Shown piece after piece: positions 1 through 32,933 of a stretch of 32,933 nt of DNA (its first letter is position 1; the number at the start of each line of letters is the position of its first letter). The position numbers and the translations under genes were made by a program. The stretch is taken from positions 1-32,933 of the forward strand of contig JAGHER010000190.1 in NCBI GenBank assembly GCA_017889125.1, read 5' to 3'. The stretch is from Lachnospiraceae bacterium (GTDB lineage: Bacteria > Bacillota > Clostridia > Lachnospirales > Lachnospiraceae). The notes below the pieces were generated by a model, which saw nothing but the letters and a program-made list of their open reading frames with translations, was not told the origin of the DNA and ran no database searches.

Positions 1-239
1 CCCTCGATGCTCTCCACATCCGGCTTCTCCATCTGCCCCAAAAACTGCCTGGCGTAGGAGGATAGGGACTCCATGTACCGGCGCTGGCCTTCCGCGTAAA
101 TGGTGTCGAAAGCCAGAGAGGATTTCCCCGATCCGGACAGGCCGGTAAGCACCACCAGCTCATTCCGGGGGACATCCACAGAAATGTTTTTCAGATTATG
201 TTCATTCGCACCGCGAATTTTAATATACTGTTTCGCCAT
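1..239 (-). CDS. uvrA: Excinuclease ABC subunit A, N-terminal fragment (runs off the window)
   Basis: This is the first 79 codons of UvrA, the ATPase that finds bulky DNA lesions with UvrB in nucleotide excision repair. The reading begins [19 protein letters not shown] and contains the first Walker A motif GLSGSGKSS at about residues 33-41, followed by [23 protein letters not shown] in pieces typical of UvrA. The ATG at 237-239 follows a GAGGT ribosome site. The gene continues beyond base 1, so the zinc fingers and second ATPase domain are not visible. A promoter and a LexA-type box lie upstream, which matches the known SOS control of uvrA. It is transcribed in the same direction as ftsH but separated from it by a palindrome-rich gap. 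Confidence 0.95.
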
Positions 240-296
240 TTTGCGTACCTCACTATTTATCGAGCCGTTTTCGCATATCGTCATTTTCGCACATTC

Positions 297-325
297 AGTA
301 TAACACAGGCCCTTTTCACATTCAA
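297..325 (-). promoter_or_regulatory. SigA-type promoter of uvrA
   Basis: Minus-strand -35 TTGAAT (320-325) and -10 TATACT (297-302) are separated by 17 bp, and the -10 carries a TGn extension (TGTTATACT). The predicted start leaves a leader of about 50 nt before the uvrA ATG. The LexA-type box abuts the upstream side. Confidence 0.65.
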
Positions 326-332
326 GCTTTTT

Positions 333-346
333 CGAACAAATGTTTT
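333..346. promoter_or_regulatory. LexA (SOS) operator upstream of uvrA
   Basis: CGAACAAATGTTTT matches 13 of 14 positions of the Gram-positive LexA/DinR consensus CGAACRNRYGTTYG. It lies 8 bp upstream of the predicted -35 hexamer of uvrA. That uvrA is a LexA target in Firmicutes is known; use of this particular site is inferred. Confidence 0.75.
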
Positions 347-378
347 GTTTTTTTGAGCCGCACAGTTACTGTTCATGG

Positions 379-407
379 CTGGCATTTTCACTTGCTGAAA
401 ATGCCAG
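379..407. repeat. Perfect 12-bp inverted repeat (hairpin 1 of palindrome cluster)
   Basis: CTGGCATTTTCA (379-390) and TGAAAATGCCAG (396-407) are perfect inverse copies around a 5-nt loop. There is no following T-run on either strand, so it is not an obvious intrinsic terminator. It is the uvrA-proximal member of four consecutive palindromes in the ftsH-uvrA gap. Confidence 0.8.
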
Positions 408-431
408 ATCAGTACATGAAAAGTAGCCAAA

Positions 432-476
432 GAATCCAGCCCCATCGCCACAGGCGATTTAGAATGGGCTGGATTC
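432..476. repeat. Nested inverted repeat (hairpin 2 of palindrome cluster)
   Basis: The outer arms GAATCCAGCCC (432-442) and GGGCTGGATTC (466-476) are perfect 11-bp complements. They enclose a second perfect hairpin, ATCGCC-ACA-GGCGAT (444-458). The double structure suggests selection for RNA or cruciform folding rather than chance. Confidence 0.8.
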
Positions 477-509
477 CGTTACAGTTCACGCCTAGCGTGA
501 ACTGTAACG
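477..509. repeat. Perfect 15-bp inverted repeat (hairpin 3 of palindrome cluster)
   Basis: CGTTACAGTTCACGC (477-491) pairs perfectly with GCGTGAACTGTAACG (495-509) around the 3-nt loop CTA. It starts directly at the end of hairpin 2. It has no poly-T tail. Confidence 0.85.
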
Positions 510-516
510 CCGCACA

Positions 517-587
517 AAAGCCGTACAGTCTCAGTCCTTTTGTCCGGCTAAGACTGCACGGCTTTCGGCTGAGACTGCACGGCTTTC
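517..587. repeat. Tandem 21-bp repeat with an upstream complementary arm (hairpin 4)
   Basis: Two head-to-tail 21-bp units (546-566 and 567-587) differ at one base (GGCTAAGACTG.. versus GGCTGAGACTG..). The segment 517-534, AAAGCCGTACAGTCTCAG, is complementary to both units, 16 of 18 bases with the first and 17 of 18 with the second, so two alternative hairpins can form. The cluster sits just after the ftsH stop on the minus strand and may end the ftsH transcript. Confidence 0.75.
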
Positions 588-613
588 ATCTTCTGTTATG
601 GGGCTCCCCATCT

Positions 614-2461
614 CTACCGGTTCAGAATCTCCATAAATTCCTCCCCGCTGATGGTCTCCCGCTCCAGCAGATACTCGGAAAGCTCGTTAAGCTTGGCGGC
701 ATTGCTGCGCAGGATGTCCATGGCTTTGGCGTACTGGGTCCTGACAATCTCGATTACCTCGTCATCCACGGCCTTGGCAGTTTCCGGAGCGCAGACCATG
801 GAGGTGTCGCCGCCCAGGTACTGGTTGGTCACCGTCTCCAGGGCCACCATGCCGAACTGGTCGCTCATGCCGTACCGGGTAACCATGGCCCGGGCCAGCT
901 TGGTGGCCTGCTCGATATCATTGGACGCGCCGGTGGTAATGGAATGGAAGATAAATTCCTCCGCCGCCCGGCCGCCGGTAAGGGTGGCAATCTTATTCAA
1001 TGCCTCCTCCTTGCTCATCAGGAAGCGTTCGCCCTGCTCCACCTGCATGGTGTAGCCCAGGGCACCTGAGGTCCGGGGAATAATGGTGATCTTGTGTACC
1101 GGCGCCGAATTGCTCTGGCAGGCCGCCACCAGGGCGTGGCCGATCTCATGGTAGGCCACAATCCGCTTTTCGTTGGTAGACACCGCCGCATCCTTCCTCT
1201 GGTATCCGGCGATAACCACCTCCACGCTCTCCTCTAAGTCAGACTGGCTGACCACATTCCGGCCCATGCGGACGGCCCGCAGAGCGCCTTCATTAATAAT
1301 GTTTGCCAGCTCCGCACCGCTGGCTCCGGCTGTAGCCCGGGCGATGGCATTGAAATCCACGGAGCTGTCCAGCTTTACATTCCTTCCATGTACCCGGAGA
1401 ATGGCTTCACGGCCCTTAAGATCCGGCAGTTCTACAGGGATGCGCCGGTCAAAACGCCCGGGACGGAGAAGAGCCTGATCCAGGGATTCGGGCCGGTTGG
1501 TGGCCGCCAGAATCACCACGCCCTTCTTGCCGTCAAATCCGTCCATCTCCGTCAGCAACTGGTTCAGGGTCTGCTCCCGCTCATCGTTTCCGCTGAATCC
1601 GCCGCCGTCACGCTTCTTTCCGATGGTATCAATCTCGTCAATAAAGACAATACAGGGGGCCTTTTCATTGGCCTGCTTAAAGAGGTCACGAACCTTGGCC
1701 GCGCCCATACCCACAAACATTTCCACAAACTCCGAGCCGGAGATGGAGAAGAAGGGCACATGGGCCTCACCGGCCACCGCTCTGGCAAGAAGGGTCTTGC
1801 CTGTACCGGGAGGGCCAACTAACAGGGCGCCCTTAGGAAGGCTGGCGCCGATTTCCGCGTATTTCTGGGGATTGTGAAGGAAGTCCACGATCTCCTTGAG
1901 GGCTTCCTTGGCCTCCTCCTGACCGGCCACATCGGCAAAGGTCTTGCCGGTCTCGGTCTCGGCGTAAATCTTGGCATTGGACTTTCCAAAGGACATGGCC
2001 GGGCCGCCCATATTGCCCATCCGCTTCTGCATCATCCGCCCAAGGAGCTGTCCGATGACCACAAACATCAGAATCGGCACGATCCACTGCACAAGGAAAG
2101 TCACCAGAGGCGATGCCTGGGTGGGGATTTCCTCAGTAAACTCCACATCTGCATCCCACAGACGCTGCGTCAGATCTGGGTCAGGCCACAGGCCGGTCTT
2201 ATACGCCGTCACGCCCCGCTCCTGACGGAATTCCTCCTTCAGGGTGAACATGAAGGCGGTATCGTCCCGGTACACCAGCTCTACCGCTCCCTGATCCACG
2301 TAGTCCAGGAATTGGTTATACCCTACCTCCTTCACCGTCCGCTCCATCATGGAGGGGAAGAGGAATGCATTCAGCAGAAATACCACAAGAAGGACGATCA
2401 GATAATAATACACAAAAGGTTTTCTCGTATTTCGATTATCATCCGGATTTTTTGTTCCCAT
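614..2461 (-). CDS. ftsH: ATP-dependent zinc metalloprotease FtsH
   Basis: FtsH is a membrane-anchored AAA+ protease that extracts and degrades misfolded membrane proteins and unstable regulators. The 615-residue product has a transmembrane segment at about 16-36, a short extracytoplasmic domain, a second transmembrane segment at about 119-143, Walker A GPPGTGKT at 216-223, Walker B VFIDEID at 272-278, the second region of homology ending LLRPGRFDR near 339, and the zinc site HEIGH at 438-442 with the third-ligand aspartate in SNDIEQ near 515. Length and order are normal for the family. The start is supported by the AAAGGAG site 8 nt upstream and a strong promoter. It is monocistronic as far as can be seen and is divergent from the marR-MATE pair. 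Confidence 0.97.
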
Positions 2462-2490
2462 ATTTTTTCTCCTTTCGTCAAATCACTTGT

Positions 2491-2519
2491 AGAATAATAT
2501 AGCCCCGTTCTTTTGTCAA
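2491..2519 (-). promoter_or_regulatory. SigA-type promoter of ftsH
   Basis: Perfect -35 TTGACA (minus strand, 2514-2519), 17-bp spacer, and -10 TATTCT (2491-2496). Transcription would begin near 2484, giving a leader of about 20 nt that includes the AAAGGAG ribosome site. Confidence 0.7.
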
Positions 2520-2556
2520 TAGCTAATAATAAATATTTATTTACTTTTAATAAACA

Positions 2557-2585
2557 TTGACATTAAACAGGAAATATGTTAAAAA
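2557..2585 (+). promoter_or_regulatory. Promoter of the marR-MATE unit
   Basis: Perfect -35 TTGACA at 2557-2562, 17-bp spacer, and a weak -10 TAAAAA at 2580-2585. The region is very AT-rich. If MarR represses its own operon, its operator should lie here, but no long clean palindrome stands out. Confidence 0.5.
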
Positions 2586-2617
2586 TGGGGTAGTATTTTA
2601 AAGGAAGGAGGCATTTT

Positions 2618-3175
2618 ATGGATGACAAGCAAAACCAGCTGGCAGGCATGGCCTTTCTGGATTTCACGGTCCGCTTTTTTACCATGGTGAAGAATCTCTA
2701 CCGCCACGAAAACCAGATCCGTGCCCATTCTCTGGCATTCCAGACGCTGATTGACCTGGACAGCCTGCCTGCGGACAGGCCCTGCATGACCATGTCTGAG
2801 CTGGCAGAAAATCTGAAGATCACCAAGCAGCAGCTGACCAAGCTGGTAAATGATCTGGAGGAAAAGCAGCTGGTAGAGCGCCTTCATGATAAGACCAACC
2901 GGCGTCTGGTGAATATCTCCATCACCACGGAAGGACGGATGCTTTTGGAGCAGCTGAAAAATGCCATGCTCCAGACCACCCTCGGCGCCCTGTCCGGTCT
3001 TTCTGATGGAGAAATCCAGCAGCTTAAGCAGGCTCTGACAGCCATCACACCGCTTATCGTGAAAATGACCCAAAATGCTGACGCAGTTCCCGGCTTATCC
3101 TCCAGTACACCGGATGAAGACATGGGTAATGACCGCGTCTGCCGCACTTTAGATTCGCTGTCCCTGGGCAAATAG
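2618..3175 (+). CDS. MarR-family transcriptional regulator
   Basis: A 185-residue winged-helix regulator. The segment at about 57-105 (MSELAENLKITKQQLTKLVNDLEEKQLV followed by the RRLVNISIT wing, here given in parts) is a classic MarR helix-turn-helix plus wing, flanked by N- and C-terminal helices for dimerisation. A polar tail of about 30 residues follows the last predicted helix and is longer than in most MarR proteins. The start has a strong GGAAGGAGG site 7 nt upstream. The gene lies 63 bp before a MATE exporter on the same strand, an arrangement typical of a ligand-responsive repressor controlling its own efflux pump. The ligand cannot be read from sequence. Confidence 0.9.
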   Translation: MDDKQNQLAGMAFLDFTVRFFTMVKNLYRHENQIRAHSLAFQTLIDLDSLPADRPCMTMSELAENLKITKQQLTKLVNDLEEKQLVERLHDKTNRRLVNISITTEGRMLLEQLKNAMLQTTLGALSGLSDGEIQQLKQALTAITPLIVKMTQNADAVPGLSSSTPDEDMGNDRVCRTLDSLSLGK

Positions 3176-3238
3176 CTTTGCAGGGCTGGCGGATACCTCC
3201 GTCACATAAACGACAATATTAAGAAAAGAGGTTTATTT

Positions 3239-4627
3239 ATGGCAAATCAATCCCAGCCCCAGGATGCCAGCCGCTTAGCTGACGCTCCCCTGGGACGTCT
3301 GATGCTCCAGCTGGCGGTGCCTACCGTCCTGGCGCAGATCGTCAATCTTCTTTATAACATGGTGGACCGCATTTACGTGGGCCGAATCCCGGAAACCGGC
3401 TCCATCGCCCTTGCCGGACTGGGCGTTGCTTTTCCCATTATCCTGCTCATCTCTGCCTTTGCCGCTTTAGTGGGGCAGGGAGGCGCACCCCAGGCAGGCA
3501 TCGCCATGGGGCAGCAGGATTATAAGAAGGCCAACCAGATTCTGGGGGCTTCCACCGCCTTTCTGATCGTGCTGGCCGTGGTGCTTTTCGCCCTGTTCTG
3601 GGTGATTCGCCAGCCTGTGCTGATGATGTTTGGCGCCAGTGAGGCTACCCTGCCCTACGCTGACGCTTACCTGAAAATCTATCTGCTGGGAACCCTTTCC
3701 GTGCAGGTTTCCCTGGGACTGAATCAGTTTATCTCCTGTCAGGGCTTTTCCAAAACCAGCATGATCACGGTTCTCATCGGCGCAGTGCTGAACATTATCC
3801 TGGATCCCATTTTTATCTATGGCTTTAATATGGGCGTTAAGGGCGCTGCCCTGGCTACCATTATCAGCCAGACGGTGTCCGCCCTCTGGGTTTTCCTGTT
3901 CCTCTGCAGCAAGAAATCCATCCTGCGGCTTCAGCTTTCCAACCTGCGGCTGAACTGGCGCATGCTGGCTCCGGTTCTTGCCCTGGGGCTTTCCCCCTTT
4001 ATCATGCAGGCTACGGAATGTCTGGTGCAGCTGACCTTTAATACGGGCATGCAGCGCTACGGCAACGATTACTACGTGGGGGCCATGACCATCCTGTTTT
4101 CCGTATCCCAGATGCTTTTCCTTCCTATGCAGGGCCTTGCCCAGGGCGCTACCCCCATCATCAGCTACAATTACGGCGCCGGAAATCCGGAGCGGGTAAA
4201 AAAGGCATTCCGGCTTATGCTGCTGTCTTCCCTGGCCTTCTCCTTCTGCGCCACCGGCATTATTTTGCTGTTCCCGCAGCCCTTTATCTCCATGTTTTCC
4301 AATGACGCGGAAATTATCCGCATCGGCTCCTACGGAATCCGCATTTACTGCGTTGGCTTCCTTTTCTTCGGCATCCAGTGTGCCTGCCAGCAGACCTTCA
4401 TCGCTCTGGGCCAGGCCAAGATTTCCATGTTCCTGGCCTTGCTGCGAAAGGTGATCCTGCTGATTCCTCTGGCGTTAATCCTTCCCACCATCGGAAATCT
4501 TGGCACCAACGGCCTTTTTATCGCCGAGCCGGTGTCCGATATTATTTCCATCGCCACCACGCTGACTCTGTTTCTGCTGAATATCAAGCGAATCCTGGCG
4601 CCGGTGTCCGGAGGGAAAACGGCATAG
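3239..4627 (+). CDS. MATE-family multidrug/toxin efflux transporter
   Basis: A 462-residue polytopic membrane protein with about 12 hydrophobic segments in two homologous halves, matching the Multidrug And Toxic compound Extrusion family, which exports cationic drugs or metabolites using Na+ or H+ gradients. Family features are the N-terminal LAVPTVLAQIVNLLYNMVDR, the LGVAFPI stretch in helix 2, and the start of the second half at LSPFIMQATECLVQ. The start at 3239 is supported by AAGAAAAGAGG about 8 nt upstream. It follows the marR gene and ends at a strong hairpin terminator shared with the convergent interrupted gene. The substrate is unknown; MepA-like function is a reasonable guess only. 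Confidence 0.93.
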   Translation: MANQSQPQDASRLADAPLGRLMLQLAVPTVLAQIVNLLYNMVDRIYVGRIPETGSIALAGLGVAFPIILLISAFAALVGQGGAPQAGIAMGQQDYKKANQILGASTAFLIVLAVVLFALFWVIRQPVLMMFGASEATLPYADAYLKIYLLGTLSVQVSLGLNQFISCQGFSKTSMITVLIGAVLNIILDPIFIYGFNMGVKGAALATIISQTVSALWVFLFLCSKKSILRLQLSNLRLNWRMLAPVLALGLSPFIMQATECLVQLTFNTGMQRYGNDYYVGAMTILFSVSQMLFLPMQGLAQGATPIISYNYGAGNPERVKKAFRLMLLSSLAFSFCATGIILLFPQPFISMFSNDAEIIRIGSYGIRIYCVGFLFFGIQCACQQTFIALGQAKISMFLALLRKVILLIPLALILPTIGNLGTNGLFIAEPVSDIISIATTLTLFLLNIKRILAPVSGGKTA

Positions 4628-4650
4628 GCAGACCGATATCCGCGATCATT

Positions 4651-4700
4651 GCAAAAAGAAAAGGCGGCAGATATTTTCGTCTGCTGCCTTTTTCTTGCCA
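4651..4700. terminator. Bidirectional intrinsic terminator between MATE and the interrupted gene
   Basis: AAGGCGGCAGA (4661-4671) pairs with TCTGCTGCCTT (4680-4690) around an 8-nt loop with one G-T pair. The flanking A-rich and T-rich tracts extend the stem and give a T-run on both strands, so it can end both convergent transcripts. Confidence 0.85.
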
Positions 4701-4725
4701 TTTAAGAAAACAATGATGTAATTTT

Positions 4726-4992
4726 TCAGATCCTTTCTGCAATCTCCTCCAGCAGTCTGGCCCGATCCAGAAAATAATCTCTGGCAAATTGATCGGCCTC
4801 CACATAGGCATTTTCCAGGCTGTTGCTGTGGAGGGTTACTCAAACGGATTCGATGCCGGACTCCACGATCAGATTATAGGTCCGCTCTCCAATCTCATGC
4901 AGCGACAGCGTCACCATGATCTGTCCGGCCTCCACTCGCTTGCGGGCTGCTGTAGTACTGTCCTCATAGGTCACCCAGGTGTTTTCTTTCAT
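4726..4992 (-). pseudogene. Small gene of unknown function interrupted by an in-frame TGA
   Basis: From ATG 4992 the frame codes 50 residues (MKENTWVTYEDSTTAARKRV...LIVESGIESV), meets TGA at 4840-4842, and then stays open in the same frame for 37 more codons (VTLHSNSLENAYVEADQF..., ending EEIAERI) to TGA at 4726-4728. Both halves have coding-like codon use and charge pattern, so this looks like one 88-codon gene with a single-base nonsense change; CGA (Arg) to TGA is the simplest path. An alternative is programmed recoding of UGA: an 8-bp inverted repeat (TGTGGAGG 4827-4834, CCTCCACA 4797-4804) starts 6 nt after the TGA. ATG 4992 has a GGGAG site 9 nt upstream; ATG 4998 is also possible. It follows the CapA-like gene by 59 bp on the same strand. 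I do not recognise the family. Confidence 0.6.
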
Positions 4993-5051
4993 CTGCATTT
5001 TCTCCCTTCTCTCGAAAATATCCCTTCGGAATATACTTTTTCTGAAACTGA

Positions 5052-6443
5052 TTATCTTTCTGCAGAAGTCCCCTCCTCTGCCGGAGAAATCTGCCCCTCC
5101 TCATCCACCTGCGCGCCAAAGGAGATGGACTCCAGATGGGTGAAAAGCTCCTGCCGGCCGCCTTCATCGGTAATCTCCCGGGTATAGCCGGCGCTGGAGG
5201 AAGCCGGGATCACCGACAGCTGGCTTTCCTCTCCGTCCCACTGGACTTTAAGGAGAACCGTGCGGGGAATACTGCTTCCAAACACATAATTCCCCAGACT
5301 GTACACGATGGGCTTCCCCTGATAATATTCAATCCCCTGAAGCACATGGGGATGGCTTCCAATCACCAGATCCGCCCCGGCATCAATCATCTGCTTTCCC
5401 ATCTGCCGCTGATAGCTTTCCGGCGTATCCGCCCGCTCAATGCCCCAGTGAATGTACACCACCAGATAATCGCAAATCTCCTTCCCCTTCCGGATTTCCT
5501 CCAGAAGGACAGACGGATCGTAGGCGCTGAGCATTCCCGGCCGCGAGGAGGACGCCGCCCAGTCAGCCACAGGAATCACCCGGGTAGCGCCGATGAAGCC
5601 GATGGTCCTTCCTTTAACCTCCTCTGTATGCATGGCCTTAGCCTGCTCCAGATCCTTCCCTGCGCCTACATAGGGAATGCCTGCCGCCTCCAGCGTGCTG
5701 CAGGTATCCAAAAGGGCCTCTGTGCCGTAATCCAGCGCATGGTTATTGGCCAGCGTGACCAGATCAATCTCCATCTCGCGGAACAGGGAAACCCGTTCCG
5801 GCGGAAGGCGGAAGGTATACTGCTTATCCGGCGCTGGAGTTCCCCGATTGCTGAAAGGAAACTCCTCATTGACGATGAAAAGATCGGCACCGCCGGCCTC
5901 CCGCCGCAGGCTCTCCCCCAGCACGCCGCCGATTCCACCCTTCTGGTAGGCGTTCAGCACATGGTCTGACAGATAGATATCTCCGGCAAAGGCCAGAACA
6001 ATCTCACTGTTCTCCGCCTCTTGTCCATTCTCCGCCACCTGTCCGCTCTCTCCCCCCTGTCCGTCTTCTGTCTCCGCTCCTCCTTCATGGCCAGGCTGAC
6101 CTGTGGGATAAGAATCATCCGCACTGCGTATTACGATCTCCGGCACCTGCGCGGTATCTTCCGCCGTTTCCCCTTCCAGCATCCCCGATCCCGGCATCCC
6201 CGATTCCGGCAAACCATTTTCCGTCATTCCCGCGTCTGCCCCGCCATCCTCTCTCAGGCTGTCTCTCCGATCCTCTCCGGCCGCCTCCTTCTCCAGGGCC
6301 GTATCCCCGCTGCCGTCAGGGCTTCCTCCCCCCATTCCCCTTATAGAAAATACGGTCAGAACAGCGGCCGCCACAATGACGGCCGCGCAGAGAATACAGA
6401 GTCCCAGGAAAGGAAATCGACTATTTCTGTTTTTCTCCTTCAT
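5052..6443 (-). CDS. CapA-family (PGA_cap) metallophosphatase-like surface protein
   Basis: A 463-residue membrane-anchored member of the CapA/PgsA family, which has a calcineurin-like metallophosphoesterase fold and is best known from poly-gamma-glutamate capsule synthesis; many clostridial members have no assigned substrate. Visible family motifs are FAGDIYL, NEEFPFSNRG, LANNHALDYG, VVYIHWG, GSHPHVLQ and YSLGNYVFG. Residues about 11-33 form one hydrophobic helix, so the protein is probably a type II membrane protein with its enzyme domain outside. Between the helix and the domain (about 37-150) lies a low-complexity Gly/Glu/Ser linker with short imperfect repeats such as ENGLPESGMPGSGM. It follows degV by 51 bp with a GAAGGAGAG ribosome site, so the two are probably co-transcribed. 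No capBCD-like neighbours are present, so a capsule role is not supported. Confidence 0.88.
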   Translation of the reverse strand: MKEKNRNSRFPFLGLCILCAAVIVAAAVLTVFSIRGMGGGSPDGSGDTALEKEAAGEDRRDSLREDGGADAGMTENGLPESGMPGSGMLEGETAEDTAQVPEIVIRSADDSYPTGQPGHEGGAETEDGQGGESGQVAENGQEAENSEIVLAFAGDIYLSDHVLNAYQKGGIGGVLGESLRREAGGADLFIVNEEFPFSNRGTPAPDKQYTFRLPPERVSLFREMEIDLVTLANNHALDYGTEALLDTCSTLEAAGIPYVGAGKDLEQAKAMHTEEVKGRTIGFIGATRVIPVADWAASSSRPGMLSAYDPSVLLEEIRKGKEICDYLVVYIHWGIERADTPESYQRQMGKQMIDAGADLVIGSHPHVLQGIEYYQGKPIVYSLGNYVFGSSIPRTVLLKVQWDGEESQLSVIPASSSAGYTREITDEGGRQELFTHLESISFGAQVDEEGQISPAEEGTSAER

Positions 6444-6494
6444 GTCTCTCCTTCAGGCTCTTTGTTTTCAACGTAATCCTTATTTCAATGATGC

Positions 6495-7331
6495 CTACAG
6501 AGCAATGACAATGCCGCCGTCATTGGCGTACACCGTCGCCACACCGGCGGTTTCCGTGATAATCACATCCCGGAAGCTCCCCCGCTTCTCCATCTCATCC
6601 TTCACAAACTGCGCCCGCTCCGGGCAATTGCAGTGGGCGATCACCAGCACCCGCTCCCGGGTGTCCTCCACGGACCGCACCGCGTGATCGCACATCCGCT
6701 GAAGGGCTTTATTGACGCCTCTGGCCTGATCCACCTTCACAATCACCCCATGGTCTCCCGCCATCACCGGCTTGATGTTCAGAGTGGTGGCAAAGAAGGC
6801 CTGAAGGCCGCTGAGACGGCCATTCTTGCGCAGATAATCCAGCGATTCCAGCACAAAGTATGTCTTCATATCATCCCGGTAGGCCGCGGCCCGCTTCTCG
6901 ATTTCCTCAAAGGGCACGCTCTGCTCACACAGATCCCGGATATAAAGGGCCAGATTCAGCTCACCGGCAGAGGCGGAATCGGAGCTTAAGACACAGATAT
7001 TCTTCTCTCCGTACTCTTCCTCATAAAGCTTCTTTCCCAGGCAGGCGCTGCTGTAGGTACCGCTCAAATGCTCAGAAAGGCAGATCACGAAAATATTCTC
7101 CTCCGGGCACCGGTAGGCTTCCTTGAACTGCTCCGGGGAAGGGCAGGCTGTCTTGGGACATTCGGGACTGTCCTTCATCAGCTGGATAAAGCTTTTCTGG
7201 TCAAAGGTCTCATCATCCACCACCATGGAACGGCCTACCTGCAGGGTCAGGGGCACTGTCTGGAAATGGGGATTTCTCTTTAATTCACTGGTCAGGTCTA
7301 AGCAGCTGTCTCCAATAATTTTATATGTCAT
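6495..7331 (-). CDS. DegV-family fatty-acid-binding protein
   Basis: A 278-residue DegV protein. Members bind a fatty acid between two alpha/beta domains; in Gram-positive bacteria such proteins (FakB) present fatty acids to the FakA kinase, but no fakA is nearby. Hallmarks are the N-terminal YKIIGDSCLDL, TACPSPEQF (the TSxPS-like ligand loop), ICLSEHLSGTYSSA, and DYLRKNGRLSG with LNIKPVM. I chose ATG 7331 because GGAGG lies 5 nt upstream; the longer reading from 7358 would ignore that site. A consensus promoter lies 50 bp upstream, and the CapA-like gene follows 51 bp downstream. Confidence 0.93.
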   Translation of the reverse strand: MTYKIIGDSCLDLTSELKRNPHFQTVPLTLQVGRSMVVDDETFDQKSFIQLMKDSPECPKTACPSPEQFKEAYRCPEENIFVICLSEHLSGTYSSACLGKKLYEEEYGEKNICVLSSDSASAGELNLALYIRDLCEQSVPFEEIEKRAAAYRDDMKTYFVLESLDYLRKNGRLSGLQAFFATTLNIKPVMAGDHGVIVKVDQARGVNKALQRMCDHAVRSVEDTRERVLVIAHCNCPERAQFVKDEMEKRGSFRDVIITETAGVATVYANDGGIVIAL

Positions 7332-7377
7332 AATGTCCTCCATCACTTTCCATATCATGTAGTTTTGATTACTACTT

Positions 7378-7406
7378 ATTATAGCAGTATCTTTCTATAT
7401 TTTCAA
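7378..7406 (-). promoter_or_regulatory. SigA-type promoter of the degV unit
   Basis: -35 TTGAAA (7401-7406), 17-bp spacer, and a perfect -10 TATAAT (7378-7383) with a TG extension (TGCTATAAT), all on the minus strand. The predicted leader to ATG 7331 is about 40 nt. Confidence 0.8.
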
Positions 7407-7428
7407 TCTTTTCATGCCGTATTTTCTG

Positions 7429-7437
7429 TGTTATACT
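7429..7437 (+). promoter_or_regulatory. Extended -10 promoter of the small membrane peptide gene
   Basis: TGTTATACT (7429-7437) is a TGn-extended -10 element on the plus strand; no good -35 is visible, as is common for extended -10 promoters. A perfect 6-bp hairpin, GTTCCG/CGGAAC (7452-7469), lies in the predicted leader. The promoter is back to back with that of degV. Confidence 0.5.
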
Positions 7438-7499
7438 GATAAATAGTTACTGTTCCGGGCTTTCGGAACCGGCAGACTGAATGAAAGGAGTGACTGCCT

Positions 7500-7628
7500 G
7501 TGGAGTTTCTTCTGGTCTTCTTTGGCTGCATCATCCTTCTAGTTCTCTTCGTGGTTGCGGTTACCGTATCCACAGTTTCCTCCACCCTGGGAGCTGTGGC
7601 TGATGACCTGAACAATGATAAGGACTGA
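7500..7628 (+). CDS. Small single-pass membrane peptide (42 codons)
   Basis: Reading from GTG 7500 gives 42 residues: EFLLVFFGCIILLVLFVV begins a hydrophobic helix at about residues 2-25, followed by a polar, acidic tail ending ADDLNNDKD. The AAAGGAG site (7484-7490) is 9 nt before the GTG, an extended -10 lies 63 bp upstream, and a very strong terminator begins 18 bp after the stop. The complete small transcription unit argues that it is expressed. The ATG at 7481 is in another frame and overlaps the ribosome site, so it is not the start. I do not recognise a family. It resembles small membrane-regulator peptides or a holin-like peptide in general form only. Confidence 0.6.
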   Translation: MEFLLVFFGCIILLVLFVVAVTVSTVSSTLGAVADDLNNDKD

Positions 7629-7645
7629 GGCTGATGGAATCCGCC

Positions 7646-7716
7646 AAAAAGCGGCCGTCATCTGCCCCCGCGGGGAAAATTTCCCCCCTCACGGTGGGCA
7701 GATGCGGCCGCTTTTT
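7646..7716. terminator. Large bidirectional terminator between the small peptide gene and htpG
   Basis: The arms AAAAAGCGGCCG plus CATCTGCCC (7646-7667) pair with GGGCAGATG plus CGGCCGCTTTTT (7696-7716), with one unpaired T. An inner palindrome, GGGGAAA-A-TTTCCCC-like, fills the loop. A- and T-runs at both edges let it end transcripts from both sides. Confidence 0.88.
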
Positions 7717-7718
7717 CT

Positions 7719-9749
7719 CTATGCGTTCTTCTCTTCTTCTGTCTTCTCTCCTGCCAGAAGGAGCATGATCTCATTGCTTCTTGCGATAAATGCGGTCATG
7801 CGCTCCGGGGTGAGGCTGCCGTGGCTTAACTTGGCCAGGTCATAAAGCTGGAGACAGATCTTATCGGTATTTTCTCCGTCCTTGTGATTCAGCACATACT
7901 GTACCAGGGGGTGGTTCCGATTCACCACCAGGCTCTCGCCGGAGCCGCCGAACATAGAGGGATCCATGCCGTACATATTGTACATCTTCATCATATCCTG
8001 CATTCTTCTGGACTCCTCGGACACGGTGATCATGGCGGCCACGGAAGCGTCCTTTAACTTCTCAGCCTTAACCTCCAGCTTGTCATTGCCCAGGGCCTTG
8101 CGGAAGGCGGCGGTCAGGGCCTCGGTCTCTTCCTTTACCTTCTCCTCATCCTCCTCGCCGGACTCCTTGAACAGATCCGTCACATCTGCGTCGATGCGGA
8201 TGAACTTCAGGTTCTCATTCTTCTGCTCCATCTGGCTGATGAAGGGCGTGTCAATGTTGTGGGACAGGATAACGGCATCCATGCCCTCCTTCTTGAACAT
8301 GTTGATGTACTGGCTCTGCTCCTTCTCGTCGGTTACGTAGAAGACAGTGTTGGGGTGCTTTTCCTTGTTCTCCTCGATGCACTCAGGCAGGGTCAGGTAC
8401 TTGCCCTCTAAGTTCTTGAAGATAATGTAATCCTTCATCTTCTCCTGGAATTTCTCGTCCTTGATGCAGCCGAACTTGATGAAGGGATTGATGTCATCCC
8501 AGTACTTCTCATAGGTTTCCCGGTCGGTCTTGCACATGCCGGACAGCTTGTCCGCCACCTTCTTGGTGATGTAGTCGGAAATCTTCTTTACAAAGCCGTC
8601 ATTCTGCAGAGCGGAACGGGATACGTTTAAGGGCAGGTCAGGGCAGTCGATGACGCCCTTTAACAGCATCAGGAATTCCGGAATAACTTCCTTGATGTTG
8701 TCGGCGATAAATACCTGGTTATTGTACAGCTTGATTACGCCCTCTAAGCTGTCATACTCCATATTGATCTTGGGGAAGTAAAGGATTCCCTTTAAGTTGA
8801 AGGGGTAGTCCATGTTCAGATGAATCCAGAACAGGGGCTCCTTGTAATCCATAAATACCTTCCGGTAGAAGGCCTTGTACTCCTCCTCGGTGCACTCGTT
8901 GGGGTGCTTGTTCCACAGGGGATGAACGTCATTTAAGGCCACGGGGCGCTTTAAAATCTTGTATTTTTCTTTTCTGGGGGATACCTCCACCGTCTCCTTG
9001 GTACCGTCTTCCTTTTCCTTTTCCTCGGTCTTGGCCTCCTCGATGATGGTCTCCACGATGGTGTCCTTGTCCGTCAGCTCATCCTTCTCGATGGTCTCAT
9101 ACTGCGGCCCTTCGGCGCTGTTGGTCAGGTAGATCGGCGTGGGCATGAAGGAACAGTACTTCTCGATGACCTCTCTTGCCCGGTACTCGTTGGAAAATTC
9201 GGTGCTGTCCTCGTTAAGGTACAGGGTAATCGTGGTGCCGAATTCCTTCTTCTCTCCCTCGCCCATGGCATAGGAGGTGCCGCCATCGGACTCCCAGTGT
9301 ACCGGAACAGCGCCCTGCTGGTAGGACAGGGTGTCGATGGTTACCTTGTCCGCCACCATGAAGGCGGAGTAAAAGCCCAGTCCGAAATGGCCGATAATCT
9401 GGTCCTCGTTGGCCTTATCCTTATATTTCTCCATAAATGCTTGGGCGCCGGAGAAGGCGATCTGATTGATATACTCCTCCACCTCATCCTCGGTCATGCC
9501 AAGTCCATTGTCCTCCACCGTGATGGTCTTGTCATTGGGGTTTACCGTAACCTGGATCTTGTACTCCATGTCCTCCGGCTTCTGGAACTCGCCCATCAGC
9601 TCCAGCTTCTTTAACTTGGTGATGGCGTCGCAGCCATTGGAAATCAGCTCCCGGTAAAAGATATCGTGGTCGGAATACAGCCACTTCTTGATAATCGGGA
9701 AAATATTTTCACTGTTAATTGTAAGGCTTCCAGTCTTTGCCATATACAT
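7719..9749 (-). CDS. htpG: Molecular chaperone HtpG (Hsp90)
   Basis: Cytoplasmic Hsp90 homologue, an ATP-dependent dimeric chaperone. The N-terminal GHKL ATPase motifs are complete: ELISNGCDAI at about 34-43, EDNGLGM at about 79-85, GHFGLGFYSAF at about 120-130, and GTTITLYL. The middle domain includes the family segment LKGVIDCPDLPLNVSRSALQ with the conserved arginine. The clostridial form has an acidic insert near 230-260. ATG 9749 is preferred because AAGGAG lies 5 nt upstream; ATG 9743 (MAKTGSL, closer to other HtpG starts) is the alternative, and GTG 9755 overlaps the ribosome site. It is transcribed alone, from a promoter flanked by a CIRCE operator, so HrcA control is likely. Confidence 0.96.
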   Translation of the reverse strand: MYMAKTGSLTINSENIFPIIKKWLYSDHDIFYRELISNGCDAITKLKKLELMGEFQKPEDMEYKIQVTVNPNDKTITVEDNGLGMTEDEVEEYINQIAFSGAQAFMEKYKDKANEDQIIGHFGLGFYSAFMVADKVTIDTLSYQQGAVPVHWESDGGTSYAMGEGEKKEFGTTITLYLNEDSTEFSNEYRAREVIEKYCSFMPTPIYLTNSAEGPQYETIEKDELTDKDTIVETIIEEAKTEEKEKEDGTKETVEVSPRKEKYKILKRPVALNDVHPLWNKHPNECTEEEYKAFYRKVFMDYKEPLFWIHLNMDYPFNLKGILYFPKINMEYDSLEGVIKLYNNQVFIADNIKEVIPEFLMLLKGVIDCPDLPLNVSRSALQNDGFVKKISDYITKKVADKLSGMCKTDRETYEKYWDDINPFIKFGCIKDEKFQEKMKDYIIFKNLEGKYLTLPECIEENKEKHPNTVFYVTDEKEQSQYINMFKKEGMDAVILSHNIDTPFISQMEQKNENLKFIRIDADVTDLFKESGEEDEEKVKEETEALTAAFRKALGNDKLEVKAEKLKDASVAAMITVSEESRRMQDMMKMYNMYGMDPSMFGGSGESLVVNRNHPLVQYVLNHKDGENTDKICLQLYDLAKLSHGSLTPERMTAFIARSNEIMLLLAGEKTEEEKNA

Positions 9750-9825
9750 CCACACTCCTTGCTTTCTGTGCTTTCTCTTTCTCTTCCATTTACCTTTAAG
9801 TCAATTCCTTTTTGACCCTGGGTTC

Positions 9826-9854
9826 ATTCTAATACCATGAAGGGAAAAAGTCAA
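9826..9854 (-). promoter_or_regulatory. SigA-type promoter of htpG
   Basis: -35 TTGACT (9849-9854), 17-bp spacer, and -10 TAGAAT (9826-9831) on the minus strand. The CIRCE element begins 7 bp upstream of the -35. The predicted 5' leader is about 70 nt. Confidence 0.75.
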
Positions 9855-9861
9855 GAAAAAA

Positions 9862-9888
9862 TTAGCACTCATTTTTAATGAGTGCTAG
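9862..9888. promoter_or_regulatory. CIRCE element (HrcA operator) for htpG
   Basis: TTAGCACTC-N9-GAGTGCTAG matches the CIRCE consensus TTAGCACTC-N9-GAGTGCTAA at 17 of 18 arm positions. It sits directly upstream of the htpG promoter. It also overlaps the 3' end of the DUF5721 gene, whose last five codons and stop fall inside the element. CIRCE is the binding site of the heat-shock repressor HrcA. Confidence 0.92.
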
Positions 9889-10369
9889 CAATTCCCATAT
9901 TTTTCAAAAAGCTTTCCACATAGGCGTCCCATTCCCTGTCCGCCGTCCGGTCCATGGTAAAGGTGGCAAGGGATGTGCCGGTAATGCACTGCAGGCGGCT
10001 GTTTTCGTAGCGGATATTCAGGTACAGCCCCCGGATCTCCTCCTGTCCCAGAGATAAGCGGTTCTCCTCCAGGAACGCTTTCGTAAGCTTCGGCGATGCC
10101 TGCAGGGTGATCTGAAAGCTCTCCGGCAGGCGCTTCCCCTTAATCAGGGAAAAGCAGATGGGCCGCACCTGGCTCCAGGATGAATACGCCAAAAGCTCCA
10201 TAGTCTCCTGCTCCTCGGCCGAGTAAAAGCCGGGATGAAGACGGCCGTCTATGGTAAAGCGGTTAAATGTGACAATACTTGCTTCCTTTAACAGAAAGCC
10301 ATCGAAATCCTTTTCCAGGAACAGCTTCCGGGTAAAAGCTCCGATCTCCTCAATCTGAAATCCTGTCAT
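9875..10369 (-). CDS. DUF5721-family protein, function unknown
   Basis: A 164-residue soluble protein resembling the clostridial DUF5721 family; no activity is known to me. Recognisable conserved stretches are LFLEKDFDGFLLKEASIVTF followed by TIDGRLHPGFY, WSQVRPICFSLIKGKRLP, GLYLNIRYE, and the C-terminal TGTSLATFTMDRT. No signal peptide or membrane helix is present. ATG 10369 is chosen because GGGAG lies 5 nt upstream; the longer reading from 10396 adds nine residues. The final codons (Gly-Ile-Ala-Ser-Thr-His-stop) lie in the CIRCE operator of htpG. Co-transcription with htpG from an upstream promoter is possible. It is divergent from the M18 aminopeptidase gene. Confidence 0.8.
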   Translation of the reverse strand: MTGFQIEEIGAFTRKLFLEKDFDGFLLKEASIVTFNRFTIDGRLHPGFYSAEEQETMELLAYSSWSQVRPICFSLIKGKRLPESFQITLQASPKLTKAFLEENRLSLGQEEIRGLYLNIRYENSRLQCITGTSLATFTMDRTADREWDAYVESFLKNMGIASTH

Positions 10370-10456
10370 TCCTTCTCCCATCCAGCTGCAGACCATTCTA
10401 TTTTCTGCAAAACTGTGTTATGATAAAAGCTGTATTTTTTACATATGGAGGTAATC

Positions 10457-11776
10457 ATGAATCAACCCATTTCTGCATCCGCCCGCATAGAGCGGCTCTG
10501 CCATACGCTGGAGGCTTCGGTCTCCCCCTATCACTGCATCCAGGAGGCCAGTAGACAGCTCCAGGAAGCATCCTTTGCCCCTCTTTCCCTGACGGAAAGC
10601 TGGGAGCTTGCGCCGGGCGGGCGCTATTTTATCAATGCCTTTGACTCCACCCTTCTGGCCTTTACCCTGCCCCAAAAACTGCCTGCGTCCGGGGATACTG
10701 CTCCCCTCCGCCTGCGCCTGGCCGCCGCCCATACCGACTGGCCCTGCTTAAAGCTTAAGCCCTCTCCGGAGGTGTCCACCGGCCGCTACGGGAAGCTGAA
10801 TGTGGAGGTCTACGGCGGCCCCATCTTAAATACCTGGCTGGACCGTCCTCTTTCCATGGCGGGAAAAGTGTGCCGCATGACAGAGGATCCCTTCCACCCG
10901 GAGGTACGCTTCCTCAATCACCCCCAGCCCCTTTTCACCATCCCCAACCTGGCCATCCACATGAACCGGGAGGTCAATAAGGGCGTGGAGTACAATCCCC
11001 AGAAGGACATGCTGCCTCTGGCATCCATACTGACGGAGGAGCTGGACCGGGATCACTTTTTCCTGAACTTCCTTGCCAGGGAAACCGGCTGGGCCCCGGA
11101 GGAAATCCTGGACTACGAGATTTATCTCTACAATACGGACGCGCCCCAGAGGCTGGGCCTTCAGGGTGAATTTCTCTCCGCTCCCCGGCTGGACAATGTG
11201 ACCTCCGTCCAGGCCTGCCTTTCCGGTCTGATGGAAGGAAGCTGCCAGGAAGGCATCTGCGGCATTATCCTCTATGATAATGAGGAGGTGGGAAGCTTCA
11301 CCAAGCAGGGGGCCGACTCCATGCTTTTGGAGCGGGTGCTGGAAAAGCTTTTCTTGAGCCTGGGCCTTGACCGTCAGGCGCTCTTAAACAGCCTGATGGG
11401 CGGCCTGATGCTTTCCCTGGACGTGGCCCACGCCATGCATCCCAACCATCCGGAAAAATGCGACATTAAAAACCAGATCGTCATGGGAGACGGGCTGGCC
11501 ATCAAGCTGGCTGCCAGTCAGGCCTACGCCACCGACGCCTCCTTTGCCAGCATCATCGAAGGCCTCTGCCGGAAAAACCATATCCCCTTCCGGAAGTTCT
11601 CCAACCGGTCGGATATCCGGGGCGGCTCTACCCTGGGAAGCATCTCCGCAGCCCAGCTAAATATGCCTACCGTGGACGCCGGTGTTCCCATCCTTGCCAT
11701 GCACTCCTCCAGAGAGCTGCTCCATGTCAATGACCAGGCGGCCCTGGAAGAGCTGGCGCGGGCGTTTTTCTCCTGA
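10457..11776 (+). CDS. M18-family aspartyl aminopeptidase
   Basis: A 439-residue metallo-aminopeptidase of family M18, cytoplasmic enzymes that release N-terminal acidic (sometimes neutral) residues from peptides. Di-zinc-site motifs are visible: AAHTDWPCLKLKP with His92 and Asp94, the catalytic/metal pair YDNEEVGS near 272-279, and DVAHAMHPNHPEK with His near 324-330. GGSTLGSISAAQ and the C-terminal MHSSRELLH, carrying the last metal histidine, are also typical. ATG 10457 follows GGAGG by 5 nt, so the shorter start is preferred to 10445. A TGTTATGAT extended -10 (about 10416-10424) lies 30 bp upstream. The gene is monocistronic and convergent with the PpiC lipoprotein gene. PepX/apeB-type naming would need homology searches. 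Confidence 0.93.
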   Translation: MNQPISASARIERLCHTLEASVSPYHCIQEASRQLQEASFAPLSLTESWELAPGGRYFINAFDSTLLAFTLPQKLPASGDTAPLRLRLAAAHTDWPCLKLKPSPEVSTGRYGKLNVEVYGGPILNTWLDRPLSMAGKVCRMTEDPFHPEVRFLNHPQPLFTIPNLAIHMNREVNKGVEYNPQKDMLPLASILTEELDRDHFFLNFLARETGWAPEEILDYEIYLYNTDAPQRLGLQGEFLSAPRLDNVTSVQACLSGLMEGSCQEGICGIILYDNEEVGSFTKQGADSMLLERVLEKLFLSLGLDRQALLNSLMGGLMLSLDVAHAMHPNHPEKCDIKNQIVMGDGLAIKLAASQAYATDASFASIIEGLCRKNHIPFRKFSNRSDIRGGSTLGSISAAQLNMPTVDAGVPILAMHSSRELLHVNDQAALEELARAFFS

Positions 11777-11792
11777 CAGGAAGCTTTACCCT

Positions 11793-11812
11793 GCCGGACC
11801 TGCAGGTCCGGC
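11793..11812. terminator. Perfect 20-bp palindrome between convergent genes
   Basis: GCCGGACCTGCAGGTCCGGC is a perfect palindrome located between the M18 stop and the stop of the opposing lipoprotein gene, and probably ends one or both transcripts. No long T-run follows on either strand, so termination may be weak. Confidence 0.55.
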
Positions 11813-11821
11813 GGCATTGGC

Positions 11822-12808
11822 TTAATCCTTAAAATACTCTCCATACAATTCAAAAAAATTGGTAGTGGTGGTGTCCTCATCGGTCACACAGGATATATTA
11901 TCCCAGACAGCGCCGGACACCTCCACCGGGTGCTCCGCCAGAAATTCATCGTAAAGCTGGCGGAAGGCCCCGTCCTTCTGCACCAGGGCCATCTCCGCCT
12001 TCCGGCTGGCGGTGGCCTCCTGGTCATAGGGGTTAATGCACTGAATCAGGTAATATCTGCCGTCATTTCCCTGGATCACCGGGCTAATCTGCCCCTGCTC
12101 CAGGGAAAAGGCGGCTTCTTCTATGGCCGCATCCTCTTCGCCTCTGCCGATGCTCTTTCGCACCTCTTCCTCTACGCTGTACTGTCCGGCGATGGAGGCA
12201 AAATCCGCCCCCTCTGCCTGCACAAGCTCCAGCACCTGATCGGCGGTATCCCGATCCTCAAGGACGATCTGCTGGATCTCAATCACTCTGGCCTGGCTGT
12301 CACTGATTTCCAGAGCCGCATCCTTAGTCAGCTCCTCCACGGTCTTGCAGGCCAGGGCGTAATCCAGATAAAGGTCATAGGCATCTGCCTCCACCGCCCC
12401 GGTGTAAGCCACATCCGCCGCGGTGAGACGGTTGTAATAATCCTCCGCCAGCCGCCGCACCTGCTCCTTCTCGCTGCTGTCTAACTGGATGCCGTACTCC
12501 TCGGCCATGGCACCCACCACCTTCAGATCCTCGGCAAACTGCCGGACCTGGGCAAGAAGGAAATCCTCGAAGGACTCCTCCTCACCTGGCATGGACACAT
12601 TCCAGATCTGATCCGTATAAATCTGCTCGTACCGGTTCCGCTCTGTAGCCACTAAAAGCATGGCCTCTGGACGGCCGAAGCCCTCCACCGTCCGGCCGCC
12701 AGCCTCCGTCACCTGCTTTCCGGCACAGCCGCTCAGACCGCTTACAAGAGCGCTGGCGCCAAGCAGCAGGCACAGCTTAAAAAACCGGTTCTGTTTTCCT
12801 GTTCTCAT
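11822..12808 (-). CDS. Extracytoplasmic lipoprotein with parvulin-like (PpiC/SurA) domain
   Basis: A 328-residue predicted lipoprotein foldase. The N-terminus has a basic start, a hydrophobic core (FFKLCLLLGASALVSG) and a lipobox LSGC with Cys28. A helical SurA-N/PrsA-like region follows. The segment at about 180-270 (IQQIVLEDRDTADQVLELV, ADFASIAGQYS, GQISPVIQGNDGRYYLIQC, given in parts) matches the rotamase fold of PrsA/PpiC proteins, which help exported proteins fold outside the membrane. ATG 12808 is preferred because it gives a clean signal peptide, although the nearest GAGGAG is 15 nt upstream; TTG 12838 is the alternative. It is the last gene of a five-gene minus-strand operon, 48 bp after the HAD gene. 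Confidence 0.85.
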   Translation of the reverse strand: MRTGKQNRFFKLCLLLGASALVSGLSGCAGKQVTEAGGRTVEGFGRPEAMLLVATERNRYEQIYTDQIWNVSMPGEEESFEDFLLAQVRQFAEDLKVVGAMAEEYGIQLDSSEKEQVRRLAEDYYNRLTAADVAYTGAVEADAYDLYLDYALACKTVEELTKDAALEISDSQARVIEIQQIVLEDRDTADQVLELVQAEGADFASIAGQYSVEEEVRKSIGRGEEDAAIEEAAFSLEQGQISPVIQGNDGRYYLIQCINPYDQEATASRKAEMALVQKDGAFRQLYDEFLAEHPVEVSGAVWDNISCVTDEDTTTTNFFELYGEYFKD

Positions 12809-12856
12809 GAAAATTAAAACCAACTCCTCATTTTTCAACCTATATGGGGCTGCCTT

Positions 12857-13642
12857 CTACGCCAGAAGCTCAAGGATTTTCAGCACCCCGTCATTAACAT
12901 TGGTGTCCGCCTGGAAGCGGGCCGCCGCCTTGATCTCCGGGCGGGCATTGCCGATAGCAAAGCTGTAGTAGGCCCGGTTCAGCATCTCCAGATCATTCAT
13001 CTGATCCCCAAAGGCCATAGTCTCCTCCGGCAGGATCTCCAGATCCTCCTGAATCTGGCGCACGGCCTGGCCCTTATTCACCTTCGGATTCATGCAGTCC
13101 ATCCACATATCTCCGGAAATGGTGATTTTCAGCCGGTCCTGGTACTTTTCCCGGATGGCCCTTCCTGCCTCCTCGATCCCGTGCTTTTTGTACACGGAAA
13201 TCTTGATAAATTCATCATCCACCTTAGTCAAATCCGGCACCTGCTTCACCTCGAAGCGGTAGCTTTCCACCATCCAGCGGATAAATTCCTGATTATCCGT
13301 CTCCATGTACACCACATCCGGGCCGCTGAGCATGATATCCAGCTCCGGGCACTTCCGCACATCCTCCACCATCTCCATGGCCGCCTGCCGGTCGATGGGC
13401 GTAAGGAACAGATTCCTGCCGCAGCAGCCCACATAGGCGCCATTGTCGGAAATATAGAAAATCTTTTCCTTCACCGGCTCAAACAACCGCTCGATGCTGT
13501 GCCACTGGCGGCCGCTGGCCGCTGCAAACTGGATTCCCGCCGCCCGCAGCCGCAGAATCTGGTCATAAAGCTTTGGATTTACGGTGTTTGAGCCGTCGGG
13601 CACCAGGGTACCGTCAATATCCGTTACGATCAGTTTAATCAT
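12857..13642 (-). CDS. Cof-type HAD-IIB phosphatase
   Basis: A 261-residue haloacid-dehalogenase superfamily hydrolase of the Cof/YidA subgroup, cytoplasmic Mg-dependent sugar-phosphate, FMN or PLP phosphatases. Motif I is TDIDGTLV with Asp8 and Asp10; motif II falls in FAAASGRQ; motif III is the lysine in NKGQAV; motif IV is MAFGDQMNDLEML with the metal aspartates. The C2-type cap lies between motifs II and III. The start codon overlaps the end of maf by 8 nt (ATGATTAA), a sign of translational coupling. The substrate cannot be read from sequence. Confidence 0.92.
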   Translation of the reverse strand: MIKLIVTDIDGTLVPDGSNTVNPKLYDQILRLRAAGIQFAAASGRQWHSIERLFEPVKEKIFYISDNGAYVGCCGRNLFLTPIDRQAAMEMVEDVRKCPELDIMLSGPDVVYMETDNQEFIRWMVESYRFEVKQVPDLTKVDDEFIKISVYKKHGIEEAGRAIREKYQDRLKITISGDMWMDCMNPKVNKGQAVRQIQEDLEILPEETMAFGDQMNDLEMLNRAYYSFAIGNARPEIKAAARFQADTNVNDGVLKILELLA

Positions 13643-14246
13643 TTCTCTTCTCCTCCTCTATGTGCGCCTCCTGCGCCAGGCAGCCCATGCATTTAAGCTC
13701 CTGGTATAGCCGCCCTACCGGCAGCCCCACCACATTGTTGTAATCGCCGCGGATTCCCTTAATGTAAGCGGCAAAGGGCCCCTGGATGCCGTAGGCGCCT
13801 GCCTTGTCCATGGGATCGCCGCTGTCCACATATCGCCAGATCTCCTGCAAATCCATAGGGTACACCGATACATCGGTCTTTTCCGAAAAGGTTCTCACCT
13901 CTCCCGGCTTACCGCAGCAGACAATAGTCACGCCAGTATACACCTGATGCTCCTTTCCCTGAAGGGCGGAAAGCATCTTTGCCGCTTCCTCTTTCGAAGA
14001 TGGCTTTCCTAAAATCCTTCCTCCGGCGGCCACCACCGTATCGGCGCCGATGACCACGCCTTCCGCAAAACGGGCAGCCACCTCCTCGGCCTTTCTCCGG
14101 GAAAGCTCCTCCACCGCAGCGGCCGGGTCCTGAACCGAAATATTCTCCTCAGCCTGGCTGGGAATCACCTCCGCCTCCAGGCCGATCTGTCCTAAAAGCT
14201 GCCGTCTCCTGGGGGACGCCGATGCTAAAATCAGTCTCTGCTTCAT
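13635..14246 (-). CDS. maf: Maf-family nucleoside triphosphate pyrophosphatase
   Basis: A 203-residue Maf protein. Maf enzymes hydrolyse dTTP, UTP or modified NTPs to monophosphates (house-cleaning), and Bacillus Maf affects septum formation. Typical motifs: LILASASPRRRQLL at residues 5-18, GVVIGADTVVA near 63-73, LGKPSSKEEAAKML, VYTGVTI, and DKAGAYGIQGPFAAYIKGIRGDYNNVVGLP (given here as a region at about 147-176). A C-terminal tail rich in Cys and Glu extends about 15 residues past the family core. It starts 9 bp after the DHHW gene and overlaps the HAD gene, so it belongs to the surface O-acylation operon by transcription rather than by obvious function. Confidence 0.93.
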   Translation of the reverse strand: MKQRLILASASPRRRQLLGQIGLEAEVIPSQAEENISVQDPAAAVEELSRRKAEEVAARFAEGVVIGADTVVAAGGRILGKPSSKEEAAKMLSALQGKEHQVYTGVTIVCCGKPGEVRTFSEKTDVSVYPMDLQEIWRYVDSGDPMDKAGAYGIQGPFAAYIKGIRGDYNNVVGLPVGRLYQELKCMGCLAQEAHIEEEKRND

Positions 14247-14255
14247 TATTTCATC

Positions 14256-15356
14256 CTATCCTTTCCAGTCCTGGGGAACCAGCTTGTCCATGTCCTCCAG
14301 GATCCGCTCAAATTCTCGCTCCACCACCTCATAAACCAGAATATCCGGCGGATTTTCCTCCAGGTACTCCAGAGAAAATCCCTGCCAGTGGTAGTAATCA
14401 ATCTGCGCAAAATACCGGGACATCTTATCCATCATCACTGTGGCAAAGGAATCCCGGTAAAAGGCCGCCCGCCTTCCATCCGGCGCACCCACAGCGCTGG
14501 TGCGGATCACCATGCCGTCGCCAACCTGATCCTCGGTGGTTACCTCCACCTCCTCTAAGTAGCCGTTTACGGTGCAGAAGTAATCCTCAAGAAATCGCTC
14601 CGGCATAGAAAACAGCAGAGCCAGGTCTCCAGGCCCCCGGTAATCATAGGGGATCACCACATCCTCCACGGACACCGCCTGTCCTCCCAGAGCCTCGATC
14701 AGCATCTGTCCGGCCACAAAGCCGCCGGCCTCATTCCAGTGGGTATCAGTCTTAAAATACCACAGCCTGTCCCGGTTTTCCAGGAAATAATCTTTAGGCG
14801 CCACCACCGGCACCTGGGTCTGCTCCTTTAAGCAGGCCTCCATCTGGTCATAGCGGGTAATATCGGAAAGCCGGGTATACCAGTCCGGCATGTACTCTCC
14901 GTAAATTTCCTCTTTATTGGGCGCCAGAATCACTGCAAACTGGATGCCCTGGCTCTCATAATACCGCCTGGTGCGCTCCACAGCACTGCTGATAACTGCC
15001 AGCTCCTCCTCGGTGTACAGGTTCTGCCCCCGGTAGTCCGCCACGCTGGCGCCGCCGTTGTAAAAATACCAGCCGTCCTTTCCCAGGATCACCTCTGTAT
15101 TGTCCACAGAATGAAGAAGCCCCAGATTAATCCCCGCGTTCAGACGCAAAAGCTGGCTGCGGAAGGGCGCATGGTCATTGATGTACTCCTCCACAAGTCC
15201 CGGATATTCCGTAAAATTCTCCCTGCTGATGGGCGGAAGCTCCGCCAGCACCCGGTTCTCCGTATTCTCCTCCTCAAAGGCCGGAGAGACCAGGGGCCAG
15301 GCCAGATTCGGCAAAAGCAGAAATGCCCAGAAAAGGCCAATCATCCATTTTTTCAT
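14256..15356 (-). CDS. DHHW-family (AlgJ/AlgX-like SGNH) extracytoplasmic O-acyltransferase partner
   Basis: A 366-residue secreted or membrane-tethered protein of the DHHW/AlgX type. These SGNH-fold proteins accept an acyl group exported by an MBOAT partner and place it on a polysaccharide. Residues 1-24 (MKKWMIGLFWAFLLLPNLAW) form a signal anchor. The catalytic Asp-x-His is in KTDTHWNEAGG at about 202-212, and the nucleophile is probably the serine in YRDSFAT near 300-306, matching the GDSF-type block. The family segment GKDGWYFYNGG is at about 92-102. GGGAG lies 6 nt before the ATG. It follows the MBOAT gene by 122 bp and precedes maf by 9 bp. The acceptor polymer is unknown. Confidence 0.88.
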   Translation of the reverse strand: MKKWMIGLFWAFLLLPNLAWPLVSPAFEEENTENRVLAELPPISRENFTEYPGLVEEYINDHAPFRSQLLRLNAGINLGLLHSVDNTEVILGKDGWYFYNGGASVADYRGQNLYTEEELAVISSAVERTRRYYESQGIQFAVILAPNKEEIYGEYMPDWYTRLSDITRYDQMEACLKEQTQVPVVAPKDYFLENRDRLWYFKTDTHWNEAGGFVAGQMLIEALGGQAVSVEDVVIPYDYRGPGDLALLFSMPERFLEDYFCTVNGYLEEVEVTTEDQVGDGMVIRTSAVGAPDGRRAAFYRDSFATVMMDKMSRYFAQIDYYHWQGFSLEYLEENPPDILVYEVVEREFERILEDMDKLVPQDWKG

Positions 15357-15441
15357 TGAAATCTCCCGTTCCTCCTTATGTCAAATCGCAATTTCCCTCA
15401 TAAAATGCAAACGGAAATCTTTTCCCTAAACCAGAAAATAA

Positions 15442-15480
15442 AATTCGTTTTTCCCAAAAACGGGAATGGGAATCCGAATT
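15442..15480 (-). terminator. Weak hairpin after the MBOAT stop
   Basis: An inner stem TTCCC/GGGAA (15451-15466) lies inside outer arms AATTCG/CGAATT (15442-15480) that include the MBOAT stop. On the minus strand it is followed by a T-rich stretch. It may partly terminate or process the transcript before the DHHW gene. Confidence 0.35.
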
Positions 15481-16888
15481 AAAACCGGAAGTAGATAAAG
15501 GGATTATAGGTGTTGCTCACTAAAAGCATCACCGCGTAAAATAAGATGCAAAGCATAATCACCACATCCACTGCGTCCGTCTGATCCTCCCGATACAGTC
15601 TGGCCTTCAGGGAAGGAAACAGCTGCTGCAGGGGGCCGCAAAGCACAAGGCCCACCGCCATCCAGAAAAACAGCCGGGTGTCCCCATACATACGGATGGG
15701 ATAAAGGCCTTCCTTCCAGGTGAACATATTCACAAAAAGGTCTGCCGCCACGCTCATGTGCTCTGCCCGGAAAAGCATCCACCCCACCAGCACCGCAAAC
15801 ATGGCATAGACATGGTTTACCCATTTCCATGGATTCTTCTTAAGCCACTTTCCCAGGAAAAGCCGCTCCGCCACCAGAAGGACGCCGTAATACAGCCCCC
15901 ACAGCACGAAGCTTACGCTGGCCCCGTGCCACAGGCCGGTGGCAAAGAACACAATCATCAGATTCAGACAGGTTCTGGCCATCCCCTTCCGGTTTCCGCC
16001 CAGGGGGATGTAAAGGTACTCCCGAAACCAGGTGGACAGAGAAATATGCCACCTCCGCCAGAATTCCGACACGGAGGAGGACAGGTAAGGATAATTGAAA
16101 TTTTCCATAAAATGAAAGCCAAACATCTTTCCCAGACCAATGGCCATATCCGAGTAGCCGGAAAAATCAAAATAAATCTGCAAAGCATACACCAGCACCG
16201 CAAACCAGGTGATAGCCGTCCCCAGCTCCTCTCCCGGCAAGGCAAAGATCCGGTCCGCCGTCTGGGCAAAGGTATTGGCCAGGATTACCTTCTTCCCCAG
16301 CCCATAGACAAAACGCTTGATGCCGTAGGCCTGCATGTCCAGGGTGCAGGTGCGCCGGGCAATCTGTGCCTCGATGTCATGATATTTCACAATAGGCCCA
16401 GCAATCAGCTGAGGGAAGAAGGAAATATACAGGGCCAGATAAAAGGGATTCCGCTGCACGCCGATATCCCCCCGGTACACGTCAATCACATAGGAAAGGG
16501 CCTGGAAGGTGTAAAAGGAGATGCCGATGGGCAGCGTAATCTCCCGCATGCTGATGCGGCCTCCCCCCAGCACGTAATTCACAAGCTCCGCCAGGAAATT
16601 AAAGTATTTAAAGTACGCCAAAAGCCCCATATTGACCAGCAGGCACAGCATCATAAGAATCCGGCGGCCGCTGCGCCCCCGGATTCCCCCCAGCCCCAGT
16701 CCAAAGAGATAATTCATGGCAATGGAAAAGAGCATCAGGAAAATATAGCGCGGTTCTCCCCAGGCATAAAAAAACAGGCTTGCCAACAGGAGGATGCCGT
16801 TTTTTGCGCTTTTCCAGGGAAGAATATGATAGAGAATAAACACCGCCGGTAAAAAATACCAGACAAAAACCAGAGAACTGAAGAGCAT
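15479..16888 (-). CDS. MBOAT-family membrane O-acyltransferase (AlgI/DltB-like)
   Basis: A 469-residue polytopic membrane protein of the MBOAT family, which moves acyl groups (usually acetyl) across the membrane to a surface polymer. The signature block SEFWRRWHISLSTWFREYLY (about 274-293) and PLGGNRKG are followed by the catalytic-histidine motif TGLWHGAS with His321. IGISFYTFQALSYVIDVYRG and FFPQLIAGPI are also diagnostic of the AlgI/PatA branch. AAAGGA lies 7 nt before the ATG. It is the first gene of the operon with the DHHW protein; AlgI-AlgX and PatA-PatB systems have the same two-part design. The lack of dltA/dltC nearby argues against D-alanylation of teichoic acid. Confidence 0.95.
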   Translation of the reverse strand: MLFSSLVFVWYFLPAVFILYHILPWKSAKNGILLLASLFFYAWGEPRYIFLMLFSIAMNYLFGLGLGGIRGRSGRRILMMLCLLVNMGLLAYFKYFNFLAELVNYVLGGGRISMREITLPIGISFYTFQALSYVIDVYRGDIGVQRNPFYLALYISFFPQLIAGPIVKYHDIEAQIARRTCTLDMQAYGIKRFVYGLGKKVILANTFAQTADRIFALPGEELGTAITWFAVLVYALQIYFDFSGYSDMAIGLGKMFGFHFMENFNYPYLSSSVSEFWRRWHISLSTWFREYLYIPLGGNRKGMARTCLNLMIVFFATGLWHGASVSFVLWGLYYGVLLVAERLFLGKWLKKNPWKWVNHVYAMFAVLVGWMLFRAEHMSVAADLFVNMFTWKEGLYPIRMYGDTRLFFWMAVGLVLCGPLQQLFPSLKARLYREDQTDAVDVVIMLCILFYAVMLLVSNTYNPFIYFRF

Positions 16889-17003
16889 GTCAATATCCTT
16901 TCTGCTGCCGCGCCTTCCCTGGATGCGGACACGGCCGTGCCATGAGGACGGCGGCCCGCTGATCCAGAGAAAGTGCGCTCGAAATATCTCGCCAAGTGCT
17001 CCT

Positions 17004-17032
17004 ATTATACCATGCCCTTTCTTATTCTACAA
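17004..17032 (-). promoter_or_regulatory. Promoter of the MBOAT-DHHW-maf-HAD-PpiC operon
   Basis: A perfect TG-extended -10 (TGGTATAAT; hexamer 17004-17009), 17-bp spacer, and a poor -35 TTGTAG (17027-17032), on the minus strand. The 5' leader is about 110 nt, GC-rich, and contains the inverted repeat GGCACGGCCGTGTCC plus a possible 17-codon upstream frame. Confidence 0.75.
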
Positions 17033-17040
17033 CTGGACAG

Positions 17041-17077
17041 TTTTTTTAAGGAAACGCTGATTAAAGCGTTTCCTTAA
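17041..17077 (-). terminator. Intrinsic terminator of the subtilase gene, built from a dispersed hairpin
   Basis: TTAAGGAAACGCT (17046-17058) and AGCGTTTCCTTAA (17065-17077) are perfect 13-bp complements around GATTAA, and on the minus strand are followed by seven-plus A/T pairs giving a U-run. The stop codon of the subtilase lies within one arm. The 20-bp core recurs with one mismatch at 30882-30901. Confidence 0.85.
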
Positions 17078-17970
17078 GGATCTGCCAGCAGCCGCTTCAC
17101 ATCCAAAAGTCCCCACCCCTGCTGGTTGTGGGGAAGGCCCAGGTCTTTGGACCGTTCCCGCAAGCGGAGCTTTACCTCCTTGTTGGTCATCTGGGGATAT
17201 TTTTCCAGGAGAAGGGCGATGGCGCCGGTGACCAGAGGAGTACTCATGCTGGTGCCGCTTTTGATCTGGTATTTCTGAGGGAGATTGGAGCAGCTGACGA
17301 TCCGTGAGCCGGGGGCCACAATATCCGGCTTCAGCACACAGGCGGCGGTGGGACCCCGGCCGGAATAATCCACCATCCGGTTTCCCATGACCGTCACTGC
17401 CTGGTCATCATCTGAGCTTCCCACGGTGATCACCTTGCGGCTGATTCCCGGAGTGGTGATGCTCATGGCTCTGGGCCCCTGGTTTCCGGCGGCAATCACC
17501 ATCACCAGTCCTTCGTCCCAGGCGGCATCCACCCCCCGCACCAGGACAGAATCCTCATGCATCACCTTTCGGCTGAAGGACCCTACAGAGATATTGACGA
17601 TGCGGATGCCGTATTCCTCCCGGTGCTCCCGCACCCATTTAAGGCCCGCCAGCACATCAGAGGCGTAGCCGTTTCCCTTTTTGTCCAGCACCTTCACGCA
17701 GATCAGCCGGCATTCCGGCGCCATCCCCTGAAAGCGGTTCTCCGAGGCGCATCCGGTGCCGCCGATGATGCCGCACACATGGGTGCCGTGAGAATTATCA
17801 TCATAGGGCTCGCTCCTTCCCCGTACCATGTCGCAGAAGCCCGTCACCCTTTCCCGCAGGTCGGCATGGAGGTAAACGCCGGTGTCCAGCACCGCCACCC
17901 CCACGCCTTTTCCCGTAACCCCAAGCTGAAAACTGTCTCCCCAGTTAATCTGCTTTTTTATACGATCCAT
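17074..17970 (-). CDS. S8-family subtilisin-like serine protease, probably intracellular
   Basis: A 298-residue compact subtilase with the full catalytic triad: Asp in AVLDTGVYLHADL (residue 29), His in DDNSHGTHVCGI (residue 61), Ser in SGTSMSTPLV (residue 241), and the oxyanion Asn in IAAGNQGP (residue 163). No signal peptide or propeptide is visible, which resembles the intracellular serine proteases of Bacillus rather than secreted subtilisins. The start is uncertain. ATG 17970 (MDRIKKQINW) has a GGAAG site 7 nt upstream and fits the usual family start; ATG 18117 would add 49 residues, has GGGAG 8 nt upstream, and is closer to the promoter. The end overlaps its own terminator. It is divergent from the HIT gene. 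Confidence 0.9.
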   Translation of the reverse strand: MDRIKKQINWGDSFQLGVTGKGVGVAVLDTGVYLHADLRERVTGFCDMVRGRSEPYDDNSHGTHVCGIIGGTGCASENRFQGMAPECRLICVKVLDKKGNGYASDVLAGLKWVREHREEYGIRIVNISVGSFSRKVMHEDSVLVRGVDAAWDEGLVMVIAAGNQGPRAMSITTPGISRKVITVGSSDDDQAVTVMGNRMVDYSGRGPTAACVLKPDIVAPGSRIVSCSNLPQKYQIKSGTSMSTPLVTGAIALLLEKYPQMTNKEVKLRLRERSKDLGLPHNQQGWGLLDVKRLLADP

Positions 17971-18142
17971 GCCGGTACTTCCTTTTTCATTCCTCATTCT
18001 TCTCTTAAGATATTCCAAAACGCCTTCTGCGGTGCCCCTCCACGCACATTCCTTCACACCGGCAGGCAGGCCGTCACCGCGTCCCGTCATGACCGGCAGA
18101 AAGACCGCAAAATCCATTGAATTTGCTCCCATATCGTGATAA

Positions 18143-18172
18143 AGTATAAATTAGATTTCGGTTATTTTTCAA
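18143..18172 (-). promoter_or_regulatory. Promoter of the subtilase gene
   Basis: -35 TTGAAA (18167-18172), 18-bp spacer, and -10 TATACT (18143-18148) on the minus strand. The predicted start near 18136 leaves about 19 nt to ATG 18117 but about 165 nt to ATG 17970. A possible divergent promoter for the HIT gene (TTTGCT 18122-18127, TATAAA 18145-18150) overlaps it. Confidence 0.55.
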
Positions 18173-18200
18173 GATACCGTACAGAAAGGAGACTTTTAAT

Positions 18201-18629
18201 ATGAAGGATCAAAATTGCGCATACTGCATGCAGGGCGACCTTGTGGCACAGTTTGCATACCCCGTCTGCCAGATGGAAAGCGGCTATCTCTATGTATTCC
18301 GTGAGCAGAGCAAGCGCGGCCGTGTAATCCTGGCTCACAATAAGCATGTAAGCGAGCTCATCGACTTAACTGACGAGGAGCGGAACCAGTTTTTCGCTGA
18401 TGTAGCTGCTGTGGCCCGGGCTGTTCACAAGGTATTCAGCCCGGACAAGGTAAACTACGGCGCCTATGGTGACACCGGCTGTCATCTGCATTTCCACATC
18501 GTTCCCAAGTACAACGGCGGCGATGAGTGGGGCGGCACCTTCCAGATGAACCCCGGAAAGGTTACCCTCACCGACGCGGAATATGAAGAGATGGCAGAGG
18601 CCCTCCGCCAGGCATTAAAAGAACAGTAA
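18201..18629 (+). CDS. HIT-family nucleotide hydrolase/transferase
   Basis: A 142-residue histidine-triad protein. HIT enzymes hydrolyse nucleoside phosphoramidates or dinucleotides such as Ap4A. The triad is intact: GCHLHFHIVPKY with His95, His97 and His99. The N-terminal CAYCMQGD (Cys6, Cys9) with a downstream histidine resembles the zinc site seen in some HIT proteins, and RGRVILAHNKHVSELIDLTDEE fits the fold (region about 39-60). AAAGGAG lies about 8 nt before the ATG. The SseB-like gene follows 28 bp downstream and is probably co-transcribed. The cellular substrate is unknown. Confidence 0.93.
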   Translation: MKDQNCAYCMQGDLVAQFAYPVCQMESGYLYVFREQSKRGRVILAHNKHVSELIDLTDEERNQFFADVAAVARAVHKVFSPDKVNYGAYGDTGCHLHFHIVPKYNGGDEWGGTFQMNPGKVTLTDAEYEEMAEALRQALKEQ

Positions 18630-18657
18630 AGAATTTCAGAAGGGACTTACGTAAAAC

Positions 18658-19461
18658 ATGGCTATCGATAATACATTTGCAATCAAAAAGCTCCAGAAGC
18701 TGGAAGAGGTCTGGGCGGTCTTCTCCCCCCTTACCCGCCTGCCCTATGTGGACTGTGATCCGGAAACCTTTGACGATCAGATCTATCTGTACGCCGGAGA
18801 GGAGGACTGCCGCGAATATATAAAGCAGCTGGCAGAGAAGAAGGTTCCCACCTCCGTCTTAAAGATTCCCCAGGCGCAGCTGACCGGCTTCCTCAACAGC
18901 CTTTACGCTCTGGATGTGAATCGGGTGGTCTTCCACGACGGCGGCGGACAGAGCCCCATCGACTTAGAGGCCCTGGTGAAGCGCCCGGACATGGAAAAGC
19001 TTGCCGCTGCCAAGATCCCGGCGATGAACCCGTCTCTCACCCTTACCATGATTTACTTCCTGCAGGAGCTGCGCCGGCCCGTCAAGCATGACATGGCAAA
19101 GCTTCACGAGCTGGAGGAGGAGATGATTGTAAATCTGGTAAAATCCAGCTTTATTCTGGGAATTGAGACCATCAACGATGAGGAGAACACGGATCCGGAG
19201 AAGGTAAACATTAAAAATGTCCGCATCCCCTTTGTCAAAACCAAGGAGGGCGACATCTACCAGCCGATCTATTCTGATTTTTCGGAATTCCGCAAGTACA
19301 CCGCCCGCAGCGCCCAGAAGCAGCGCATGTCCGTCCTGGGTCTGCGTCAGCTCCCCCAGTTCCTGATTAAGGAATCCAAGGGCTTCGTGCTGAATCCCGC
19401 CGGGGTGAACCTGGTGCTTACCGCCGACCAGCTGAAGCGGATTTTAAATGACTATCAGTAA
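18658..19461 (+). CDS. SseB-family protein
   Basis: A 267-residue soluble protein with an SseB-like architecture. The N-terminal half (about 15-105) has the SseB beta/alpha pattern (VWAVFSPLTRLPYVDCD, SVLKIPQAQLTGFLNSLYAL, DVNRVVFHDGG). The C-terminal half (about 205-267) has KTKEGDIYQPIYSDFSEFRK and the typical final segment GFVLNPAGVNLVLTADQL. SseB proteins were named for a Salmonella enhanced-serine-sensitivity factor, and the clostridial members have no established biochemical role. A linker at about 130-170 is rich in charged helices. It lies 28 bp after the HIT gene, on the same strand, and is followed by a strong terminator. Confidence 0.8.
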   Translation: MAIDNTFAIKKLQKLEEVWAVFSPLTRLPYVDCDPETFDDQIYLYAGEEDCREYIKQLAEKKVPTSVLKIPQAQLTGFLNSLYALDVNRVVFHDGGGQSPIDLEALVKRPDMEKLAAAKIPAMNPSLTLTMIYFLQELRRPVKHDMAKLHELEEEMIVNLVKSSFILGIETINDEENTDPEKVNIKNVRIPFVKTKEGDIYQPIYSDFSEFRKYTARSAQKQRMSVLGLRQLPQFLIKESKGFVLNPAGVNLVLTADQLKRILNDYQ

Positions 19462-19475
19462 GAAACAGGAAAAAG

Positions 19476-19511
19476 AATCCCCGGAAAGCCCGCGAGCCTC
19501 CGGGGATTTTT
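19476..19511 (+). terminator. Intrinsic terminator of the HIT-sseB unit
   Basis: AATCCCCGG (19476-19484) pairs with CCGGGGATT (19500-19508), and the T-run TTTTT follows. It closes the upstream operon, so plus-strand RNA made downstream must come from another promoter. Confidence 0.88.
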
Positions 19512-19559
19512 ACAAAATAAACGAAAACCAGGGCAGATTTCCTTCAAAATAGTAAGAAA

Positions 19560-19598
19560 TTAAGAAAATCTTCATAATCTATTTAAGGAACATTCAAA
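19560..19598 (+). promoter_or_regulatory. Four direct repeats at exact 11-bp spacing, response-regulator-like (PhoP/PhoB-type) box
   Basis: TTAAGA (19560), TTCATA (19571), TTTAAG (19582) and TTCAAA (19593) start at exact 11-bp steps, each followed by a 5-nt AT-rich spacer. This is the geometry of OmpR/PhoB-family operators; the Bacillus PhoP repeat is TT(A/T/C)A(C/T)A. TTCATA fits that consensus fully and the others partly. The block ends 20 bp before the extended -10 TGCTATACT (19616-19624), which lacks a good -35, as expected for an activator-dependent promoter. Confidence 0.55.
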
Positions 19599-19615
19599 CA
19601 TTTTCCAGCAGCCTA

Positions 19616-19624
19616 TGCTATACT
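19616..19624 (+). promoter_or_regulatory. Extended -10 promoter of the candidate small RNA
   Basis: TGCTATACT carries the TGn extension and five of six -10 bases. There is no acceptable -35 at 16-18 bp, which suggests dependence on the repeats at 19560-19598. Transcription would begin near 19631. Confidence 0.55.
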
Positions 19625-19630
19625 AAGACC

Positions 19631-19724
19631 ATAAGAAATGCACAAGCAACAATCCTTTAATTCCTTTTTGAAATTGAAATTCCTAAAGAAAAGCAACCCC
19701 GTGGCGTCACACACGGGGTTTTTT
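19631..19724 (+). ncRNA. Candidate small regulatory RNA (about 94 nt)
   Basis: An orphan plus-strand unit: promoter at 19616-19624, no ribosome site, and an intrinsic terminator ending at 19724. The preceding operon already ends at 19476-19511, so this terminator needs its own transcript. The RNA is AT-rich and carries three CCU motifs (AATCCTTT about 19651-19658, AATTCCT at 19659-19665 and 19678-19684) that could pair with Shine-Dalgarno sequences. A 40-codon frame from ATG 19638 runs through the terminator and lacks a ribosome site, so it is not credited. No known RNA family is recognised. Confidence 0.5.
19695..19724. terminator. Intrinsic terminator of the candidate small RNA, also after lysA
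   Basis: AACCCCGTG (19695-19703) pairs with CACGGGGTT (19712-19720) and is followed by TTTT on the plus strand. On the minus strand it lies 16 bp after the lysA stop and has a looser T-rich tail, so it may serve both. Confidence 0.85.
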
Positions 19725-19739
19725 CTGTCCAAAATCATC

Positions 19740-21008
19740 TTAATTCATCTCATCAAATAAATCCGTAAAATCAAAGGTCGCAAAGTAATCCTTCGGCGTC
19801 TCTGCCCTGCGGATCATCTCCACAGAACCGTCCTCCTTTAAAAGAAGCTCTGCTGACCGCAGCTTTCCATTATAATTGTAGCCCATGGAGAAGCCGTGAG
19901 CGCCGGTATCGTGAATCACCAGGTAATCGCCCTTGTCGATGGCAGGAAGCATCCGGTCCACAGCAAACTTATCATTATTCTCGCACAGGGAGCCCACCAC
20001 ATCGTACTTGTGATCCAGAGGCTGATCCTCCTTCCCCATAACGGTGATATGGTGATATGCCCCGTACATAGCCGGGCGCATCAGGTTCACCGCGCAGGCG
20101 TCCACGCCGATGTATTCCTTATAAGTGTGCTTTTCGTGGATGGCCTTGGTCACCAGACAGCCGTAGGGGGCCAGCATAAAGCGTCCAAGCTCCGTATACA
20201 GAGCCACATCTCCCATACCTGCGGGAACCAGCACCTCCTCATAGACCTTGCGTACCCCTTCTCCGATGGCCAGGATGTCATTGGGCTCCTGGTCGGGACG
20301 GTAGGCCACGCCTACGCCGCCGGAAAGATTGATAAAGGAAACCTTCGCCCCCGTCTTCTGCTGCAGCTGCACGGCCAGCTCAAAAAGGGTGCGGGCCAGA
20401 GTGGGATAATACTCGTTGGTCACCGTATTGCTGGCTAAGAAAGCATGGATGCCGAAATTCTTCGCGCCCTTTCCCTTCAGGATGCGGAATGCCTCCTCGA
20501 TCTGCTCCGTAGTCATGCCGTACTTGGCCTCGCCGGGATTGTCCATGATGTTGTTGCTGATGGAAAAGGTGCCGCCGGGATTGTAGCGGCAGCTGATGGT
20601 CTCCGGGATATAGCCCAGTGTCTCCTCCAGGCATTCAATATGGGTAATGTCATCCAGATTGATGATGGCGCCCAGCTTATCTGCGTAGGCAAATTCCTCC
20701 GGCGGGGTCTCATTGGAAGAAAACATAATCTCCTCTCCCGCAAAGCCGCAGGCCTTGGACATCATCAGCTCGGTCATGGAGGAACAGTCCGTGCCGCAGC
20801 CCTCCTCCTTTAAGATCTTTAAGATGAAGGGATTGGGCGTCGCTTTTACGGCAAAGTACTCCTTAAAGCCCTTATTCCAGGAAAATGCCTGGTAAAGCTT
20901 TCTGGCGTTCTCCCGGATCCCCTTCTCATCGTACAAGTGAAAGGGGGTGGGATAAGTCTCGGTAATCTCCCGGATCTGCTCCAGGGTGACAAATGGTTTC
21001 TTTTCCAC
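19740..21008 (-). CDS. lysA: Diaminopimelate decarboxylase
   Basis: A 422-residue PLP-dependent fold-III decarboxylase that converts meso-diaminopimelate to L-lysine, the last step of lysine synthesis, in the cytoplasm. The PLP lysine is in YFAVKATPNP (Lys55); other family blocks are CGTDCSSMTELMMS, FLASNTVTNEYYPT, LSGGVGVAYRP, ELGRFMLAPYG, and the substrate-site cysteine in GSLCENNDKF. It belongs to the clostridial subgroup with ISNNIMDNPGEAKYGMT. GTG 21008 is chosen because AGGAG lies 7 nt upstream; the longer reading to 21083 would pass through the promoter and leader. Arginine/ornithine-type activity is possible in this fold, but the motifs favour DAP. It follows pyk by 117 bp and has its own promoter. 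Confidence 0.93.
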   Translation of the reverse strand: MEKKPFVTLEQIREITETYPTPFHLYDEKGIRENARKLYQAFSWNKGFKEYFAVKATPNPFILKILKEEGCGTDCSSMTELMMSKACGFAGEEIMFSSNETPPEEFAYADKLGAIINLDDITHIECLEETLGYIPETISCRYNPGGTFSISNNIMDNPGEAKYGMTTEQIEEAFRILKGKGAKNFGIHAFLASNTVTNEYYPTLARTLFELAVQLQQKTGAKVSFINLSGGVGVAYRPDQEPNDILAIGEGVRKVYEEVLVPAGMGDVALYTELGRFMLAPYGCLVTKAIHEKHTYKEYIGVDACAVNLMRPAMYGAYHHITVMGKEDQPLDHKYDVVGSLCENNDKFAVDRMLPAIDKGDYLVIHDTGAHGFSMGYNYNGKLRSAELLLKEDGSVEMIRRAETPKDYFATFDFTDLFDEMN

Positions 21009-21081
21009 AATAGTTCTCCTCTCTTCATGTAAAGGTAAATATACGCAAAGGCCCATGGCCGGGCCCGCGGCCTCTCTGGCC

Positions 21082-21111
21082 ATTGTACCCGAACATGGAC
21101 CTCATTGTCCA
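21082..21111 (-). promoter_or_regulatory. Promoter of lysA
   Basis: -35 TGGACA (21106-21111), 18-bp spacer, and -10 TACAAT (21082-21087) on the minus strand, 74 bp before the GTG start. The leader contains a GC-rich stretch (GGCC repeats at about 21054-21080) that can fold. It is too short for a lysine riboswitch and lacks its motifs. Confidence 0.55.
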
Positions 21112-21125
21112 GCAGTATATTGAAT

Positions 21126-22562
21126 TTAATCGATGGATACCACACGCATGCTGTTGGTCTGGGTAGCCGGCTCATTGCGACTGGCGTAGGTGACCATACC
21201 TGCGGTGATAATGGCGATATCGCCGGTCTCCACCAGGCCCCACTCCTTCAGCTCCTCAATGGAGGTCTCCACCAGCTCATCGGTAGAATCAGCTCTTCTG
21301 GACCAGATGGGCTTCACGCCCCAGTAAATCATCATCTGGCGCACGGAGGATGCGCTGGGGGACATGCCGATAATGTGGCAGCTTGGACGCCACTTGGAAA
21401 GCATCTTGGCGGTATAGCCGGAGATACTGGGCGCAGCGATTACCTTCGCCTTCAGGTCATGGGCTGTGGAAACGGAGGCGTGGCATACCGCATTGGAAAT
21501 CACATGGTTCTTCACCGCAGATACCTTGCCCTCGCGATAGGAATCGTAATCCAGATGGGACTCGGTATCCTCCACGATGGTAGCCATCATCTTCAGCGCC
21601 TCGATGGGGTACTTGCCCATAGCAGTCTCGCCGGAAAGCATTACCGCGTCAGTGCCGTCATATACCGCATTAGCCACATCCGTTACCTCTGCTCTGGTGG
21701 GGCGAGGATTGCGGATCATGGAATCCAGCATCTGGGTAGCGGTGATTACCACCTTGCAGGCCTCATTACACTTGCGGATAATGGTCTTCTGAATGTAGGG
21801 AACCTTCTCCGGCGGGATCTCCACGCCCATATCGCCTCTGGCCACCATGATGCCGTCAGCCGCCTCGATGATCTCATCCAGGTTCTCGATACCCTCGGCG
21901 TTCTCCACCTTGGCGATAATCTGCAGGTTTGCGCCCTCCTCGTCCAGGATCGCACGGATCTCCCGGATGGCATCTGCCGTCCGCACAAAGGAAGCAGCGA
22001 TAAAATCAAAGCCCTCCTTGATGCCGAAGCGGATATCTTCCTTATCCTTCTCCGTAAGAGCAGGGAGCTTAATCTTTACGTTGGGCACGTTCACGCCCTT
22101 CTTCTGTCCCAGCTCTCCGCCGTTTACCACTTCACAGACAATGTCTGTTCCTTCTACGTACTTTACCTTTAATTCGATCAGGCCGTCATCGATAAGGATC
22201 ACATTCCCCTCGGTCACGTCCTCATTGAGGCCGCTGTAATTAATATGGGCAATGGTCTCGTCGCCCACGATCTCTCTGGTGGTCAGGGTAAATTCCTGTC
22301 CGGCAGTCAGCGTTACCTTCTTATCATCCTTCAGAAGACCGGTACGAATCTCCGGCCCCTTGGTATCCAGAAGAGCCGCGATGGGACGGTTTACCTCCTT
22401 GCGCACCTTCTTAAGAAGCTCCAGCCTTCCTCTCTGCTCGGCATAGTCGCCGTGAGAGAAATTAAAACGGGCTACATCCATTCCGTTGGTCGCCAGTCCC
22501 CGCATGATCTCCTCATTGTCGGTATTTGGTCCCATGGTGCAGATAATCTTCGTCTTTTTCAT
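21126..22562 (-). CDS. pyk: Pyruvate kinase
   Basis: A 478-residue glycolytic enzyme that transfers phosphate from phosphoenolpyruvate to ADP. All core motifs are present: TKIICTMGPNTDN at the N-terminus, ARFNFSHGDY (31-40), LLDTKGPEIRTG (64-75), the K+/Mg2+ region FIAASFVRTADAI, MVARGDMGVEIPPEKVP, and ITATQMLDSM followed by PTRAEVTDVANAV. The length fits the short form without the extra C-terminal PEP-utiliser-like domain found in Bacillus. It starts 18 bp after the rhomboid-like gene, so it is the third gene of a corA-led operon. The upstream site is GGATGAAAC-like and weak. Confidence 0.97.
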   Translation of the reverse strand: MKKTKIICTMGPNTDNEEIMRGLATNGMDVARFNFSHGDYAEQRGRLELLKKVRKEVNRPIAALLDTKGPEIRTGLLKDDKKVTLTAGQEFTLTTREIVGDETIAHINYSGLNEDVTEGNVILIDDGLIELKVKYVEGTDIVCEVVNGGELGQKKGVNVPNVKIKLPALTEKDKEDIRFGIKEGFDFIAASFVRTADAIREIRAILDEEGANLQIIAKVENAEGIENLDEIIEAADGIMVARGDMGVEIPPEKVPYIQKTIIRKCNEACKVVITATQMLDSMIRNPRPTRAEVTDVANAVYDGTDAVMLSGETAMGKYPIEALKMMATIVEDTESHLDYDSYREGKVSAVKNHVISNAVCHASVSTAHDLKAKVIAAPSISGYTAKMLSKWRPSCHIIGMSPSASSVRQMMIYWGVKPIWSRRADSTDELVETSIEELKEWGLVETGDIAIITAGMVTYASRNEPATQTNSMRVVSID

Positions 22563-22580
22563 GCTGTTTCATCCTCCAAA

Positions 22581-23456
22581 TCAGTTTTCATTTTCTTTGT
22601 GGGGGAAATCCAGAGGATTTCCAGTGACATGCTGATGCGTATACAAATGATCCTGGCAGTACTCATAGCTGCCCACGCACTTAGAACAGAAGCGGAACTC
22701 CATCTGAGGGCCGTCCTCCTCCGTCCTGCCGCACACAGCGCAGCGGTGCCGCACCTGTCCTGCCGGTTTGATCTTTACCTTGGCCTTGAATTCCTGGCGG
22801 CGCTTTATCTCCTTGGGGGAGAAGCGCTGGAATCTTCTGGTGGCCAGGAAGAAAACCACAACATTGAACAGGGACAGACCGATCTCCAGCCGGGAAGCAA
22901 GTCCTCCGGAAATAAACAGGTAAAGATAAATCGCCCCTTCGGCGATGGCCAGGTACTTTACCTTTACCGGAAGCAGGCCCCAGATATACAGCTGGATGTC
23001 CGGGAATGTCAAAGCAAAAGCCATAAACAGGGAAAAATTCAGGAATACCGGCGTAATCGATACAGACATACCGGTAACCAGGGTTACCACAACCGCTCCC
23101 GCCACATGACCGATGACTCCCAGAAGGAAGTACACATTAAAGCGGAAGGCGCCCCACACATTCTCCAGGGAGCTGCCAAACCGGTAGTAGGTAAGGCCGA
23201 TCAGCATGTTAAACAGAACGCCGATAAAATCCAGCCTGCTGCTTAAGCTAAACAGCGGATACATCATAAAGGTGATCACCCGCCAGATCTGTCCCCCCAT
23301 CAGGGCTGCGCCATTCAGGCACAGATACCGGTAATAAATGGAGGGATCCACCATCTGCACCACCAGGCCCAGCATATACATTCCCACAATATACCGCGAA
23401 AGATCCCGAATGGCATAGCGGCCGAACTTCCGCTCCAAACGATTAAAAAAATTCAT
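22581..23456 (-). CDS. Rhomboid-like membrane protein with a C-terminal zinc ribbon, probably catalytically inactive
   Basis: A 291-residue protein with about six hydrophobic segments between residues 24 and 206, in the order seen in rhomboids: GGQIWRVITFMMYP resembles the rhomboid L1/TM2 entry, GSSLENVWGAFRFNVYFLLG resembles TM3, and FPDIQLYIWGLLPVKVKYLA matches the post-TM4 loop of clostridial rhomboids. The catalytic GxSG is replaced by LNFSLF (about 139-144), and no histidine occurs in the last helix (LFNVVVFFLA), so proteolysis is unlikely. After a basic linker, the tail holds a four-cysteine knuckle, CAVC (239-242) and CSKC (257-260), with further Cys267 and His270. It lies between corA (21 bp) and pyk (18 bp). 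The role is unknown. Confidence 0.75.
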   Translation of the reverse strand: MNFFNRLERKFGRYAIRDLSRYIVGMYMLGLVVQMVDPSIYYRYLCLNGAALMGGQIWRVITFMMYPLFSLSSRLDFIGVLFNMLIGLTYYRFGSSLENVWGAFRFNVYFLLGVIGHVAGAVVVTLVTGMSVSITPVFLNFSLFMAFALTFPDIQLYIWGLLPVKVKYLAIAEGAIYLYLFISGGLASRLEIGLSLFNVVVFFLATRRFQRFSPKEIKRRQEFKAKVKIKPAGQVRHRCAVCGRTEEDGPQMEFRFCSKCVGSYEYCQDHLYTHQHVTGNPLDFPHKENEN

Positions 23457-23477
23457 ATCTCGCCTCCGGCATTCCGA

Positions 23478-24419
23478 TTAAAATAAGTCTTTTTTCCAGA
23501 AAATCCATGCCACCAGCAGCGAAAGCAGGGCGGCAAAGCCGAGAACGATCACAAAGCCGTACCGGCTGTAGGCAAAGGGTATGCCATCCAGATTCACATT
23601 CATCCCATAAAAGCTGGCCACCATGGTGGGAATCGATAAAACGATGGTGATGGTCGCCAGGAATTTCATGGAAATATTCAGATTGTTGGAAATCACTGAT
23701 GCGAACACATCCATGGTTCCCGAAAGCACGCCGCTGTAGATGTTGGCCATCTCAATGGCCTGCTTGTTCTCAATGATAACATCCTCCAGAAGCTCTGTAT
23801 CCTCCGGATACTTCTTGATCCGGTCGCTCTTAAGGAGCTTTTCCAGCACCACCTCATTGGAACGGAGGGATGTGGTAAAGTACAGAAGGCTCTTCTCCAG
23901 CTCCTGAAGCTCCAAAAGCTCCTGGTTCCGCTGGGACTGGTGAAGCTTGCGCTCGATTACCTCGCTCTTCTTATCAATCACCCGCAGGTACTGCAGGTAC
24001 AGGGATGCGTTCTTGTATAGAATCTGCAGAATAAACCGGGTCTTCATAAAGGTGTGGAAATCTCTCACCCGTCCGTCCATAAAGGCGGAGATGACGGGAT
24101 TCTCCTCCAGGCAGACAGTGATAATCATATCCCCGGTCATCACAATGCCCAGAGGGATGGTCACATACCAGTCCTTCCCGGCCCGCTCTTCAATGGAAGG
24201 AATATCCACAACCACCAGAATATACTGCTCCTCCACCTCGATACGGGAGCGCTCCTCCTCATCCAGAGGCGCCCGCAGGTGGTCACTGTCAATCTCATAG
24301 GCATCTGCAATTTCAAGGATTTCCGTGGCAGTGGGATTGGTCATGGCAATCCAGGAACCCGGCGCCCGCTCGTCCGTCTGACGGATCACGCCGTCTTCCG
24401 TCTTGAATATCTGTATCAT
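23478..24419 (-). CDS. corA: CorA-family magnesium/divalent cation transporter
   Basis: A 313-residue CorA protein, which forms pentameric Mg2+ (or Co2+/Ni2+) channels in the inner membrane. The N-terminal cytoplasmic alpha/beta domain is followed by a long helix (about 150-245) and two C-terminal transmembrane segments. The selectivity motif FYGMNV is at about 270-275 and the tail is basic (WKKDLF). ATG 24419 is chosen because AAGGAGG lies 8 nt upstream; the longer reading from 24449 includes the ribosome site. It is the first gene of an operon with the rhomboid-like gene and pyk, driven by a consensus promoter. Confidence 0.95.
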   Translation of the reverse strand: MIQIFKTEDGVIRQTDERAPGSWIAMTNPTATEILEIADAYEIDSDHLRAPLDEEERSRIEVEEQYILVVVDIPSIEERAGKDWYVTIPLGIVMTGDMIITVCLEENPVISAFMDGRVRDFHTFMKTRFILQILYKNASLYLQYLRVIDKKSEVIERKLHQSQRNQELLELQELEKSLLYFTTSLRSNEVVLEKLLKSDRIKKYPEDTELLEDVIIENKQAIEMANIYSGVLSGTMDVFASVISNNLNISMKFLATITIVLSIPTMVASFYGMNVNLDGIPFAYSRYGFVIVLGFAALLSLLVAWIFWKKDLF

Positions 24420-24470
24420 TCCCCCCGCCTCCTTCATCCAGATGATCATTTATGCCTGCTATGCTTTATC

Positions 24471-24499
24471 ATTATAATTTCTGAAATACCGTTTGTCAA
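24471..24499 (-). promoter_or_regulatory. Full-consensus SigA promoter of the corA-rhomboid-pyk operon
   Basis: TTGACA (24494-24499), 17-bp spacer, TATAAT (24471-24476) on the minus strand: twelve of twelve consensus bases. This predicts strong constitutive transcription, consistent with pyk being a high-flux glycolytic gene. Confidence 0.85.
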
Positions 24500-24573
24500 A
24501 CGAAAAGGCCCGGTTTTCACTTTTACACATATTTTTTATGCAATCTTTACACTTTTTTAACAGTCACTACCAA

Positions 24574-24602
24574 TTGTTTTCTGATATAGATTATGGTAAA
24601 CT
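24574..24602 (+). promoter_or_regulatory. Promoter of the dehydratase-activase gene
   Basis: -35 TTGTTT (24574-24579), 17-bp spacer, and TG-extended -10 TGGTAAACT (hexamer 24597-24602). It predicts a leader of about 85 nt. Confidence 0.5.
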
Positions 24603-24665
24603 AAAAATCGTTTCGTTATGCTTAAGATTAACGCAATTTCTTCCTAATTATATAGGTTTTTATGC

Positions 24666-24693
24666 AAAGGAGGTATGGGGAAATCCCCAAGCT
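24666..24693 (+). promoter_or_regulatory. Unusually spaced ribosome site with hairpin before the activase ATG
   Basis: A near-perfect AAAGGAGG (24666-24673) lies 20 nt upstream of ATG 24694, too far for normal initiation. A small hairpin, GGGG-AAAT-CCCC (24677-24688), fits exactly between them and would shorten the effective spacing to about 8 nt. No in-frame ATG, GTG or TTG lies closer to the ribosome site. Confidence 0.5.
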
Positions 24694-27600
24694 ATGAACA
24701 AACCGCATACCCTTGGAATCGACATCGGTTCCACAACAGTAAAAATCGCGATTCTCAGTCCGGACTCTCATATATTATTTTCCGATTACCAGCGGCATTA
24801 TGCAAACATCCAGGAAACACTGGCAAGCCTTCTGCGTGAAGCGAAGGAAAAGCTGGGAGCGCTGGACGTGGTTCCATCCATTACCGGCTCCGGCGGACTG
24901 ACCCTTTCCGGGCACCTTAAGGTGGATTTTGTCCAGGAGGTGGTGTCTGTGGCCACCGCCCTTCAGGATTACGCGCCTCAGACGGATGTGGCTATCGAGC
25001 TGGGCGGCGAGGACGCGAAGATCATTTATTTCTCCAACGGCATCGACCAGAGGATGAACGGAATCTGTGCCGGAGGCACCGGCTCATTTATTGACCAGAT
25101 GGCCTCTCTTTTACAGACCGACGCCTCCGGCCTCAATGAATACGCGGCCAATTACAAGGCCATCTACCCCATCGCCGCCCGCTGCGGCGTATTTGCCAAG
25201 TCCGATATTCAGCCCCTGATTAACGAAGGGGCCACCAGAGAGGATCTGGCCGCCTCCATTTTCCAGGCGGTGGTGAACCAGACCATCAGCGGCCTGGCCT
25301 GCGGAAAGCCCATCCGCGGAAATGTAGCCTTCCTTGGCGGGCCTCTCCATTTCCTTCCGGAGCTGCGCAATGCCTTTATCCGCACGCTCCATCTGACCGG
25401 AGAGCAGATCATTGCCCCGGACCACTCCCATCTTTTTGCCGCCATCGGCGCGGCCATGAATGCAAAGGAGAATGGGCGGGCAGTTTCCCTGGATTATCTC
25501 ATCGAGACCCTGACCCACGGCATTAAGATGGATTTTGAGGTAAAGCGGATGGAGCCTCTCTTCGAGGATCAGGCTTCCTACGAGGAATTCTGCCGCCGTC
25601 ACGATGAAAGCCGGGTGGAGACCGGCGACCTTTCTACATACAGCGGCAACTGCTTCCTGGGCATCGACGCCGGTTCCACCACCACCAAGGTGGCCCTGGT
25701 GGCCGAGGACGGAAAGCTTCTCTACCGCTTCTACAGCAATAATAACGGAAGCCCTCTGGCTACGGCCATACGGGCTATGAAAGAGATCAGCGAGCAGCTT
25801 CCCGACACAGCCAAAATCGCCTGGTCCTGCTCCACCGGCTACGGCGAAGCCCTCCTTAAGTCGGCTTTAATGCTGGACGAGGGCGAGGTGGAGACCATCT
25901 CTCACTACTACGCCGCCTCCTTCTTTGACCCGGAGGTAGACTGCATTCTGGACATCGGCGGACAGGACATGAAGTGCATCCGCATCAAGGACGGCACCGT
26001 GGACAGCGTCCAGCTGAATGAGGCCTGCTCCTCCGGCTGCGGCTCCTTCATCGAGACCTTCGCCAAGTCCTTAAACTACAGCGTGGAGGACTTTGCCAGG
26101 GAAGCCCTTTTTGCCAAGAATCCCACGGATCTGGGCACCCGCTGCACCGTGTTTATGAATTCCAACGTAAAGCAGGCCCAGAAGGAGGGCGCTTCCGTGG
26201 CGGATATTTCCGCCGGTCTTGCCTACTCGGTGATCAAGAACGCCCTCTTTAAGGTCATCAAGATTACCAGCCCCTCGGATCTGGGCACCCATGTGGTAGT
26301 TCAGGGCGGCACCTTCTACAATGACGCCGTGCTGCGAAGCTTTGAAAAGATCTCCGGCTGCGAGGCCATCCGCCCGGATATTGCCGGAATCATGGGCGCC
26401 TTCGGCGCGGCCCTCATTGCCAGAGAGCGCTACGACGCCCAAAAGTCCACGTCCATGCTGCCCATCCAGAAGATTCTGGATCTGTCCTACCGCACCGTCA
26501 TGACCAGGTGCCAGGGCTGCTTAAACCACTGCGTGCTGACCATCAACCAGTTTGACGGCGGCCGCCAGTTTATCACCGGCAACCGCTGTGAGCGGGGCTT
26601 AGGACAGAACAAGACGAAAAAAGAGGTGCCTAACCTCTTTGATTACAAATACCATCGGATGTTTGACTACGAGCCCCTGCCTGCGGACAAGGCCTTCCGT
26701 GGACAGGTGGGCATCCCCAGAGTCCTGAACATGTACGAAAACTATCCCTTCTGGGCCGTTTTCTTCCGGGAACTGGGCTTTGCCACTGTGCTCTCCCCCC
26801 AGTCCTCCCGGCAGATTTATGAGCTGGGCATCGAGTCCATCCCCAGCGAGTCGGAATGCTACCCGGCCAAGATTGCCCACGGGCATGTGTCCTGGCTGAT
26901 TAAGAAGGGGCTTAAGTTTATCTTCTACCCCTGTATTCCCTATGAGCGGAACGAGACCCCGGAGGCCGGGAACCATTACAACTGCCCCATGGTCACCTCC
27001 TACGCGGAGAATATCAAGAACAACGTGGAGGAGCTTGCCACGGAGCATGTGGATTTCATGAATCCCTTCCTGGCCTTCACCAACGAAGAGATTCTGACAA
27101 ATGCCCTGGTGCGGGAATTTTTAAATGCCTTCGGGCCTCATTCCAGCGCAGAGCATCCCATGACCCGGGAGGAAATCACCAAGGCCGCCCACGCCGCATG
27201 GCTGGAGTTAGAAGCTTCCCGCCGTGACATCGAGGAAAAGGGCGAGGAGACCCTTGCCTGGCTTAAGGAAAACCACCGCCACGGCATCGTGCTGGCAGGC
27301 CGTCCCTACCATGTGGACCCGGAGATCCACCACGGTATCCCGGAATTAATCACCTCCTACGGCTTTGCCGTGCTGACGGAGGACTCTGTCTCCCATTTGA
27401 CGGATGCAGACCGGCCTTTAGTGGTTACCGACCAGTGGATGTACCACTCCCGGCTGTACCGGGCCGCCACCTTTGTGAAGTCCTGCCCGGAGCTGGATCT
27501 GATCCAGTTAAATTCCTTCGGCTGCGGACTGGACGCGGTGACCACCGACCAGGTCAGCGATATCCTCACCCAGTCCGGCAAGATCTACACCGTGTTAAAG

Positions 27601-28965
27601 ATCGACGAGGTGAACAATCTGGGCGCCGCCAGGATCCGTATCCGCTCCCTGATTGCCGCCCTGCGTGTGCGGGATCAGAAGCATTACAGCCACAAGGTAG
27701 TTTCCAGCTCCTACAACCGGGTGCTGTTCACCAAAGACATGCGCAAGGATTACACCATCCTCTGCCCCCAGATGTCCCCCATCCACTTCGATCTGCTGGA
27801 ACCGGCCATCCGCTCCTGCGGCTATAATATCGAGGTGCTGCAGAATGACAATCGTTCCGCCATCGATACGGGATTAAAATACGTCAACAATGACGCCTGC
27901 TACCCCTCCCTGATCGTCATCGGCCAGATTATGGACGCTCTGCTTTCCGGGAAATATGACCTTAACCACACCGCCATCTTTATGAGCCAGACCGGCGGCG
28001 GCTGCCGGGCTTCTAATTACATCGGCTTCATCCGCCGTGCCTTAGAAAAGGCCGGCATGAGCCAGATCCCGGTAATCTCCGTCAATGCCAACGGCATGGA
28101 GACCAACCCAGGTTTCACCATCACCCTGCCTCTGCTCATCAAGGGCCTGCAGGCCGTGGTATACGGTGATGTGTTTATGCGGGTGGTGTACGCCACCAGA
28201 CCCTACGAGCAGGTGCCCGGCAGCACCAACGCCCTTCACGAGAAATGGCGCCGCCGCTGCATCCACGCCCTGTCCCAGAAGAATCCGGATATCATGGGCT
28301 TTTCCCGAAACCTGCGGGCCATCATCCGCGACTTTGACAAGCTTCCCCGGGTGGATGTGAAGAAGCCCAAGGTAGGCATCGTGGGCGAGATCCTGGTGAA
28401 GTTCTCTCCCCTGGCAAACAACCACATTGTGGAGCTTTTAGAGGATGAGGGCGCCGAAGCGGTAATGCCCGACCTGATGGATTTCCTTCTGTACTGCTTC
28501 TACAACAGCAATTTCAAGGCCGATCACCTGGGCGGAAAGCGTTCCACCGCCTGGATCTGCAACATGGGCATCTCCCTGCTGGAATTCTTCCGCAAGACTG
28601 CCCGCAAGGAGCTGGAAAAGAGCTCCCACTTTGGCCCGCCTGCCCACATTCGGAATCTGGCGGACATGGCCAAGGACTACGTCTCCCTGGGCAACCAGAC
28701 CGGCGAGGGATGGTTCCTCACCGGCGAGATGCTGGAGTTAATCCACAGCGGCGTAAACAATATCGTCTGCACCCAGCCCTTCGGCTGCCTGCCCAACCAC
28801 ATCGTGGGCAAGGGCGTCATCAAGGAGCTGCGCAACAGCCATCCTGAGGCCAACATCATTGCTGTGGACTACGATCCCGGCGCCAGCGAGGTAAACCAGT
28901 TGAATCGAATCAAGCTGATGTTAGCCACCGCCCAGAAAAATTTAAACCAGAAAAAAGACGCCTAG
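24694..28965 (+). CDS. Acyl-CoA dehydratase activase fusion protein (BadF/HgdC-type ATPase x2 plus DUF2229 and dehydratase-like regions)
   Basis: A 1423-residue cytoplasmic iron-sulfur protein. Two actin-fold ATPase domains of the BadF/BadG/HgdC type are in tandem: [11 protein letters not shown] at about 7-17 with cluster cysteine in [10 protein letters not shown] near 126, and [10 protein letters not shown] near 323 with GGQDMKC near 421 and [10 protein letters not shown] near 443-453. A Cys-rich link ([10 protein letters not shown] near 603-612, then GNRCERG) leads to a DUF2229 region (about 650-870) with ECYPAK, YPCIPYE and NCPM. The C-terminal half has [27 protein letters not shown] and TQPFGCLPN, like 2-hydroxyacyl-CoA dehydratase/double-cubane proteins. 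HgdC activators use ATP to inject low-potential electrons into such dehydratases; here activator and acceptor-like parts are fused. No separate hgdAB genes are adjacent, so the substrate is unknown. DUF3842 follows 13 bp later. Confidence 0.93.
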
Positions 28966-28978
28966 GAGGCACTTTCTT

Positions 28979-29407
28979 ATGAAAATCGTGGTGATCGACG
29001 GCCAGGGAGGCCGGATGGGAAAATCCATCATTGAACAGATTCGAAAAAGCTGCCCGGAGACGGACCGGTACGCTTTATATGCCATCGGCACCAACAGCAC
29101 CGCCACCCAGGCCATGATGAAGGCCGGGGCCGATTACGGGGCCACCGGCGAGAACCCCATTCTCGTCAATTCCCGTGACGCTGACTTAATCATCGGCCCC
29201 ATCGGCATCATCATCGCCGATTCCCTTTTGGGGGAAATCACCCCCGCCATGGCGGCCGCCGTAGGTTCCAGCCACGCCTACAAGATCCTTATTCCCGTAA
29301 AACGCTGCAGCCATATGATCATCGGCTGCCAGGATGCTCCCTTAAGCGAGTACCTGCGGCAGGTGTGTCAGGAGGTGACAAAGCGGATTATGGAGACAGA
29401 CAGCTAG
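28979..29407 (+). CDS. DUF3842-family protein
   Basis: A 142-residue protein of the DUF3842 family, function unknown. It opens with a Rossmann-like strand and glycine loop, MKIVVIDGQGGRMGKS, and contains YAIGTNSTATQAMMKAGAD, TGENPILVNSRDADLIIGP and GEITPAMAAAVGSS, all conserved in the family. Cysteines in KRCSHMIIGCQDAP near 110-122 might bind a metal. TAGGAGG lies 8 nt before the ATG, and the gene follows the activase by 13 bp, so the two share a transcript and perhaps a function. Its stop is followed by a short imperfect hairpin (29408-29432) and then the main terminator. Confidence 0.88.
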   Translation: MKIVVIDGQGGRMGKSIIEQIRKSCPETDRYALYAIGTNSTATQAMMKAGADYGATGENPILVNSRDADLIIGPIGIIIADSLLGEITPAMAAAVGSSHAYKILIPVKRCSHMIIGCQDAPLSEYLRQVCQEVTKRIMETDS

Positions 29408-29444
29408 GGAAAGGCGTTAATCCGCATTTTCCTGGTTAAAAAGC

Positions 29445-29489
29445 AAAAACCTGTCATTTTCCCTTAATCAGGAATTTGACAGGTTTTTT
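29445..29489. terminator. Bidirectional intrinsic terminator between DUF3842 and glyA
   Basis: AAAAACCTGTCA (29445-29456) pairs with TGACAGGTTTTT (29477-29488) around a 20-nt loop, with T-runs on both strands, so it can end both convergent transcripts. Confidence 0.88.
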
Positions 29490-29551
29490 ATTTATCCGTT
29501 TTCTCCGGCTTTCTTTACTTTAATTCATTCTCATCTTCGCTGGTTTTCCTC

Positions 29552-30802
29552 TTAATCCGCGTAAATGGGATACCGGCTGCAGATCTTCTCTACCTCGCCC
29601 CGGATATAATCAGCCTTGGCCTCAAAGTCCGTAGCGGCCAGCCAGATGCACTCAGCGATCTTCTCCATGTCGCTCTCCACCAGACCTCTGGTGGTGACGG
29701 CGGGAGTGCCGATGCGCACGCCGGAGGTGACGAAGGGGCTTCTGGGATCGTTGGGAACGGTGTTCTTATTGAGGGTGATAAATACCTCGTCACAGCGGTT
29801 CTGCAGCTCCTTGCCGGACACCTCCATGCCGCGCAAATCCACCAGCATCAGATGGTTGTCCGTGCCGCCGGTGAGGATCTTAAAGCCCTGCTTCTCTAAG
29901 GCTGCCGCCAGAGCCTTGGCATTCTTTACCACCTGCTCCTGGTAAGCCTTAAATTCCGGCTTCAGGGCCTCGCCGAAGCACACGGCCTTTCCGGCAATGA
30001 TGTGCTCCAGAGGGCCGCCCTGGGTGCCCGGGAAGATGGCTTTATTGAAGTTAAACTTCTCTGCCGCTTCCTTATTAGCCAGAATCAGGCCGCCTCTGGG
30101 GCCTCTTAAGGTCTTGTGGGTGGTAGTGGTCACCACATGGGCGTAAGGAATGGGGCTGGGATGAACGCCGGCAGCCACTAATCCGGCAATATGGGCCATA
30201 TCCACCATCAGGTAAGCGCCGCACTTGTCCGCGATCTCCCGGAAGCGCTTAAAATCAATGGTTCTGCCGTAGGCGCTGGCCCCGGCGATAATCAGCTTCG
30301 GATGATTCTCCAGGGCAAGCTTCTCCACCTCATCATAATCGATGTAGCCCTGGTCATTGACACCGTAGGGAACGATATGGAAATACCTTCCGGAGAAATT
30401 CACCGGTGAGCCGTGGGTCAGATGGCCGCCGCAGTCCAGGCTCATGCCCATAACCGTATCGCCCGGCTCCAGCATAGCGATGAACACTGCCATATTGGCC
30501 TGTGCGCCGGAATGGGGCTGTACATTGGCATAATCACAGCCGAAAAGCTTCTTCGCCCGCTCAATGGCGATATCCTCCACCACATCCACGCACTGGCATC
30601 CGCCGTAATAGCGCTTTCCCGAGTAGCCTTCTGCATACTTATTGGTCAGCACCGTGCCCATGGCCATCATCACCGGCTCCGACACAATATTCTCAGAAGC
30701 AATCAGCTCCAGATTCCGACGCTGTCTGGCAGCCTCTGCCTGGATGGCCTCGCCTACTTCCCTGTCATACTGGGTGATAAAATCCATTACCTGATTTACC
30801 AT
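29552..30802 (-). CDS. glyA: Serine hydroxymethyltransferase
   Basis: A 416-residue PLP enzyme that interconverts serine and glycine while loading one-carbon units onto tetrahydrofolate. Family blocks: [12 protein letters not shown] (30-41), [16 protein letters not shown] (54-69), [24 protein letters not shown], and the PLP-lysine motif [14 protein letters not shown] with Lys230. Length is normal. An AGGAG site precedes ATG 30802 by about 5 nt; the internal ATG 30787 (MDFITQYD) is a less supported alternative. It is transcribed alone from a promoter that overlaps the recJ stop, with a structured leader of about 140 nt, and ends at the terminator shared with DUF3842. Confidence 0.97.
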
Positions 30803-30941
30803 ATCTCTCCTACCTCATTTCCTCTATATTTCCCGCGGTTTCCACGTACCCGCGATAGCCGCGCTCTCCCAAAGCTTAAGAAAACGCTGATTCAAGCGTT
30901 TCCTCAGGCTGCGGCCCGCAGGCAGATATGCCCACATGAAT
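30803..30941 (-). promoter_or_regulatory. Structured 5' leader of glyA
   Basis: The predicted leader of about 139 nt contains several inverted repeats on the minus strand: CTGCG/CGCAG (about 30909-30921), the dispersed hairpin (30875-30907), and CGCGG/CCGCG (about 30833-30854). The glycine riboswitch core motifs were looked for and not found, and no other known riboswitch was recognised. No long T-run follows any stem, so a terminator-type switch is not evident. Confidence 0.4.
30875..30907. repeat. Second copy of the dispersed AAACGCT-hairpin element
   Basis: The core AAACGCTGATTCAAGCGTTT (30882-30901) differs by one base, in the loop, from the core at 17052-17071. The flanks (CTTAAGA, CCTCAGG) also resemble the first copy (TTTAAGG, CCTTAAG). 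Conservation of the loop as well as the stem indicates a repeated element rather than two unrelated terminators. Confidence 0.7.
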
Positions 30942-30947
30942 AGTTAC

Positions 30948-30975
30948 ATTTTACCATGTTAAAGCGGAAAGTCAA
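30948..30975 (-). promoter_or_regulatory. Promoter of glyA
   Basis: -35 TTGACT (30970-30975), 16-bp spacer, and TG-extended -10 TGGTAAAAT (hexamer 30948-30953) on the minus strand. The -35 overlaps the recJ stop codon (30972-30974). Confidence 0.65.
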
Positions 30976-32699
30976 GGAGATTCCGGGAAACGGTACTGGC
31001 GGATAATGATCTGCAGGCTCCGCCGTCCATTGTACTCATTGATCTCCGGATAATAAATCACATCCATCACCCGCCGGTTTCCCATCTCTTCCATAAAGGC
31101 ATCACCGTCCCCGAACCATCTGGCCTCCATCACATAGCCGGATTCCTCTGCCAGGGAAAGCATCACCACATTCCGGTTCTTCCCCGCCACCCGGGCACTG
31201 CGGATCTTCAGCCGCCGCTGGGCAAACTGAGGCCGCTCATTGCCCTGGCCAAAAGGCTCTAAAAGGGAAAGCTCCTGGATAAAAGGTTCGCTAATATACT
31301 CCAAAGGCATGGCCACGTCGATCCAGATCTTCTCGATAAAATCCTTTTCCGTCAGGGTCTCTCTAGCTCGCTCATTTAGCCTCCGGCGCAGGGCCTCCAC
31401 ATTTTCCGGGGCCAGGGAAAGGCCGGCCGCCATGGGATGGCCGCCGTACTTTAAGAGCAGGTCGTCAGCCTCCGTAAGGGCCTTGAACATGTGATAGCCT
31501 TCAATTGACCGGCCGGAGCCCTTCACCGCCTCCTCACCCGGCGTCAGCACGATAGTCGGCTTGTGATACCGCTCCCTGAGCCGCCCCGCCACAATGCCCG
31601 CCAGGGACTCGTGGCAGTCCGCCAGATACACCACCAGCACCCAGTCGTCGGAAAAACATTCCTCCGTAAGAGCACAGGCCTCCTCCACGCCCTTTGCCGT
31701 CATATCCTTTCGGATATCATTTAATTCCTTCAGATGATCCGCCAGCCGGTCCGCCTCCGCCTCATCCTCAGAGAGAAGCATGGAGAGAGCCAGCTTCGCC
31801 GTCTCCAGCCGCCCGCTGGCATTCAGGCAGGGGCCGATCACAAAGCCGATCTGGTAGGCGCTGATACGCTCCGGATCAAGATTATTCTTCGCAATCAGCT
31901 TCTTAAGGCCCAGATTGCGGGTGCGTCCCAGGCGGCGCAGCCCTTCCTTCACCACGATCCGATTCTCATCCTGCAGCTTCATCACGTCGCCTACCGTGGC
32001 AATGGCGGCAAATTCCAGCATATCCAGCCATTCCTCCTCCGGAACGCCGAATATCCGGTAAAGGCCCCAGACCAGCTTGTAGGCCACCATAGCCCCGCAG
32101 ATTTCCGGGTAAGGGTAGCGGCTGTCCTGGCGTTTGGGATTGACCACAGCCGCAGCCTGGGGAAGCACATCCCCCCCCTCCTCGTCCCGGCGGATATCGT
32201 GATGGTCGGTCACCAGCATGGTCATGCCCAGCTCACCAGCCAGCCGCGCCTGATCCAGGGCAGCGATGCCATTATCGCAGGTGAGGATGGTGTCAATGCC
32301 GTCGGCCGCTGCCGCCCGGATAATGGACTCATTGATGCCGTACCCGTCCTTGATCCGGTCAGGAATCTCGTAATCCACCTGGGCGCCAACACGGGTCAGC
32401 CCGCGGTAGAGAAGGTAGGTAGAGCAAATACCATCGATGTCATAATCCCCCACAATCCGGATCCGCTTCTTCTCCTCAATCTTTCGCTGGAGAACCTCCA
32501 GACAGCGGCCCATATCCGGCAGAAGCATCGGTTCGTAAAGATCTGCCACCGTTCCATTCAGGTATTGGTACACCGCATCCATCCCCACCACATCCCGGTT
32601 TCGGATCAGCCTGGCCGTCACCGGGCTGATGCCGAAGGCCGAGCCGATGGCCTGAAAATCTGCTTTTTTTGCCTGTATCAGCCATTGTGTTCTGCTCAT
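30972..32699 (-). CDS. recJ: Single-stranded-DNA-specific exonuclease RecJ
   Basis: A 575-residue DHH-family 5'-3' exonuclease that works in recombination, mismatch and excision repair. The phosphoesterase motifs are intact: RIVGDYDIDGICS (about 81-93), CDNGIAA (141-147), TDHHDI (164-169) and, in the DHHA1 domain, GGHPMAAGLSL (419-429). A C-terminal OB-like region follows (LEPFGQGNERPQF onward). ATG 32699 starts the conserved reading (MSRTQWLIQAKK); the longer frame to 32801 would cross the promoter and the tRNA terminator and is rejected. The ribosome site is a modest GGGGAA. The gene lies about 110 bp after tRNA-Arg with its own promoter, and glyA follows 169 bp downstream. Confidence 0.95.
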   Translation of the reverse strand: MSRTQWLIQAKKADFQAIGSAFGISPVTARLIRNRDVVGMDAVYQYLNGTVADLYEPMLLPDMGRCLEVLQRKIEEKKRIRIVGDYDIDGICSTYLLYRGLTRVGAQVDYEIPDRIKDGYGINESIIRAAAADGIDTILTCDNGIAALDQARLAGELGMTMLVTDHHDIRRDEEGGDVLPQAAAVVNPKRQDSRYPYPEICGAMVAYKLVWGLYRIFGVPEEEWLDMLEFAAIATVGDVMKLQDENRIVVKEGLRRLGRTRNLGLKKLIAKNNLDPERISAYQIGFVIGPCLNASGRLETAKLALSMLLSEDEAEADRLADHLKELNDIRKDMTAKGVEEACALTEECFSDDWVLVVYLADCHESLAGIVAGRLRERYHKPTIVLTPGEEAVKGSGRSIEGYHMFKALTEADDLLLKYGGHPMAAGLSLAPENVEALRRRLNERARETLTEKDFIEKIWIDVAMPLEYISEPFIQELSLLEPFGQGNERPQFAQRRLKIRSARVAGKNRNVVMLSLAEESGYVMEARWFGDGDAFMEEMGNRRVMDVIYYPEINEYNGRRSLQIIIRQYRFPESP

Positions 32700-32735
32700 T
32701 TTATCCGTTCCCCGCTTTCTCATCATCTGCGCATA

Positions 32736-32765
32736 AATATAATCAAACACGCATAAATTAGTCAA
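32736..32765 (-). promoter_or_regulatory. Promoter of recJ
   Basis: -35 TTGACT (32760-32765), 18-bp spacer, and -10 TATATT (32736-32741) on the minus strand, just after the tRNA terminator. Confidence 0.65.
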
Positions 32766-32770
32766 GGCAC

Positions 32771-32799
32771 AAAAAAGCCAGGTCATATGACCTGGCTTC
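32771..32799 (-). terminator. Intrinsic terminator of the tRNA-Arg transcript
   Basis: The perfect palindrome AGCCAGGTCATATGACCTGGCT (reported by its arms AGCCAGGTCAT at 32776-32786 and ATGACCTGGCT at 32787-32797) is followed on the minus strand by a six-T run (32771-32776 as A on plus). It begins about 10 nt after the tRNA 3' end. Confidence 0.9.
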
Positions 32800-32808
32800 A
32801 CACTCTAA

Positions 32809-32882
32809 CGTGCGCGAGAGGATTCGAACCCCCGACACCTTGGTCCGTAGCCAAGTGCTCTATCCAGCTGAGCTACGCACAC
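32809..32882 (-). tRNA. tRNA-Arg (anticodon ACG)
   Basis: A full cloverleaf can be drawn on the minus strand: acceptor GTGTGCG pairs with CGCGCAC (one G-T), D arm TAGCTCAGCTGGATAGAGC, anticodon arm CTTGG-CTACGGA-CCAAG with anticodon ACG, T arm with GGTTCGAATCC, and discriminator G at 32809. CCA is not encoded; TTA follows. ACG (read as ICG after TadA editing) decodes CGU, CGC and CGA. It appears to be a single-tRNA transcript. Confidence 0.97.
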
Positions 32883-32915
32883 GTATCACTGTCGATTTCC
32901 TCAACAGCGATAATT

Positions 32916-32921
32916 AGTATA
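32916..32921 (-). promoter_or_regulatory. -10 element of the tRNA-Arg promoter
   Basis: TATACT on the minus strand lies 33 bp before the tRNA 5' end. A matching -35 would fall beyond the end of the window, so the promoter is only partly visible. Confidence 0.45.
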
Positions 32922-32933
32922 CATCGGAAATAA

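Follow-up and report, generated by a model that had tools for sequence, protein, structure and literature searches.

What lies at positions 19560–19724 of this contig, in the gap between an sseB-like gene and a lysA-like gene? The window, the whole stretch of 32,933 nucleotides that was analysed, is one contig of a 4.0-Mb Lachnospiraceae genome. A sequence-only reading had proposed a small RNA under the control of a response regulator, possibly one that answers to phosphate. Our analysis points to a small trans-acting RNA that is activated by an OmpR/PhoB-type response regulator and pairs with Shine-Dalgarno sites; we give this reading a probability of about 0.68. We refer to the promoter and the predicted RNA together as the element.

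The upstream neighbour codes for an SseB-domain protein (PF07179 by domain search; 18658–19461, plus strand). The hairpin just past this gene (19473–19511, plus strand) lies within a fold of −21.7 kcal/mol, and the upstream operon thus has a terminator of its own, as had been claimed. On the other side, a gene for a lysA-like PLP decarboxylase (PF02784 and PF00278) runs convergently on the minus strand. Its longest frame is 19740–21083, within which the true start may be located. A Subtilase-like gene (Peptidase_S8 by domain search) is found at 17074–18132.

The operator (19560–19599, plus strand) was defined by a pattern search and by identity among congeners. It is made of four direct repeats at 11-bp steps: TTAAGAA at 19560, TTCATAA at 19571, TTTAAGG at 19582 and TTCAAAC at 19593. 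The hexamers TTAAGA, TTCATA, TTTAAG and TTCAAA and their exact spacing are as the sequence-only reading had described them. Four TTNA units at 11-bp steps occur once in the window, counting both strands, and in none of 100 dinucleotide shuffles; under a local Markov model the value for this pattern within 19461–19740 is 0.00025. Downstream of the repeats, an extended −10, TGC-TATACT (19616–19624, plus strand), can be read directly. The closest −35 by eye, CAAACA at 19595–19600, has three of six matches with an 18-bp spacer, and a promoter scan of 18500–21000 found no sigma-70 two-hexamer promoter. Both results agree with the proposal of a TG-extended −10 that lacks a usable −35. OmpR-family regulators bind such repeats head-to-tail and activate promoters without a −35. 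The element has the arrangement of an OmpR-family target, with 11-bp direct repeats that overlap or replace the −35, and by analogy control by a response regulator of this family is plausible.

A DNA search found the element in 10 of the 11 genomes of the genus. Mean pairwise identity among the congeners follows the parts of the element. It is 93% for the operator region (19560–19603; 10 congeners), where certain Cs and Gs never vary across the alignment, 98% for the −10, and 99% for the 5′ end CATAAGAAATGCACA (19630–19644, plus strand). The hairpin shows 87% and the middle 62%, and the 44-nt flanks on the two sides of the element fall to 30% and 23% (9 of the 10 congeners). In related Lachnospiraceae, then, the operator, the −10, the 5′ end and the hairpin are conserved, with little identity in the flanks. 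A model search recovered the element from 30 of 397 family genomes (26 of 334 genera). A wider model matched 12 of 392 genomes of the order, all in Lachnospiraceae; the share of the 392 that lies outside the family is not given, and the count hence sets no outer limit. The family and order counts are lower bounds because the stricter filters of Infernal were on. The element is absent or was missed in 367 of the 397 family genomes, and the family can thus do without it. What had been observed in one genome was therefore correct, and only its scope was understated, since the element is conserved across many genera.

The RNA would end at an intrinsic terminator (19697–19724, plus strand) with a stem at 19697–19703/19712–19718, the loop GCGTCACA and a T6 run at 19719–19724. 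The terminator scan called a stem at 19695–19720 plus the T-run, in line with the terminator first noticed by eye. Across 38 aligned homologues, two of them cut short (L007 and L097), 99.2% of the stem cells are paired, and changes on both sides occur at six of the seven pairs; the alignment was fitted to the tested stem itself. The stem and loop sequences differ between genera, so the loop's conservation among congeners does not hold more widely. The order from promoter to terminator is constant among the aligned homologues.

Such a hairpin next to lysA might be no more than a (bidirectional) terminator of that gene, with the repeats unrelated or without a transcript. lysA is indeed often convergent and near, the hairpin folds on the other strand too, and one homologue gave a reverse-strand match. 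However, the minus-strand tail is poorer (GCTTTTCTTT), and the −10 and the 5′ end, separate from the hairpin, are conserved as well. They are also retained at loci where lysA is upstream in the same orientation or missing from the flanking genes, and we regard this explanation as highly improbable. Within the genus, sseB flanks the element at 9 of 10 loci and lysA at 8 of 10. At 20 extra-genus loci the flanking frames, two per side, were compared by BLAST: lysA was present at 13 and a homologue of the 17074–18132 subtilase at 12, and at seven lysA was not among the flanking frames. At four loci (L005, L007, L141 and L143), lysA is on the same strand and runs towards the element, and the promoter is retained. 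A promoter that is kept when neighbours and orientation differ, together with the conservation, argues for an independent small RNA whose promoter has a weak −35 and depends on the repeats, which was the core of the earlier proposal. At 9 of the 20 extra-genus loci the subtilase gene is divergent and the next gene upstream, and both it and the small RNA may be under the operator there. In genome G006 the element lies at one contig end and sseB near the end of another contig; as both are near contig ends, their separation is uninformative on linkage. At G646:C8:130725-130817 (minus strand), a reverse-strand match runs across the 3′ part of the element.

The predicted small RNA spans about 94 nt (19631–19724, plus strand), as suggested by conservation and by a fold z-score of −3.5 over 19631–19727. 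Its putative start, 19631, was placed 7 nt downstream of the −10. In the predicted fold the first 8 nt from this position are unpaired and a 3-bp stem follows; the conserved 5′ end is a candidate pairing seed. Three CCU motifs had been pointed out in the body, and each can be read directly as UCCU (19653–19656, 19662–19665 and 19681–19684, plus strand). These are candidate anti-Shine-Dalgarno sites. With the start set 7 nt after the −10 and the final 32 nt counted as terminator, the bodies of the 38 homologues carry on average 2.76 CCT, against 0.56 in shuffles. At least two copies are present in 32 of the 38 and at least three in 22. The predicted unpaired probability is 0.85 for the CCT bases versus 0.60 for the remaining body.

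We also considered a small peptide that starts at the conserved ATG at 19638. In 29 of the 38 homologues an ATG lies no more than 20 nt from the predicted start, but the frames that begin there run from two codons to open-ended, and the other nine homologues, one of them a truncated match, lack the ATG. Length differences are not multiples of three, and no Shine-Dalgarno sequence is seen before the ATG. As the frames are not conserved in the 38 homologues, we rejected the peptide, which now seems scarcely credible. The stretch of about 94 nt had been described as free of a credible gene, and it contains no conserved reading frame. To judge from its sequence, the element looks like RNA and not protein. 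None of the Rfam 15 families reached its gathering score for the element (the top score was 22.8 bits against a cut-off of 42), and the sole match in the window is a tRNA elsewhere.

Two kinds of known small RNAs resemble the element. In the parts of the csRNA papers that we draw on (PMC3091779, PMC8186281), csRNAs of streptococci are described as small intergenic RNAs with their own terminator, several per genome and controlled by the response regulator CiaR. They have a strong promoter with TT-rich hexamer repeats at 11-bp steps and an unpaired stretch complementary to the Shine-Dalgarno sequence; the CiaR site is given as NTTAAG-N5-TTTAAG, with ten bases to the −10 as the search rule. The element likewise is intergenic, has its own terminator and contains a predicted unpaired stretch of this kind. 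Unlike the csRNA promoters as described there, it does not follow the rule of TTTAAG-N5-TTTAAG, 10 nt and −10. Its TTTAAG at 19582 is followed by TTCAAA at 19593, a second unit without the G, and 20 bases lie between it and the −10. This puts the end of the repeats roughly one turn of the helix farther away from the −10 (20 vs 10 bases). There are four units, TTAAGA/TTCATA/TTTAAG/TTCAAA, and both the sequence and the host family are different.

According to the excerpted text of PMC4132741, LhrC of Listeria depends on LisR and uses repeated accessible C/U motifs to bind its mRNA target; the motif is tied to Shine-Dalgarno blocking, and no LisR consensus was known at that time. The element shares the repeated accessible C/U motifs and a putative response-regulator control. 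Its motifs are UCCU/CCUU, in contrast to UCCC in LhrC, and its body is predicted to be largely open, whereas LhrC as described has two stem-loops with motifs in and between the loops. Against the LhrC family (Rfam RF00616) the element scores 21.2 bits, far under the cut-off of 110, and it is not a member. The best reading is that it works like csRNAs and LhrC without belonging to either. A block of ribosome binding through UCCU/CCUU, analogous to the action described for UCCC in LhrC, is the most likely mode of action. The element is not mentioned in the consulted passages of a start-site study of C. phytofermentans (PMC5171806), whose libraries had a 200-bp threshold. Our search of one open-access library, judged by the titles listed, found no paper on such a Lachnospiraceae RNA. 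All the sequence marks of a known kind of small RNA are present in the element, which would be a new case that is unlisted in Rfam 15 and unseen in this literature, and it would extend the csRNA/LhrC logic to another lineage.

The same promoter grammar recurs in a second RNA, here called RNA B. Its layout consists of 11-bp TTCATA/TTCAAA/TTTACA units, a TATACT-like −10, TTTTTTTCATAAT, a hairpin and CUCCUCCC, usually with a terminator beyond. Up to six 11-bp steps are seen upstream at B loci. The CUCCUCCC stretch is anti-Shine-Dalgarno-like, and AACCATA often follows the −10 in the element and in RNA B alike. A TTCATG unit about ten bases before the −10 is frequent in B promoters; these were read at the 30 best-placed loci of the core model, 27 of them from element carriers. 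RNA B differs from the element in its own core hairpin, its sequence, its neighbours and its wider spread. Six B loci scanned gave no Rfam match at the cut-off.

RNA B first came to light among the listed matches of an operator-like pattern that was run over 30 genomes, almost all of which carry the element. From 20 chosen sites the core was tested in 15 and present in 13, and 10 entered the model, which excludes the promoter. This model matched 103 of the 397 family genomes, among them all 30 element carriers. RNA B is thus found in 30/30 carriers versus 73/367 other genomes (p 7e-20), and in 23/23 carriers once the seven seed genomes are removed (p 1e-15); shared ancestry is not corrected in either value, and the model leans to carriers because RNA B was discovered by an operator pattern in mostly carrier genomes. 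Most of the 73 non-carrier matches score weakly, and at E<1e-8, 22 of the 24 genomes with RNA B are element carriers. The genome of the window has two B loci, L259 (G000:C231:837-903) and L148:2097-2162, the second of which was missed by the core model. Other B loci include L150, L154 and L163.

Unit matrices built from one RNA also match operators of the other. A matrix derived from RNA B detects the operator of the window in register from 19560, against 0/3000 shuffles, and passes in 37 of the 38 element homologues; one B locus, L239, had too little upstream sequence and was left out of this analysis. Conversely, we took 22 B loci found with the RNA core model after removal of the listed seeds and pattern hits; one locus, in G375, belongs to the genus of a seed, and further overlap is possible, as the removal covered the matches listed. 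Three TTHA units at 11-bp spacing are present in 16 of these loci and lacking in six, against an expected 0.18, and at spacings of 9, 10, 12 and 13 bp there are none. The element-derived matrix passes in 15 of the 22. The presence of the B core in all 30 carriers and the like 11-bp repeats suggest one regulator with two RNA outputs. A broader proposal is that a response-regulator regulon of Lachnospiraceae has as its main outputs two unrelated anti-Shine-Dalgarno RNAs, the element and RNA B, with four to six 11-bp sites each, and that this is an unseen two-RNA stress circuit in dominant gut bacteria. We hold this tentatively, at somewhat less than even odds.

Pho boxes, too, are built of direct repeats at 11-bp steps, and one unit of promoter B is TTTACA. 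Both would fit a phosphate-responsive small RNA of the PhoP/PhoB regulon, as the sequence-only reading had suggested. From 30 pst-like loci, 19 were read along with the genome's own one, which gave 20 upstream regions. The element triple is found in 0/20 of these regions and in 33/38 element homologues, whereas a TTTAC pair at 11 bp is found in 17/20 and 0/38, respectively; both patterns were picked after looking at the sequences. In matrix scoring of 18 of the 20 regions (two with a plainly wrong start were left out), the element matrix passed in one and the B matrix in two. In its own genome and in relatives, the element thus carries a different box from the pst promoters. The comparison speaks against the suggested phosphate link, and we consider a PhoP/PhoB small RNA very unlikely. 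The pst upstream regions (L029, L168-L185 and L190) themselves show the Pho-box-like pair before pstS in 17 of 20 cases.

For the element as a target of an OmpR/PhoB-type regulator, the following sequence of events can be proposed. The phosphorylated regulator would bind the 11-bp repeats, which lie upstream of the missing −35 and overlap it, and would recruit RNA polymerase to the TG-extended −10. The transcript, about 94 nt long, would stop at its own terminator. Through the unpaired UCCU/CCUU motifs and the conserved 5′ end it would then pair with Shine-Dalgarno regions of target mRNAs and so prevent their translation. RNA B, with its CUCCUCCC stretch, appears to be driven by a like promoter. 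By analogy we would guess at an envelope-stress signal. Little seems to have been charted of small-RNA control in the Lachnospiraceae, a major family of the gut. An RNA that is defined in sequence and has both a clear promoter and an RNA partner offers a direct experimental entry.

The repeats may have another role, either as sites of a non-OmpR regulator or as a phased A+T-rich upstream element for polymerase. They are A+T-rich, and the cognate regulator was not found in our scans of the PF00486 loci of the genome or in the co-occurrence test for L057, both given below. The specific C and G positions invariant in the genus and the exact 11-bp unit that recurs in B promoters argue against this. 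The usual precedent for such repeats is also OmpR-family binding, of which CiaR is an example. We regard a non-OmpR role as unlikely, though less so than the lysA terminator or the phosphate link.

We searched for the OmpR-type regulator by scanning 22 PF00486 loci of the genome for operator-like autoregulation sites. The four-unit operator scan gave nothing strong. In the three-unit scan, for which the B units were taken from a summary list, L063:944-972 scored 15.2, compared with 15.0 for the genome's own B operator and a shuffle maximum of 10.3. The match is on the strand opposite to the response-regulator gene, approximately 60–90 nt before it, and is possibly an autoregulation site. L063 was the only one of the 22 loci that was both above its shuffles and equal to the own B operator. 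L061 and L051 were above their 8 shuffles with a lower score than L063, and L067, L058 and L064 exceeded theirs by smaller margins than L061 and L051. For comparison, the HssR box consists of two GTTCATATT repeats.

In genome G093, genes for a response regulator, a histidine kinase and a lipoprotein lie upstream of the small RNA (L140:4957-7921). The lipoprotein has repeated short domains that are PepSY-like by eye. L057 is the orthologue of this regulator-kinase pair in the window's own genome (70% and 62% identity). At E<=1e-60, an L057-type regulator was found in 14/30 carriers versus 87/367 other genomes (p 0.007). Although enriched, it is missing from 16/30 carriers at this threshold, and we rejected the pair as the general regulator; some of the absences may be misses, since the search scored at most seven candidates per genome. 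In two genera (L164 and L167), operator-like repeats also precede the same gene cluster, which includes a gene that is cdaA-like by eye.
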